From Caldithrix abyssi DSM 13497 (lineage in GTDB: Bacteria; Calditrichota; Calditrichia; Calditrichales; Calditrichaceae): a stretch of 64,000 bases of DNA. Location: NCBI RefSeq assembly GCF_001886815.1, contig NZ_CP018099.1, forward strand, positions 1,052,501 through 1,116,500, written 5' to 3'. Positions 1 to 64,000 of the stretch are shown in pieces (within the stretch, counting starts at the first letter, position 1; the number at the start of each line of letters is the position of its first letter). A program made the position numbers and the translations under genes. Under the pieces are notes generated by a model. It saw only the letters and a program-made list of their open reading frames with translations. It searched no databases and was not told where the DNA came from.

Positions 1-308
1 TGAAAAACCATTGGATGAGATGTGGGTAGGGGTGAAAGGCCAATCAAACTCGGAGATAGCTCGTTCTCCCCGAAATAGTTTTAGGACTAGCCTCGATTAA
101 CAGTGTCACGGAGGTAGAGCACTAATAGGGTTAGGGCCCTCACCGGGGTACCGCCCCCTGTTAAACTCCGAATGCCGTAGACACGATGATCGGGAGTCAG
201 CCTGTGAGGGATAAGCTTCACAGACGAGAGGGAAAGAACCCAGACCGTCAGCTAAGGTCCCCAAGTCACGGCTAAGTGAGAAAGGATGTTAAACCGCAGA
301 GACAACCA

Positions 309-340
<32 letters not shown>

Positions 341-415
341 GAGTGCGTAATAGCTCACTGGTCAAGTGGTTTGGCGCCGATAATTGTCGGGACTCAAGTC
401 GTGCACCGAAGCTAC

Positions 416-858
416 GGATTCAAGGAGCAAGGTTCAAGGTACAAGGAGCAAGCCGATGGAGTCGTTAGATGATTTAAGTGTTTATGTTCGTAGTTATGCT
501 GCCAGCTTGGAAGTTCATAGATTAAGCTTGAAGTTTCCGGCTTATGAGCAGTATAAAGGACTGGCCACGCAATTAAGAGATAGCAGTAAATCTGTTGTAT
601 CAAATATCGTAGAAGGTTATGGATTTAAGAAGCGCAGGCCGAAACGCTTTGTAAATCATCTAGAGATATCTATAGGAAGTTGTGATGAGACGCGTTTGTG
701 GTTGAGATATGGTTTTGATTTAGGCTATATTCCAGAAGCGCAATACCTTGAACTGCAAAGGACGTATGAGGAGATAGGCAAGATGTTATGGGGCATGTTA
801 CGGATAGTAGCGGATTAAAGCCTTATTCCTTGCGCCTTGATCCTTGTTCCTTGAGTGG
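416..858 (+). other. 23S rRNA intervening sequence (IVS) in helix 45
   Basis: The rRNA reads 'gcaccgaagcta' up to about 415 and resumes with 'gtaggggagcattcc' at about 858, exactly where E. coli helix 45 lies. The insert ends are complementary: the arm at 420-452, built from repeated 'caagg' units, pairs with the arm at 821-854 to make a stem of more than 30 bp with few mismatches. Between the arms sits one open reading frame for a four-helix-bundle protein. This is the architecture known for IVSs in Leptospira and other bacteria, where RNase III cuts the stem and the rRNA stays fragmented. Excision here is inferred. Confidence 0.93.
456..818 (+). CDS. four helix bundle protein encoded inside the 23S rRNA intervening sequence
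   Basis: A 120-residue protein of the S23/four-helix-bundle family (PF05635 type) that typically lives in 23S IVSs. It contains the family-typical central segment with 'QLRDSSKSVVSNIVEGYG' followed by basic residues 'KKRRPKRF' and 'EISIGSCDETRLWL'. The ATG at 456 is preferred over an upstream in-frame start at 384, because residues before 456 would be encoded by conserved rRNA and by the stem arm. Function is unknown; family members form pentameric bundles and have been suggested to bind nucleic acid. No ribosome binding site is obvious, and transcription must come from the rRNA promoter or from within. Confidence 0.9.
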   Translation: MESLDDLSVYVRSYAASLEVHRLSLKFPAYEQYKGLATQLRDSSKSVVSNIVEGYGFKKRRPKRFVNHLEISIGSCDETRLWLRYGFDLGYIPEAQYLELQRTYEEIGKMLWGMLRIVAD

Positions 859-1346
859 TAGGGGAGCATTCCATTAACCGTTGAAGGTGTACCGTGAGGT
901 ATGCTGGAGGAGATGGAAACGAGGATGCTGGCATAAGTAGCGATAAAACAGGTGAGAACCCTGTTCACCGAAAATCTAAGGTTTCCTGAGTAAAGTCAAT
1001 CTGCTCAGGGTTAGTCGGCCCCTAAGCCGAGGCCGAGAGGCGTAGGCGATGGGAAACGGGTTAAATATTCCCGTACCAGCTTTGACTTGTTTGAGCGAAG
1101 GGGGGACGCAGAAGTGACCGGCCAGCCGTCTGACGGAATAGGCGGTTTAAGCGCGTAGGCGGGATGTGTAGGCAAATCCGCACGTCCACTAACGCCGAGA
1201 CGCGAATAGGAGCCCGTAAGGGCATAAACTGGCCCTAATCACGCTGCCGAGAAAAGCCTCTAAGCGAGAGTCAAAGCTGACCGTACCGTAAACCGACACA
1301 GGTAGATGAGGAGAGAATCCTAAGGTGCTCGAGAGAGTCCTCGTTA

Positions 1347-1380
<34 letters not shown>

Positions 1381-1574
1381 GAAGGGGTGCCCTGGGATGT
1401 GATTCCCCTTGCGGGATGAGCGTTCTGGGGTCGCAGTGACCAGGCCCAAGCGACTGTTTACTAAAAACACATGTCTCTGCGAAGTCGTAAGACGCCGTAT
1501 AGGGACTGACACCTGCCCGGTGCCGGAAGGTTAAGGGGATCTGTTATTCTGCTTCGGCAGGAGAAGCAGTGAAC

Positions 1575-1672
<98 letters not shown>

Positions 1673-2177
1673 GGGCGCTGTCTCAACGAGGATCTCGGCG
1701 AAATTGTGATGCCGGTGAAGACGCCGGCTACCCGCAACGGGACGGAAAGACCCCGTGCACCTTTACTACAGCTTGATATTGTACTTTAGCTAAGCATGTG
1801 TAGGATAGGTGGGAGGCTGTGAAGTGTCGACGCCAGTCGGCATGGAGCCGCCCTTGAAATACCACCCTTGCTTAGTTGGAGTACTAACCTGCCGCGTTGA
1901 ATCACGTGGAGGGACAGTGTCAGGTGGGTAGTTTGACTGGGGCGGTCGCCTCCAAAAGAGTAACGGAGGCTCCCAAAGGTCCCCTCAGCACGGTTGGTAA
2001 TCGTGCGTAGAGTGTAAAGGCATAAGGGGGCTTAACTGCGAGACATACAGGTCGAGCAGATGCGAAAGCAGGGCTTAGTGATCCGGCGGTAGCGAGTGGA
2101 AGCGCCGTCGCTCAAAGGATAAAAGGTACGCCGGGGATAACAGGCTTATCACTCCCAAGAGTTCACATCGACGGAGT

Positions 2178-2236
<59 letters not shown>

Positions 2237-2661
2237 TGGCTGTTCGCCAATTAAAGCGGTACGCGAGCTGGGTTTAGAACGTCGTGAGACAGTTCGGTCC
2301 CTATCTGTTGCGGGCGTAGGATGTTTGAGGGGGTCTGCTCTTAGTACGAGAGGACCGGAGTGGACGAACCTCTAGTGTACCAGTTGTTCCGCCAGGAGCA
2401 CAGCTGGGTAGCTATGTTCGGTGTGGATAAGCGCTGAAAGCATCTAAGCGCGAAACCCAACCCAAGATGAAACATCCCTCCCGAGTAATCGGGACTGAAG
2501 GCGCCTTCGAGACTAGGAGGTAGATAGGCTGCAGGTGTAAGTCCGGCAACGGATTCAGCCGAGCAGTACTAATTAGCCGTGAGACTTAACCTATTTTTAC
2601 TACCAACAGGTAGATACTTACTACTTCTATCTAAAATGAATGATAGTCAAAACATTTTAAA

Positions 2662-2778
<117 letters not shown>

Positions 2779-2787
2779 TTTCCTTTA

Positions 2788-2813
2788 AAGCCTCCCTTGC
2801 GGAGGCTTTTTAT
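2788..2813 (+). terminator. rho-independent terminator of the rrn operon
   Basis: The stem aaagcctcc / ggaggcttt (2788-2796 with 2801-2809) encloses a 4-base loop and runs into a T-rich stretch. It is placed directly behind the 5S gene. Confidence 0.9.
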
Positions 2814-3203
2814 TTTCTATTTCCCAGCCAAATATCTTTCCTAATTATCAATCTTTTAAATTAATTAATGAAGCAAGTGCTTTACACCATAAGCCATAAA
2901 AATAAACTTCAACAAACTTTAAAAAAATCTTCTTTCGTAAAAAATAGCATAAAATTTAAAACCTCATGCTTTTTAGGATACTTCCTTTAAAAGAGGTGTC
3001 TCCCCATGGCGGGATGCGAAAAGTTTTACAAATAGGTAATACGTAACTTATTACGCGTCACGAATTAATTGTTATGCTGTCAAGGCTTGGCGAACATTGT
3101 GGATACTTTGCGCCCTTTACGCTTGATTTTTTACCTTCAAAATCGTCTCTAATGAAGTTTTTGGTTACAGCTGTTCTGCCTTAGGACATGATTCAAATAT
3201 ATC
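2814..3203. other. intergenic, AT-rich, with fragments of dispersed repeats
   Basis: No credible gene seen. The stretch at about 2928-2990 ('tcttctttcgtaaaaaat' followed by 'tttttaggatacttcctt') resembles parts of the repeats at 5941-5995 and 61557-61620 and the reverse complement of the 'gaaggaagtatcctaaat' motif at 61333. These look like decayed repeat copies rather than genes. Confidence 0.5.
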
Positions 3204-3298
3204 TGTGGTGAAAAACACCTTGTTGTTTTGCTTCAGATGGAATTGGACTTTTGCTAAGTTGTATTGTAAACTAAAGAAACAAACCGAAAGGAGACATC

Positions 3299-3601
3299 AT
3301 GTCCAATTCCAGACGCAAGTTTTCAGCCGAGCAAAAGGTTCGCATTTTACGGGAAAATCTGGAAAATCAAATTCCAGTCTCTACCATTTGCGAGCGCTAT
3401 CAAATCCATCCTAATGTTTTCTATCGCTGGAAAAAGCAGCTTTTTGAAGGCGCTTTGGCCAGCTTTTCTGATAAGAAGAAAAAGAGTAGCGACGCTAAGA
3501 TTCATCTTTTAGAGAAAAAGTTGCGCGAGCGAGATAAAGTCATTTCCGAAATTGTCAGTGAAAATATTGAGTTAAAAAAAAACTTAAATGGCGAAATTTA
3601 A
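3299..3601 (+). CDS. IS3-family transposase OrfA (helix-turn-helix)
   Basis: A 100-residue protein. Residues 1-55 form the IS3/IS911-type helix-turn-helix ('FSAEQKVRILRENLE', 'ISTICERYQIHPNVFYRWKK'-like pattern). Residues 65-95 are a charged, leucine-spaced segment consistent with the leucine zipper used for OrfA/OrfAB multimers. The ribosome binding site 'gaaaggag' lies just ahead of the ATG. The frame ends at 3601, shortly after an A9 run at 3574-3582 where ribosomes can slip to the OrfB frame. Confidence 0.9.
   Translation: MSNSRRKFSAEQKVRILRENLENQIPVSTICERYQIHPNVFYRWKKQLFEGALASFSDKKKKSSDAKIHLLEKKLRERDKVISEIVSENIELKKNLNGEI
3574..3582 (+). other. programmed -1 frameshift site between orfA and orfB
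   Basis: Nine consecutive A residues occur near the end of orfA. OrfB lies in the -1 frame relative to orfA and is open without stops from this run to 4563, so slippage gives a fused OrfAB of roughly 420 residues. This is known for IS3-family elements; use of the site here is inferred. Confidence 0.75.
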
Positions 3602-3648
3602 ACGGTAAATGGGTAGAACCTGATGTTCGTGACGAGATTGTTCATTAT

Positions 3649-4563
3649 GTGGAATCGATGGTCATGCGTACGAACTTGAAGAAAAGAGAACTCATCAAGT
3701 GGCTTCGGATTCCCAGGAGTCGCTATTATGATTGGAAAAAACGTCAAGGAATCCCAAACCATTATAATGGACAGATTCCCAAGAGTCACTGGATTCTGCC
3801 GGAGGAAGAGCGTTTGATCGTTAACTATTGTAGCGGTCGTTTAATAGACGGTTATCGTCGAGAGACCTACAAAATGATAGATGAGAATGTGGTAGCGGTC
3901 AGTCCTTCCACGGTATACCGCGTATTGAAAAAACATGGCCTTCTAAATCGCTGGAATCCCAAAAAAGAGCCCTCTCGTAAAGGATTTATTCAGCCTTTAC
4001 GAGTTCATGATCATTGGCATGTGGATATTAGTTACCTAAACGTATTAGGCACGTTTCTTTTTCTGATCACGGTATTGGATGGTGCCAGCCGCTATGTTGT
4101 ACATCATGAATTACGCAGCAGCATGACCGGCTATGACGTAGAGCTGACCATAGAGAAGGCTCTGGAAAAATTTCCAGAAGCACGTCCACGTATTATAAGC
4201 GATAACGGCAGTCAATTTACTGGCAAAGAATTTAAGGAATATATGAAACAAAAAGGTTTAAACCATGTGCGTACCTCTGTTGCGCATCCGCAAAGTAATG
4301 GTAAATTAGAACGCTTCCATGGAACCATAAAACAAGAATCGATTCGTAAAAAGAGCTATGTTTCCATAGAAGACGCCCGAGAGCAGATCAATGATTACAT
4401 TACCTATTATAATACGAAGAGATTGCACAGCGCTATTTATTATTTAACTCCGGAGGATGTTCTTCTTGGTAGAACGGAAGAGCGTTTAAAAAAAAGGCAA
4501 CAAAAATTAGACGCAGCCAGAGCATATCGTTTAAAATTAAATCAGGAGCGAAATGTCGCATGA
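3649..4563 (+). CDS. IS3-family transposase OrfB, DDE integrase domain
   Basis: 304 residues counted from an in-frame GTG, though the natural product is probably the OrfAB fusion made by -1 frameshifting upstream. It has an HTH_21-like region around residues 50-100 and then an rve integrase core. The catalytic residues are visible as 'HVDISYL' (first Asp), 'SDNGSQF' (second Asp) and 'NGKLERFHGTIKQE' (Glu), with the YNTKRLHSAI motif that usually follows in the family. No frame damage was seen, so the transposase looks intact. Confidence 0.92.
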   Translation: MESMVMRTNLKKRELIKWLRIPRSRYYDWKKRQGIPNHYNGQIPKSHWILPEEERLIVNYCSGRLIDGYRRETYKMIDENVVAVSPSTVYRVLKKHGLLNRWNPKKEPSRKGFIQPLRVHDHWHVDISYLNVLGTFLFLITVLDGASRYVVHHELRSSMTGYDVELTIEKALEKFPEARPRIISDNGSQFTGKEFKEYMKQKGLNHVRTSVAHPQSNGKLERFHGTIKQESIRKKSYVSIEDAREQINDYITYYNTKRLHSAIYYLTPEDVLLGRTEERLKKRQQKLDAARAYRLKLNQERNVA

Positions 4564-4569
4564 ATTTAA

Positions 4570-4691
4570 GCATCGAATTGCGTAGCGACCAGCAAAGAAC
4601 TTTCGTAGGATTTGTCAAGAACGACGCAGTCGCTTTGTATATTCTTGACAAATCCGCAGAAAGTTTTTATTTTCAAAGCGCAATTCGATGC
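4570..4691 (+). repeat. 122-nt nested inverted repeat downstream of the IS transposase
   Basis: A perfect 13-bp outer pair (4570-4582 with 4679-4691) encloses a perfect 14-bp inner pair (4608-4621 with 4642-4655), and the DNA between the pairs is partly complementary. The whole could fold into one long stem starting just after the OrfB stop codon. It could be a transcription barrier, part of the IS end, or an older palindromic element. Confidence 0.75.
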
Positions 4692-4950
4692 GAAAATTTA
4701 CACCTTAATTTTTGGGCAAAAAGTCTATTTCCCGCTGAACCAAGACATTGTTGACCAATGGCCACCTTAACGGACTTGAACCAAAAAGTTATTTAAGAAA
4801 ATTACTTACCATCCTGCCAGGTTATCATAAAAATCATCTTGCGGACCTAATGCCAGAAAACTGGAAAATAAAATTCGAAAAATAATCATCTACAGACCTC
4901 ATTTAAAAGTCAATATGTATTTCACCGAATGGATACAGAGAAGGGGTGGG

Positions 4951-5031
4951 GGATGAGTTTTTAAAACCGAACAAAAATTTTATCAAGCTAAGTCATTACA
5001 TTTTTTGAAGGAAGTATTCCAAAACAGGTAA
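4951..5031. repeat. dispersed repeat, direct copy of 61277-61356
   Basis: Shares 'ggatgagtttttaaaac', 'acaaaaatttt' and 'gaaggaagtat' in the same order and spacing with 61277-61356. It is non-coding and of unknown function. Confidence 0.6.
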
Positions 5032-5042
5032 TTTAAATAATC

Positions 5043-5157
5043 CATGAGTCCACTATAAAAAGGTATTGCTATCCAAATTCATTTAAATGGGCCTATTGTA
5101 TTTATTTAAATTACATAAAATATATTCGTGCCCATTCGTGAAATTCGTGGTTTTTAG
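5043..5157 (-). repeat. dispersed repeat of about 110 bp, inverted copy of 61136-61239
   Basis: Its reverse complement reads 'aaaaaccacgaatttcacg' and continues to 'cctttttatagtggactcat'. It matches 61136-61239 over nearly its full length, with about a 10-base length difference. The block 4700-5257 otherwise holds no gene. Confidence 0.75.
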
Positions 5158-5259
5158 ACTAAACTCATCCATAAAATCACATTAAAAAATATACTTATTT
5201 TTAAGGAGTGGAGATTCTATAAATATATGAACAGAAAAAATTGAATGAAAAATGAAAAC

Positions 5260-5294
5260 AATAAAAGACAGGATTTAAATACCTGTCTTTTATT
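5260..5294 (-). terminator. rho-independent terminator of rpsT
   Basis: A perfect 13-bp stem (5260-5272 with 5282-5294) with a 9-base loop, followed on the minus strand by a T-rich tract. The stem overlaps the rpsT stop codon. Confidence 0.88.
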
Positions 5295-5547
5295 GTTCCA
5301 GAGAATTGATGTAGCGCGCTAATTTAGCTTTACGATTGGCAGCCTTATTGCGGTGAAAAATTCTTTTATTAACCAGCTTGTCTAAAAGAGATACAGTACG
5401 TTTAAAGTTTTCCAATGCTTCTTCTTTGTTCTGGCTGCTTAAAACGCTTTTAATGGCCTCTTTAACCCGACGTTTATAGTAACGATTACGACTCCTCGCC
5501 TTTTGTTCTGTGCGAATTCTCTTGATTGCTGACTTATGATGAGCCAT
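5290..5547 (-). CDS. rpsT: 30S ribosomal protein S20
   Basis: 85 residues with the S20 signature: 'MAHHKSAIKRIRTEQKAR' at the N-terminus and 'KRIFHRNKAANRKAKLAR' near the C-terminus. It is a basic, all-helical protein that binds 16S rRNA early in 30S assembly. A strong ribosome binding site (aaaggag) precedes the ATG on the minus strand. It stands alone, opposite in direction to every other conserved gene here, with its own terminator overlapping the stop codon. Confidence 0.97.
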   Translation of the reverse strand: MAHHKSAIKRIRTEQKARSRNRYYKRRVKEAIKSVLSSQNKEEALENFKRTVSLLDKLVNKRIFHRNKAANRKAKLARYINSLEQ

Positions 5548-6102
5548 TGGTTATTCGTCTCCTTTAAATTAATCTTTGTTTATTTTAAAGTTTACAAATC
5601 TAAAAAATAAATTTGAGGATGTCAAATTTAGCTTCACTAAAGATCGCCATATTTAATGTAGCTTTTTAACATTAATATGAATAAGCTTTGCACTTAAACG
5701 TCTCAGAGCGTTTAAGTGAAACATAATGCCTTATGATCGTATGAGTCTCATATGCCAGTTGGGGTAATATATTGCACTCTGAAATATCGTGAAAATATTT
5801 TTAATGGTTTCTAATAAAAATAATTGTGGAACAAAATTTTATTAAAATTATTAAAATGGACTTTATAATGAGTTCACTATAACATAAGTTGGTGTTTTAA
5901 TAGTTCAATCTAAAAGATAGATCGTTTTTATTGGAGCTAAAAGATTTCTTTCTTCGTAAAAAATGACAGATCACGTTTTTTAGGACGAGCGCATTAATAT
6001 GAGTTAATATATAAGGTAGCAGGTTAAAAAGAATTGCGTTCACGTTGAAAACTGTTTAAATTTGCTGCGCTCAAAAAAAATAGCGATAAAGCAAAAAAAG
6101 TG
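5548..6102. other. intergenic region between divergent rpsT and the tRNA-tuf operon
   Basis: No gene seen. It must hold the minus-strand rpsT promoter. Positions 5941-5995 ('agatttctttcttcg', 'aaatgacagatcac', 'tttttaggacgagc') are a copy of a dispersed repeat also seen at 61557-61610. 'atgagttcactataa' near 5867 echoes the edge of the repeat at 5043. Confidence 0.5.
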
Positions 6103-6130
6103 TTGACTTTTTCTGAAAATTATTTAAATT
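6103..6130 (+). promoter_or_regulatory. sigma70-like promoter of the tRNA-tuf-rpmG operon
   Basis: -35 ttgact at 6103-6108 and -10 taaatt at 6125-6130, 16 bases apart, about 25 bases ahead of the first tRNA. No other good candidate was seen between here and the tRNAs. Confidence 0.6.
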
Positions 6131-6154
6131 AGAAGACTGCAAATTTTACTTGAC

Positions 6155-6227
6155 GCTGGCGTAGCTCAATTGGTAGAGCAGCTGATTTGTAATCAGCGGG
6201 TTGGGGGTTCAAGTCCTCTCGCCAGCT
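6155..6227 (+). tRNA. tRNA-Thr (anticodon TGT)
   Basis: A 7-bp acceptor stem gctggcg/cgccagc, D-loop 'agctcaattggtagagc', anticodon loop tttgtaa with TGT, and T-arm 'gggttcaagtcc'. CCA is not encoded. It is first of three tRNAs before tuf, a conserved arrangement. Confidence 0.95.
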
Positions 6228-6287
6228 CAGGCTAAAGTGTTAACAGCCATCTGGTTATGTTAACACCGCAACTCGAAAAAGGGGTAA

Positions 6288-6361
6288 GCGGGAGTAACTC
6301 AGTTGGCTAGAGTCACAGCCTTCCAAGCTGTTGGTCGCGGGTTCGAGTCCCGTCTCCCGCT
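6288..6361 (+). tRNA. tRNA-Gly (anticodon TCC)
   Basis: Acceptor stem gcgggag/ctcccgc, anticodon loop cttccaa with TCC, T-arm 'gcgggttcgagtcccg'. CCA is not encoded. Confidence 0.95.
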
Positions 6362-6386
6362 CTAGCTTTCCCCTTTTTCAACATAG

Positions 6387-6459
6387 GCTCACGTAGCTCA
6401 GTCGGTAGAGCACATCCTTGGTAAGGATGAGGTCACCGGTTCAAGTCCGGTCGTGAGCT
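6387..6459 (+). tRNA. tRNA-Thr (anticodon GGT)
   Basis: Acceptor stem gctcacg/cgtgagc, anticodon loop ttggtaa with GGT, T-arm 'ccggttcaagtccgg'. It ends 50 bases before tuf. CCA is not encoded. Confidence 0.95.
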
Positions 6460-6509
6460 CGAGTTTTTTTTATAAGCAGTTTTAAAAAAGCTTTTCGGAG
6501 GATTGATAA

Positions 6510-7700
6510 ATGGCAAAAGAGAAATTCGAGCGCAAGAAACCGCACGTCAATGTAGGTACGATTGGTCATGTGGATCATGGAAAGACTACATTAACGGCAG
6601 CGATTACCCAGGCGCTGGCTAAAAAAGGTCAGGCCGAGTTCCGTAGTTTTGATAGTATTGACAATGCTCCCGAAGAACGCGAGCGCGGTATTACCATTCA
6701 GACGGCTCATGTGGAATACGAAACGGAGAAGAGACATTACGCGCACGTTGACTGCCCGGGTCATGCCGACTATGTAAAGAACATGATCACCGGTGCCGCT
6801 CAGATGGACGGCGCCATATTGGTTGTTAGCGCTGCAGACGGCCCCATGCCGCAGACACGCGAGCACGTTTTGTTGGCCCGTCAGGTGAATGTGCCGGCAA
6901 TCGTTGTATTTTTGAATAAAATCGATCAGGTTGACGATCCTGAATTGATCGAACTGGTTGAACTGGAATTGCGTGAATTGTTGTCGCAGTATGACTTTCC
7001 GGGCGATGAAGTGCCCATCATTAAAGGCAGCGCCTTACAGGCGTTGAATAATCCGGATGATCCTGAAGCTCAGAAATGCATTTTAGAGCTGATGGATGCG
7101 GTAGATAATTACATTCCGACGCCGCAACGCGACATTGACAAACCATTCCTGATGCCGATCGAAGACGTATTTTCGATTACCGGTCGTGGAACGGTAGGTA
7201 CGGGTCGTATTGAGCGTGGCAAAGTACACGTAGGCGACGAAGTAGAGATCATCGGTCTGGGCATGCACAAAAAGACGGTATGTACGGGCGTTGAGATGTT
7301 CCGCAAGATTCTGGACGAGGGTCAGGCTGGTGATAATGTAGGATTGTTGCTGCGCGGTATTGACAAGGATGAGTTAGAGCGCGGAATGGTTGTGGCTGCT
7401 CCTGGATCGATTACTCCGCACACCAAGTTCAAGGCAGAAGTTTACGTATTGAAGAAAGAAGAAGGTGGTCGTCATACGCCGTTTTTCAATGGCTACCGTC
7501 CGCAGTTTTACTTCAGAACCACGGACGTAACGGGCTCTGTCCAGTTGCCGGAAGGCGTAGAGATGGTTATGCCTGGCGATAACATTACCATGACGGTAGA
7601 ATTGCAAAAAGAGATCGCTCTTGAAAAAGAATTGCGTTTTGCGATTCGCGAGGGTGGTCGTACGGTAGGCGCAGGTGTTGTTACGGAAATAATTGAATAG
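6510..7700 (+). CDS. tuf: elongation factor Tu, copy 1
   Basis: 396 residues. A GTPase that delivers aminoacyl-tRNA to the ribosomal A site. The G motifs are intact: 'GHVDHGKTT' (P-loop, about residues 18-26), 'DCPGHADY' (G3) and 'NKID' (G4), followed by the two beta-barrel domains and a conserved C-terminus '[12 protein letters not shown]'. The ribosome binding site is 'cggagg'. It follows three tRNA genes and precedes rpmG. The encoded protein is identical to the copy at 22149, and the DNA is nearly identical, suggesting gene conversion. Confidence 0.98.
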
Positions 7701-7715
7701 TAAAGGTTAAGGGTC

Positions 7716-7865
7716 GTGAGAGATATTATTACGCTCGAATGTACGCAATGTAAAAGTCGTAATTACACGACGACAAAAAATAAACGCAAGCACACCGGAC
7801 GCGTAGAATATAAAAAATACTGTCCGCGTTGTAATGCGCGTACCATGCATAAAGAAACAAGATAA
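7716..7865 (+). CDS. rpmG: 50S ribosomal protein L33, zinc-ribbon form
   Basis: 49 residues from a GTG start: '[17 protein letters not shown]' to '[15 protein letters not shown]'. Two CxxC pairs (Cys9/Cys12 and Cys36/Cys39) mark the zinc-binding form of L33, a small surface protein near the ribosomal E site. It sits 15 bases after tuf and directly before tRNA-Trp, the usual tuf-rpmG-trnW-secE-nusG order. The GTG is preferred because no other start fits the family length. Confidence 0.93.
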
Positions 7866-7877
7866 TTCTCATCAGCT

Positions 7878-7951
7878 AGGCGTGTAGCTCAATTGGCTAG
7901 AGCACTGGTCTCCAAAACCAGGGGTTGGGGGTTCGAGTCCCTCCACGCCTG
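7878..7951 (+). tRNA. tRNA-Trp (anticodon CCA)
   Basis: Acceptor stem aggcgtg/cacgcct with discriminator G, anticodon loop ctccaaa with CCA, T-arm 'gggggttcgagtccctc'. It lies between rpmG and secE. Confidence 0.95.
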
Positions 7952-7986
7952 CTGATTTTTTTGACTTAACTGAATTGGGAAATAGG

Positions 7987-8169
7987 ATGTTTAAAAAGAT
8001 AAAAAAATTTTTAGACGAAGTTAAGGTGGAGATGAGTAAAGTCAGCTGGCCAAGTCATCAGGAATTAGTCAATTCCACCTTAATCGTAGTTGTTGTTAGC
8101 TTATTGTTTACGGCTTACATTTTTTTAGCTGATTTGCTTATCTCCCAGATAGTTAAAATCTTTTATTGA
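7987..8169 (+). CDS. secE: preprotein translocase subunit SecE
   Basis: 60 residues with one transmembrane helix at about 29-50 ('LIVVVVSLLFTAYIFLADLL'), preceded by the amphipathic segment 'FLDEVKVEMSKVSWPS' with the family W-P motif. It forms the SecYEG channel in the inner membrane. The ATG at 7987 is preferred over an in-frame TTG 12 bases upstream because it gives the normal single-helix SecE length and leaves purine-rich DNA ahead as a ribosome binding site. It lies directly before nusG, as in most bacteria. Confidence 0.93.
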   Translation: MFKKIKKFLDEVKVEMSKVSWPSHQELVNSTLIVVVVSLLFTAYIFLADLLISQIVKIFY

Positions 8170-8191
8170 TGATGGCGAGGTTGGTGTAGAA

Positions 8192-8737
8192 GTGAGTGAA
8201 AAAAAGTGGTATGCACTGAGGGTGTACTCTGGAAAAGAGGCCCTGGCAAAAGCCCATATTGAGCACGAAATTAAATTACAGGGTATCAAAGATAAGGTCG
8301 GGCATATTATTATTCCCTCAGAAAATATTATTGAGATGAAAGACGGCAAAAAACGCGTTAAAAACCGCGTTTTTTTCCCGGGCTATATGATTATTGAAAT
8401 GGTCATGGATAGCCAGACCAAGCACATCATTGAAAATGCGCCTGGTGTGGTTAGCTTTGTTGGCCCGAAAAATCAACCTACGCCATTACGTGAATCAGAA
8501 GTTAAGTCAATTTTAAGCAAGATTGAAAAGAGTAGAGAAACGGAAGTAAAAGGAAAGGTTTCGGTGCCGTTTAAGGTGGGCGATCCGATTCGAGTGATCG
8601 ACGGGCCTTTCAATGACTTTACGGGGTTTGTGGAAGAGATTAATGAAGAGAAGAATAAGGTGAAGGTCAATATCAGTATTTTTGGTCGGCCAACACCCGT
8701 TGAATTGGATTTTCTGCAAGTTGAGCTGGAAAAATAA
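8192..8737 (+). CDS. nusG: transcription termination/antitermination protein NusG
   Basis: 181 residues from a GTG start. The N-terminal NGN domain begins 'KKWYALRVYSGKE' and includes 'RVFFPGYMIIEM'. The C-terminal KOW domain includes 'GDPIRVIDGPFNDFTGFV' and 'NISIFGRPTPVELDF'. It binds RNA polymerase, reduces pausing and links to Rho or the ribosome. Length and layout are standard. It is followed 28 bases later by rplK, with which it is probably co-transcribed. Confidence 0.97.
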   Translation: MSEKKWYALRVYSGKEALAKAHIEHEIKLQGIKDKVGHIIIPSENIIEMKDGKKRVKNRVFFPGYMIIEMVMDSQTKHIIENAPGVVSFVGPKNQPTPLRESEVKSILSKIEKSRETEVKGKVSVPFKVGDPIRVIDGPFNDFTGFVEEINEEKNKVKVNISIFGRPTPVELDFLQVELEK

Positions 8738-8765
8738 ACGAGTTAATCAAAGAGGTTAGACAGTT

Positions 8766-9188
8766 ATGGCAAAAAAAGTAGCAGGCAAAATAAAACTACA
8801 AATACCTGCCGGTCAGGCAAAGCCTTCGCCTCCTGTTGGCCCTGCGCTTGGTCAGCATGGCGTTAATATCATGGAGTTTTGTAAAGCCTTTAATGCTCAA
8901 ACACAGGATAAGGCCGGTTACGTTATTCCGGTGGAAATTACGGTTTATGCCGACCGTTCATTTTCGTTTATTACAAAAACACCGCCAGCTTCCGATCTTC
9001 TGTTAAAAGAAGCAAAGCTGGAAAAAGGCTCTGGCGAGCCCAATTTAAATAAAGTCGGCAAGGTAACTAAAGAACAGGTTCGTAAGATTGCAGAGATGAA
9101 AATGCCAGACTTGAATGCATCTGATATTGAATCTGCTATGCGCATGATTGAAGGCACTGCGCGCAGTATGGGTATAGTAGTGGAATAA
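8766..9188 (+). CDS. rplK: 50S ribosomal protein L11
   Basis: 140 residues. '[24 protein letters not shown]' region conserved, with the proline-rich L11 N-terminal motif and C-terminal rRNA-binding helices ending '[11 protein letters not shown]'. It shapes the GTPase-associated centre with L10 and L7/L12. First of the rplKAJL-rpoBC group, ATG start with 'gaggtt' upstream. Confidence 0.97.
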
Positions 9189-9216
9189 ATGTCCAAAAAT
9201 TTTAGATGGGGTAAGA

Positions 9217-9915
9217 ATGAAGCGAAGTAAACGTTACCGTGAGCTCATCGCCAAAATTGACAAAGATAAAGAATACAGTTTGGAAGAAGCCGTAAAGCTT
9301 TTAAAAGAGATTGCGACTGCTAAATTTGATGAAACTGTTGAAATAGCCATGCGGCTTGGTGTTGACCCACGTCATGCTGATCAGATGGTTAGAGGTACGG
9401 TCGTTTTGCCGCATGGAACCGGCAAAAAGGTACGCGTGCTGGTTTTTGCGAAAGGTGAAAAGGTGCAGGAAGCTTTAGATGCTGGCGCCGATTACGCCGG
9501 GCTGGATGAGTATATTGAGCAAATTAACAAAGGTTGGCTGGATTTTGATGTAGCCGTTGCAACGCCAGATGTGATGAGTAAAGTAGGCCGCCTCGGACGA
9601 ATTTTAGGGGCCAGAGGGTTAATGCCCAATCCTAAAAGTGGTACGGTGACCATGGATGTGGCGAAGGCGGTTAAAGAAATTAAAGCAGGTAAAATTGATT
9701 TTAGAGTGGACAAAACGGGTATTGTTCATTCCGGCGTTGCGAAAGTCTCGTTCGATGAAGACAAAATAATTGACAACATTAAAACGTTTGTCAATGCAGT
9801 GATCCGGTTAAAGCCCGCCTCGGCAAAAGGCGCTTATCTGCGATCCATTGCAATCTCCAGTACCATGAGTCCCGGAATCTTTATCGACCGTAATGCATCC
9901 ACGTATTCAATGTAA
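9217..9915 (+). CDS. rplA: 50S ribosomal protein L1
   Basis: 232 residues, normal length for L1. The family motif region '[20 protein letters not shown]' lies near residues 125-145 and is followed by '[21 protein letters not shown]'-type sequence. It forms the mobile L1 stalk that handles deacylated tRNA and in many bacteria represses its own operon; no L1 operator was identified here. Confidence 0.97.
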
Positions 9916-9934
9916 GTAAGGTAGGGATCAACAA

Positions 9935-10456
9935 ATGGCAACAGCAAAAAAAATCGCGATCGTTGAAGAGTATACCGAAAAATTTAAAAATGCCAAGGGC
10001 ATCTATTTAACAGACTATACCGGTATCGACGTGCAAACGGTGAATGATTTGCGAAAACAATTTCGCGAAGCAAACATAGAATATAAAGTTTTAAAGAATC
10101 GCATCGCTAAAATAGCGCTGCATAACGCCGGGATTGAAGGCCTTGATCCTTATTTGAAAGGAGTTACTTCCTTTGTGATTGGCTACGATGACCCGGTGAT
10201 TCCAGTAAAAATTGTCAAAGATTTTAATAAAAAGACAAAGTTGCTTAACCTAAAAGCGGCCTATCTGGAAGGGCACGTGTTCGGAACAGAAGAAGCCATA
10301 AAATTGGCCGATCTGCCTTCACGCGAAGAGCTTCTGGCTCAGTTTGTCGGCCTGTTACAGGCGCCGATGACCAAGCTGGCCGCTACGTTGCAGGCACCTT
10401 TGCAGAAATTTGTTGGATTATTAGAGTCTTTAAAAGAGAAAAAACAAGAGGCATAA
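9935..10456 (+). CDS. rplJ: 50S ribosomal protein L10
   Basis: 173 residues. The N-terminal half has the rRNA-binding pattern ('GIYLTDYTGIDVQTVNDLRK', 'YKVLKNRIAKIAL'); the C-terminal helix (about 135-170) carries the sites that hold L7/L12 dimers. It starts only 20 bases after rplA, so there is no room for the long L10 leader seen in many bacteria. Confidence 0.96.
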   Translation: MATAKKIAIVEEYTEKFKNAKGIYLTDYTGIDVQTVNDLRKQFREANIEYKVLKNRIAKIALHNAGIEGLDPYLKGVTSFVIGYDDPVIPVKIVKDFNKKTKLLNLKAAYLEGHVFGTEEAIKLADLPSREELLAQFVGLLQAPMTKLAATLQAPLQKFVGLLESLKEKKQEA

Positions 10457-10478
10457 ATTTTGAATTTGGAGGTAAACG

Positions 10479-10865
10479 ATGGCAGACGTGACAAGAAGTG
10501 ACGTTCTTGAATATCTCGAAAAAGCATCAATGCTCGAAATCTCCGAGTTGATCAAAGAGATTGAAGAGAAATTCGGTGTAACCGCAGCAGCGCCCGTAGC
10601 AGTGGCTGCTGGACCTGCAGTGGCAGGTGGCGAAGGTGAAGCTGCTGAAGAAAAAACTGAGTTTGATGTTGTCCTGAGCTCTGCTGGGGATAAAAAGATT
10701 CAGGTGATCAAGGTGGTTCGTGCTATTACAGGGCTTGGCCTTAAAGAAGCCAAAGAACTGGTAGACAGCGCACCTAAAGCGATTAAAGAAGGCGTTTCCA
10801 AGGCCGAGGCCGAAGATATTAAAAAGCAGATCGAAGAAGTTGGTGGCGTAGTCGAAATTAAATAA
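10479..10865 (+). CDS. rplL: 50S ribosomal protein L7/L12
   Basis: 128 residues. N-terminal dimerisation helices, an Ala/Gly/Glu-rich hinge at about 38-55, and the globular C-terminal domain with '[18 protein letters not shown]' and '[17 protein letters not shown]'. It recruits translation factors to the ribosome. A strong ribosome binding site (ggagg) fits the need for several copies per ribosome. Confidence 0.97.
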
Positions 10866-10899
10866 TTGGAAGAGACGTTTCAAATAAGAGGTAGTACCT

Positions 10900-13800
10900 T
10901 TGAAAGGTAAAAAGAAAATTAAACGTCACTCTTTTGCGCGAATTCCACAAGTAATTGAATACCCGAATCTGTTAGATATTCAGTTAAAGTCATTTGAAGA
11001 TTTTTTACAGGATACTGTGCCGCCTGATAAGCGTAAAAATCAAGGCTTGCAGGCGGTTTTTAACAGTGTCTTTCCGATCAGTGACAGCGCGGGTAATTAC
11101 GAATTACAGTTTGTGGAATACTATGTGGATAAGCCCAAATACAGTGAACGTGAATGCCAGGAACGTGGAGTTAGTTACTCCGTTCCTTTAAAGGCCAGGA
11201 TGCGTTTAGCGATAAAAGACGTGACGGGCGAAACCGAAAACTTTACGGAATTTATCGAACAGGATGTGTACCTGGGAAACATGCCGCACATGACCTCCCG
11301 GGGAACATTCATTATTAATGGCGCAGAACGGGTCATCGTCAGTCAGTTGCACCGCTCACCCGGTGTATTTTTCTCCGATACCCTGCATCCCAATGGGACG
11401 CCCATCTATTCTGCGCGTATTATTCCGTTCCGTGGCTCGTGGGTGGAATTTACCACCGATGTGAACGATGTCATGTTTGTTTATATCGACCGGAAAAAGA
11501 AATTTCCGGTTACCATGCTTTTACGAGCCATCGGCTTCAGTACGGTTGAAGATATCGTCAATGCTTTTGACGAAGCCGAAGAAGTCACCATCGAACTGGA
11601 TAAATTCCCCTATCTGATCGGTCAGATGCTGGCCGCGGACGTGGTTGATACCACAACGGGCGAGATTATTGCCGAACAGGGTCGCGATGTGAGCCAGGAA
11701 CTGCTGGAACAGTGTCTGGAATTAGGCATCAAAACTGTTAAAATCGTTCGCCCTTCTGATATCAACAACCCGAATCTTGTTCTGAATACATTGAAAAAAG
11801 ATTCTGCTAAAAACGAAGCCGAAGCAATCGAGGCGATTTATCGTCAACTGCGCTCCGGCGAACCGCCCGATATCGATACGGCCCGCGCTTTAATTGAACG
11901 GATGTTCTTTAATGAAAAACGTTACGATCTGGGCGCAGTGGGCAGGTATCGAATTAATAAAAAATTGAATCTTGATATTCCTTATGATGTAACGGTTTTA
12001 ACGCGCGAAGATATTATTGCCATTCTGAAATATTTGATTGGCATGCGTTTGGGCGTTAATCCCTCTGACGATATTGATCATCTGGGTAACCGACGAGTGC
12101 GAACCGTGGGCGAGCAGCTGGCCGCGCAGTTTAGCGTGGGTTTTGCTCGTATGGCGCGTACCATTAAGGAACGGATGAATATCGGCGATGCCGAAAAATT
12201 AACGCCGCAGGATCTGGTAAACGCCAGAACCATTTCTTCCGTTATTAATACCTTTTTCGGCACGTCGCAGCTTTCTCAGTTTATGGATCAAACCAATCCG
12301 CTGGCGGAATTAACCCATAAACGACGTCTTTCGGCGCTGGGCCCTGGCGGCTTAACGCGCGAGAGAGCCGGCTTTGAAGTGCGCGACGTGCACTACACCC
12401 ATTATGGACGACTGTGTCCCATTGAAACGCCGGAAGGTCCTAATATCGGGTTGATCTCTTCGTTGTGCGTACATGCGCGCATCAATGAGTTTGGCTTTAT
12501 CGAAACGCCTTATCGCAAGGTAGAAAACGGTAAAGTAACCGATGAAATACAATATCTTTCCGCAACGGAAGAAGACGGTTTTACTATCGCCCAGGTAAAT
12601 GCGCCAATCGATGAGAAAGGAAATTTCTTAAACGATCGCGTTAAAGCCCGTAGAAAGGGCGACTTTCCGGTAGTTGCGCCAGAAGAAGTAGAGTACATGG
12701 ATGTGGCCACCAATCAGATCGTTTCTCCGGCGGCATCGTTAATTCCCTTTCTGGAACACGACGACGCCAACCGCGCCCTGATGGGCTCTAACATGCAGCG
12801 TCAGGCGGTGCCCTTGTTAGTTCCGGAGTCGCCGATCGTCGGAACCGGAATGGAAGAAAAAGTGGCAAGAGATTCCGGTACGCTGGTCATTGCCGAAGAA
12901 GACGGCGTGGTTGAATATGTTGACGCAGAAAAGATCGTTGTTAAAATGGATAATCCGCCGCAGCCAAAAACCGGAAAAGAACGCCTGTTAGATTTGAACG
13001 ATCGAAAAGAATACCGCCTGCTGAAATTTATCCGCACCAATCAGGATACGGTTATCAATCAGCGTCCGCTGGTTGAAGCAGGGCAGAAGGTTAAAAAAGG
13101 CGATATCCTGGCTGATGGTTGCGCCACGGATCAGGGCGAGCTTGCTCTGGGCCGAAATGTGCTGGTGGCCTTTATGCCCTGGCATGGTTACAACTTTGAA
13201 GACGCGATCATCATTAGCGATCGAATCGTACGCGATGATGTTTATACCTCGATCCATATACAGGAATTTGAATTACAGGTGCGCGATACCAAGCGTGGCG
13301 AAGAAGAATTAACGCGCGAAATTCCCAATGTGAGCGAAGAGGCTACCAAAGACCTGGATGAAAACGGAATCATTCGCGTTGGCGCAGAAGTCCACGCTGG
13401 CGACATATTAATCGGAAAAGTAACGCCAAAAGGCGAAACCGATCCCACGCCCGAAGAGAAGCTATTGAAGGCCATTTTTGGAAATAAGGCCGGCGATGTA
13501 AAAGACGCCAGTTTAAAAGCGCCTCCTGGAATGCATGGCGTGGTTGTTGCCACACGGCTTTTCTCACGAAAAAAGAAGAATTCGCAAAATAAAAAAGATG
13601 AAAAGAAGCTGATTGAAAAGATCGAGCAAGAAGCAGAGAAGAAGAAAAAAGCGGTAGAGAAAAAGCTGGCTCAGCGGCTGGGCGAGCATTTTAAAGGCAT
13701 GACCACCGTGGGAATCCGCTATGTGGACGGAAAGAGCGCCCTGAAGGCCAATACGAAAATTACGGAAACCACATTTAATAAACTGGATGTTAAGAGCCTG

Positions 13801-14676
13801 GATATCAACAGCACCTGGTTCGAAGAAGATCCTAAAAATACCTTTGTGCGCGAATTGTACTCCGATTATCGCAAGGTGTTGCAGGATATCGACAACGATG
13901 TGAAACGCGAAAAACACAAACTGGTGGTTGGCGATGAATTGCCGCCTGGCATTACGCAACTGGCCAAGGTGTACGTGGCCGAAAAACGCAAACTTTCTGT
14001 CGGCGACAAAATGGCCGGACGGCACGGCAACAAAGGCGTTATTTCCAGAATCGTTCCCATGGAAGATATGCCGTTTCTGGAAGATGGTACGCCTGTTGAT
14101 ATCGTATTGAATCCTTTGGGCGTGCCTTCGCGAATGAACCTGGGGCAAATTTTTGAGACTACTCTGGGTTGGGCCGGTTACAAATTAGATAAAAAATACG
14201 CCACACCGGTTTTTGACGGCGCTAACTACGAAGAAATAATAAAAGAAATTGAAGAAGCCGGGTTGCCGAAATCGGGCAAAGTAACGCTGTATGACGGTCG
14301 TACAGGCGAAACATTCCATCAGCCGGTAACGGTGGGGCAAATTTATATGCTCAAACTCAGTCACCTTGTTGATGATAAAATCCATGCCCGTTCCATCGGC
14401 CCCTACTCGCTGATTACCCAACAACCGTTGGGTGGTAAAGCGCAATTTGGCGGTCAGAGATTTGGCGAAATGGAAGTTTGGGCATTGGAAGCTTACGGAG
14501 CGGCCTACACATTGCAGGAAATATTAACCGTTAAAAGCGATGATGTTACCGGACGTTCCAAAACTTATGAAGCCATTGTAAAAGGTGAAAATTTACCCGA
14601 TCCGGGGATTCCCGAATCCTTTAATGTGTTAGTTCGTGAATTACAGGGACTGGCATTAAAGGTTCGACTGGAGTAA
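10900..14676 (+). CDS. rpoB: DNA-directed RNA polymerase subunit beta
   Basis: 1258 residues from a TTG start preceded by 'agagg'. The rifampicin-binding cluster is intact ('[19 protein letters not shown]', '[11 protein letters not shown]'), with the Asp, His and Ser residues typical of drug-sensitive enzymes. Further motifs are '[16 protein letters not shown]', '[13 protein letters not shown]' and, in the C-terminal third, '[15 protein letters not shown]'. A lysine/glutamate-rich segment at about residues 888-930 interrupts the conserved core, as in FCB-type beta subunits. It lies 35 bases after rplL and before rpoC, with a hairpin between the two. Confidence 0.98.
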
Positions 14677-14697
14677 AAAAATTCTGAAGAGAATTTT

Positions 14698-14740
14698 GCC
14701 TCTCGTTTTACAAAGTGAGACGAGAGGCTTTTGTTTGCTT
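14698..14740 (+). terminator. terminator-like hairpin between rpoB and rpoC
   Basis: The stem gcctctcgt / acgagaggc (14698-14706 with 14720-14728), a 13-base loop, followed by 'ttttgtttgcttt'. Its position 22 bases after the rpoB stop suggests partial termination or processing between the two polymerase genes. rpoC follows 70 bases later. Confidence 0.7.
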
Positions 14741-14809
14741 TAAAACAATCTGTTTTATTGCAAAATTAGGCTTTAGGCCAAAGAGTAATTTAGAATAGGA
14801 GTGTTAAAT

Positions 14810-17800
14810 TTGAACATTCGTAGAGGTCCAAATAAGTTCAATAAGATCATAATTAGTTTAGCTTCGCCTAATGATATTTTAGAACAATCGTACGGCGAGG
14901 TAACTAAACCGGAAACGATCAATTATCGGTCGTTTAAACCGGAAAAAGATGGACTTTTTTGCGAAAAGATTTTTGGCCCGGTAAAGGACTGGGAATGCCA
15001 TTGCGGAAAATATAAACGCATTCGTTACAAGGGAATTATTTGTGACCGATGCGGTGTTGAAGTTACGCAAAAGAAAGTTCGTCGGGAACGCATGGGGCAT
15101 ATTTCCCTGGCCGTGCCCGTGGTCCATATCTGGTTTTATAAATCATTGCCTTCTAAAATCGGCTATCTGCTGGATATGTCGCCTAAAGACCTGGAAAAGG
15201 TTATCTATTACGAAAATTACATTGTCATTAATCCAGGCAAAAGCAATCTTAAATTCAAACAACTGATTACAGAAGAACAATATTTTGACCAATTGGATGA
15301 GCACGGCGAATTAAACGAAGAATTGGCCGATGACGATCCAAATAAATTTGTAGCCAAGATTGGCGGCGAGGCCATTCACCACCTGTTAAAGATGATTAAT
15401 GTGGAAGAGCTGGGCCTTGAATTAAGAAAAATCATTCGCTCCGATGTTTCGGAACAAAAGAAAACCGACGCCTTAAAGCGCTTAAAGGTGGTGGAAGCCT
15501 TCCGTATGCGCGAGAAAAATCTGGAATACCGGAACAAACCGGAATGGATGGTGCTTGATGTCATCCCGGTGATTCCGCCAGAACTGCGCCCGTTGGTGCC
15601 TTTGGAAGGCGGACGGTTTGCTACCAGCGATTTAAACGATCTGTATCGCCGCGTGATTATTCGCAACAATCGTTTGAAAAAATTGCTGGAAATCCGCGCG
15701 CCAGAAGTGATTTTACGCAACGAAAAGCGCATGTTGCAGGAAGCGGTCGATTCGCTTTTTGACAATTCAAAGCGCACCACGGCCATGCGTTCCGATGGCG
15801 ATCGGCCGTTGAAATCGCTTTCCGATATGTTAAAAGGAAAGCAGGGACGCTTTCGCCAGAACTTGCTCGGTAAACGTGTCGATTATTCCGGCCGTTCCGT
15901 TATTGTGGTTGGCCCGGAACTCAAATTACATGAGTGCGGCCTGCCCAAAGAAATGGCCATTGAGCTATTCAAACCTTTTATTATTCGCAAGCTGGTTGAA
16001 CGACGTTTTGTGAAAACCGTTAAAAGCGCAAAAAAACTGGTGGAGCGCAAAGGCCCGGAAGTTTGGGATATTTTAGAAGAGATCATTGACGATCATCCGG
16101 TGATGTTGAACCGCGCGCCGACTTTGCACCGTCTGGGCATTCAGGCCTTTCAGCCCGTTTTGATTGAAGGCAAGGCCATTCAGATCCATCCCCTGGTGTG
16201 CGCGGCATTTAACGCCGACTTTGACGGCGACCAGATGGCGGTTCATATTCCGCTTTCTTACGAAGCGCAGGTAGAAACCAAATTATTGATGCTCTCCAGC
16301 CATAATATTCTGTCGCCTTCCAGCGGCGTGCCCATTGCCGTACCGAGTCAGGATATTGTGCTGGGATGTTACTATCTGACCAAACGCTTGCCGGGCAGTA
16401 TGGGCGAAGGCAAAGTGTTCTCTTCTGCGGAAGAAGCAATTATTGCCTATGATAACGGCAAAGTGGCCTTACATGCCGCGGTTAAAGTTCGCGTAAACAA
16501 CGAAATGGTCGATACGACTATCGGACGCGTGCTGTTTAATCAGATTGTGCCGGATGAAATCGGATTTATCAATGAATTGTTGTCCAAAAAGACCATCTCA
16601 AATATTATCGGTATCTGTTACCGTAAATTAGGTAACCAGGTAACAGCCAAATTTTTAGATGACTTAAAAAATCTGGGCTTTACCTATGCCACTAAATCAG
16701 GCGCTTCCATCGGACTGGAAGATATTGTAACGGCTCCAGAAAAAGAAGTCTTTGTTGAAATGGCCCAGAAAAAAGTCGATGAAATTCATATGCTTTATGA
16801 AAACGGAATCATCACCGATGGCGAACGCTACAATCAGATTATCGATATCTGGACCAAGGTGACGGCTGATGTGGCTGAAGCCATGTTCCAGCGTTTACGT
16901 AAAGATAAAAACGGCTTTAATCCGCTGTACATGATGTCCGATTCCGGCGCTCGTGGTAGCAAAGAGCAGATCCGCCAGTTAGCCGGTATGCGTGGTTTGA
17001 TGGCCAAACCACAAAAATCATTAACCGGACAGACCGGTGAAATCATCGAAAACCCGATTACAGCCAACTTTTTCGAAGGCCTTTCGGTGATCGAATATTT
17101 TATCTCCACTCATGGCGCCCGTAAAGGTCTGGCAGATACGGCTTTGAAAACGGCCGATGCCGGATATCTTACGCGTCGATTGGTGGATGTGGCCCAGGAT
17201 GTGATCGTAACCGAACTGGATTGCGGCACCATTCTCGGACAGGATATCACCGACCTGAAAGAGGGCGAAGAAATTATTGAACCGCTGGCCGACCGTGTGC
17301 TGGGACGTGTGGCGGCGGAAGATGTTGTGGATCGCGTGACCAACGAGGTTATTTGCAAACGAGGCGAATTGATCGATGAGGCGATAGCGGACAAGATCAA
17401 CAACTCTTCCATTACAATCATTAAAGTACGTACCGAATTAACCTGCGAAGCAAAGCAGGGCGTGTGCGCCATGTGTTACGGTCGCAATATGGCAACCGGC
17501 GATCTGGTTGATGTGGGCGAAGCCGTTGGAGTGATGGCTGCCCAGAGTATTGGCGAGCCCGGAACCCAGTTGACCTTACGTACCTTCCATATTGGCGGTA
17601 CGGCGGCGCGCATCGCTTCGGAATCGGATATTACGACCAAAGTGGATGGTAAAGTCAGATTCACCAATATCCGCTTCGTTCTTAACCGGGAGAATGAGCC
17701 CATTATCACGGGGCGTAATGGAAAAATCGAAATTCTTGATGAAGACGATCGGATTATCGCCACCTATAATGTGCCTTACGGCTCAAAATTAAAAATTGAA

Positions 17801-19099
17801 GACGGTATTGATATAAAACGCGGCGAGGTATTATTCATCACCGATCCGTATTCATCCGTGATCATTACGGAAACTTCCGGTAAGGTGCAGTTTCAGGATC
17901 TTATTGAAAATATTACCTTCCGAGAGGAGCTGGATGAACAGACCGGGCGAAAACAACGCGTGGTTGTGGAGTCCAAAAATAAAAACCTTACGCCGCACAT
18001 CCTGATTGTGGATGAAAACGGCGAAAAATTAAATCAATATTTCGTGCCGGTTAAAGGCTTTTTGCAAGTCAATAATGGCGACGAGGTTCATGCCGGCGAT
18101 GTGCTGGTGAAGATTCCGCGCGAAATTGGTAAAACGCGCGATATTACGGGCGGTTTGCCGCGTGTGGCAGAATTGTTCGAAGCGCGTACGCCGAAGGATA
18201 GAGCAATTGTGAGTGAAATTGACGGCTATGTGAAGTTCGGTCAAATCAAGCGCGGTATCCGTGAAATCATCGTCGAATCAGATATGGAGTCCAAAAAATA
18301 TTCGGTTCCGCACGGTATGCACATTCTGGTTCATGAGAATGATTATGTGCGCGCCGGCGAACGCTTAACCGATGGCGCAATCGCTCCGGAAGATATCCTG
18401 CACATTCAGGGACCGGCCAAGGTTCAGGAATATCTGGTGAACGAAATTCAGGAAATTTACCGCCTGCAAGGTGTAAAGATCAATGACAAGCACATCGGAA
18501 TTATCGTGCGTCAGATGTTGAAAAAGGTGCAGGTCGAAGATCCGGGCGACACGAACTTTTTGCCAGGCGATCAGGTTTACAAGAGCGACTTTTTTGAAGA
18601 AAATGCTAAAATTGCCAATAAGTTAGTGGTTACTGATCCGGGCGACAGCCTATTCCGGGAAGGCTCCATTACTGATAAGAAGACGGTTGAGTTGATCAAT
18701 AAAGACCTGAAAAAGGCCAAAAAGAAGCCGGTTAAATTCCGCAAGGCAAGACCGGCAACCTTTACGCCGATGTTGCTTGGCATTACGCAGGCTGCGTTAA
18801 CGACTAAGAGCTTTATTTCGGCCGCATCGTTTCAGGAAACGACTCAGGTGTTGACTGAAGCCGCCATTTCTGGTAAAGAAGATCAGTTGATTGGCTTAAA
18901 AGAAAATGTGATTCTGGGTCATTTGATTCCTGCCGGAACTGGCATGCGTCGCTATGACAATGCCTTGATAGAGGTGGAAGTTGAAGAAGAGCCAAAGGCC
19001 GAGGAAGAAGAAGTGAAGGCGGAGAGTGCGGAAGAGCCAGGCGAGCAGGAAAAAGAAGAACAAAAAGGTGTAGAAGATCAGCAAAAAGTAGAAAAATAA
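14810..19099 (+). CDS. rpoC: DNA-directed RNA polymerase subunit beta'
   Basis: 1429 residues from a TTG start. The TTG at 14810 is chosen over an in-frame GTG at 14801 because the ribosome binding site aggag (14797-14801) overlaps that GTG and sits 8 bases before the TTG. Features are the N-terminal zinc ribbon ('[20 protein letters not shown]'), the catalytic 'NADFDGDQM' (about residues 468-476, three Asp binding Mg), and the second zinc site with '[13 protein letters not shown]'. The last 45 residues form an acidic Glu/Lys-rich tail with no counterpart in typical RpoC. Confidence 0.98.
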
Positions 19100-19159
19100 G
19101 TTTGCGCTTAAATGCAAAAAATATTAAATTAAGAGTCTGTAATTTTTTTGGAGGAAATC

Positions 19160-20022
<863 letters not shown>

Positions 20023-20037
20023 GAGCAGTAACGAGCG

Positions 20038-22119
20038 ATGGCTAATAAAGTATTTGACAAATCCAAAATTCGCAACATCGGTATTATGGCGCATATTGAC
20101 GCCGGAAAGACCACAACCACCGAGCGCATTCTGTTCTATACAGGTAGAACGCATCGGATTGGTGAGGTGCACGATGGCGCTGCGACGATGGATTGGATGG
20201 AACAGGAAAAAGAGCGTGGTATTACCATTACCTCTGCTGCTACTACTGTTAAGTGGCGTGATGCCGAAATAAATATAATTGATACGCCCGGCCATGTTGA
20301 TTTTACGGTTGAGGTTGAACGTTCGCTGCGTGTGTTAGACGGCGCCGTTGCCTTGTTTTGCGCGGTTGGCGGCGTGGAGCCGCAATCCGAAACCGTCTGG
20401 CGACAGGCCGACAAGTATAATGTGCCGCGCATTGCTTTCGTAAACAAAATGGATCGCGTGGGCGCTGATTTTTATAACGTTGTTGAGATGATGCGTAAGC
20501 GTTTGGGCGCCAATCCGTTACCTTTGCAAATTCCCATTGGCGCGGGTGAAATGTTCACTGGCCTGGTCGATCTGGTTGAGATGAAAGCCATTTTATACAA
20601 TGAAAGTTCACTGGGCAGGCTGTACGACGAAGCAGAAATCCCCAAAGATCTGATCGATGAGGCTAATGAGTATCGCACGGCTATTCTGGAATCCGTGGCC
20701 GATTATGACGAAGAATTAATGGTTAAATATCTGGATGGTGAAGAGATCACCATTGCGGAATTAAAAGCGGCCATTCGTAAGGCCACCATTGACGGCAAAA
20801 TACAGCCTGTGTTGTGCGGCTCGGCATTTAAGAATAAGGGCGTTCAGCGCTTAATGGATGCCATTGTGGATTATTTACCTTCTCCGCTGGATAAGGGAGA
20901 AATTAAAGGCCATAATCCACGAACGGGCGAAGAGATGACGCGCAAGCCGCTGGATACCGCGCCGTTTTCTGCCCTGGCATTTAAAATACAAACCGATCCT
21001 TTTGTGGGCAGGCTGACTTATGCGCGGGTGTATTCCGGAGAGCTGCACAGCGGTTCGTACATTCAAAATGTTAATGCGGATAAAAAAGAGCGTGTAGCGC
21101 GGATATTACGCATGCATGCCAATCATCGCGAAGATATTCAAACAGCCCGTTCCGGAGATATTGTAGCCATTGTGGGGCTCAAGCATACAAAAACGGGCGA
21201 TACTCTGTCTGATCCCAAGCATCCAATTTTGCTGGAGAGCATGAACTTTCCGGAGCCGGTTATAGCCGTGGCGGTAGAGCCTAAAACAAAAGCGGATCAG
21301 GATAAGCTGAGTCAGTCCCTGGCCAAACTAAGCGACGAAGACCCGACCTTCCGTATCCGTACGGATGAGGAAACCGGGCAAACGATTATCAGCGGTATGG
21401 GTGAATTACACCTTGAGATCATTATCGATCGTTTGCTGCGGGAATTCAAAGTAGGGGCCAATATTGGTCAGCCGCAGGTTGCCTACAAAGAAACCATTAC
21501 TAAAAAAGTGGAAGCCGAAGGAAAGTTCGTAAGGCAATCTGGCGGGCGCGGTCAATATGGACATGTAAAAATTGAACTGGAACCCAATGAACCGGGCAAG
21601 GGATTTGAGTTTGTAGACGCTATTGTCGGCGGTGTAATTCCGCGCGAATTCATTCCGGCCGTAAAAGCCGGTATTGAAGACGCCATGAAAAACGGAGTTC
21701 TGGCCGGATACCCGGTAGAAGATATTAAAGTTCGTTTATTCGATGGTTCTTATCATGAGGTCGATTCCAGCGAAATGGCATTTAGAATCGCCGGGTCCAT
21801 GGCCTTTCAGGAGGGGGCTAAAAAAGCCAATCCCGTGTTATTGGAGCCAATTTTTAATATAGAGATCGTAGTGCCTGAAGAGTATTTGGGCGATGTTATT
21901 GGCGATTTGAATTCGCGACGGGGAAGAATCTCCGGTATTTTGCCGCGTAAAGATGCGCAGGTTGTGACGGGTGTTGTTCCCCTGTCTGAAATGTTTGGTT
22001 ACGCCACCCAATTACGATCCATAACACAGGGACGGGCAATCTACACCATGCAGTTTTCACACTATGAGCAGGTGCCGGAACAGATTGCTAAAGAAATCAT
22101 CGAAAAGGGTGGTAAGTAA
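20038..22119 (+). CDS. fusA: elongation factor G
   Basis: 693 residues. GTPase that drives translocation. The G domain shows '[13 protein letters not shown]' (P-loop), '[10 protein letters not shown]' (switch I region), 'DTPGHVDF' and '[10 protein letters not shown]'. The C-terminal domain IV includes '[13 protein letters not shown]' and '[11 protein letters not shown]'. It follows rpsG and precedes a second tuf gene, the standard str order. Confidence 0.98.
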
Positions 22120-22148
22120 AGATTTGGAAATAATTTCTGGAGGCAAAA

Positions 22149-23339
22149 ATGGCAAAAGAGAAATTTGAACGAAAAAAACCGCACGTCAATGTAGGTACGA
22201 TTGGTCATGTGGATCATGGAAAGACTACATTAACGGCAGCGATTACCCAGGCGCTGGCTAAAAAAGGTCAGGCCGAATTCCGTAGTTTTGATAGTATTGA
22301 CAATGCTCCCGAAGAACGCGAGCGCGGTATTACCATTCAGACGGCTCATGTGGAATACGAAACGGAGAAGAGACATTACGCGCACGTTGACTGCCCGGGT
22401 CATGCCGACTATGTAAAGAACATGATCACCGGTGCCGCTCAGATGGACGGCGCCATATTGGTTGTTAGCGCTGCAGACGGCCCCATGCCGCAGACACGCG
22501 AGCACGTTTTGTTGGCCCGTCAGGTGAATGTGCCGGCAATCGTTGTATTTTTGAATAAAATCGATCAGGTTGACGATCCTGAATTGATCGAATTGGTTGA
22601 GCTGGAATTGCGTGAATTGTTGTCGCAGTACGATTTTCCGGGCGATGAAGTGCCCATCATTAAGGGCAGCGCCTTGCAGGCGTTGAATAATCCGGATGAT
22701 CCTGAAGCTCAGAAATGCATTTTAGAGCTGATGGATGCGGTAGATAATTACATTCCGACGCCGCAGCGCGACATTGACAAACCATTCCTGATGCCGATCG
22801 AAGACGTATTTTCGATTACCGGTCGCGGAACGGTAGGTACGGGTCGTATTGAGCGTGGTAAAGTACACGTAGGCGACGAAGTAGAGATCATCGGTCTGGG
22901 CATGCACAAAAAGACAGTATGTACGGGCGTTGAGATGTTCCGCAAGATTCTGGACGAGGGTCAGGCTGGTGATAATGTAGGATTGTTGCTGCGCGGTATT
23001 GACAAGGATGAGTTAGAGCGCGGAATGGTTGTGGCTGCTCCTGGATCGATTACTCCGCACACCAAGTTCAAGGCAGAAGTTTACGTATTGAAGAAAGAAG
23101 AAGGTGGTCGTCATACGCCGTTTTTCAATGGCTACCGTCCGCAGTTTTACTTCAGAACCACGGACGTGACGGGTTCTGTCCAGTTGCCGGAAGGCGTAGA
23201 GATGGTTATGCCTGGCGATAACATTACCATGACGGTAGAATTGCAAAAAGAGATCGCTCTTGAAAAAGAATTGCGTTTTGCGATTCGCGAGGGTGGTCGT
23301 ACGGTAGGCGCAGGTGTTGTTACAGAGATTATTGAATAA
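22149..23339 (+). CDS. tuf: elongation factor Tu, copy 2
   Basis: 396 residues, identical in protein sequence to the copy at 6510-7700. The two genes differ only at scattered silent positions, for example the first codons (gagcgcaag there, gaacgaaaa here). All GTPase motifs are intact. This copy occupies the classical place between fusA and rpsJ. Near identity of two genes about 15 kb apart points to gene conversion. Confidence 0.98.
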
Positions 23340-23358
23340 AAATTGAAGAGGTGGAAGC

Positions 23359-23667
23359 GTGGCTAATCAAAAAATAAGAATCAGGTTAAAGGCATACGAT
23401 CATAATTTGATCGACAAATCTGCAGATAAGATCATCCGTACAGCCAAAGCCACCGGTGCGGTAATTTCCGGGCCGATTCCTCTGCCCACAGACCGCACGG
23501 TTTATACCGTTTTACGGTCGCCGCACGTTAACAAAAAGTCGAGAGAGCAGTTTGAAACACGAATTCATAAACGATTAATCGATATTTTAAATGCTACCGG
23601 TAAAACAGTGGATGCACTGATGAAATTAGAGTTACCGGCTGGTGTGGACATAGAAATAAAAACCTGA
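23359..23667 (+). CDS. rpsJ: 30S ribosomal protein S10
   Basis: 102 residues, the usual length, with '[20 protein letters not shown]' and '[20 protein letters not shown]'. It acts in the 30S head and also pairs with NusB in antitermination. First gene of the S10 group, 19 bases after tuf. Confidence 0.97.
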
Positions 23668-23689
23668 TAAGCAAGCTTCGGAGTGAGTA

Positions 23690-24310
23690 ATGGCTGGTAT
23701 TTTAGGATACAAAATAGGAATGACGCAGATCTTTGATGAGAACGGTCTGGTGGTGCCGGTTACGGTTGTAAAGGCCGGGCCCTGTTATGTTACCCAGATC
23801 AAGACCAAAGAGGCTGACGGATACGATTCTGTTCAGCTGGCCTTTGGCGACATTAAAGAAAAGCGTGTTACAAAGCCTCTGCTTGGACATTTTAAAAAGG
23901 CCGGTGTTAAACCAAAACGTCATCTCGTAGAGTTCGACTTTGGAGCCGATCACGGACTCAAGGTAGGCGATGAGATTAAAGTTGATGTTTTGAAGCCAGG
24001 TTCTTTTGTTAAAGTTTCCGGTAAAACCAAAGGGAAGGGCTTCCAGGGCGTAGTAAAACGTCATGGATTTGGAGGCGGCCCTAAAACGCATGGTCAGTCC
24101 GACCGTTTACGCGCTCCCGGTTCAATCGGTCAAAGTTCATATCCCTCAAGAGTGTTCAAGGGAATGAAGATGGCCGGAAGAATGGGTGGTAAACGTCATA
24201 CGCTGGTTAATGTAAAAGTTGTAAAAGTTGATCCGGAAAACAATTTGCTGTTCCTTAAAGGGGCAGTGCCTGGCGCCCGGAATACTTTGGTAGAAATTAG
24301 AACTAAATAA
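23690..24310 (+). CDS. rplC: 50S ribosomal protein L3
   Basis: 206 residues. '[17 protein letters not shown]' at the N-terminus and the extended loop '[19 protein letters not shown]' and '[20 protein letters not shown]' that reaches the peptidyl-transferase centre. The Gln in the THGQS motif is the usual PrmB methylation site. Early 50S assembly protein. Confidence 0.97.
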
Positions 24311-24327
24311 GCTGGAACAGGTGCATC

Positions 24328-24957
24328 ATGAAGGTAAGTGTTTACGGAATAGACGGTCAAAAAACAAATACAAGCGTTGAATTGAATGACGCGGTCTTTG
24401 GCATTAAGCCCAATGACCATGTGATCTGGTTAGATGTGAAAGCCATTCTGGCCAACAGAAGGCAGGGCACCCACGCCACCAAAAACCGTTCTGCGGTTGC
24501 AGGCGGCGGAAAAAAACCGTTTCGTCAAAAGGGAACGGGCCGTGCGCGTCAGGGTACCATTCGTGCGCCGCATATGGTCGGCGGTGGACGCGTCTTTGGG
24601 CCTCATCCGCGTGATTATTCGCAAAAGGTTAATAAAAAGGTAAAACAGTTGGCGCGGCGTTCGGCGCTTTCGTACAAAGCCAAAGAAAATAAGATACTGG
24701 TAGTGCAGGACTTTAATTACGAAAAGCCTTCTACCAAAAATATGGTGAATTTGTTAAGTAATTTGAATCTTGAAGGCAAAAAAGTGCTGATTTGCACCAG
24801 CGAATATGCGCCCACGCTGGTTAAATCTGCCGCTAATTTGTACCAGGTAGAAGTTCGCGAGTCTGTTACGTTTTCGACGTACGATGTGTTAAAGGCCGAT
24901 ACGGTAATTTTTCAGGAAGGCGCTGTCAAAAAAGTTAATGAGGTACTGGCCAAATGA
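24328..24957 (+). CDS. rplD: 50S ribosomal protein L4
   Basis: 209 residues. The internal loop with 'NRRQGTHATKNRSAVAGGGK' and 'RARQGTIRAPHMVGGGRVFG' lines the peptide exit tunnel. The stop codon overlaps the rplW start (ATGA at 24954-24957), indicating coupled translation. Confidence 0.97.
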   Translation: MKVSVYGIDGQKTNTSVELNDAVFGIKPNDHVIWLDVKAILANRRQGTHATKNRSAVAGGGKKPFRQKGTGRARQGTIRAPHMVGGGRVFGPHPRDYSQKVNKKVKQLARRSALSYKAKENKILVVQDFNYEKPSTKNMVNLLSNLNLEGKKVLICTSEYAPTLVKSAANLYQVEVRESVTFSTYDVLKADTVIFQEGAVKKVNEVLAK

Positions 24958-25253
24958 AAGAGAAACAGATATTAATTGCACCGGTATTCACCGAAAAAAT
25001 GGCCCGTTTGCAAGACGAAGAAAACAAATACGCATTTAAAGTTAATTTAAATGCCAATAAAATTGAGATTAAGCAAGCGGTTGAAAAAAAGTTCGGCGTA
25101 AAAGTCAAATCTGTGCGAACGATGGTGGTTTATGGCAAAAAACGTACCCAGCTCACGCGAGCCGGGCGTTTTGAAGGCCGCCGTCCAACATGGAAAAAAG
25201 CCATTGTGACCTTACACGAAGGTGAAACAATCGATCTATTTACTAATGCTTAA
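24954..25253 (+). CDS. rplW: 50S ribosomal protein L23
   Basis: 99 residues, '[14 protein letters not shown]' then '[27 protein letters not shown]', the standard L23 fold region. It sits at the tunnel exit and docks trigger factor and SRP. It overlaps rplD by four bases. Confidence 0.96.
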
Positions 25254-25273
25254 TATGCGAGTGGAGTAGTCTG

Positions 25274-26098
25274 ATGGGAATCAAAACATTTAAGCCAATA
25301 ACACCAACACTGCGATTTAAGACGGTCAGTGATTTTGCAGAAATTACGACCGACAAGCCCTATCGCCCATTGTTGGCGCCGTTGAAGAAGTCTGGCGGCC
25401 GGAATAATATGGGGCGTATTACTTCACGGCATCGTGGAGGCGGTCATAAACGTAAATATCGTATTATTGATTTTAAGCGAGATAAAAGAGACATCCCGGC
25501 CACGGTGGAAACGATCGAATACGATCCAAATCGCACCGCCCGTATTGCGCTTGTTAAGTACGCCGATGGCGAACGGCGCTACATTCTGGCTCCGGATGGC
25601 TTGAAGGTAGGCGATAAAGTAATGGCCGGAGAAAATGCCGAAATACGCATTGGCAACGCCCTGCCGATGGAAAAGATACCGGTTGGTTTAACTATTCATG
25701 CCATTGAATTGCGCGAAAAGAAAGGCGCCCAACTGGTGCGCAGCGCGGGTACTTCGGCTCAGCTTGCCGCCAAAGAGGGCAAATGGGCGCTGGTTAAATT
25801 ACCATCCGGAGAAATGCGTAAAATTCATGCGCGTTGTTACGCCACTATTGGCCAGGTTTCTAATATCGATCACATGAACATTTCCCTTGGCAAGGCGGGA
25901 CGTTCTCGCTGGCTGGGACGCAGACCGCATGTGCGCGGTGTGGCCATGAACCCCATTGATCATCCCATGGGCGGCGGCGAAGGTAAAACTTCCGGCGGTC
26001 GTCATCCGGTTTCTCCGTGGGGACAGCTGGCCAAAGGTTTTAAAACACGTAAAAAGAACAAAAAGTCCGATGCTTTTATTGTAAAGCGTCGTAAATAA
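25274..26098 (+). CDS. rplB: 50S ribosomal protein L2
   Basis: 274 residues. '[22 protein letters not shown]' region near 55-76 and the catalytic-centre loop '[20 protein letters not shown]' near 222-241, containing the conserved His. Required for subunit joining and peptidyl transfer. Confidence 0.98.
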
Positions 26099-26115
26099 AT
26101 GGAGAGAGTGTACGC

Positions 26116-26403
26116 ATGGCTAGATCGGTAAAAAAAGGACCTTATATTGATCAAAGCTTAATGAAGAAAATTCAGAAGCTTAATGAAGAAGGTAAAAAAG
26201 TCGTTGTCAAAACTTGGGCACGGCGCAGCATTATTCCGCCAGATTTTGTAGGGCATACCATTGCCGTTCACAATGGACACAAGTTTGTTCCAGTGTACAT
26301 TAGTGAAAACATGGTGGGTCACAAACTTGGTGAATTTGCCCCGACACGTACGTTTAGAGGTCATGGCGGTAAATTAGCGGAAAGAATGAGCCGCGTAAGA
26401 TAA
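26116..26403 (+). CDS. rpsS: 30S ribosomal protein S19
   Basis: 95 residues: '[19 protein letters not shown]', '[22 protein letters not shown]' and '[18 protein letters not shown]'. A head protein that contacts S13 and tRNA. Two bases separate it from the earliest rplV start. Confidence 0.97.
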
Positions 26404-26417
26404 AGATGGAGTATATG

Positions 26418-26762
26418 ATGGAAGCTGTTGCAAAAACCAAATATGTTCGGATTTCACCACGTAAAATGCGTCAGGTTTTGCAGTTGGTTAAAGGAAAGAC
26501 GGTAGAGGACGCGCTGGATATCTTGTATTTTACCAACAAGCGCGCCGCCGAACCAATTGCCAAAACCATTAAATCGGCTTTTGCGAATTTAGGCAATAAA
26601 GAAGAAGGCAAACGCATTGACATGCGTGATGTGTTAATTAAAAATGCCTATGTTAATGGCGGGCCCACGTTAAAGCGTCTTCGTCCGATGTCAATGGGGC
26701 GCGCAGGGCGGATCAGAAAGCGCACATCGCATTTAACTATAGTGGTTGAACATTCGAGTTAA
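26418..26762 (+). CDS. rplV: 50S ribosomal protein L22
   Basis: 114 residues from the third of three in-frame ATGs (26406, 26415, 26418). The ggag at 26408-26411 lies 6 bases before 26418 and overlaps the first ATG, so 26418 is favoured. The body shows 'TKYVRISPRKMRQVLQLVKG' and the C-terminal hairpin 'KRLRPMSMGRAGRIRKRTSH', which lines the exit tunnel. Confidence 0.93.
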   Translation: MEAVAKTKYVRISPRKMRQVLQLVKGKTVEDALDILYFTNKRAAEPIAKTIKSAFANLGNKEEGKRIDMRDVLIKNAYVNGGPTLKRLRPMSMGRAGRIRKRTSHLTIVVEHSS

Positions 26763-26786
26763 CCGATAAATAAAGGAGAATCAGGT

Positions 26787-27422
26787 TTGGGACAAAAGAC
26801 AAATCCGATCGGTTTACGCCTGGGGATTATTAAATCCTGGAACAGTAGCTGGTTCGATCAAAAAAATTACGCTGAAAAATTGCACGAAGATTTAAAAATC
26901 CGCAATTATATCCGCAAGCGTCTGGATAAAGCGTCGGTATCGAAAATTGAAATCGAACGCACGGCCAAGCGGGTAACCATAAGCATCCATACGGCTCGTC
27001 CAGGAATTGTGATCGGTAAAAAGGGCGCGGAAGTTGACAAGCTGAGAGAAGAGTTGCGCTCTTTGACAAAAAAAGAAATACAGATTAATATTAATGAAAT
27101 AAAGAAGCCCGAGTTAGACGCCTATCTGGTAGCGGAAAACATCGCACGGCAAATCGAAGGCAAAGTGAGCTGGCGGCGTGCCATGAAAAAGGCGATTACC
27201 GCGGCCATGCGTTTAGGCGCAGAAGGAATTAAAATTATGTGCTCCGGACGTTTGGGCGGCGCCGAAATGGCCCGTACCGAAATGTACAAAGACGGCCGAA
27301 TCCCCCTGCATACCCTGCGCGCCGATGTGGATTATGCGCAGTATGATGCGGTTACCACATACGGAACGATTGGGATTAAGGTCTGGATTTTTCACGGAGA
27401 AGTTATTGGTAAGGTTCTGTAG
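26787..27422 (+). CDS. rpsC: 30S ribosomal protein S3
   Basis: 211 residues from a TTG start with 'aaaggag' upstream. Begins '[14 protein letters not shown]', has the KH domain with '[20 protein letters not shown]' and the C-terminal '[25 protein letters not shown]'. Forms the mRNA entry channel and helicase with S4 and S5. Confidence 0.97.
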
Positions 27423-27443
27423 CAGAGAGTAGGAGTTGTTCTC

Positions 27444-27851
27444 ATGTTAATGCCCAAAAGAGTAAAATATCGTAAGCAACAACGCGGCCGAATGAAGGGC
27501 AATGCACAGTCCGGCCATTACATCGCTTTTGGTAAATACGGTTTAAAAGCCATGGAGCCGGCCTGGATAACCAGCCGGCAGATAGAAGCTGCACGTGTTG
27601 CCATTACGCGTCACATTCGTCGTGGCGGAAAAGTGTGGATTAGAATTTTTCCGGATAAGCCCGTTACCAAAAAGCCGGCTGAAACGCGCATGGGAAAAGG
27701 TAAGGGCTCGCCCGAATATTGGGTGGCTGTGGTCAGGCCAGGTCGCATATTATTTGAATTGGAAGGCGTTTCTGAACAGCTGGCCAAAGAAGCCATGCGT
27801 CTGGCATCCCATAAATTGCCCATCAAAACTAAATTTGTGGTTAGCGAATAG
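27444..27851 (+). CDS. rplP: 50S ribosomal protein L16
   Basis: 135 residues beginning '[19 protein letters not shown]', exactly the family start, so the first ATG is kept, with aggag 8 bases upstream. Contains '[21 protein letters not shown]'. Binds the A-site region of 23S rRNA. Confidence 0.97.
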
Positions 27852-27867
27852 CGGGAGAATGTGAGCG

Positions 27868-28077
27868 ATGAAGAGCAAAGAAGATTTGAAGGGCTTAACT
27901 CTGGACGAGTTGAAGGCAAAATTAGAAGAGGCAAAAGAAGAGTACGAAAACCTTTTATTGCAAAAAGCAACTCACGAATTGTCGAATCCGTTGCGCATCC
28001 GCACGGTTCGTCGCGAAATTGCCAGAATTAAGACTTTTATTAGACAACATGAATTAGGAATTATTCAACAAAAGTAG
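27868..28077 (+). CDS. rpmC: 50S ribosomal protein L29
   Basis: 69 residues, two-helix coiled protein: 'LTLDELKAKLEEAKEEYENL' and 'LRIRTVRREIARIKTFIRQHE'. Located at the exit tunnel rim beside L23. Confidence 0.95.
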   Translation: MKSKEDLKGLTLDELKAKLEEAKEEYENLLLQKATHELSNPLRIRTVRREIARIKTFIRQHELGIIQQK

Positions 28078-28087
28078 TGGGTAAACT

Positions 28088-28348
28088 ATGGAAACAAAAC
28101 GTGGATTGCGAAAAGTTCGAATCGGAACTGTAGTCAGCAATAAAATGGATAAAACGATCACTGTGGCGGTTGAGCGTCGTTTCAGGCATCCGATCTACGG
28201 TAAATTTGTCAAAAAGACGACTAAATTTAAAGCTCATGACGAAAAGAATGAGTGCAGCGAAGGTGATGTAGTAAAGATTATGGAAACCAGGCCGTTCAGC
28301 AAAACAAAACGCTGGCGTCTTGTTGAAATCGTAGAAAAAGTGAAATAG
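28088..28348 (+). CDS. rpsQ: 30S ribosomal protein S17
   Basis: 86 residues: '[19 protein letters not shown]' and '[23 protein letters not shown]', then '[17 protein letters not shown]'. Primary 16S rRNA-binding OB-fold protein. Ten bases after rpmC. Confidence 0.97.
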
Positions 28349-28359
28349 GGAAGCTGAAA

Positions 28360-28728
28360 ATGGTACAAGAATACACTAAACTCAACGTGGCAGACAATTC
28401 GGGTGCTCAAAAAGTAATGTGCATTCGTATTCTTGGGAGCTCTGGTAAAAAATACGGTACCATTGGCGACATCATTGTGGTTTCGGTTAAAAGCGCCATT
28501 CCTGGCGGTCAGGTTAAAAAAGGTGATGTGGCCAGAGCGGTAATTGTTCGTACAAAAAAAGAAATCCGTCGTCCTGATGGAACCTACATTCGCTTTGACG
28601 ATAATGCCGCTGTGTTGCTGGACAACCAGTTGGAACCCAGAGGAACCCGTATTTTCGGCCCGGTTGCCCGTGAACTACGCGAGAAACAATTTATGAAAAT
28701 TGTGTCTTTGGCACCTGAAGTATTGTAA
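28360..28728 (+). CDS. rplN: 50S ribosomal protein L14
   Basis: 122 residues, the invariant L14 length, with '[21 protein letters not shown]' and '[28 protein letters not shown]'-type ending. Contacts L19 and the inter-subunit bridge B8. Confidence 0.98.
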
Positions 28729-28739
28729 ATTAAGACGGG

Positions 28740-29084
28740 ATGGAAAAGATGAAAATTCGTAAAGGCGATACGGTAAAAATTATCACCGGTTCTTACAAAG
28801 ATAAAGGGAAAATCGGTAAAGTATTAAAAGTTTTCCCTGATAAAAATCGAATTATTGTGGAAGGTGTGAACCTGGTTAAACGTCACATGCGCCCCACACA
28901 AAAATTACCGCAGGGCGGCATTGTGGAAAAAGAAGCGCCGATCCATGTTTCCAATGTGATGTACTACAATACCAAATTCAATACCACAACACGCATTGGT
29001 TACAAATATTTAGATGACGGCAGTAAAGTGCGTTATTGTAAGAATCCCGAATGTCAGGGTGAAATCATTCCTGATAATGAATAG
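28740..29084 (+). CDS. rplX: 50S ribosomal protein L24
   Basis: Up to 114 residues. KOW motif '[26 protein letters not shown]', then '[23 protein letters not shown]'. Either ATG 28740 or ATG 28749 could be the start; the second would give the usual 'MKIRKGD' N-terminus. The last residues contain '[16 protein letters not shown]' with two cysteines, an unusual tail. Confidence 0.94.
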
Positions 29085-29102
29085 CGATGATGGAGTAGAA
29101 CA

Positions 29103-29657
29103 ATGGCAGATTATTATCCGAGATTATTAGAGAAATATCAAAAAGAAGTGGTCCCGCACTTGCAAAAAAAGTTCGGGTACAAAAACATCCACGAAGTACC
29201 TAAACTGGTTAAGATCAGTGTGAATGCAGGTGTTGGCGAGGCCATTCAAGACCCCAAGGCCCTGGAAGGCGCGCTAAACGATCTGGCGGTGATTACCGGA
29301 CAAAAACCCGTTGTAACTAAAGCGCGCAAATCGATATCTAACTTCAAATTGCGCCAGGGTATGAAAATTGGCGCCAGGGTTACCTTACGCCACTGGTACA
29401 TGTGGGAGTTTCTGGATCGTTTTATTTCCGTTGCCGTTCCGCGCATCCGTGACTTTAGAGGATTTTCGGACAAATCTTTTGACGGGCGTGGAAATTATTC
29501 TCTGGGCGTGCGTGAGCAAATCATCTTCCCGGAGATCAACGTGGATAATGTGGATAAAATCCGCGGATTTGATATTACCTTCGTAACCACCGCCAAAACA
29601 GACGAAGAAGGTTACGAACTGTTAAAAGAATTAGGTTTTCCATTTAGAAAGAAATAA
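29103..29657 (+). CDS. rplE: 50S ribosomal protein L5
   Basis: 184 residues: '[21 protein letters not shown]', '[26 protein letters not shown]' and '[23 protein letters not shown]'. Binds 5S rRNA and P-site tRNA. Confidence 0.97.
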
Positions 29658-29681
29658 CTCAAAAAGGGTGAGGTATCAGGT

Positions 29682-29867
29682 TTGGCACGTAAAGCGTTAA
29701 TAGTTAAACAAAGGCGGAAACAAAAGTTTAAAGTGCGTGAGTACAACCGTTGTCAGCGTTGTGGAAGACCACGCGCCTACTACAGAAAATTTGGTTTGTG
29801 CAGAATTTGTTTTCGTGAATTAGCCCTTCAGGGCGAAATACCCGGCGTAATCAAAGCGAGCTGGTAG
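29682..29867 (+). CDS. rpsN: 30S ribosomal protein S14, zinc-binding (type Z)
   Basis: 61 residues from a TTG start: '[16 protein letters not shown]' and a zinc ribbon formed by Cys24/Cys27 and Cys40/Cys43 ('[20 protein letters not shown]'). The short zinc form of S14 fits the family length of 61. Confidence 0.96.
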
Positions 29868-29887
29868 TTGGAAAGGAGACTCAATAC

Positions 29888-30286
29888 ATGTCAATGACAG
29901 ATCCAATTGCAGATTATCTAACTCGCATTCGTAATGCCTTGCATGCGCGCCATAAATATGTGGACGTACCTGCTTCCAATTTAAAACGCAAAATGACGCG
30001 CATTTTATTAGAGCAGGGCTACATAAAAAAATACATCATTATTGATGATGGCAAGCAAGGCCTTATTAGAATCTGGCCTAAATATGACGAAAATGGTCAA
30101 CCGGTCATTACACATCTGGAACGTGTAAGCAAACCCGGACGTCGTATTTACGCCGATGTAGATAATTTGCCGCGCGTCATGAACAATTTAGGAATTGCCA
30201 TTTTAACAACATCCAAAGGTGTGATCACTGAACGACAGGCCAAACGGCTTAAGGTCGGCGGTGAGGTTTTATGTTACATCTGGTAA
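29888..30286 (+). CDS. rpsH: 30S ribosomal protein S8
   Basis: 132 residues. '[23 protein letters not shown]' and the C-terminal '[31 protein letters not shown]' pattern. Binds 16S helix 21 and in E. coli also represses spc mRNA; no target hairpin was sought successfully here. Confidence 0.97.
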
Positions 30287-30304
30287 TGAATAGGAGAAGA
30301 TAAA

Positions 30305-30847
30305 GTGTCACGTATCGGAAAATTACCAGTTCCCATCCCGGAAAAGGTCACGGTTGATCTGCAGGAGAACAATTTTATCGTGGTAAAAGGCCCTAAAGGC
30401 CAGCTGCAACGTCAATTGCATCCAAAGATTAACGTTGAAATCAAAGACAATCAGGTTGTTGTGACGCGTAATGACGATTCAAAATTCAGCCGGTCATTAC
30501 ACGGTTTGACCAGACAGCTGGTTGCCAATATGGTCGAGGGCGTTGCAAAGGGTTTTACTAAAAAGTTGCAAATCATCGGCGTTGGATACCGCGCAGAATT
30601 AAAAGGTAAAAAATTGGTTTTAACGCTGGGATATTCTCATCCCATTATCTTTTCTGCGCCTGATTCCATTACGCTTTCAACGCCCAGTCAAACTGAAATT
30701 TTAGTGTCCGGGATAGATAAGGAACTTGTCGGTCTGGTGGCTGCCAAGATAAGAAGTTTTCGTAAACCCGAGCCTTATAAGGGCAAGGGCATTCGTTACG
30801 AAAATGAATATGTACGTCGTAAGGCAGGTAAGGCAGCAGGTAAATAA
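30305..30847 (+). CDS. rplF: 50S ribosomal protein L6
   Basis: 180 residues from a GTG start: 'MSRIGKLPVPIPEKVTVDL' and 'GVGYRAELKGKKLVLTLGYSHP', 'EPYKGKGIRYENEYVRRKAGK'. Two repeated alpha/beta domains; located near the factor-binding site. Confidence 0.97.
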   Translation: MSRIGKLPVPIPEKVTVDLQENNFIVVKGPKGQLQRQLHPKINVEIKDNQVVVTRNDDSKFSRSLHGLTRQLVANMVEGVAKGFTKKLQIIGVGYRAELKGKKLVLTLGYSHPIIFSAPDSITLSTPSQTEILVSGIDKELVGLVAAKIRSFRKPEPYKGKGIRYENEYVRRKAGKAAGK

Positions 30848-30864
30848 AGAATAGGGTGAGAGCG

Positions 30865-31203
30865 ATGTCCAGAAAAATAAGAAGAAAAAAGAAAGTGATC
30901 GGTACAGCCGAACGCCCAAGACTGGTTGTTTACCGTAGCAACAAATATTTGCATGCCCAGCTGGTTGACGATACTCAACCAAAGGTATTAATGGGTATGT
31001 TCGATAAAAGTAAAGTCGCGGTCGAAGCCGTAAAAGAAGGAAAGACCAAAGTAGAGCGGTCTAAAATATTGGGTAAGGTATTTGCCGAACAGGCCAAAAA
31101 GCTAAACATCAGCAAAATTGTATTTGATAGAAATGGCTATCACTACCATGGCCGTGTAAAAGCCTTTGCCGATGGTGCAAGAGAAGGTGGATTGGATTTT
31201 TAA
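30865..31203 (+). CDS. rplR: 50S ribosomal protein L18
   Basis: 112 residues from ATG 30865; a GTG at 30856 in the same frame is discounted because it lies inside the likely ribosome binding site 'agggtgag'. 'ERPRLVVYRSNKYLHAQLVDD' and 'FDRNGYHYHGRVKAFADGAREGGLDF'-type ending. Binds 5S rRNA. Confidence 0.95.
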   Translation: MSRKIRRKKKVIGTAERPRLVVYRSNKYLHAQLVDDTQPKVLMGMFDKSKVAVEAVKEGKTKVERSKILGKVFAEQAKKLNISKIVFDRNGYHYHGRVKAFADGAREGGLDF

Positions 31204-31220
31204 AATATTAGGAGATTGTT

Positions 31221-31727
31221 GTGGTTGAACGTATCAATCCAAGTGAATTAGAATTAAAAGAAAAAGTCATTCAGATTAATCGCGTTGCCAAAGTATTAAA
31301 AGGCGGCCGTCGCTTCTCTTTCAACGCCGTTGTGGTTGTGGGCGATGGTAAAGGCGTGGTCGGTTTGGGGCTCGGCAAGGCTAACGAAGTGATCAACGCC
31401 ATTGCCAAAGGCACCGAGCAGGCCAAAAAAAATCTGGTGCGTGTTTCTTTGATAAACGGAACCATTCCACATCCGGTTAAAAGCAAATACGGCGCTGCTT
31501 ATGTTGTGTTAAAACCGGCGGCTCCCGGTACCGGCGTAATTGCTGGCGGACCGGTGCGCGCCATTTGCGAAGCGGCTGGTATTACCGATATTTTAACCAA
31601 AAATGTTGGTTCCAATAATGTGCACAATGTGAGCAAGGCTACCTTTAACGCCTTAAAAGAAATGCGCAGCGCAGAAGACGTGGCAAAGAAAAGAGGAATT
31701 CCTCTTAAAAAAGTATTCCGTGGATAA
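31221..31727 (+). CDS. rpsE: 30S ribosomal protein S5
   Basis: 168 residues from a GTG start. '[23 protein letters not shown]' (double-stranded RNA-binding part), '[17 protein letters not shown]' and '[22 protein letters not shown]'. Works in decoding fidelity with S4. Confidence 0.97.
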
Positions 31728-31750
31728 AATTTTTGCAGGGAATGGAAATT

Positions 31751-31948
31751 ATGGCAAAGAAAAAAAGCGAAAAGAAAATAAGAATTACGCAGGTCAGAAG
31801 TTTGATCGGACGTCCGGAACCGCAAAGACGTACCATTAAAGCCCTGGGTTTAAGGAAAATGAATCACAGCGTTGAGCATGTGGCCACGCCCCAGATATTG
31901 GGAATGGTTAACAAGGTACGCCATCTGGTTAAAGTGGAAGAGCTTTAG
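31751..31948 (+). CDS. rpmD: 50S ribosomal protein L30
   Basis: 65 residues from ATG 31751, with aggga 9 bases upstream; an in-frame ATG at 31733 is less likely. '[26 protein letters not shown]' and '[24 protein letters not shown]'. The N-terminal lysine run MAKKKSEKK is slightly longer than usual. Confidence 0.95.
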
Positions 31949-31965
31949 GAAAGGAATAACAGGCG

Positions 31966-32406
31966 ATGAACTTAAGTCAATTACGTCCCGCAAAAGGCGC
32001 AACCAAAAACAGAAAACGCATCGGCCGTGGCGAAGGCTCCGGACAGGGTGTGACCGCCGGAAGAGGCAATAAAGGGTATCGCTCCCGTTCCGGCGCAAAA
32101 AGACGCGCCTGGTTCGAAGGCGGCCAGATGCCTTTACAACGTCGGTTGCCCAAATTCGGATTTAAAAATATTAATAAAGTAGTTTTTCAGGTGGTCAACG
32201 TAGGCGATCTGGCAAAAATAGCAGACCAGGAAACCATTACGAAAGAAGACTTGCTTAAAGCCGGTTTGATTCGTAAAAAGAATCAGCCCGTTAAATTGCT
32301 GGGCGACGGCGATATCGATCGCAAAATTAGTATCCAGGTCGATGCGGTAAGCAAATCGGCTAAAGAAAAAATCGAAAAAGTTGGAGGCGTAGTTACTTTA
32401 ACATGA
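31966..32406 (+). CDS. rplO: 50S ribosomal protein L15
   Basis: 146 residues. 'LRPAKGATKNRKRIGRGEGSG', then the glycine-rich 'GRGNKGYRSRSGAKRRAWFEGGQMPLQRRLPKFGF' type region. Its stop overlaps the secY start, so the two are translationally coupled. Confidence 0.97.
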   Translation: MNLSQLRPAKGATKNRKRIGRGEGSGQGVTAGRGNKGYRSRSGAKRRAWFEGGQMPLQRRLPKFGFKNINKVVFQVVNVGDLAKIADQETITKEDLLKAGLIRKKNQPVKLLGDGDIDRKISIQVDAVSKSAKEKIEKVGGVVTLT

Positions 32407-33731
32407 TGCTAGAAACGTTTCGAAATGTCTTTAAGATTGGCGATTTAAGAAGGAAAATCCTTTTTACTTTGATGATCCTGGGAATTGAACGGATTGGTAC
32501 GCATATTGTAACCCCGGGCATTGATACGGCCGTGCTTGCCGAAGGCTTCCGTGATTTGCAAAATACGTTGTTCGGCCTTTACGATCTTTTTGCCGGCGGC
32601 GCATTTAGTAAGGCAGCCATTTTTGGTCTGGGAATTATGCCTTACATTTCTGCGTCAATCATTATTCAGTTGTTGGGCGCCGTCATTCCGTATTTCCAGA
32701 AATTACAAAAAGAAGGCGAAGAAGGCCGTAAAAAGATTATGCAGTACACGCGCTACGGCACGTTATTGATCTCGGCCATGCAGTCTCTGGGTGTGGCCAT
32801 CTTTTTGCAGAGTATTCAACTTGCCGATGGACGTTTGGCCGTTCCCAATCCGGGAATTGGCTTTCAGCTGCTGACCATGATTTCCATGACCTCCGGCACC
32901 ATGCTCATTATGTGGCTTGGCGAGTTAATCGACCAGCACGGTATCGGAAATGGTATTTCGCTGATCATTTTTATCGGGATTATTGCCCGCTTTCCTGCGG
33001 CAATAATGGAAGAATATCAGCAGTTCTCCATTGGACAGCGCGGCCTTCTGGCTGAAATTATGTTGGTAGCCCTTGCTTTAGTGGTTATTTACTTTATCGT
33101 TCTGCTTACGCAGGGCACGCGCAAAATTCCGGTACAATATGCCAAACGCGTGGTCGGCCGTAAAGTGTATGGCGGTGTAAATACGCATTTTCCATTAAAG
33201 GTCAACACCGCTGGCGTAATGCCAATCATCTTTGCTCAGGCCATTATGTTTGTGCCATCGACCCTGCTGACCTTTTTACCGGACAGCGATTTCTTCCTTT
33301 CGCTGCAGCAGTTGTTTTCCATGGATTCCTGGTTCTACTGGATTGTGTACGGATTGATGATTGTTTTCTTTACTTACTTTTACACGGCCATCGCTTTGAA
33401 TCCGGTTGAAGTTGCCGAGAACCTGAAAAAACAGGGCGGTTTTATTCCTGGCGTTCGCCCTGGCAAAAAGACGCAGGAGTTTCTGGATAATATTTTAACC
33501 AGAATTACCTTGCCCTCGTCGATCTTTCTGGCTATCGTGGCCATTATTCCCGCCATGTTAGCCAAATGGGCAAAAATACCGTACAGTCTGGCCTCGTTTT
33601 ACGGCGGCACCGGACTGCTGATTATTGTCGGCGTTGCGCTTGACTTTTTACAGCAGGTCGAGTCGCATCTTTTCATGCGCCATTACGATGGCTTTATGAA
33701 GTCTGGACGGGTACGCGGCCGACGTGGTTAA
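32403..33731 (+). CDS. secY: protein translocase subunit SecY
   Basis: 442 residues with ten predicted membrane segments forming the Sec channel. Family motifs: 'LFAGGAFSKAAIFGLGIMPYI' early, 'GIGNGISLIIFIGI' in the middle, and the cytoplasmic 'PVQYAKRVVGRKVYGG' and 'GGFIPGVRPGKKT' loops that contact SecA and the ribosome. ATGATG gives two possible starts (32403 or 32406). It is followed directly by map; adk, often between them, is absent. Confidence 0.97.
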   Translation: MMLETFRNVFKIGDLRRKILFTLMILGIERIGTHIVTPGIDTAVLAEGFRDLQNTLFGLYDLFAGGAFSKAAIFGLGIMPYISASIIIQLLGAVIPYFQKLQKEGEEGRKKIMQYTRYGTLLISAMQSLGVAIFLQSIQLADGRLAVPNPGIGFQLLTMISMTSGTMLIMWLGELIDQHGIGNGISLIIFIGIIARFPAAIMEEYQQFSIGQRGLLAEIMLVALALVVIYFIVLLTQGTRKIPVQYAKRVVGRKVYGGVNTHFPLKVNTAGVMPIIFAQAIMFVPSTLLTFLPDSDFFLSLQQLFSMDSWFYWIVYGLMIVFFTYFYTAIALNPVEVAENLKKQGGFIPGVRPGKKTQEFLDNILTRITLPSSIFLAIVAIIPAMLAKWAKIPYSLASFYGGTGLLIIVGVALDFLQQVESHLFMRHYDGFMKSGRVRGRRG

Positions 33732-33737
33732 TGGAGT

Positions 33738-34493
33738 ATGATTTTTCTTAAATCTGAAGAGCAGATCGCTGCCATTCGCAAGAGCAATGAAATTGTCGCA
33801 GAAGCATTAGCGTTCATTGAAAAATTTATCGAACCCGGGGTAGAAACCCGCATGCTCGATCGCGAGATCGAAAATTTCATCCTTAAAAAAAAAGCCAGAC
33901 CGGCTTTTAAAGGATTGTATGGCTTTCCGGCTGCCAGTTGCATCTCTGTTAATGATGTGGTGGTGCATGGCATCCCAGGAAAGTATAAATTAAGGGATGG
34001 TGATATTGTGGGGATCGATATCGGAGTTGAATTAAACGGCTATTATGGAGACGCCGCCTACACTTTTATGGTGGGGAATGTAAAAGATGAAGTACGCCGT
34101 CTGTGCAGAATAACTCAGGAAAGCCTTTACAAAGGAATTGAGCAGGCACGGGTCGGCAACAGAGTAGGCGATATCTCTGCGGCAATTCAGGAATATGTTG
34201 AAAAACATGGATACTCAGTGGTGCGGGAGTTTGTGGGGCACGGTGTTGGCATCAAACCTCACGAGGACCCGCAGGTGCCCAATTACGGAAGAAGAGGAAG
34301 CGGCATGAAGCTAAAACACGGCATGGTGCTGGCCATTGAACCGATGATTAACATGGGCACGCACAACGTTTATGTGGAAAAAGATCAATGGACGGTGCGT
34401 ACAGCAGACGGGAAACCCTCTGCGCATTATGAACATTCGGTTGCCATCTTAAAAGATGGCCCGGTCATTTTATCAAAAATAAAACAGGAGTAA
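33738..34493 (+). CDS. map: methionine aminopeptidase type I
   Basis: 251 residues, standard for type Ia. Metal ligands are visible in order: the two Asp in '[19 protein letters not shown]', the His in '[13 protein letters not shown]', the Glu in '[11 protein letters not shown]' and the Glu in 'AHYEHSVAI'. It removes the initiator methionine from new proteins in the cytosol. It sits 6 bases after secY and 4 before infA. Confidence 0.97.
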
Positions 34494-34497
34494 GGTT

Positions 34498-34719
34498 TTG
34501 GGTAAAAAACAAGAAGCCATTCGCGTTGACGGTGTAATAAAAGAAACACTACCCAATGCCTCATTTATTGTAGAGTTAGAAAACGGGCATGAAGTGCTTG
34601 CTTATATTTCTGGCAAGATGCGCATGCATTTTATTAAAATTTTACCGGGAGATAAAGTCAGTCTGGAATTGTCTCCCTACGATTTGACACGTGGCAGAAT
34701 AGTTTACAGATATAAATAG
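34498..34719 (+). CDS. infA: translation initiation factor IF-1
   Basis: 73 residues from a TTG start, single OB fold: '[47 protein letters not shown]' pattern and the ending '[12 protein letters not shown]'. Occupies the 30S A site during initiation. Confidence 0.97.
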
Positions 34720-34731
34720 AGGGAATGTGTA

Positions 34732-34848
34732 ATGAAAGTGAGAGCCTCAGTAAAAAAGATTTGCGACGGATGTAAGATTGTGCGCCGCAAAGGTGTCGTA
34801 CGTGTAATTTGCAGTAAAAATCCAAAACATAAACAACGTCAAGGTTAA
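34732..34848 (+). CDS. rpmJ: 50S ribosomal protein L36, zinc-binding
   Basis: 38 residues: '[20 protein letters not shown]' then '[18 protein letters not shown]'. Ligands CxxC, a further Cys and His (Cys11, Cys14, Cys27, His33) form the zinc site. The usual place between infA and rpsM. Preceded by 'gaggg'. Confidence 0.96.
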
Positions 34849-34868
34849 CAGGATAATAGGAGGCAGTT

Positions 34869-35240
34869 TTGGCTCGTATAGCAGGTGTCGATCTACCTAA
34901 AAATAAACGCGTGGTCATCGGTTTGACATATATTTACGGAATCGGCCGTTCATCGGCAGAAAAGATTTTGTCCGACGCCGGTGTGGATGAGAACAAACGC
35001 GTAAAAGATTTATCGGATGAAGATATTCGGAAAATACGTACCATTATTCAAAATGAATATAAGGTTGAAGGTGCGCTAAAAGCTGAAGTTAATATGAACA
35101 TCAAACGGTTGATGGATATCAACTGTTATCGGGGTATCCGTCATTATCGCGGATTGCCGGTTCGTGGACAAAGGACAAAAACAAACGCACGTACACGTAA
35201 AGGTCGTAAGCGTTCTGTGGGCGCTAAAAAGAAAAAATAA
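34869..35240 (+). CDS. rpsM: 30S ribosomal protein S13
   Basis: 123 residues from a TTG start behind 'aggaggc'. '[26 protein letters not shown]' and the C-terminal '[27 protein letters not shown]'. Forms head bridges with the 50S and contacts tRNA. Confidence 0.97.
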
Positions 35241-35262
35241 AGAGAAATTAGGGAGATAAAAA

Positions 35263-35655
35263 TTGGCATCACCTAAAAGAAGAAGAACTCAAAAGAAAAA
35301 GGTCCGTGTTGAGCCACACGGTAAAGCCCATATAAAAGCAACATTTAACAACACAATTATATCCATTTCTGATATTTATGGAAATGTGATTTCATGGGCC
35401 TCTGCCGGTGTTGTTGGTTTTAAGGGTTCTCGTAAAAGTACGCCTTTTGCTGCGCAGCTTGCTGCAGAAAACGCCGCTAAACAGGCCATGGATATGGGCT
35501 TGCAGAGTGTGGATGTAGAAGTGAAGGGACCTGGCTCAGGCAGAGAAGCGGCCATTAAAGCGCTGCAGGCCGCAGGATTAAATATTTTATCAATTCGTGA
35601 TGTAACGCCCATTCCGCATAATGGGTGTAGGCCACCAAAGAAAAGACGCGTTTAA
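35263..35655 (+). CDS. rpsK: 30S ribosomal protein S11
   Basis: 130 residues from a TTG start. '[22 protein letters not shown]', '[21 protein letters not shown]' and the end '[17 protein letters not shown]'. Part of the platform near the mRNA exit. Confidence 0.97.
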
Positions 35656-35673
35656 CGTTAATGGAGATGGTAA

Positions 35674-36288
35674 ATGGCAAGATATAAGGGACCAAGAGGA
35701 AAAATCGTTCGTAAATTCGGTGAAAACATTTTCGGAAATCCAAAGTTTGATCGTCTGTTGGCTAAAAAGCCCTATCCTCCCGGTCAACACGGTATGAAGC
35801 GCAAAAAGGTTAGCGATTATGCCCTGCAGTTGCGCGAAAAACAAAAAGTTAAATACATGTACGGCTTGCTGGAAAAGCAATTCCGTCGCTTTTTCCATAA
35901 GGCCGAACGCATGAAAGGCGTTACCGGTGAAAACCTTTTACAGCTGCTGGAAAGCAGGCTGGATAACACCGTGTATCGTTTGGGTTTTGCAACCACCCGC
36001 GCTCAGGCGCGTCAAATGGTTTTGCACCGCCACATTATGGTGAATGGACAGGTGGTTAATATTCCCTCTTTTATTTTAAAACCAGGCGACGTCATTCAGG
36101 TGCGTGAAAAGAGCCGCAGATTGGCCATGTTTCACGAAGCGCTGAAACGCGTTGACGCCGATCGAATGCTGCCCTGGTTAGAGTTGGATAAGGCGAACAT
36201 GACAGGCAAATTTATCGATCGTCCTAAACGTGAGGACATCCCTGTTAATGTTCAGGAAAGTATGATTGTAGAGTTGTATTCTAAATAA
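35674..36288 (+). CDS. rpsD: 30S ribosomal protein S4
   Basis: 204 residues. N-terminal 'GPRGKIVRKFGENIFGNPKFDRLL', and the S4 RNA-binding domain 'LESRLDNTVYRLGFATTRAQARQMVLHRHIMVNG'. Binds the 16S five-way junction and helps mRNA entry. No N-terminal zinc cysteines, so the C-minus form. Confidence 0.97.
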   Translation: MARYKGPRGKIVRKFGENIFGNPKFDRLLAKKPYPPGQHGMKRKKVSDYALQLREKQKVKYMYGLLEKQFRRFFHKAERMKGVTGENLLQLLESRLDNTVYRLGFATTRAQARQMVLHRHIMVNGQVVNIPSFILKPGDVIQVREKSRRLAMFHEALKRVDADRMLPWLELDKANMTGKFIDRPKREDIPVNVQESMIVELYSK

Positions 36289-36320
36289 TAAAATAGAAAT
36301 TATTGGAAGATAAGGTGGTT

Positions 36321-37313
36321 ATGAACTTATCGAATTTTCAAATGCCAGAAAAAATTGAAGTTGACGACGCAACGTACACAAAAACCTATGGGCGGTTTGT
36401 CGTACAGCCTCTTGAAAAAGGCTACGGCGTTACGCTGGGTAATATGATGCGTCGCGTGTTGCTCTCTTCGTTAGAAGGGGCGGCCATTACAGCAATCAAA
36501 GTGAACAACGTACAACACGAGTTTTCTACCATCGAAGGCGTGTATGAGGATTTGCCGGAGATTATTCTTAACCTCAAAGAATTACGCCTCAAACTGTTAG
36601 ATAAGGCTCCGGAAAAAATCGTGTTGCGTTTAAAAGGCCCGATGGAATTTACCGGAAAGACCATTCAGGAAAACGTTGCAAATATCGAAGTGCTCAATCC
36701 AGACTTGCACATTGCAACCCTGAATGAAAATGCCGTGATGAACATGGAGCTTTATCTGGGCGTCGGTCGCGGTTATTTGATTGCTGAAGAGAACAAGAAC
36801 GAAGATATGCCTCTGGGCGTAATCCCCATCGATTCCATCTTTTCACCGATTCTGAACGTTAAATACACCGTTGAAAATACGCGTGTCGGTCAACGGACAG
36901 ACTTTGAAAAGCTGATCATGGATATCAAAACCGATGGAAGCATTACGCCGGACGAAGCATTAACCCAGGCGGCCAAAATCATCAAAGAACACCTGCAAAT
37001 CTTTATCAATTTCGATATTGAGTCACAGGAAGAAGAGAAACAGGAAATTGATGAAGAGACCCTGCGCGTTCGTAAGCTGCTTAAGATGAGCGTGGATGAG
37101 CTGGAACTTTCTGTTCGCTCGCACAATTGTTTAAAAGCGGCCAACATTAAAACCATTGCCGATCTGGTGCGTCGTGACGAACAAGAAATGTTGAAATTTA
37201 AAAACTTCGGGCGTAAATCTTTGACCGAATTGTCTAAAATCCTGAAGGAACGCGGTTTAGAGTTTGGAATGGATGTAGATAAATATCTAAAACCTGAAGA
37301 GAGTAAAAAATAG
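36321..37313 (+). CDS. rpoA: DNA-directed RNA polymerase subunit alpha
   Basis: 330 residues from ATG 36321, chosen because 'aaggtgg' just upstream serves as ribosome binding site; an in-frame TTG at 36303 is less likely. N-terminal dimerisation domain with 'VQPLEKGYGVTLGNMMRRVLLSSLEGAAITAIKV' type sequence, acidic linker 'ESQEEEKQEIDEE', and C-terminal domain 'LELSVRSHNCLKAANIKTIADLV' to 'NFGRKSLTELSKIL' that binds UP elements and activators. Within the alpha operon between rpsD and rplQ. Confidence 0.97.
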   Translation: MNLSNFQMPEKIEVDDATYTKTYGRFVVQPLEKGYGVTLGNMMRRVLLSSLEGAAITAIKVNNVQHEFSTIEGVYEDLPEIILNLKELRLKLLDKAPEKIVLRLKGPMEFTGKTIQENVANIEVLNPDLHIATLNENAVMNMELYLGVGRGYLIAEENKNEDMPLGVIPIDSIFSPILNVKYTVENTRVGQRTDFEKLIMDIKTDGSITPDEALTQAAKIIKEHLQIFINFDIESQEEEKQEIDEETLRVRKLLKMSVDELELSVRSHNCLKAANIKTIADLVRRDEQEMLKFKNFGRKSLTELSKILKERGLEFGMDVDKYLKPEESKK

Positions 37314-37332
37314 CTTAGAATAGGGATTTGAG

Positions 37333-37932
37333 ATGCGACACAGAAAAAAAGGAAATCATTTAGGGCGGACGGCCAGCCACAAAAAAGCGCTGATGCGCAA
37401 TCTGGCGGCCGAAGTTTTCGAACATAAAGAAATTCGTACTACGCTGGCTAAAGCTAAAGAGCTGCGCAGCTATGTAGAACGATTGATTACCTACGGCAAA
37501 AAAGGAACGCTCCACCACCGACGTCTGGCGTTTCAATTTTTACAGAATAAAAATGCCGTAAAAACCCTGTTCGATGAAATTGCGCCTCTGTACGAAGACA
37601 GAGCCGGCGGCTACACGCGAATCATCAAGCTGGGAAATCGCCGCGGAGACAATGCGCAAATTTCAATCTTTCAACTGGTTGGCTTCGAAAAGGTAAAAAG
37701 CAAAAAAGACGAAAAGAAAAAAGAGGCGAAAAAAGCCAAACCTGAAGTTAAAGAGGAAGACGTTAAAGCCGCAGTTGAAGAGAAAAAACAACCGGCGGAA
37801 GGGGAAGCAAAAGAAACGGCTGAACCCACTGAACAAACAAAAGCGGACACTCCAGAAGAAGTAAAATCTGAGGAGACGCCTCAGGAAGCTGCGGAAGAAA
37901 AAAAGGCTCCTGAAGACGAGAAAAAAGAATAA
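37333..37932 (+). CDS. rplQ: 50S ribosomal protein L17 with long charged C-terminal extension
   Basis: 199 residues. The first 120 are a normal L17: 'MRHRKKGNHLGRTASHKKALMRNL', 'YVERLITYGKKGTLHHRRLAF', 'RIIKLGNRRGDNAQISIFQLVGF'. Residues 121-199 are low-complexity Lys/Glu/Ala/Pro with no aromatic residues, not found in ordinary L17 (about 115-130 residues). It is the last gene of the alpha operon and is followed by a terminator. Confidence 0.96.
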   Translation: MRHRKKGNHLGRTASHKKALMRNLAAEVFEHKEIRTTLAKAKELRSYVERLITYGKKGTLHHRRLAFQFLQNKNAVKTLFDEIAPLYEDRAGGYTRIIKLGNRRGDNAQISIFQLVGFEKVKSKKDEKKKEAKKAKPEVKEEDVKAAVEEKKQPAEGEAKETAEPTEQTKADTPEEVKSEETPQEAAEEKKAPEDEKKE

Positions 37933-37950
37933 TAATTTCCTCCCTCCCTA

Positions 37951-37986
37951 AAAAAAGCCATCTGCCATGTGTGGGTGGCTTTTTTT
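37951..37986 (+). terminator. terminator at the end of the str-S10-spc-alpha block
   Basis: Stem aaaaaagcca (37951-37960) with tggctttttt (37977-37986), extended inward by wobble pairs, ending in a T-run. It lies 19 bases after rplQ. Confidence 0.88.
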
Positions 37987-38059
37987 GTTTGCCGACTTTC
38001 TTGCATTGAGTTGAACACTTCTCTATATTTATCTTTATTAAAAATATAAAGTTATTTCT

Positions 38060-39142
38060 ATGTTGAAGATAATTGTTTTAATTCTGGGAATTCTGGTCGG
38101 GCAGGCGCTCGCTCAACATCGTGGTATCTGGATTGTTAGAAATTCTTTGAATACAAAAGAAGATTTAAAACAATTAGAAAGAATTCATCAAAAACTACAA
38201 TTAACGGATGTTTATGTGCAGGTAAGGGCATTAGGGGAAAATGTGTACTCCGCTCCAATGGCCTCTCGACTTACCCTAAATGAGATCGTTGAGTTTTGTC
38301 ACCGAAACGGCATTAAAGCGCATGCCTGGATAAATGTTTTTTATATCTGGTCAAAAAATAAGGCGCCGCGCAACCCGAACCATCCCTTTTTGCAGGATGT
38401 CGATCATTTATTAAGCGATTGGTCCAGTGAAGAACCCGTACTAAAAAATTTGAAGAAGAAAGGCGTTGAAGGATATTTTGTTGACCCGCGCGCTTTTACC
38501 AACAAAGCTCAAATAGAACGGCTGCTTAACCAATTACTTACGCAGTATCAGTTTGACGGCATTCATCTGGATTACATCCGTTATCCGGGCAAGGGCGTAA
38601 TCTTTTCTAAGCACCTGCGCACTCTTTTCATGAAAAAATATTTCATCGATCCCCTGTTGTTTTTCAAAGAAAAAACGTTTAACCCCGAGGGCCAAAGCCT
38701 GTACCGAAACTTTTTGCTAAACGAACTGAACAATTTTGTCGAGAACTTTAAAAATGTCGTTCGGCAAATAGACGAATCGTGTGTGGTTACCATGGCTGTT
38801 AAACCTGATATTGACCGGGCAAAGTTCGAATATTATCAGGATTGGGTCAACTGGCTAAAGCAGGGGAGCGGCGATTATGTGCTGATGATGAATTATTCTC
38901 CCGATGAAAATGTTTTCCGCAAAAATCTGTTAAAAGCCGAGCAATTGATCGGAAAAAATAACGTCGTTTGTGGAATCGGAGCCTATTATCTGGACGGTGA
39001 AAATTTAGAGAAGAGAATTAAACTGGTTGAAGCGCTTCAGTTTAAAGGCTATGCGTTGTTTTCGTTTACAACTTTAAAAAATAAGCCTGAACTGCTCACA
39101 ACGATCGATCAAAGACAAACGATAAAGATACAAACGTATTGA
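38060..39142 (+). CDS. secreted GHL10-like (YddW family) glycoside-hydrolase-like protein
   Basis: 360 residues. Residues 1-18 are a signal peptide (hydrophobic 'IIVLILGILVGQALA' then a cut before 'QHRGIW'). The rest resembles the TIM-barrel GHL10 family (PF02638): 'HRGIWIVRNSL', 'VQVRALGENVYSAP', 'GIKAHAWINVFYIW' and 'FDGIHLDYIRYPG' at residues 165-177. It probably acts on cell-wall or surface glycans; the substrate is unknown. It stands alone between the alpha-operon terminator and the ParA gene. Confidence 0.85.
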   Translation: MLKIIVLILGILVGQALAQHRGIWIVRNSLNTKEDLKQLERIHQKLQLTDVYVQVRALGENVYSAPMASRLTLNEIVEFCHRNGIKAHAWINVFYIWSKNKAPRNPNHPFLQDVDHLLSDWSSEEPVLKNLKKKGVEGYFVDPRAFTNKAQIERLLNQLLTQYQFDGIHLDYIRYPGKGVIFSKHLRTLFMKKYFIDPLLFFKEKTFNPEGQSLYRNFLLNELNNFVENFKNVVRQIDESCVVTMAVKPDIDRAKFEYYQDWVNWLKQGSGDYVLMMNYSPDENVFRKNLLKAEQLIGKNNVVCGIGAYYLDGENLEKRIKLVEALQFKGYALFSFTTLKNKPELLTTIDQRQTIKIQTY

Positions 39143-39157
39143 CGGAATGCTAAAGCT

Positions 39158-39928
39158 ATGGGAAAAATACTGGTAGTGGCCGGCCAAAAAGGCGGAATTG
39201 GTAAAACGACAACGGTGGTAAACCTGGGAGCAAGTTTGGCCATATTTAACAAATCGGTGTTGCTGGTCGATCTGGATCCGCAGGGCAGTGTTGGAATAAG
39301 TTTTCAATTGGACGAATATCATGTTAAATTAGGCATGTACGATGTTATTGTAAATAACATGGCTTTGAGCAATGCCATTATTAATAGCGGCCTGGATACG
39401 CTGGATATCGCCCCGATGAATGTGCGCAACGAAGAGATGGAAATCGAACTCTATTCCAGGGCCTTAAAAATTGATCTGGTAAAAACCATTTTAACGCCGG
39501 TTCGCAACCTGTACGATTTTATTATTGTTGACTGTCCGCCCAATCTGGGGGCGATGACTTTAAACGGCCTGGTGGCTGCCGATGAGGTGATTATTCCGGT
39601 TTTAAGCGAATATTACTCGTTAAAATCACTGGGCAAGTTTTTAAATACGTTGAAAAACATCAGCAAAAAATACAATAAAAATCTGAAAATTGGCGGAATA
39701 TTGGTTACCATGTACGACGCTCGTGTGCGCAAGCAAAAAGAGATCATGGAATATTTGCGCAGTACCTTTAAAGAACTTGTCTTTAAAAGTTTTATTCCGC
39801 GCAATTCAAAAGTTTCCGAAGCGCCTTCGGTAGGCAAACCGGTCATTTTACATGATATTCGCTCCAGGGGTGCGTTAAGTTATTTAAAATTAGCCGAAGA
39901 GATAATAGAGAAAAACAATAAAAATTAG
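39158..39928 (+). CDS. ParA-family ATPase in a chemosensory cluster
   Basis: 256 residues. Deviant Walker A 'KGGIGKTTT' at residues 11-19 with both lysines, 'VDLDPQGS' near 40-47 and 'IIVDCPPNLGAMTLNGL' near 122-138. MinD/ParA ATPases position cargo on the nucleoid or membrane. No parB or parS follows; instead the next genes are a response regulator, CheW, a methyl-accepting protein and CheA. This suggests placement of the chemosensory array, as ParC/PpfA-type ATPases do in other bacteria. That role is inferred. Confidence 0.88.
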   Translation: MGKILVVAGQKGGIGKTTTVVNLGASLAIFNKSVLLVDLDPQGSVGISFQLDEYHVKLGMYDVIVNNMALSNAIINSGLDTLDIAPMNVRNEEMEIELYSRALKIDLVKTILTPVRNLYDFIIVDCPPNLGAMTLNGLVAADEVIIPVLSEYYSLKSLGKFLNTLKNISKKYNKNLKIGGILVTMYDARVRKQKEIMEYLRSTFKELVFKSFIPRNSKVSEAPSVGKPVILHDIRSRGALSYLKLAEEIIEKNNKN

Positions 39929-39941
39929 AAAGGATGGAATC

Positions 39942-40934
39942 GTGGAAAAATTTTACATACGCTCACAGGACATCGAGCAAAAAATCCATTCTGTTAAATT
40001 ACCCTATCTGGCCTGGAAGGTGTTGTTCTTATTGGGCGAGAAACAATCGGTTGCTGCGTTGGCCGAGATTTTGGGCGACGACGAACAAACGATCGAAGGC
40101 GCGCTTAAAACGCTGATTGATGAAGAACTGGCGGTGGAAATAGAGGCCGAAGCTCCTTCCGAAAAAGCGGAAGAAAAGGCAGAAATCTTAGAAGAAACGC
40201 CGGAACCAGCCGTTCCGGAAATTGAGGAAGAAGAAGAGGAGGCGGAAGCGGCGCCAGAGCAGGAAGAAGTCGTCTCAGAAGAAGCGCCAGTTGAAATACC
40301 TGAAGCGAAAGAGAAAGAAGAATCGGATCTTTCGGAAATAGAGGAAGAAGAAAGTTTTACGGGCATTGAAGATTTTGACATCCCAGGCGTGGAAGAAGAG
40401 CTGGTAGAAGAAAGCGAATCGGATATTTCCGAAGTAGAATCAGACATTGAGCTGCCTCAGCTTGAAGAGGAAACAGAAAAGCTGGATTTTGATTTCGAAA
40501 ACATGGAAGAACCTGCGGTTGCAGAAGCGGAAAAAGCGGAAGAAAAAGAAGAAGAAAAGGAAACAAAACCGGCGGGGGCGCCAACCCTATTGGTTATTGA
40601 CGATAGCATCGTGATTCGAAAAATGGTAGAGCTGGCGCTGGAAGGCGAAGATTTAATACTCGAAACCGCAACCAGCGGTAAGGAGGGGTTAAAAGCCCTG
40701 GATGAGGTCAAACCGGATGTGGTGGTTCTCGATTTAATGTTGCCGGATATCAATGGCATTGATCTTTTGAAAACCATCAAAGCATCGTTGAACATTCCGG
40801 TGATTATGCTCTCCGGAAAAGATTCGCCGCAAATGATAGAAAAAGCCAAAGCCGAAGGGGCGGATGCCTTTTTGCCCAAACCGTTCAGAGACGAGGAGCT
40901 GGTCAAAACAATTCATGAACTTTTACAAAAATAA
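39942..40934 (+). CDS. response regulator with N-terminal winged-helix-like region and acidic linker
   Basis: 330 residues from a GTG start. Residues 1-65 look like a small helical or winged-helix domain ('LPYLAWKVLFLLGEKQSVAALAEILGDDE'). Residues 66-205 are an extremely Glu-rich linker, with runs such as 'EEEEEEAEAAPEQEEVVSEE'. Residues 210-330 are a receiver domain with 'LLVIDDSIVIRK', phospho-acceptor Asp264 in 'VVVLDLMLPDINGID' and Lys in 'FLPKPF'. It starts 13 bases after parA and precedes cheW. It is likely an output or adaptor of the CheA protein downstream. Confidence 0.85.
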   Translation: MEKFYIRSQDIEQKIHSVKLPYLAWKVLFLLGEKQSVAALAEILGDDEQTIEGALKTLIDEELAVEIEAEAPSEKAEEKAEILEETPEPAVPEIEEEEEEAEAAPEQEEVVSEEAPVEIPEAKEKEESDLSEIEEEESFTGIEDFDIPGVEEELVEESESDISEVESDIELPQLEEETEKLDFDFENMEEPAVAEAEKAEEKEEEKETKPAGAPTLLVIDDSIVIRKMVELALEGEDLILETATSGKEGLKALDEVKPDVVVLDLMLPDINGIDLLKTIKASLNIPVIMLSGKDSPQMIEKAKAEGADAFLPKPFRDEELVKTIHELLQK

Positions 40935-40945
40935 AGTGAACGATT

Positions 40946-41401
40946 ATGGAAACAGAAGCACGCGTTTCATTAATAAAAATATCCGATCAGTACTTTGCTA
41001 TTGAAATAAAATATATTCGCGAGGTGCTCCCTCTGCCACAGGTGACCAAAGTGCCCAATGTGGAAAAACAATTTTTGGGGGTGTTTAATTTGAGGGGCAA
41101 AATTGTGCCATTGATTGACATAAGCCCCATTTTAAAATTGCAGAATATGACGTTAGAACCAGACCATTTTGTCATCTATTGTCTGGTAAACGGTAAATAT
41201 GCGGGCATTCTGGCCGAAAAGGTTCTGGAAATGCGCGATCTGGAAACGGAACAACTACACGTACCGGGCGCCGAGGTCAACCCGGACCTTTTACCCTACA
41301 TCTCAGCCATTTATGAGGAAACGCAATACGGAACCATTTATGTTCTGGACATGGTTTCCATTTTTGAATCGGCAGAATTAAACAGGTACCGCTTTGAATA
41401 A
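40946..41401 (+). CDS. cheW: CheW-like chemosensory coupling protein
   Basis: 151 residues, single CheW domain. Begins 'EARVSLIKISDQYFAIEIKYIREVLPLPQVTKVPN' and contains 'FLGVFNLRGKIVPLIDISPIL', the family core. Couples receptor to CheA in the array. Placed between the receiver protein and the receptor gene. Confidence 0.93.
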   Translation: METEARVSLIKISDQYFAIEIKYIREVLPLPQVTKVPNVEKQFLGVFNLRGKIVPLIDISPILKLQNMTLEPDHFVIYCLVNGKYAGILAEKVLEMRDLETEQLHVPGAEVNPDLLPYISAIYEETQYGTIYVLDMVSIFESAELNRYRFE

Positions 41402-41447
41402 CCTGGCGCGGCTCTTTTTCGCCCAATTTTAAAATGATGAGGGCTTT

Positions 41448-43229
41448 ATGAAAAGCGACATAAAATATCTATTTATACGCATTAGCATCGTTCTTTTTTC
41501 CATCTGTTTGCTCGCATTTTTTGCGGCCATGGTGCTGCAAAAAAATGCAGAACTGGATCGTGTCATCGTCGGACAGTCGAAGCAGCTTTCCTTAATCGGA
41601 AATGCCTTTACAACCTACCTTGCGCCCGACTCGGTAATTGCAGCCGGTGCTGAAAAAGTTGAGGGTTATATTAAAGATTTTAGATTGAAACTCAAGCTGG
41701 CCAGTTACTACCAGTTTAAAGTTCTGCAGATCGAAGGAACGCACACGCGCATCATTTATGATGAAGAAAATCCCGCAAACAACGGCAAAGATTTTGACTT
41801 CTGGAAGGAGATGCAGGATGCGCGGCAAACGAATCGGCAAACCTTTCATCTGGTTAAAGATGGCGGCCGACTGGTTTACTCATTAGTACAGCCATTGCAA
41901 ATTGAAAACGAGTTGACCGATCGCCTGGTTTTGATTCAATGCGATCTGAAGCCGTTTTTGAAAAATGATTTACGCGCCGTTTTGCCGCATGGCCTGGGCT
42001 TGATCGGCATCTGGTTTATTCTGGAGCTTTTGCTCTTTTTACTGCTTAAGCCGGTCGATTCGGCCCTAAGTTATTTCAGAGAATCCTTTAAGCGTTTGCA
42101 AGAAGGCAAATCCGTTTTAAAGCCGGAAACGGGCTACAAGTATTTTCATACGGAATATGACCTGTTAAAAGAGGCTTCGCGTAAATTTATTAAAATTGAA
42201 GAGGTACAGTTAGATCGTTCGGAAGAACAAAAACAAATTAAAGAGTTTTTGAACATTGTAACGGCGGCAGCAGAGGGCGATTTTACCGTGCAGGCCAGCG
42301 TAACGGCAGACGCTCTGGGCGCGCTATCCGATTCATTTAACCTGATGATCAGCGATTTGAGTAAACTAATTAAAGATGTGAAAAATGCCGCTTTTCAGGT
42401 TGCCGGTTCCACGGCGGACATTTTAGCCAATATTGAGGAGATGGCTCAGGGGGCCGAAGACCAGGCCAGGCAAACAGAAAATATCAGCCGCCTGGCCCAT
42501 GAGATGAACGAAATTTTTGTTAATACGCGCGAAAGCGCCCAAAAATCGGCAAAAGCGGCGCAGGAGGCTCGCCTTGTGGCCCAGAAGGGAGAGGCGGTTG
42601 TGCAAAAAGCCATCGAGGGCATGCACAACATTCGACGTTCCGTGCGCGAAGCCATGAAACAGGTGCGCTTTCTGGATGAAAATTCCGCGCGCATCGGCGA
42701 GATTTCGGATTTTATCGCCGAGATCTCCAGCAGAACCAATTTATTGGCCCTGAATGCCTCCATCGAAGCCGCCCGCGCCGGGGAATCCGGACGTGGATTT
42801 AGCATTGTGGCCGAAGAAATCCGCAACCTGGCCGAGAGCACCAATACTTCGGCCGAAGAGATTTCTAAATTGATCGAAGCCATTCAGAAAAGTATTTCAT
42901 TAACACTGGAAAATATTGAAAACGGCAATTCCGAAGTGGCGGTGGGCGTTCAACTGGTCGATCAGACGGGCGACGCCCTGCGCGAAATTTTAGAAAAAGT
43001 GGAAATCTCTTCAAACGCCGCTTCCGATATCTCACAGGCAACCGAAGAACAAACCAGATACAGCCAACAAATTGCCAGAGCGCTCGAAGAAATAGCAGGG
43101 ATAGCTAAAGCAACCGCAGACCGGGCTCAGCAGTCAAGGCAGGCTGCTCAACAATTAGAGGCTTTGTCAAAAGAGTTGAACAAAGCCGTAGAAAAATTTA
43201 AGTTGAGTAATAATGGAGCAACACAATGA
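41448..43229 (+). CDS. methyl-accepting chemotaxis protein
   Basis: 593 residues. Membrane segments at about 9-31 and 183-203 flank an extracytoplasmic sensor of about 150 residues. A HAMP-like stretch follows, and then the signalling domain with the conserved hairpin '[19 protein letters not shown]' and '[18 protein letters not shown]'. No pentapeptide tether for CheR is seen at the C-terminus. Its stop codon overlaps the CheA start (ATGA at 43226). The sensed signal is unknown. Confidence 0.94.
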
Positions 43230-46200
43230 TCGAAATGAATAAAGCCGTTTCATTCAATACGTTCTTTTTCCTGGAATTTATGGATGCTGTTATTGAGCGA
43301 CTGGGAGACCAATTCGATCCGAGAGCAAAGACCTTTTTACAGCGCTTTAAAAATACAGTTGCTCAGGCTGCCGATCCCATCGAAACCCTGGAAAGTATGG
43401 CGCAGTATCAGCAGACCAATGAAATGACCATTTTCCTTTTTGATCTGTTGAATCGCCTGGAAAAAATTCCGCCCCAGCAGGCCATGGAAAACCTGGAAGG
43501 ACTGGCCGCTGATTTTATTAATTTGTTCAGCCTGATGATGGAAGATGAAGAAGTTTTGCAGGGCCTGAGCGCTGTAGAGGAACATTTTGCGCCGCTGGAA
43601 AAAGCCCCCGCTGAAACAGCTCATAAAGAAAAACCGGAGCCAACGGTGAGTTTTGAAGAGTTTTATCCCGCTTTTATCAAAGAACAGATTTTACAGACTG
43701 CTGCGCCCGACGAGAAAGACGTTCTGGAAACCCTGCTTGATATTATTCTTGCCAACCTGTATCGCGGCGAAAATTGGCCGGAACCTTTGAAAGCCGCGGC
43801 CGAAAAGCTAAAGGAACTTTTGCCAGAAGACTTAACGGAAAAATCTCCGACCCAATTAATGGAGCTAAGCAAAACGTATATCCCGGCCATTGCCGAAGAG
43901 CTGAAAACGCTGCAAAAAGCTCATTCGGACTTAATGGAATCCATACTCCGCACAGGGCAAATTCCGGCAGAAGAAGAAAAGGGCGAGGAGACTATCGACG
44001 ATCTTTTAAAGGCCTATTTTTATTCCGAAGTGCAGGATCACGTAAAGATTCTGGAGGAATTAACTGCTCGCCCCATGAATCAAGAAAATCTGGCGCAGTT
44101 AATTAAAACTTTGAGGTCGCTAAAAGAGTTGAGCATGATTCACGGCTACACGGGCGTGGAGTTTTTCTGTGAAAATATGATTCGATTGATCCGCAACAGA
44201 CAGAATCAAATTCTTGAATTACCAGGCGCTGTCGTGAATGTTTTTGAAGAGATGCTCGCCGTTTTAAAAGATGTGGAAGGTTTTGAGTCTGAGTTAACGG
44301 CCGGTGAACAGCAACAACGCGTGGAAGAATTCGAACAAAAGCTGCAACAGGCGCTGGAACCGCAAACGGCGCCCGCCGAGCCGACGATCGAAGAAGAGAC
44401 CGAAGCAAAAGAAGAAACAGAAATAAAGGAAGAGCAAAAAGAAAAAGAAGAAGCGGAGCCGCTCATCACTCTGGACGATGGCGCCCGCATTTACGAAGTT
44501 TTTAAAGACCTGGTGCAAAAACTTACGCAACGATTAGCGCCATTTTCGGAAAAGGCCAGCGAAACTTTGTTTTTAGACGCCCTGGAAAGCCTGCAAAAAA
44601 CGGCCGGCTGGGTTGAACGCTCGTTACCCGATGAATTTTTAATCCCTTTTAAAGAGCGCTATCAACAGGCGATAAGCAATCCGGAGATCGACCGACAGGC
44701 GGCTCTGCAGGCGCTGGAAACGATATGGGAAAATTTTATGGCGCAGATCGAAGCGGACGGCGATTTTCAATCGGTTAAGGCCGGAATAAAAGACTTTGAC
44801 GTTCAAATGTTCGTCAAAGTTAAGCGCTACGCACCGGAAGAAAAAGAGGTTCAAAAGGCTTTAGCGGAAGTTAGCCGGGCGCAGTGGCAAGGCGTTAAGC
44901 CCCTTTTAGCCGATGCCCTGCTGCAGCGCGATCCCCTGGCCCTGAAAAAGGTGGAGCATTTTTTAGATCAGCTGGAAGGCAACCTGCGGCTTTTGGCGCT
45001 GGATAATTATCTGGAGCTTCCGCATTTTCTGAAAGAACGGTTACATAATACGGAATTAAAGGCGGACGAAGACCTGGCCGCTGAGATTTCCAGATCCGTT
45101 GAAATTGTATTGGAGCGCATTGAGCAGCGAGGAGCCAAAGGCGATGCGGCCGATCTGGTGGAAGTTTTGCGCGAGTTAATGACGTTTACTGAAAAAGAAG
45201 CGGAGCTTTCAGAAGATGAAAGGGATTTTATTGAAGACAGCCTGCAACATTTACGGGCGGCTCGAGAAACGCTTGCCCGCTTAAAAGAAGAACCGGAAAA
45301 ACGCGAACGATTTAATGAGCTGGCCGCAGAAATTCACGCCATTTATTCCGGCGCGCAAATTTTAAACCTGGAAAAAACTGCCGACGCTTCTCTGGTTGTT
45401 GAAGAGACGGCCGAAATGTTTTCGGATGCGCAGGTGGAAATACCAGAAAATCTGCTGCCAGCGCTGGAACATGCGTTGCAGGCCCTGGAACAATTGGTGC
45501 AGCATCCGCAGGCAGAAGTGGAAGAAGCGTTTCAGGAGTTGCAAAATATTCTTGATCGGCTGGTACTGGAAGAAGATGGCGGGCTTGCAAGCGAAACGAC
45601 GGAAGAACCGGAGGTAGCCCCTGAACCCGTGACCGAAAAACCCCTGTTCAGCCCGGATGAAACCGACGAAAAAGAACTAAAAGAGATTTTCAAGGAAGAC
45701 GCTCTGGCTTTGATTACGGAACTACAAAAGGCTAACGCCGCCCTGTTGAAAAATCCGACGGACGACGCGGCCATTTACGAAATGGATCAGGCCATCCACG
45801 CTTTAAAGAACGCCGCGCGCATGACCGGGCAGGACGATTTGAGCATTGTGCTGGGACGTATGGAAGAGATTTCTGAGGAGATCAAAACCAATCCGAACGC
45901 CAATTCTCCGGAAGTTCAAAAAGAATTAAAAAGCGTTATTGACGAGTTGAATGCCGTAGTGGTCAAGGGACAGATCGAAACGGTGGAATTAGATTCTTTG
46001 CTTTTGAAATTAGACAGCATTTTCAACACCCTTTTGAGTGCGAAAAAGAGCGAAGCAGAGCGCGAACAACGCTTAAAAGAGCTGTTTTTGGAAGAAGGCC
46101 GGGAACTGGTGGAAAAAATCAATAACGATTTACTGGAGCTGGAAAAGGTGCCGGAAAGCAGCACGGTTCTGGCCGACCTTTTGCGTCATTTGCACACATT

Positions 46201-48400
46201 AAAGGGCGGCGCCTTGATGGCGAATTTTAAGAAAATTGGCGAGGTGGCGCACAAGCTGGAAGACTACTTTCAGATGTACCGCAGCCAGAACGCCGAAACC
46301 AAACTGGAGCTTTTGCCCACGGCCTTTACCATGATCGATTTAATCAGCGAAATGCTGCGCGCCGTTGAAATCGGCAAGCCGGAAATTGTTTCCAATTTTA
46401 CCGCCCGCCTGGCCGATATGGACAACAAGCTGTTCTTTTTGAAAGATTTTGAAATACCGGGTGACCGCCTGGAGCAGATACCGACTATTGCAAGCAGACT
46501 GGCGGAACCGGTGGCCACGCAGGATTCGGACAATACCTTAAAGGTTAAAACGTCTTATCTGGACCATCTGATTAATCTGGCCACAGAAATGCTCATTTCG
46601 CGCACCGAACTGAATTCCTATTTCGATAAGTTGAAAAATTTGTTTTACGAAATAGACAACCGAAAAAAGGATTTGCGCGCTTTTGCCCATCAACTGGAAG
46701 ATTTTGTGGAAGAGCACACTTTTAGTGAAATGAAGGGCATGGCGTCCCCGTCGGCGGACGACTGGGAAACTCTGCGCAATTATTCCGAAATCATCAAGTC
46801 CATTTCCGGCGATTATTACAAAACAACCGGCGCCATGACCAAAGTAATCCGCTTTCTGGAGCGGCATATCAGTCAGCTTTCGGTTTTGAGTAAAAGTTTG
46901 CACAACGATTTACTGAAAGCGCGCATGGTTCCCATTGCGTCGTTGTTTGAGCGATTTAAACGGCCGATTCGTGATCTGGCGCGTGAACAGAAAAAGGAAG
47001 TGGAACTGATCATCGAAGATAATGACGCCGAAATGGATCGGGCCATGATCGAAGCCCTTTACGAACCGTTGCTGCACATTTTACGCAATGCGGTGGATCA
47101 TGGCATCGAAAAGAGCAGTGAGCGTAAAAAAGCAGGCAAAGATCCGGTCGCTAAAATCATCTTACGAGCGCGTCAGGAAAAAAATCAGGTGGTGATTGAA
47201 GTGGTTGACGACGGCCGGGGTATTGACCTGGAAAAAGTGAGAAAAAAAATAGTCAGTTTAAAGTTAGCCACAGCAGAAGAAGCAGCCAGCATGCCGGAAA
47301 GCCGCCTGTTGGAATACATCTTCTGGCCGGAATTTTCCACCAAAGGAAAGGCGACGCAAACATCCGGTCGGGGCATTGGCCTGGATGTGGTGGCCATGGA
47401 ACTCCAGAAGCTAAAAGGAATTATTCGCGTCAAAACCACGCCCGGCCAGGGCACGGTCTTTTCTTTGCGCGTACCGTTAACTTTAATCGTTTCGCATGCC
47501 ATGCTCATTAAATTCCACGATATTTCGCTGGCCATTCCGTTGCTGGCCGTGATGGAGTCGATTAAAATCAGCGAAAAAGATATCTTACTCGACGATCGCA
47601 GAAAGTACATTCAGGTGCGCGGCAAATTACTGCCCTATATTGATCTGGATGACATCCTGAAGTTTCCGGACGAAAGACAGGTTAAGCCATCCGTCAAAAA
47701 CGTGGCGTTGGTTTTGCACGATTCCGGGGTGAGCGTGGCCGTGGGCGTAGAAGAAATTTTAGGGCGTCAGGATATTATCATCAAAAATCTGGGCAATTTA
47801 CTGCAAAATGTAGAGCTGATTTCGGGCGGTACGATTTTGCCGGATGGCGAGGTGGCTTTAATACTGGATTACGCTGCCATCATTCATCGCGTTGAAGCCG
47901 AATACTTTGGCGCCATGCGCGAGCAGGTGCTAATCCGCAAGGTGTTGCCCAAAACCAGAAAAAAAGTGGTAAAGGCCGAAGAGCCTCGACCTTCCGTTAG
48001 CGAGATCACGGTGAAAACGGTGGTTGGACGTAAACCCAGAATCATGGTTGTGGATGATTCGGCCAGTGTGCGCTCGTTTGTCAGCGGTTTTCTGAAAAAA
48101 CACGGCTTTGAGACCGTTGAAGCCACCGATGGAGAAGACGCTTTGCAAAAGGCCCGAGAAACCGAGGTTGATCTGGTAATCACCGATTTACAAATGCCCA
48201 AAATGGACGGTTTTGAATTGAGCGAACAATTACGGGCCATTGAAAAATACAAAGATTTACCGATCATCATTTTAACCGCTCAGGTCGGGAAAAAACAGGA
48301 ACAAAAAAGCGAGGCTGTGGGCGCAAACGCCTTTGTTTCCAAACCGTTTAAAGAAGACGATTTAATCCGTATGGTAAAAACATTTGTAAAGGTAGAATGA
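43226..48400 (+). CDS. giant CheA-type hybrid histidine kinase with multiple HPt-like segments and C-terminal receiver
   Basis: 1724 residues. HPt-like segments by eye: around 297 (Arg in place of His), around 704 (His704 but Tyr in place of Lys), around 858 ('[11 protein letters not shown]', His858) and 990 ('HTLKGGALM', canonical His990). Then come a P3 dimer region, the ATPase with 'VVDDGRGID' (1327-1335) and '[10 protein letters not shown]' (1380-1389), a CheW-like domain and a receiver with 'DDSASVR' and phospho-acceptor Asp1654. Long Glu-rich linkers separate the segments. The layout is like ChpA/PilL kinases for pili or similar functions. Overlaps the receptor gene before and the envelope-protein gene after by four bases each. 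Confidence 0.92.
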
Positions 48401-49833
48401 AAAGAACACCATTTAATAAGCGTTTTAATCAAATCGCGGCCCTTGTGCTTTTAACAGCATGGGGCGTGTGCGCGCAGACCACCGTTATCAGGCAGGCGAG
48501 TATCAGCGGACAGACGCGCTGGTCGGGCGTTGTGCTGGTTCAGGGAGATGTGACCATTGAACGGGGGGCGCGTTTAATCATTGAACCGGGTACGATCATC
48601 AAATTTGCCACGAGCGACGCGCATCGCTCGGGCGCCGACCGCACGCGATGCGAACTGATCGTAAAGGGCGCTTTGATAGCCAGAGGAGAAATCGATCGAA
48701 AGATCATTTTTACATCGGCGGCAGAGCATCCCAAAATGCACGACTGGTCGGGCATCCGCATCATAAACATGAAGCAACCGGCGCAGTTTGAGTATGTGAT
48801 CGTGGAATACGCCTACAACGGTTTTGACATCAAAAAAAGCGATCCGTTAATTCGCAATTCACAGATCAGGTACAACTACAATGCCGGCTTACGCATCGCG
48901 GTGCGTTCCGAAGCCAAACTAATCGGCAATATCATCCAGGACAACGGCTACGCGGGCGTTATTTGCGAAACAGGAGCAAGGCCCGTTTTGACCGACAATA
49001 TGATCACCAAAAATCAGATCGGCGTTATCATTTTCGGTACGGCCAAACCGAACCTGGGAGATTTAAGTAAAAAGGACGGCCAGCAGGGACGCAACGGTTT
49101 GTTCGAAAATTACGAGTACGATGTGTACAATCATGGCAGCAATGATATTCTGGCCGAAGGCAATTCCTGGGGCACTGAGGATAAACAAACCATTTTAGAA
49201 CGCATCTTCGACGGCCAGGATTCGCCGCAATACGGTATAGTCGATTTTAATCCGATTGTGGGTAATATCGATCTGGATCGCAAAATTTTAATTGCCCAGC
49301 AACCTGAGAACTATCTGGCCTTGCAACCTCCGGCGCAGGATTCCATGGCTGAGGCGCCGGCCAGCGCAGAAGCGACGACTTCCCTTCCGCAAATTCCGCT
49401 GGAGCAGGATACCATTCCCATGGCCAGGCCGGTGGAATTGGCTGTGGCGGAAAGCGTGGCCCAAACGCCGCCGGAAACCATCGACACGGCAGAGCAGACC
49501 GCGAGCAGCGCAGAAGAACCTGCTGAAACGCAACATCAAATCGATTTTGACCAGATCTTTTTAGATGTTTTTCTGGATAAAAAACTGACCATGAAAAAGA
49601 AAGTAGCGCCGGTGGTGGACAATCCCGAGCGGGGGATGAACGATCATGGTAATGTGATTATTCGCGTGATTGTGGGCAAGGACGGCCGGGTAGAACAGGC
49701 CGAAGTGCTGAGGAGTTTGAATTATTATTACGACGCCCTGGCTTTAAAAGCCGCCAGACAATTTGTTTTTGAACCGGGAACGGTAAAAGGCGTAAAAGTT
49801 CGTTTTTCGACAACGTTGGTGTTTAAATTCTAA
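48397..49833 (+). CDS. envelope protein: parallel beta-helix plus TonB-like C-terminal domain
   Basis: 478 residues. Signal peptide (about 1-26, ending near 'GVCAQ'). Residues about 30-290 have right-handed beta-helix features: 'GDVTIERGARLIIEPGTIIKF', 'FEYVIVEYAYNGFDI' and repeats such as 'NYNAGLRI' and 'DNGYAGVI'. A Pro/Ala/Glu linker leads to residues about 385-478, which match a TonB C-terminal domain ('GNVIIRVIVGKDGRVEQAEVLRSL', 'ALKAARQFVFEPGTVKGVKV'). This pairing is unusual. The four-base overlap with cheA indicates co-translation with the chemosensory operon. Confidence 0.82.
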   Translation: MKRTPFNKRFNQIAALVLLTAWGVCAQTTVIRQASISGQTRWSGVVLVQGDVTIERGARLIIEPGTIIKFATSDAHRSGADRTRCELIVKGALIARGEIDRKIIFTSAAEHPKMHDWSGIRIINMKQPAQFEYVIVEYAYNGFDIKKSDPLIRNSQIRYNYNAGLRIAVRSEAKLIGNIIQDNGYAGVICETGARPVLTDNMITKNQIGVIIFGTAKPNLGDLSKKDGQQGRNGLFENYEYDVYNHGSNDILAEGNSWGTEDKQTILERIFDGQDSPQYGIVDFNPIVGNIDLDRKILIAQQPENYLALQPPAQDSMAEAPASAEATTSLPQIPLEQDTIPMARPVELAVAESVAQTPPETIDTAEQTASSAEEPAETQHQIDFDQIFLDVFLDKKLTMKKKVAPVVDNPERGMNDHGNVIIRVIVGKDGRVEQAEVLRSLNYYYDALALKAARQFVFEPGTVKGVKVRFSTTLVFKF

Positions 49834-49849
49834 AACGGAGTAAGGTAAA

Positions 49850-50503
49850 TTGAACAGGAAACGGAAACTGTATGTGGCCATTGCAGGAAATATTGGCGCC
49901 GGAAAAACAACCTTAACGCGCATGCTGAGCCAAAAATTGGGCTGGAAAGCCTATTATGAAAAGGTGATTGATAATCCGTATCTTGAAGATTTTTACAAAG
50001 ATATGAAGCGCTGGAGTTTTCATCTGCAAATCTTTTTTCTGTCCCATCGCTTTAAAACCCAGCAGGAAATTACCGAATGGCCGGGCTCCTGCATCCAGGA
50101 CCGCAGCATTTACGAGGATGCGGAGATTTTTGCCGCCACCCTGCACAAACAGGGCTTCATGTCCGATCGCGATTTTGATAATTACAAAGCGCTGTTCGAA
50201 ATCATGACCAGCTATTTGCGCAAACCGGACCTGATTATTTACTTGCAGGCTTCGACGGAGCGGCTGTTCCAGCACATCAAAAAGCGGGGGCGCGCTTACG
50301 AGCAGCAGATCGTTCGCGATTACCTGGAGCAGCTTAATCAGGCGTATGAAGAATGGATTGAGCGCGCCCGCACAGAAGGCATGAATGTTTTTACTTTTAA
50401 TATGGAGCACCGCGATTTTGAGCACAATGAACGTGATTTTAATATTTTGTACAAATCCATTCGCGATCTGGAAAATCAAACGTGGATAGAAGGTGTTTAT
50501 TAA
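49850..50503 (+). CDS. deoxynucleoside kinase (dGK/dAK/TK2-like)
   Basis: 217 residues from a TTG start with 'ggagtaagg' upstream. P-loop 'GNIGAGKTTL' at residues 13-22, the family DRS motif in 'CIQDRSIYEDAEIF', and 'RGRAYEQQIVRDYLEQLNQAYEEW', typical of the dNK family. It phosphorylates deoxynucleosides in salvage; substrate preference cannot be read. Its 3' end overlaps the next gene by 22 bases. Confidence 0.92.
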   Translation: MNRKRKLYVAIAGNIGAGKTTLTRMLSQKLGWKAYYEKVIDNPYLEDFYKDMKRWSFHLQIFFLSHRFKTQQEITEWPGSCIQDRSIYEDAEIFAATLHKQGFMSDRDFDNYKALFEIMTSYLRKPDLIIYLQASTERLFQHIKKRGRAYEQQIVRDYLEQLNQAYEEWIERARTEGMNVFTFNMEHRDFEHNERDFNILYKSIRDLENQTWIEGVY

Positions 50504-51753
50504 TTACCTACTATTTTCCGCCTACCGGCGGCGGCGGGGTACAACGCCTTACCAAGCTGATTAAATACGCCAGTCGCGAAGGCTGGCAATTTACCGTGGT
50601 GGCGGCGGATGAAGCGTCGAATCTCATCGTTCGCGATGAATCGCTGTTAAAAGAAATACCCTCTTCTACGCGCGTTGTTCGTGTGCCGTTTAATGCCCTG
50701 CAAGCCCAAAAAGTGGGCGCCCGCTCCACCTATTTTAAACGCTGGCTGAGCGCTTTTTTATTTTTACCCGATAGCCGCAAAAAGTGGGCGCAAAGAGCCT
50801 GGCAAACCATTCAACGGTTATTACAAAAAGAGACGTTTGATCTGGTCCTGGTTTCCATCCCGCCTTATTCGCTATCGTTTTTAATCCCAAAGATTGAAAA
50901 CGCTTTTCATATTCCCACCGTACTCGATTTACGCGATCCGTGGACGTTAAATCCTTACAAAATTCATCCCACGCCGCTTCATCGCTGGCTGGACTGGAAG
51001 ATGGAGAAGAAGATCGTCGGCAGGGTAAAAGCAGGGATTTCTGCTTACGCCCGGGTGGCGCAATATTATGCCGCAAACATTGCCGGCTTTAATCAAGACA
51101 ACTGGGCGATCATTCCGAACGGCTACGACGAAGCGGATTTTAACGGTATTAAAACGGGTACCGTTGTAAAAGACGGTTGGTTCCGCATAGGTTTTTCAGG
51201 CACTATTTACTCGCATTTGAATCATCCCACGCCTTTATTCAGGGCGCTGGCGGCGCTTAAAGCGCGCAAGCCAGAATCAGCAGAAAAGATACGCTTTGTG
51301 CATGTGGGCAAATCGCACATCGATTTAAAAAAACTGGCTTCCAGATTTGGTCTGGAGACGCAGGTAGAAACGACCGGTTATTTGCCGCATCGCCAGGCTC
51401 TGGAAAAATTGAACCAGATGGACAGCCTGTGTTTTATACTGGATGACAGCGATGCGCGCAGCAGGTTTACCATTGGCGGCAAAGTTTACGAATATCTGCG
51501 TTTGAAAAAGCCGATATTGGCGCTTGTGCCGGAAGAAGGCGAAGCAGCCGATTTAATTAACAAAACAAACTCGGGCGTAGTAATCGGCCCGAAGAAAAAA
51601 GAGCAGATAGCCGCCGTACTGTTCAACTGGCTGAATGGTCGGCAGTTTGAATTTGCCTTTCAGAACATCGAACCGTTTCGCCGTGATTACCAGGCAAGGC
51701 AGTTTGTGCAGCTGTTTGAAAGAGCGGTTAAAAACACAACGGCGGTTAAATAA
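50482..51753 (+). CDS. glycosyltransferase, GT4-like
   Basis: 423 residues from a GTG start that overlaps the previous gene; the N-terminus 'CLLITYYFPPTGGGGVQRLTKLIKYA' is the common start of this family, which supports the chosen start. 'VLDLRDPWTLNP' and 'IPNGYDEADF' mark the two Rossmann halves, and 'GFSGTIY' starts the C-terminal domain. It transfers a sugar from an activated donor to an unknown acceptor, probably for cell-surface glycan. Confidence 0.9.
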   Translation: MDRRCLLITYYFPPTGGGGVQRLTKLIKYASREGWQFTVVAADEASNLIVRDESLLKEIPSSTRVVRVPFNALQAQKVGARSTYFKRWLSAFLFLPDSRKKWAQRAWQTIQRLLQKETFDLVLVSIPPYSLSFLIPKIENAFHIPTVLDLRDPWTLNPYKIHPTPLHRWLDWKMEKKIVGRVKAGISAYARVAQYYAANIAGFNQDNWAIIPNGYDEADFNGIKTGTVVKDGWFRIGFSGTIYSHLNHPTPLFRALAALKARKPESAEKIRFVHVGKSHIDLKKLASRFGLETQVETTGYLPHRQALEKLNQMDSLCFILDDSDARSRFTIGGKVYEYLRLKKPILALVPEEGEAADLINKTNSGVVIGPKKKEQIAAVLFNWLNGRQFEFAFQNIEPFRRDYQARQFVQLFERAVKNTTAVK

Positions 51754-51755
51754 TT

Positions 51756-51804
51756 ACCATTGGCGCTTAGCGAAAAAAGTAAGATTAATGCTAAGCGCTG
51801 GTAT
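51756..51804 (+). terminator. hairpin after the glycosyltransferase gene
   Basis: Stem gcgcttagc (51763-51771) with gctaagcgc (51790-51798), with a few further outer pairs; 18-base loop. No T-run follows, so terminator function is uncertain. Confidence 0.4.
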
Positions 51805-52083
51805 CCGCCCTGTGCAGGACGTCTTTCCTGGTTGGTTTTCCTGCTGCATCATCCTTTTTATTTTATTAAAAATTTAAGGACACGGTTTTAAAAAATAACG
51901 ACTTCGTTTTATTCCTTGACTTTTATACGATTTATTCTTATATATTTTACATTAAAAAGCGTAGTAAAAATTTTAGCCTTGTTCGGAAGTTTATTTTTTC
52001 TTAGTAAAGCAGCGTGCCTGTTTGTAAAAGAATAAATACGAGGACGTTTTCCCAATTCGAAGTGTAAAAAATAAAAGAGGTTT
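51805..52083. other. non-coding DNA between the core genes and the cassette array
   Basis: AT-rich, no supported gene, no integrase gene and no recognisable attI. The core gene context (glycosyltransferase) ends just before it, so this is the left junction of the array. Confidence 0.5.
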
Positions 52084-52212
52084 GCACAACCAAACATTCA
52101 ACCACATGCCTTCAGCTGGCGGCGATTTGAAAGGGTGGTGTAGTTGTGCGCTGCCCTGCTGGGTTGAAAATACGGTGAAATAATTTTGGCACTGGTTAGC
52201 TCATCGTTATGT
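52084..52212 (+). repeat. attC site a (integron cassette recombination site), 129 bp
   Basis: Left core gcacaac (52084-52090), inner L box ending 'tcaacc', inner partner 'ggttagc', right core gttatgt (52206-52212). The ends pair in reverse. It resembles site g at 58975-59103 over its full length, with equal length. Their inner stems differ by a compensatory pair: tgcc/ggca here, cgcc/ggcg there. Recombination would cut between G52206 and T52207. Confidence 0.85.
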
Positions 52213-52250
52213 GCTTATAATAAATTAAATCAATAAAAAGGCAGTAATTA

Positions 52251-55055
52251 ATGGATAAAGGTGCTCATTTCTATAAATGTGATTTTCAAGTTCATACACC
52301 AAGAGACATAAATTGGGTTGGTGATAGACCAGTATCAGAAGAAGATAGAAAAGCATATGCGGATGAATTTGTAAGAAAATGTAGAGAATTAGGAATAAAT
52401 GCAGTTGCAATAACTGATCATCATGATTTTGGGTTTTATCCATACATAAAAAAGGCTGCAGATAACGAATTAGATGATTTGGGTAATCCAATTCCAGAAG
52501 AGGATAAATTAGTTGTTTTCCCGGGGCTTGAGCTTACTTTATCTACTCCACCTTGTCAAGCAATTTTAATTATTGATGAAGAATATCCAATTAATGCTTT
52601 AGAGCAAATTTTGCATTTATTAGGTATCACTCCCAATTCTTCGGAAGATCCAACAACAGTGGAAACCGCTCCAATAACGAATACGTTAGTAAATGGTTTT
52701 CAAGAACTTTATGATAAACTAAATTCTATTGATTTGCTTAAAAATAGATTTATTGTTTTCCCGAATGTTAGCGAAGGTGGAAGACATACTCTACTTAGAG
52801 CAGGAAACTCGGAACAATATAAAAAAATGCCTTGTGTCGGTGGCTATGTAGATGGTTCTTTATCTCAATTAGGTACTGGTAAGCATAATATTATTAATGG
52901 GAAAGCAAGAGAATGGGGTTTTAAAAGTATTGCTGTATTCCAAACATCTGATAACCGCCATAGAGACTTTCGATTACTTGGTCAACATACTACATGGGTA
53001 AAATGGGCAGAACCAACGGCAGAGGCTCTTAGACAAGCTTGTTTGGCGAAAGAATCAAGATTATCTCAGGAGATTCCAGAGCTTCCCCAAATATTTATCA
53101 CTCAAATTGATGTTACAAATTCGAAGTTTTTGGGTTCGTTCTCTATCAAATTTAATCAGCAATATAACGCAATAATTGGTGGGCGTGGAACGGGTAAGTC
53201 CACAATACTAGAATATTTAAGATGGGGATTATGTGATCAAACCCCTTCCAGTTATGAAGAAGAGCAATCAGAAATAGAAAAAAGAAGACAAAACTTTATT
53301 AAAAAAACCTTGATCCTTTTTTCTGGTGAAGTAAGGATTACATTTAATTTAAATGGTATCAATCATATAATAAAAAGGAATTCTGTTAATAATGAAATAA
53401 AATTGAAAATAGGTGCTTCCGATTTTGAATTAGTAACAGAAGAAGATATAAGAAAATTATTACCTATTCAAGCATACAGTCAAAAGCAATTAAGTAGTGT
53501 TGGAATTAAGACAAAAGAATTAAAGCGTTTTATAGAACAACCAATTTCCAATCAACTCAATCAAATCAAATTGAAATTATATGATAATGCTAAGAAAACT
53601 ACAAAATCATATAATGATTTAATTAGAAAAAAACAGATTCAATATGAACTGGAACAAATTAGTCTTGAAATCAAATCGCTTACTAGTCAAGTAGAAAATT
53701 TGAGGAAGTCTTTAACAGGTGTTTCAGAAAAAGACAAAAAAATAATTGCTAAAAAACCAAAATATGATGCTGAAGAAAATATATTGGATAAAGTCAAGAA
53801 TGAAATATCAATTATTTCAGACAAAATAGACGAACTTTTAATATCTCTTTCTAAATATCCTGAAGAGTTTCCTAAAGATATCGAATTTGAAAACAAAGAA
53901 TTGATGCAACAAATTGAGAATCTAGTATTAAGAAAATTTGAAGAAATAAAAGGAATTGCAAAAAAATTAAAGGATTCATTGACTGAAGAAAATTTAAAAA
54001 ACTTAAATAATCTGTTCATTGAATGGCAAAATCTCAAATCTAAATTTGAAACCAATTATGAAGCTGCAAAGGGAAGGACTTCTTCAAATCGGTCACAATT
54101 AGAAGAAATTAAAAGGTTAGAGTCAAGACTTCAGGACTTGTCAATATCTGTTAACGAAAGAAATTCTATTTTGAAAGAAATTGGTAATCCTGAGTTAGAA
54201 TTTGAAAAGTTCCGTGAAGAATGGCTTCAGTTACATAAGGAAAAAATTGATCTTTTAAATAATCAAGCTCAGAAATTTGCTCAATTATCTAATGGACTTA
54301 TTAGAGCTTATATTTCTAAAGGAATAGATATTCATTCAATCAAAGAAAGTTTGAATACTGCTTTTAATAAAACAAGGATACGGGAAGATAGAGTTCAGGC
54401 AATTTGTGATTACATAATGGAAAATGAAAATCCGTTAAACATTTGGTATGAAATATTAAATGAACTTAGAATTCTTGCTGAATTACAATTTTCAGAAGAA
54501 AAAAATATTGAAATTCCTGAAGTTAATCATTTATCTTCTTGTGGTTTTAATCAGAAGAATATAAAAAAAATAATTGAATTATTTACTCCTGAAAAATGGA
54601 TATCTATAGCTGCTAGTGAAATAGAGTTTAGCCCTAACTTTCAATATTGTACTAATAATCAATTAGGTGACATAATTCCTTTTTCAGAAGCATCTGCCGG
54701 TCAACAAGCTACAGCATTACTAACTGTACTTTTAAATCAATCTGGTACACCTTTAATTATTGATCAACCTGAAGATGACATAGATAATAAAGCAATTGGT
54801 GAAATTATTGATAATATTTGGACGGCAAAGCAAAAACGGCAATTAATCTTCTCAAGCCATAATGCAAATTTAGTAGTTAATGGTGACGCAGAGCTGGTTA
54901 TTTGTTGTGATTATAGAGATACCAGTAGCCAAACAAGGGGAATTATAAAAGCTGAAGGAGCTATTGATTCTACCATTATAAGAAATGAGATTACATCAGT
55001 TATGGAAGGCGGTGAAAAGGCATTTCGATTAAGGAAAGAAAAGTATGGGTTCTAA
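52251..55055 (+). CDS. PHP-domain plus SMC-like ATPase, TrlF-like
   Basis: 934 residues. N-terminal PHP metal-binding phosphoesterase pattern: 'DFQVHTPRD' and 'AITDHHDFGF' near residues 9-60. An AAA/ABC-type ATPase follows, with Walker A 'GGRGTGKST' at 310-318, long coiled coils at about 440-700, signature-like 'ASAGQQA' near 814-820, Walker B and catalytic Glu in 'LIIDQPEDD' (835-843) and a 'SSHNANLV' H-loop. The family resembles TrlF-type ATPases, some linked to defence. Markedly more AT-rich than the core genes. It lies alone in a 2.9-kb cassette between attC sites a and b, unusually large for a cassette. Confidence 0.87.
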   Translation: MDKGAHFYKCDFQVHTPRDINWVGDRPVSEEDRKAYADEFVRKCRELGINAVAITDHHDFGFYPYIKKAADNELDDLGNPIPEEDKLVVFPGLELTLSTPPCQAILIIDEEYPINALEQILHLLGITPNSSEDPTTVETAPITNTLVNGFQELYDKLNSIDLLKNRFIVFPNVSEGGRHTLLRAGNSEQYKKMPCVGGYVDGSLSQLGTGKHNIINGKAREWGFKSIAVFQTSDNRHRDFRLLGQHTTWVKWAEPTAEALRQACLAKESRLSQEIPELPQIFITQIDVTNSKFLGSFSIKFNQQYNAIIGGRGTGKSTILEYLRWGLCDQTPSSYEEEQSEIEKRRQNFIKKTLILFSGEVRITFNLNGINHIIKRNSVNNEIKLKIGASDFELVTEEDIRKLLPIQAYSQKQLSSVGIKTKELKRFIEQPISNQLNQIKLKLYDNAKKTTKSYNDLIRKKQIQYELEQISLEIKSLTSQVENLRKSLTGVSEKDKKIIAKKPKYDAEENILDKVKNEISIISDKIDELLISLSKYPEEFPKDIEFENKELMQQIENLVLRKFEEIKGIAKKLKDSLTEENLKNLNNLFIEWQNLKSKFETNYEAAKGRTSSNRSQLEEIKRLESRLQDLSISVNERNSILKEIGNPELEFEKFREEWLQLHKEKIDLLNNQAQKFAQLSNGLIRAYISKGIDIHSIKESLNTAFNKTRIREDRVQAICDYIMENENPLNIWYEILNELRILAELQFSEEKNIEIPEVNHLSSCGFNQKNIKKIIELFTPEKWISIAASEIEFSPNFQYCTNNQLGDIIPFSEASAGQQATALLTVLLNQSGTPLIIDQPEDDIDNKAIGEIIDNIWTAKQKRQLIFSSHNANLVVNGDAELVICCDYRDTSSQTRGIIKAEGAIDSTIIRNEITSVMEGGEKAFRLRKEKYGF

Positions 55056-55064
55056 AAATTTATC

Positions 55065-55137
55065 ACATAACAAATCGCTCCACCTGACCGCTATTCCGCT
55101 GGCGCTCCATAGCGGCTGGTTAGCTCTTTCGTTAAAC
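55065..55137 (+). repeat. attC site b, 73 bp
   Basis: Left core acataac (55065-55071), 'tgaccgctat' pairing with 'atagcggctggtta' through a perfect 7-bp inner stem, right core gttaaac (55131-55137). It begins 9 bases after the TrlF-like stop codon. Confidence 0.88.
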
Positions 55138-55415
55138 GTACATATTTGCCTTTATGGTCGCGGCAACTTAGAGGAAGTGAAAAGCCTTTTTTGTTAAGAT
55201 CAAATAACGGCATGTAAGCGCGGCAAAAAGTCCATTGAGTTGAAATAGCTTTTTTTATTTAAGGTGTGGTCTTTTTGCCTTGATCTAAATACGTTGTAAA
55301 AAAATAGCGTTGCTGCTTGCCTGGCGCAGGTTTGTTTGGTATTTTGTAGTAAAGTTAGTTAACGTAATTTGTTCAGGCGTTTAACAGGTCGCTTAATGTT
55401 AATTGAAATTTTGGG
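55138..55415. other. non-coding part of cassette 2 with possible attC remnants
   Basis: No gene was seen in about 280 bases. 'gtttaacaggtcgcttaa' at 55380-55397 closely matches the left half of attC g ('gtgtaaccggtcgcttaa'), and 'ggcgcaggtt' at 55323-55332 matches part of its right half. These look like pieces of a broken attC, suggesting a lost cassette. Confidence 0.45.
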
Positions 55416-55444
55416 TTGATAATTTGTTGGGAGTTGGATAGATT
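55416..55444 (+). promoter_or_regulatory. sigma70-like promoter for the toxin-antitoxin cassette
   Basis: ttgata (55416-55421), 17-base spacer, tagatt (55439-55444), 40 bases ahead of the antitoxin start. Cassettes with toxin-antitoxin genes commonly carry their own promoter. Confidence 0.5.
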
Positions 55445-55484
55445 GGATATAGATGTGTAATAAAGATAAAAGGAGATATGTAGT

Positions 55485-55670
55485 ATGTCGAATGTAAAAG
55501 AAGTAATGAAAAAAATTATCCAAGAACAGCCCGATGATGCATCATACGAAGAGATAATGCGCGAACTTGCTTTTGAGGGAATGATTGAACGAGGATTAGA
55601 AGATTCACGTAAGGGCAGAGTGATCAGTAATGATGAAATGGAGCAGCGCATTCGTTCATGGCACAAATAA
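55485..55670 (+). CDS. probable antitoxin of a ParE/RelE-type module
   Basis: 61 residues, acidic at the start ('VKEVMKKIIQEQPDDASYEEIMRELAF') and rich in charged residues later ('GRVISNDEMEQRIRSWHK'). No clear DNA-binding motif could be named. It overlaps the toxin start by 13 bases, which is the main evidence for its role. Ribosome binding site 'aaaggaga'. Confidence 0.82.
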   Translation: MSNVKEVMKKIIQEQPDDASYEEIMRELAFEGMIERGLEDSRKGRVISNDEMEQRIRSWHK

Positions 55671-55963
55671 GATGGACACCAGAAGCCGAAAGATGGTTGA
55701 GAGAGATTTATAACTATATTGCCCAGGACAATGGAAGCGCTGCACAGAGAGTTGTAACGGGGATTTATAAAAAAGCACAAATCCTTAAAGATTTCCCTGA
55801 GATTGGTTATAAGCACAGATCTGAGCCCGAAGGAGATATAAGAATCCTTCTGTATGGGCATTATCGTATCGCATATCTCGTTAGAGAAAATGAGGTGATT
55901 GATATTTTGGGAGTGTTCCATGGTGCAATGGATATAGATAGATATCTAAAGATTCTGGCCTAA
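55658..55963 (+). CDS. RelE/ParE-family toxin
   Basis: 101 residues. The family pattern is visible: 'IRWTPEAERWLREIYNYIAQDNGSAAQRVVTGIYKKAQIL', then 'PEIGYKHRSEPEGDIRILLYGHYRIAYLV' and 'VIDILGVFHGAMD'. RelE members cut mRNA on the ribosome and ParE members inhibit gyrase; which one applies is not readable. Located downstream of its antitoxin in cassette 2, with attC c starting at the stop codon. Confidence 0.9.
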   Translation: MAQIRWTPEAERWLREIYNYIAQDNGSAAQRVVTGIYKKAQILKDFPEIGYKHRSEPEGDIRILLYGHYRIAYLVRENEVIDILGVFHGAMDIDRYLKILA

Positions 55964-56016
55964 TAACTCATTCCAGAGGACGGCGTAAACGCCGCCGCTG
56001 AATTCAAGCGTTGTGC
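55961..56016 (+). repeat. attC site c, 56 bp
   Basis: Left core taataac (55961-55967, overlapping the toxin stop codon), inner hairpin ggcg/cgcc, 'ctgaattcaagc' and right core gttgtgc (56010-56016). The inner sequence is close to well-known attC sites such as those of aad cassettes. Confidence 0.9.
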
Positions 56017-56064
56017 ACCTCAGGAAAATTTGCTATTCACAAAATATTTTAGCATTTTTGATAT

Positions 56065-56364
56065 ATGAAAAACGACTTGAAAAATATTAGAACCAAATTG
56101 CGCAAAGAATTGCCCAAGCTACGTTCAGAGTTTTACGTAAACTCTCTGGAAATATTTGGTTCTTTCGTTCGTAATGAGCAGACGGCAGATAGTGATTTGG
56201 ATATTTTAGTTACTTTTTCTCAAGCGCCTTCATTATTTAAGTTTATTGAATTGGAAGAATATTTGAGCGGAATACTTGGCATAAAGGTCGATTTAGTAAT
56301 GAAGAGCTCATTAAAACCCCATATTGGCAAAAGAATAATTTCAGAAGCCAAATCGATATTATGA
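56065..56364 (+). CDS. MntA-type minimal nucleotidyltransferase (antitoxin)
   Basis: 99 residues. 'LEIFGSFVRNEQTADSDLDILVTF' holds the GS motif and the two Asp (SDLD) of a minimal nucleotidyltransferase, with a third acidic residue in 'KVDLVM'. MntA antitoxins AMPylate the partner HepT. Overlaps the next gene by four bases (ATGA). Confidence 0.92.
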   Translation: MKNDLKNIRTKLRKELPKLRSEFYVNSLEIFGSFVRNEQTADSDLDILVTFSQAPSLFKFIELEEYLSGILGIKVDLVMKSSLKPHIGKRIISEAKSIL

Positions 56365-56714
56365 AAGATAAAGATAGAATAATCCTTGACTATTTAAATG
56401 ATATATTAGATTCTATAATTAAGATAAAGTCCTTCCTTAAAGATGTTGATTATCCCATTTTTCAAAAAGATGTAAAAACTCAATACGCCGTTATTAGAGC
56501 ATTAGAGATTATTGGTGAAGCATCCAAGAAAATCCCACAAGAAGTAAAAGATAATTATTCATGGATACCCTGGCGTTTTATGGCCGGGATGCGCGATAAA
56601 TTAATCCATGATTATTTTGGTATAGATATTCAGGTAATTTGGAATACCGCTACTAAAGATATTTTAAAATTAGAAGAAGAAATAAAAAATATGGTTTCTT
56701 CTTATTTGAAATAA
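56361..56714 (+). CDS. HepT-type HEPN ribonuclease toxin
   Basis: 117 residues, all helical. HEPN catalytic motif Rx4H in 'GMRDKLIHDYFGI', followed by the Tyr that MntA usually modifies. Preceded by 'ALEIIGEASKKIPQEVK' typical of the DUF86 family. Forms a toxin-antitoxin pair with the gene before it, together filling cassette 3. Confidence 0.92.
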   Translation: MKDKDRIILDYLNDILDSIIKIKSFLKDVDYPIFQKDVKTQYAVIRALEIIGEASKKIPQEVKDNYSWIPWRFMAGMRDKLIHDYFGIDIQVIWNTATKDILKLEEEIKNMVSSYLK

Positions 56715-56735
56715 TCTCTAAGAGTGGTAGGCGGG

Positions 56736-56837
56736 GCACAACACGCCAATCAAGCCGACAAAAAAACACATCTGGTCTTTTGGAATTTGGCAAATTTATT
56801 AAGTGTTTTTTTGCGGCTTATCGGCAGGCCGTTAAAC
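56736..56837 (+). repeat. attC site d, 102 bp
   Basis: Left core gcacaac (56736-56742), 'caagccg' pairing with 'cggctta', right core gttaaac (56831-56837). It lies 21 bases after the HepT stop and 23 before the next start codon. Confidence 0.85.
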
Positions 56838-56860
56838 GCTTGAAGGATTAAAAGCTGATT

Positions 56861-57700
56861 ATGTTAGCTAAAATCGTTGAGAGTTATAAATCTTTCTTAA
56901 GTGTGAAGTATGAGTCCCATTACAAACTATTCTGTAACCGTTTGGGGGACAAACCAGAGGGCGCAAGAGCTGAGGCCGTGACATTCTCTTGGCTTAGGTC
57001 TCAGTTTGAAGAAGTGACTATTGCAGAAGACGTTGTAACGGGAGGTGCCGACTTTCTCTGCGTATCAGGAAATGACAAAATCATAGTGGAAGTTACGTGT
57101 GCTGAAAGTGAAGCGGTCTCTACTCAGTCATATTTGCCCAATCGCGTTCCAGAGAACGGTTCTGGAGGTTCATTCAGGATGATTACACACAAGTTGAGAA
57201 CAAAAGCGTCTGAAAAAGCGTCTCAATTGTCGGACTACAGAATGCCCCGGGTACTGGCGATCACCTGCGAACATGTTGCTGCTGACGTCCTGTTAGGACC
57301 ACTCGGAGCCGAAATGTTACTTACAAGCGATCCAAAGATACGCGTACCGATAGCCACTGGAAAATCCATCGACGAGAGAATTTATATGACAACGGATTTA
57401 AAAGATTCTGTTTTTTTTAGGTTCAATAAAGGAACTGTTGAACCATGTAGACAAAGCATATCCGCCATATTCTTGATCAGTATTTTGGCAGACAAGTTGT
57501 TAGTCGTTGGCATTCTCCATCCTCAACCGCGGCACGTACTTACTATCAGCATGTTGCCTTTGGTACCATTTTTACGAATAAAAAAATGGCCTCCAGAAAA
57601 CCATAGGATTGAAACTGAATGGGTTATTCATAGCCCTAAACCGGCTGCGTTTTATCACCAGGAAATAACTTTTAATGAAAAGGAATTGCGAAGCATATAA
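56861..57700 (+). CDS. hypothetical protein with a possible PD-(D/E)xK nuclease-like core
   Basis: 279 residues. Not confidently recognised. Residues 33-80 contain 'EGARAEAVTFSWLRSQF', then 'VVTGGADFLCVSGNDKIIVEVTC', a pattern of an upstream Glu, Asp64 and Glu77 that recalls restriction-type nucleases, but the usual Lys is replaced by Thr79. GC content is higher than in the neighbouring cassettes, suggesting a separate origin. The only gene in cassette 4. Confidence 0.72.
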   Translation: MLAKIVESYKSFLSVKYESHYKLFCNRLGDKPEGARAEAVTFSWLRSQFEEVTIAEDVVTGGADFLCVSGNDKIIVEVTCAESEAVSTQSYLPNRVPENGSGGSFRMITHKLRTKASEKASQLSDYRMPRVLAITCEHVAADVLLGPLGAEMLLTSDPKIRVPIATGKSIDERIYMTTDLKDSVFFRFNKGTVEPCRQSISAIFLISILADKLLVVGILHPQPRHVLTISMLPLVPFLRIKKWPPENHRIETEWVIHSPKPAAFYHQEITFNEKELRSI

Positions 57701-57754
57701 CCATGCAAATGCAGCCTACGCTAGAATCCGCGCGGTTGATTTGCTCCGTTATAC
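57695..57754 (+). repeat. attC site e, 60 bp
   Basis: Left core atataac (57695-57701, overlapping the upstream stop codon) and right core gttatac (57748-57754) are inverse matches with one difference; 'aatgcagcc' and 'ggttgatttgctcc' are the inner boxes. Its position shows that the in-frame ATG at 57675 cannot be the native start of the next gene. Confidence 0.9.
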
Positions 57755-57773
57755 AATATATGAGGGTAATAAT

Positions 57774-58538
57774 ATGAATCCAACAATATCAAGATTTTTA
57801 AAAGATTGCTACAAAAATTATATTCCCTCAATTCGAATAGATGTTCCTGAATTTCCAGAAAAGTATTTTTATCCTGGTGGTAATCCGGTAAGACCTGTTT
57901 TGCCTGTTCAGATAGCACAAAATAAAATAATGATTATAGGTGCTTTCCCTTCGGCAAGATTTGAAAGAAGGAATGGTAAATTAATACCAATTGCAGATAA
58001 TTTATCTCCGTTCAGTGAAGAAAAATATTTTGATGGAAGAGAAATAAGAACACAAGCTTCTCGAGAAAGTCTTAATAAAAACTATTTTCCTCAATTGGGG
58101 ATTGAGCTAAATGATTTATGGATTACTGATTTAGTTAAAATATATTTATTTCCTAAAAAACACATTAAAAATTGTCGAGAAATATCACCTCATATTGAAT
58201 TCGTAAACACTCATAAATTATTTAAAAAAATTGCAAAATCAGAATCGAATATATTTTGGATAAAGAGAGAAATTGAAATTTGCAACCCACAATTTATAAT
58301 TACTCTTGGTGAAGTACCTGCTCGTGTTATTTCTTCAGATTACAAAACAAAAAATAAAGAATTATTAAATGGCTCAATAAGAGAAGTTTATCTTAATAAA
58401 AAATATAAAATTTCACATTTAGCCCATCCGGAAATCCGAAGAATAAATAAAGATTGGGATGAAATCACTAAAAATGCAATAAAGAATTTAGCCAATAAAA
58501 TCAAAAAATTAGATTTGTCTAAGCATGGTAGCGTATAA
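57774..58538 (+). CDS. uracil-DNA-glycosylase-like superfamily protein
   Basis: 254 residues from ATG 57774 with 'gaggg' upstream. An ORF extends to 57675, but that part lies in the previous cassette and attC e. 'KIMIIGAFPSARFERRNGKL' fits motif A (GxxP) of UDG-like folds and 'ISHLAHPEIRR' fits the motif B His region; the middle has 'LNDLWITDLVKIYLFPKK'. Could be a DNA-repair or nucleotide-processing enzyme, or a defence component; activity is unproven. AT-rich. Sole gene in cassette 5. Confidence 0.72.
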   Translation: MNPTISRFLKDCYKNYIPSIRIDVPEFPEKYFYPGGNPVRPVLPVQIAQNKIMIIGAFPSARFERRNGKLIPIADNLSPFSEEKYFDGREIRTQASRESLNKNYFPQLGIELNDLWITDLVKIYLFPKKHIKNCREISPHIEFVNTHKLFKKIAKSESNIFWIKREIEICNPQFIITLGEVPARVISSDYKTKNKELLNGSIREVYLNKKYKISHLAHPEIRRINKDWDEITKNAIKNLANKIKKLDLSKHGSV

Positions 58539-58633
58539 CCTGCGGTTTAAGTTTGACGCGAGAACGCATCAGGTTTTTTGCAATTTGGAAATTTTTAAAC
58601 GTGCTCGTGCTGCTTAACCGCAATCCGTTACAC
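58533..58633 (+). repeat. attC site f, 101 bp
   Basis: Left core gtataac (58533-58539, overlapping the stop codon), 'gcggtttaag' pairing with 'cttaaccgc', right core gttacac (58627-58633). Confidence 0.9.
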
Positions 58634-58669
58634 CGTTAAAATAATATCTCATCCGTTTGTGGCATATTC

Positions 58670-58698
58670 TTGTAAATTGAATTGGTTTAAATTATACT
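58670..58698 (+). promoter_or_regulatory. sigma70-like promoter inside cassette 6
   Basis: ttgtaa (58670-58675), 17-base spacer, tatact (58693-58698), 23 bases before the small antitoxin-like gene. A good match to the consensus for a cassette-borne promoter. Confidence 0.6.
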
Positions 58699-58721
58699 AT
58701 AGATAAAACAAGGATTAAAAA

Positions 58722-58970
58722 ATGAGCGTTAAAGAAATAAACCAAAAAATAAAAAAGGTTCCGCCTCATTTAATCCCTGAAATAATGGATTTTATAGATT
58801 TTTTAATCAATAAATATAGTAAATCGCCTAAAAAGAAGAAACCATTTAAATTTACCTGGCAAGGTGGTTTGGCCGAAATATCTAAAAAATATACTTCTGT
58901 TGAATTACAACATAAAGTAATGGACGCTGATTTTAAGAAGGTGAAGCATACTAAAGTTGAATTTTTATAA
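58722..58970 (+). CDS. DUF2281-type antitoxin-like protein, no toxin partner
   Basis: 82 residues. 'VPPHLIPEIMDFIDFLINKY' then a lysine run and 'FKFTWQGGLAEISKKYTSVELQHKV', the pattern of DUF2281 proteins that usually act as antitoxins to PIN-domain toxins. No toxin gene follows; attC g begins five bases after the stop. Confidence 0.82.
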   Translation: MSVKEINQKIKKVPPHLIPEIMDFIDFLINKYSKSPKKKKPFKFTWQGGLAEISKKYTSVELQHKVMDADFKKVKHTKVEFL

Positions 58971-58974
58971 TTCG

Positions 58975-59103
58975 GTGTAACCGGTCGCTTAACCACACGC
59001 CTTCAATCGGCGGCGATTTGGCAGGTTGGTTTAGTTGTGCGCTGCCCTTCTGGTCGGAAAGTATGGTAAAATAATTTTGGCGCAGGTTAGCTTAACGTTA
59101 TAC
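58975..59103 (+). repeat. attC site g, 129 bp, sister of site a
   Basis: Left core gtgtaac (58975-58981), 'cggtcgcttaacc', right part 'ggttagcttaac' and right core gttatac (59097-59103). It matches site a across about 100 inner bases, with equal length. Long VCR-like form. Confidence 0.92.
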
Positions 59104-59125
59104 TCTTTATATAAAGGGATATATT

Positions 59126-59911
59126 ATGCAAGGTAGAAATATTTTTACTTCCTCTGAAATTAACTATATAAAAGATTTACTTCGTCAAAAATCTCAAACT
59201 TCTAGATCAGCTCAAAAATCTATAAGGTCAAAATTAAGGAAAATTGGTTTCTATATTTCTGATTTTGACCAATCTCAATCAGGATTTACAGAAGCAGATT
59301 TTAACCTTTTAATTAAAAAAGGTTATATAAAAATAAAAGAATCAAATGAAAGTACAGATATACAAAGAAACCTTTCAACTGTATCTGATAATTCTAAAAA
59401 TTTTGATGAAATACGTAATTTACATAAACCAGAAAAAGTAAATGTTTTATATATCGGGGAATCTCCACCTTCTGGTGGCACTTTTTTCTATTTGGCAAAT
59501 TCTAATTTATTTTTTTGTATAAAATCAGCATTTGAAGAATCTTATTCTCATGAATTTAGTAATTTAGAATTTCTTGATTTTTTCAAAAATTGTAAATGCT
59601 ATTTAGATGATTTATGCCTTGTCCCAATAAATAATAAAACTGATTTTGAAAGAGAACAATTAAGAAAAGAAGGAATATCTCAATTATCGATAAGAATTAA
59701 TGACTATAATCCAAAAGCAATAATTGTCGTTATGAAGTCACTTGAAATGTATGTTAAACAGGCAATAAAGCTAGCAGGTGTAAAACTTCAATATTTTAAT
59801 ACTACTTCTTTTCCTAGCTTTAGTGCAAAGAATAAAAAGAATTGCTTTTTTGAAAATGTAAAAATTATTAATGAATTAATTAAATTAAAAATAATACAAA
59901 ATAACACATAA
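59126..59911 (+). CDS. hypothetical protein with UDG-like C-terminal region
   Basis: 261 residues. N-terminal 90 residues are charged and helical. From residue about 108, 'VNVLYIGESPPSGGTFFYLANS' followed by 'DDLCLVPINN' and 'NPKAIIVVMKSLEMYVKQAI' recalls the GxxPP motif and fold order of uracil-DNA-glycosylase-like proteins, but a motif B His is not obvious. Very AT-rich. Sole gene in cassette 7; the attC that follows is truncated. Confidence 0.65.
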   Translation: MQGRNIFTSSEINYIKDLLRQKSQTSRSAQKSIRSKLRKIGFYISDFDQSQSGFTEADFNLLIKKGYIKIKESNESTDIQRNLSTVSDNSKNFDEIRNLHKPEKVNVLYIGESPPSGGTFFYLANSNLFFCIKSAFEESYSHEFSNLEFLDFFKNCKCYLDDLCLVPINNKTDFEREQLRKEGISQLSIRINDYNPKAIIVVMKSLEMYVKQAIKLAGVKLQYFNTTSFPSFSAKNKKNCFFENVKIINELIKLKIIQNNT

Positions 59912-59983
59912 CGAATAGGCTTCGCACCGGACGCCATTCAATAAATAGCCGCAGGCTCACCTTTTAAAAATTAGCGTCTGGCT
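59906..59983 (+). repeat. truncated attC site h
   Basis: Left core acataac (59906-59912, overlapping the stop codon) and inner stem ccggacgc/gcgtctgg (59927-59934 with 59974-59981) are present. The sequence then departs and no GTT core follows. The right end appears to have been lost where unrelated DNA with a recombinase remnant begins. Confidence 0.7.
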
Positions 59984-60066
59984 GTCCCGATCTTTCTGTC
60001 TTGTCTCAAACCAATAATAACTTAAGAATGATTATTTTTACAATCTTTGGCCTTGTCTATTTTTTT

Positions 60067-60449
60067 TAAATAGTTTTCAGGCAGGCTTTGTGATGTTACA
60101 TTTTGATGCAGGAAAAAATTTTATTAACTTCTTTTAATCTTAGAATTTCTGGTAAGGATTTGTCTCGAGGTGAACGAACCAGTCCAAAGACATTCCATTG
60201 CTTTTGCATCGTTTTTTCGAAGAAGAATTTAGTAGCGCTGATGGATACGGAGAAAGCCGCCCGAGACCAGTGTTTTACGTTCCTGTTGTAGAGAAAATAC
60301 GCTTTGATTTCCTGTTCATTGATTAATTCTGGCGCCTTATCGAAATGGGCTGCTAATTGTTTTAAAGCGTAAGTGTAAGAACGGATGGTGCTTTCGGAGA
60401 AATTCCGAAGTTGCATATCCTGGACAAAGCGATGGAATAAACGGGTCAT
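60067..60449 (-). pseudogene. decayed tyrosine recombinase (integrase) N-terminal fragment
   Basis: An open frame of 117 codons from 60449 to 60096 encodes a core-binding SAM-like domain: 'FVQDMQLRNFSESTIRSYTYALKQLAAHF', 'EIKAYFLYNRNVKHWSRAAFSVSISATKFFFE', 'LPEILRLKEVNKIFSCIKM'. After the stop the same frame reads 'HHKACLKTI', matching the next part of the family, then stops again. The catalytic domain with the Arg and Tyr residues is absent. It resembles recombinases linked to IS91-type elements rather than integron IntI, and is reversed relative to all cassette genes. Confidence 0.82.
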
Positions 60450-60513
60450 GACATACCTCCAAAGTTAAATGAATGTTTAGACAACTGTACTTTAACTTAA
60501 GGTGTGTCATGAC
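60445..60513 (-). repeat. inverted repeat around the recombinase start
   Basis: gtcatgaca (60445-60453) and tgtcatgac (60505-60513) are perfect inverse copies, with 'aaagttaa' and 'ttaactt' nested inside. It overlaps the start codon and the upstream region of the decayed recombinase and may be its operator or binding site. Confidence 0.6.
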
Positions 60514-60525
60514 CTAATAAAAATT

Positions 60526-60541
60526 GCCCCGCCTGCGGGGC
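60526..60541. terminator. short GC-rich hairpin
   Basis: gccccgc / gcggggc with a 2-base loop, next to the left edge of attC i. No clear T-run on the plus strand; on the minus strand an AT-rich stretch follows. Function uncertain. Confidence 0.4.
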
Positions 60542-60544
60542 TTA

Positions 60545-60646
60545 GTTCAACACGGGCGTGAACTCGGAATTTGCCACGCGCCCTGTTCATTGTAATTTCA
60601 AATTTTTGTTAGCGTGGCAAACCCGGTTACGCTTAATTCGTTAGCA
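60545..60646 (+). repeat. attC site i, 102 bp
   Basis: Left core gttcaac (60545-60551, a perfect fit to RYYYAAC), 'gcgtgaactcgg' pairing with 'ccggttacgc', inner 'tttgccacgc' with 'gcgtggcaaa', right core gttagca (60640-60646). Strong overall fold. Confidence 0.88.
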
Positions 60647-60678
60647 GTAAAATAATTCTATATCAAAAGGAGAGATTA

Positions 60679-61053
60679 ATGCATTATAATTTTGGCACCC
60701 CGGGTTTAGTTATTATATCTGTTTTTCTTCTTTTATGTCTGATTTTCTTTTTTTATTCAAGAAAGAAAATCCGTTCCAGAATAAAAGAAGATTTAGATTT
60801 AGCAAATAAAAAATACGGTATCCTTTGGATAATAATTGGTTTAGTTGTGTCAATTATTTCTGTGATATTTCATTTGTATTTCCAGATAGACATTTCTCGT
60901 TCTAATAGACTTCTACAACCACTATTAGAAATGACTTCTGAACCAATTATCATATTTACAATTATATTTTTCTTAATAGGTGTTACGATATTGTTTATAG
61001 GAATATATTCTGTCCGAGTTAGAAAAGAAATGTTAGATAAATCAACACAATAA
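60679..61053 (+). CDS. small membrane protein, cassette gene of unknown function
   Basis: 124 residues with three likely membrane segments at about 9-26 ('LVIISVFLLLCLIFFFYS'), 49-68 ('LWIIIGLVVSIISVIFHLYF') and 90-112 ('IIIFTIIFFLIGVTILFIGI'). Charged loops between them. Preceded by 'aaaggaga'. It follows attC i but no attC was found after it, so this is the last cassette in view and its end may be lost to repeats. No family was recognised. Confidence 0.72.
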   Translation: MHYNFGTPGLVIISVFLLLCLIFFFYSRKKIRSRIKEDLDLANKKYGILWIIIGLVVSIISVIFHLYFQIDISRSNRLLQPLLEMTSEPIIIFTIIFFLIGVTILFIGIYSVRVRKEMLDKSTQ

Positions 61054-61135
61054 ATTAATTAATTTTGAATCGTCTGAATTTGAAAATCAAGTCAGCCAGT
61101 TGACAAGATATATTGAATATATTTATGAGTTCAGT

Positions 61136-61239
61136 ATAAAAACCACGAATTTCACGAATAGACACGAATATATTTAAATAAAAACAATAGTCCCATTTAA
61201 ATGAAATTCGATAATAAAACCTTTTTATAGCGGACTCAT
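61136..61239 (+). repeat. dispersed repeat of about 104 bp, inverse of 5043-5157
   Basis: Starts 'ataaaaaccacgaatttc' and ends 'tatagcggactcata'. Near-complete match to the reverse complement of 5043-5157. Confidence 0.75.
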
Positions 61240-61276
61240 ACATTGTCTTTGACTTTTGGAACAGCCCCGGGAGGGA

Positions 61277-61356
61277 GGATGAGTTTTTAAAACAGTACAA
61301 AAATTTTCGAACGCTAATACATTAGATGCTACGAAGGAAGTATCCTAAATAGGTAA
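61277..61356. repeat. dispersed repeat, direct copy of 4951-5031
   Basis: Shares 'ggatgagtttttaaaac', 'tacaaaaatttt' and 'gaaggaagtat' with 4951-5031 at similar spacing. Confidence 0.6.
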
Positions 61357-61730
61357 GAATTATTCGTGATTGGCTAGTCAAGTCTAATTTTTTGCGTAAA
61401 CTCCTTCCTGAACAAACTTAGTAAACACTTTTATTTTTTCTGCGATCATCTTCGAAATTTCCGGGCAATAAAAGCTCTGGCTAATTTGTCTCTCGCTGGC
61501 TAACGCAAATCCAGTAAGAAAATACTTTAAAAAATAGATTGTTTCTTTAAAAGTAGTAAGACTTCTCTCTTCGTTCGAAATGACAGGTCACCCTTTTTCA
61601 GGCGAGCTCATTCTTTCTTCATAAGGATAAACGGCTTTAGCGCGCCCAGATTTTCTGGCTGCCAATTTTCAATTAGATTTTTTTAGCCAATTTAACTAAA
61701 TTCTCCCTCTAATGAAATGGAGTTTAAATA

Positions 61731-63704
61731 ATGTTGCAAATCAATGATTTGTCTTATGAAATCGGCGAGCGGAAATTATTAAACAACGTTAGTTTTGCCG
61801 TACATCCGGGACAGAAGATCGGTTTAATCGGTCCCAACGGTGCCGGTAAAACCACCCTGCTGCGCATTCTGGCCGGTGAATTAAAGCCGTTAAGTGGCAG
61901 CATTTTGATGCCCCGCGGGTACAAAATCGGCTATTTACCGCAGGAACAGGTGGCCTTTGGCGTGGGCAGCCTGCTGGGGGCGGTGCTGGAGGGGCACGCC
62001 GAAATCCAGCAAATTGAAATGCAAATCCATGAAATTCAAAGTCAACTGACCGGCAACGATGCCCATAACGCCCGGCTGTTAAAAAAACTGGGCGAATTGC
62101 AAGATCGCTTCAGCCTGCTGGGCGGCTATGAGCTGGAATCGGAAGCGAAAAAAATTTTAATGGGGCTGGGCTTTAAAGAGTCGGACTTTTTTCGCCCTTT
62201 AAAGGAATTTAGCGGCGGCTGGCGCATGCGCGCTTATCTGGCTAAAATCCTGTTAATCAAACCCGATCTGCTTTTGTTAGATGAACCCACCAATCACCTG
62301 GATTTGCCCTCGCTGGAATGGATCGAAGGCTTTTTAAAGACCTTTACCGGCAGCATGATCATCATCTCTCATGATCGTTATTTTCTGGATCGTCTGGCGC
62401 AGATCATCGCCGAACTGCAACACGGGCAATTGACGCTCTATCACGGGAACTATCACTTTTACGAGCAAGAAAAAGCAAAGCGCCAGGAACAGTTAATCAA
62501 GCAATGGGAAGAGCAGCAGGCCGAAATCCAGCGCATTCAACGCTTTATCGATCGTTTTCGATACAAAGCCACTAAAGCCGCCCAGGTGCAAAGCCGTATT
62601 AAGAAGCTGGAAAAATTAGAACGGATTGAGCTGCCCGAAGAAGAAAAATTCATCCGCTTTAAAATTAGAGCGGCGGTCCAGAGCTATAAAGATGTTTTAC
62701 AAATTGAAAATCTGTTTTTTAGATATGTGGAAACCCAACCCTGGATCTTTCAGGGCGTCGATTTTCGTCTGTACCGCGGACAAAAGATTGCGCTGGTCGG
62801 TCCTAACGGCGTGGGCAAAACAACGTTTACGCGTCTGATCACCGGTGAATTGAAACCAACGCAGGGGAAAATTCAGGCAGGCCAGCGCGTGAAGATCAGC
62901 TACTACGCACAGCATCAGGTCGATGCGCTGAATCTGGACAGCACGGTAATGGAAGCCGTGCAGCAGAGCGCCGCGCCGGAGTTTAGCGGCAAAGAGCGCG
63001 ATATTCTGGGAACCTTTGGCCTAAGCGGCGATGCCGTGGAAAAACCGATTAAAGTTCTTTCCGGCGGCGAAAAAGCTCGTGTTTCGCTGGCAAAAATTTT
63101 GCTCTCGCCGGCTAACTTTTTGATTATGGACGAACCCACCAACCATCTGGATTTAAAATCCAGAGAAGCGCTGGAATTCGCCCTCAACGATTACGACGGC
63201 ACGCTGCTGCTGATCTCGCACGATCGCTATTTTCTGGACAAGCTGGTGCAAAAGGTGGTGGAAATCAAAGACGGCAAACTGTACGAATACGAAGGCAATT
63301 ACAGCGACTACCTGCGTTTAAAAGAAGTGCGTGTCTTTATCGACCAAAAAGAAAAATCCTCAGCAGAACAAAAGCCAGAAAGCAAAAAAAGCGCCGGCAG
63401 AAAAAGCAAAGAACAAAAACGCCTGGAGGCCGAAGCGCGCCAGAAAATAAGCCGTCAGCGTAAAAAACTGGCCGCGGAAATTGAACAACTGGAAAACCAG
63501 ATCGAACAGGCGGAAGCGCAAAAAGCCGATCTGGAAAAACAACTGGCCGATCCGGCGACTTACCAGAACAGCGCCCGCGCCGTGGAACTGCAAAAAACCT
63601 ACAAACAACTGCAGGAAAATTTAACCGCCTGGGAAGCGCGCTGGGAAGAAGCCCAGTTGGCCCTCGAAGCGTTGCTGGCAGAACTGGAAAAAAATCTTTC
63701 ATGA
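61731..63704 (+). CDS. ABC-F family ATPase (Uup/YdiF-like)
   Basis: 657 residues, two ABC domains and no membrane segments. Domain 1: Walker A 'GPNGAGKTT' (34-42), 'SGGWRMRAYLAKILL', 'LLLDEPTNHLDL'. Domain 2: Walker A 'GPNGVGKTT' (357-365), 'SGGEKARVSLAKILL', 'LIMDEPTNHLDLK'. The linker with 'FYEQEKAKRQEQ' is the P-site-tRNA-interacting segment in this family. A C-terminal coiled coil (about 555-650) follows a lysine-rich stretch. ABC-F proteins act on stalled ribosomes or give antibiotic resistance; which role applies cannot be told. Confidence 0.93.
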   Translation: MLQINDLSYEIGERKLLNNVSFAVHPGQKIGLIGPNGAGKTTLLRILAGELKPLSGSILMPRGYKIGYLPQEQVAFGVGSLLGAVLEGHAEIQQIEMQIHEIQSQLTGNDAHNARLLKKLGELQDRFSLLGGYELESEAKKILMGLGFKESDFFRPLKEFSGGWRMRAYLAKILLIKPDLLLLDEPTNHLDLPSLEWIEGFLKTFTGSMIIISHDRYFLDRLAQIIAELQHGQLTLYHGNYHFYEQEKAKRQEQLIKQWEEQQAEIQRIQRFIDRFRYKATKAAQVQSRIKKLEKLERIELPEEEKFIRFKIRAAVQSYKDVLQIENLFFRYVETQPWIFQGVDFRLYRGQKIALVGPNGVGKTTFTRLITGELKPTQGKIQAGQRVKISYYAQHQVDALNLDSTVMEAVQQSAAPEFSGKERDILGTFGLSGDAVEKPIKVLSGGEKARVSLAKILLSPANFLIMDEPTNHLDLKSREALEFALNDYDGTLLLISHDRYFLDKLVQKVVEIKDGKLYEYEGNYSDYLRLKEVRVFIDQKEKSSAEQKPESKKSAGRKSKEQKRLEAEARQKISRQRKKLAAEIEQLENQIEQAEAQKADLEKQLADPATYQNSARAVELQKTYKQLQENLTAWEARWEEAQLALEALLAELEKNLS

Positions 63705-63751
63705 AAGGCTCTGCAAAAAATGGATGGCCGGGAGGTTAAAGATGGGCGTGG

Positions 63752-63931
63752 CTGGAGGGTGTCTCAAAAGCGACATCAAGTGTATATATATGCAAAAAAA
63801 GAGAAAGTTTTACAATAGCCCTCACCCCCTTTCCCCCTCTCCCGATTTTCGGGAGAGGGGGAATTAAAGGGGGTGAGGGAAAGAAAAACTTTATAAAAAT
63901 ACAATGTCTTTGACTTTTGAGACAGCCCCAG
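63752..63931. mobile_element. MITE-like element of 180 bp with terminal inverted repeats
   Basis: The left end ctggagggtgtctcaaaag (63752-63770) is an inverse match of cttttgagacagccccag (63914-63931) with two or three differences. Inside, a second nearly palindromic block (63819-63879, built on 'ccctcacccc' and 'ggggtgaggg') could form a long hairpin. No open frame. A related end occurs at 61241-61269. Confidence 0.7.
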
Positions 63932-64000
63932 AAATAGAATTCTGCGCCGGAATGGATCGGCAGGCAAATGACTCCACTCTCGTACTCAATGCCATCGCTT

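Follow-up and report, generated by a model that had tools for sequence, protein, structure and literature searches.

The stretch of Caldithrix abyssi DSM 13497 DNA analysed here, 64,000 nucleotides long and hereafter called the window, encodes a TrlF-family AAA-like ATPase of 934 aa (52251..55055, forward strand). The question raised by this locus is whether such a large protein, with the parts of an ATPase and a nuclease in one chain, is a one-gene defence system that has been captured as an integron cassette.

Boundaries of the TrlF cassette

We scanned 51.5-61.3 kb of the window for attC architecture, defined as an R'' of the form RYNYAAC, an inner L stem, and an R' of the form GTTRNRY. The G|TT cleavage points of two successive attCs, at 52206/52207 and 55131/55132, delimit a TrlF gene cassette of 2925 bp on the forward strand (52207..55131). 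The original prediction had placed a 2.9-kb cassette here from the sequence, and the recombination boundaries fall on precisely its coordinates. The 5' end is the R' of the upstream attC (G|TTATGT at 52206), and the 3' end is the next R' (G|TTAAAC at 55131). The upstream attC is 129 nt long (52084..52212, forward strand), has the R''/L/L'/R' layout, and is part of the preceding cassette, which is ORF-less or decayed. The cassette's own attC is 73 nt long (55065..55137, forward strand), with an R'' of ACATAAC and a stem score of 26. TrlF is the sole ORF of the cassette, with 44 bp separating the cassette start from its ATG, which is preceded by a Shine-Dalgarno-like AAAAAGG. The attC candidates from the scan lie to either side of the gene, with none within it; an attC inside the gene was one of the outcomes named beforehand as fatal to the prediction.

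After excision, the cassette's 5' TTATGT meets its own 3' G, and R'' is thus expected to pair with the R' at the start of its own cassette rather than with that of the neighbor. The closure of the TrlF cassette is perfect, with R'' ACATAAC being the exact reverse complement of its own 5' R' GTTATGT. Closure was perfect in five of the seven array cassettes tested and partial in the remaining two, with 24/28 variable positions matching overall, a value reached by 24 of 5040 re-pairings. The other perfectly closing cassettes are an ORF-less cassette (55132), an MNT/HEPN cassette (56011), a UDG-like cassette (57749), and one encoding an 82-aa ORF (58628). Among shuffled-flank controls, the closure signature appeared in 1/750, and in 0/750 with a stem score of at least 20. 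The bottom strand of the TrlF attC folds at -12.4 kcal/mol (z -2.5 versus shuffles). Folding of the upstream 129-nt attC is no better than that of shuffles (z 0.4), so the case for this site rests on sequence homology. The G+C content is 31.0% in the TrlF cassette versus 45.5% in the 51.5 kb upstream.

An integron gene cassette is recognized here by a single ORF, bounds at attC cleavage points, and complementarity between R'' and its own 5' R', and the TrlF unit has all three. Judged from its sequence, the TrlF gene is a complete integron cassette, horizontally acquired and now in a CALIN. It is also far above the usual size, as had been predicted: the median CDS in sedentary integrons is 362 bp (PMC5371416), and the TrlF CDS is 2805 bp. 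Synthetic cassettes of ~3 kb still excise, though less often than those of 60 bp (5.25e-5 versus 1.17e-3, one site pair; PMC5371416), and the size of the TrlF cassette is therefore no bar.

Origin of the array and the resident integron

The genome is a single contig of 4.98 Mb in which just one integron integrase, at 4,864,876, scores above the curated cut-off, with 463.7 bits. This resident intI (G000:C1 4,864,741-4,865,823; L008 741-1823) carries an in-frame TGA mid-gene, at about codon 198. Copies of intI are intact in several relatives, and an IntI over the cut-off is present in 12/20 genomes searched, C. abyssi counted. Given a circular chromosome, the resident intI is ~1.2 Mb from the window array, which has at least six attC sites in the scan and no integron integrase nearby and hence falls under the definition of a CALIN as two or more attC sites that lack a neighboring integron integrase. 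The listing of C. abyssi as "CALIN" without integrase in an IntegronFinder analysis would fit (PMC10295459).

Within the genome, the only matches to the upstream attC, at 81-95% identity, are attCs behind the resident intI (4,866,573-4,888,778) and 58991-59101 in the window array. Because it matches only these sites, we consider the window array to be a CALIN built from the site family of the resident integron. The 73-nt attC of TrlF differs in type from the resident 115-nt-spaced sites, with only its 3' L'-R' end resembling the home sites, as would be expected of a cassette imported from elsewhere. A search of plasmid DNA with the TrlF attC (86 bp) gave no match. The predicted mobility of the unit is thus upheld in part: the cassette structure is real, but there is no full-length integrase nearby, and the only intI of the genome is stop-interrupted. 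Dating the insertion via the synteny of the flanking glycosyltransferase and ABC-F genes was dropped, as these flanks are not adjacent in relatives.

The resident array also contains a cassette of ~370 bp without an evident ORF, present in at least nine copies (88-97% identical) that are often head to tail (L008 2313-3790, 10625-11370, and 12188-13297). The same array encodes a 790-aa protein (L008 3839-6211) whose N-terminus is weakly TIR-like (CAP12/Pycsar TIR, below the cut-off) and whose body is STAND/NTPase-like. Its domain matches make it another large candidate defense cassette.

Architecture of the TrlF protein

The protein matches the TrlF family profile NF045780 of NCBIfam over its full length (profile 1-944/944) at 537.3 bits, above the equivalog cut-off of 350, and the proposed check against TrlF homologues accordingly came out in favor of the prediction. 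We predicted its structure by AlphaFold2 with 59 family members as input, which gave a pLDDT of 88.8 for the whole protein and 96.0 for residues 1-277. The latter residues form a PHP phosphoesterase domain (52251..53081, forward strand). The Pfam PHP match is weak (23.4 bits, below the cut-off of 26.4). The PHP fold is clear by structure, with Foldseek matching the model to the PHP domains of PolC, Pol III alpha, and RNase AM at E down to 1e-6.

The remainder resembles an SMC/Rad50-like ATPase with a split head, all on the forward strand. The N-terminal half of the head (residues 281-420; 53091..53510) contains the Walker A motif GGRGTGKST (310) and the Q-loop Q411, and matches Pfam AAA_23 at 43.3 bits (cut-off 27). 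It is followed by coiled-coil helices (residues 421-679; 53511..54287), assigned by DSSP on the confident AlphaFold2 model. The C-terminal half (54693..55052) contains SAGQQ (815), the Walker B motif LIIDQPEDD (835) with E841, a D-loop, and an H-loop with H870. The original description of a PHP region joined to an SMC-like ATPase with Walker A, Walker B, and long coiled coils therefore holds, the ABC motifs being present in the sequence, the coiled coil being modelled, and the PHP domain being identified by structure. Foldseek matches to the ATPase include SMC, Rad50, MukB, RecN, JetABC, and Lamassu; a viral structure library returned nothing beyond generic SMC/Rad50 matches, and a sequence search found no solved structure of a TrlF family member. 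Rad50 has a zinc hook CxxC in its coiled coil, whereas there is no CxxC anywhere in the TrlF protein, and a Rad50-type zinc hook is thus absent.

Conservation is strong in both catalytic regions. In the ATPase, K316, Q411, S815, E841, and H870 are invariant in 59/59 homologues. The PHP site is made up of Q13, H15, D56, H57, H58, E94, N172, D234, and R236, of which E94 and D234 are invariant across the same 59, with D56 and H57 nearly so. Within the close clade (n=32), N172 is found in 29/32 members and all the others in 32/32. PHP enzymes usually carry His where this clade has Q13, N172, and R236. Most distant members have His at 103 and 172, and 10/27 have it at 13, in place of the Q, N, and Q of the close clade at positions 103, 172, and 13. 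Since the clade's Q/N/Q stand where distant members often carry His, the PHP metal site is conserved but non-canonical. Catalysis by this site could be altered, with its ligands partly replaced.

Relatives and neighborhoods of TrlF

Among the 77 proteins of our tree, the window TrlF groups with those from Parapedobacter (64%), a Lactobacillus MAG (60%), and Saprospiraceae (55%). The nearest relatives thus come from Bacteroidota and Bacillota, and phyla are intermixed throughout the tree. A TrlF family member is present in 4/40 genomes of the phylum, C. abyssi included, and none of the three further genomes of the genus has one. Over a thousand plasmids have a TrlF match of any strength. This patchy presence, the phylum-mixed tree, and plasmid carriage all indicate that the window gene is horizontally acquired.

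We surveyed 125 close-clade neighbors, two on each side, using Pfam. These included 7 Res helicases, 5 N6/N4 methylases, 4 type I specificity proteins, 2 HsdR, and 2 C5 methylases, and in our judgement, made against typical genome frequencies, restriction genes are enriched near close-clade TrlF. In one locus TrlF lies between the type I specificity gene and HsdR (HsdS-TrlF-HsdR, L057), and another reads HsdR-HsdM-gene-TrlF (L078). Three have the order type III methylase-Res-TrlF (L025, L045, and L047), and L074 has a type III methylase and/or Res helicase near TrlF. HsdR or HsdS are neighbors in L044 and L035. A type II REase lies beside TrlF in L028, a restriction endonuclease in L024, and a PDC-S37-like helicase-nuclease is a neighbor in L059, the locus of the 64% identical Parapedobacter homologue. 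SIR2 adjoins TrlF in L037 and L076. Many close-clade neighborhoods have no recognised defense gene. Homologues confined to housekeeping contexts, the other outcome that would have counted against the prediction, were not what we found: homologues also occur in restriction operons, beside SIR2, and on plasmids.

No cassette signature was found around 85 homologue loci (79 from genome contigs and 6 from plasmids), and integron capture of TrlF therefore looks rare. L081 and L097 each have one attC-like hairpin with no partner, which looks like chance.

Comparison with known systems

The window protein shares its PHP domain, split ABC head, and coiled coil with the rest of the TrlF family (NF045780), including the product of the Photorhabdus trlRFG operon (PMC7554251). 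It differs from other TrlF in that no TrlG partner has been seen in its clade, in the QxH/N/R replacements in the PHP site, and in that the gene is alone in its cassette. A Photorhabdus-type TRL operon has trlF beside trlG (AlbA_2 and HATPase_c_4) and trlR, and no such domains are found among the array proteins. The anti-phage protein Ppl has the same general single-gene architecture, and the window protein is ~22-23% identical to plasmid Ppl proteins. However, it scores 169 bits against Ppl (NF042955; curated cut-off 1000) and 146 bits against the PADLOC Ppl model PDLC02208, and its match to Spaf_1101 is 155 bits (cut-off 475). By these scores, the window TrlF is related to Ppl, yet is not Ppl. 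JetC of Wadjet and LmuB of Lamassu resemble the ATPase and coiled coil by Foldseek (PADLOC LmuB, 31.6 bits). These belong to multi-subunit systems with a separate nuclease, whereas the window TrlF fuses a PHP phosphoesterase to the ATPase. The suggested search of defense-profile collections therefore returned a mixed answer, with weak Ppl and LmuB matches, the former far below the cut-off, and no match to a TrlF-specific PADLOC model.

Defense genes in integrons are established, with many small anti-phage cassettes recently described from chromosomal and mobile integrons (Darracq 2025, Kieffer 2025, and Getz, as reviewed in PMC12409362). The TrlF cassette is like these in having a candidate defense gene in an attC-bounded cassette, and unlike them in its host, which is neither a Vibrio nor a mobile-integron carrier. 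Known integron anti-phage cassettes are described as small and streamlined, and larger multi-gene systems are reported to be absent (PMC12409362). As both the TrlF family and defense cassettes are known, what is unusual here is their pairing, the size, and the host phylum.

Proposed function and alternatives

We consider it probable that the locus holds a captured TrlF cassette in a CALIN, the product of which is most likely a one-protein anti-phage (or anti-plasmid) ATPase-nuclease. The anti-phage function is likely on the basis of family and gene neighborhoods; a literature search found no phage assay for the window TrlF clade. In the proposed mechanism, a pair of SMC/Rad50-like heads would form an ATP-dependent dimer around foreign DNA, which might be DNA ends or intermediates of replication. 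Progress through the ATP cycle would in turn allow nucleic acid to be cleaved by the PHP phosphoesterase, and the invader would be destroyed or the cell arrested. TrlF would in this way be a one-chain counterpart of Rad50-nuclease or Lamassu-type machines. For this protein, we infer DNA as the trigger, nuclease activity, the defense outcome, and expression from the window locus. The positions within restriction operons suggest that TrlF may come into action once, or while, a restriction system is engaged or defeated. PrrC and RloC, encoded with type I systems, are an analogous case.

The main competing picture casts TrlF as a switch for stress or growth arrest, with the cassette storing a conditional growth regulator. 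It draws on the temperature-restricting locus of Photorhabdus, home to the named founder of the TrlF family, where warming induces the trlRFG operon and growth stops (PMC7554251); we found no other wet-lab work on an operon that carries TrlF. Two full-length homologues from the same phylum (L019 and L020) are each followed by a TrlG-like gene, repeating the Photorhabdus trlF-trlG pairing in another phylum; SLFN AlbA_2 and HATPase_c_4 domains were tested for L019. We nevertheless find this picture unlikely. The proven gene in Photorhabdus is trlG rather than trlF, and no trlF mutation was found that relieved arrest (PMC7554251). The two homologues also belong to a distant clade, the window clade being far from the TrlG-paired one and often found in restriction operons, and the window array has no TrlG-like partner. 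Moreover, abortive defense also appears as growth arrest, so the Photorhabdus phenotype is itself compatible with it. Fold matches to SMC, Rad50, and RecN could instead point to an ATPase with a housekeeping role in DNA repair or chromosome maintenance, which we regard as very unlikely given the family's presence in 4/40 phylum genomes and 0/3 others in the genus, its phylum-mixed tree, and its carriage on plasmids and in restriction operons.

Two further alternatives concern the locus. The gene may be silent there, as we found no sigma-70-like promoter or terminator over background before it, the resident intI is stop-interrupted, and no integron platform adjoins the window array, which is far from any. 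TrlF would then be a passenger, intact, unexpressed in the array, and of no present benefit to the host. However, drift should break an unused gene, and the TrlF frame still runs through 934 codons with every ATPase motif in place; in addition, Vibrio parahaemolyticus cassettes are expressible from within the array (PMC12409362). We see silence as a possibility, if the less probable one; it concerns use at the window locus rather than protein function and can be compatible with the anti-phage reading. The other alternative is that there is no cassette, just chance attC-like repeats flanking an ordinary acquired gene. A relaxed attC scan does yield 9 candidates in 51.5 kb of housekeeping DNA, but we consider chance extremely improbable in view of the perfect R'/R'' closure and stem score of TrlF against its controls, the five of seven cassettes that close perfectly, and the identity of the upstream attC to sites behind intI.

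The anti-phage reading leads to a broader and more tentative proposal. TrlF proteins of this clade may be self-sufficient, ATP-gated PHP nucleases that serve as "back-up" partners of restriction, with integrons carrying them as 3-kb single-gene immune cassettes. If true, the integron vehicle would not be restricted to small, streamlined defense genes, and the immune role of integrons would extend to a deep-branching, non-proteobacterial phylum where integrons are common. A clean 2.9-kb cassette for a PHP-SMC ATPase shows that such a ceiling on size can be exceeded, and it provides a one-gene, promoter-swappable test object. The close clade recurs in restriction operons of types I and III, which leads to the prediction that TrlF works alongside restriction or serves as its back-up.

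Other cassettes in the window array

The remaining array (55132..60640, forward strand) was annotated by Pfam and NCBIfam matches. In order after TrlF, it contains an ORF-less stretch with a degraded attC, a ParD/ParE-like pair, an MNT/HEPN pair, a gene for a 279-aa protein, a UDG-like gene, an 82-aa ORF, a gene for a 261-aa protein, and an integrase fragment. The attCs past TrlF are at 55960, 56736, 57695, 58533, 58975, 59906 (3' end unclear), and 60546, some identified by eye only. The ORF-less stretch (55132-55485) is probably a decayed cassette; its 5' R' and its R'' GTTTAAC close perfectly, and its attC stem is weak. Close to the TrlF cassette, 55485-55963 encodes a weak RelB/ParD-like antitoxin and a ParE toxin. 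An MNT nucleotidyltransferase and HEPN (HepT-like) pair (56065-56714), which resembles a type VII toxin-antitoxin, lies within the perfectly closing cassette 56011-56831.

The integrase fragment (60096-60449, reverse strand) is the N-terminal part of a tyrosine recombinase, 117 aa ending in TAA, with 37.8 bits to the IntI model. It was considered as a remnant of the resident intI and rejected, as there was no BLAST match at E<1. The 261-aa cassette protein (59126-59911) bears a very weak resemblance to glycosylases. A protein of the uracil-DNA-glycosylase superfamily is encoded in its own cassette at 57774-58538, where the ATG at 57774 is the likely start, the listed ORF start at 57675 overlapping an attC. 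UDG domains count among predicted defense components.
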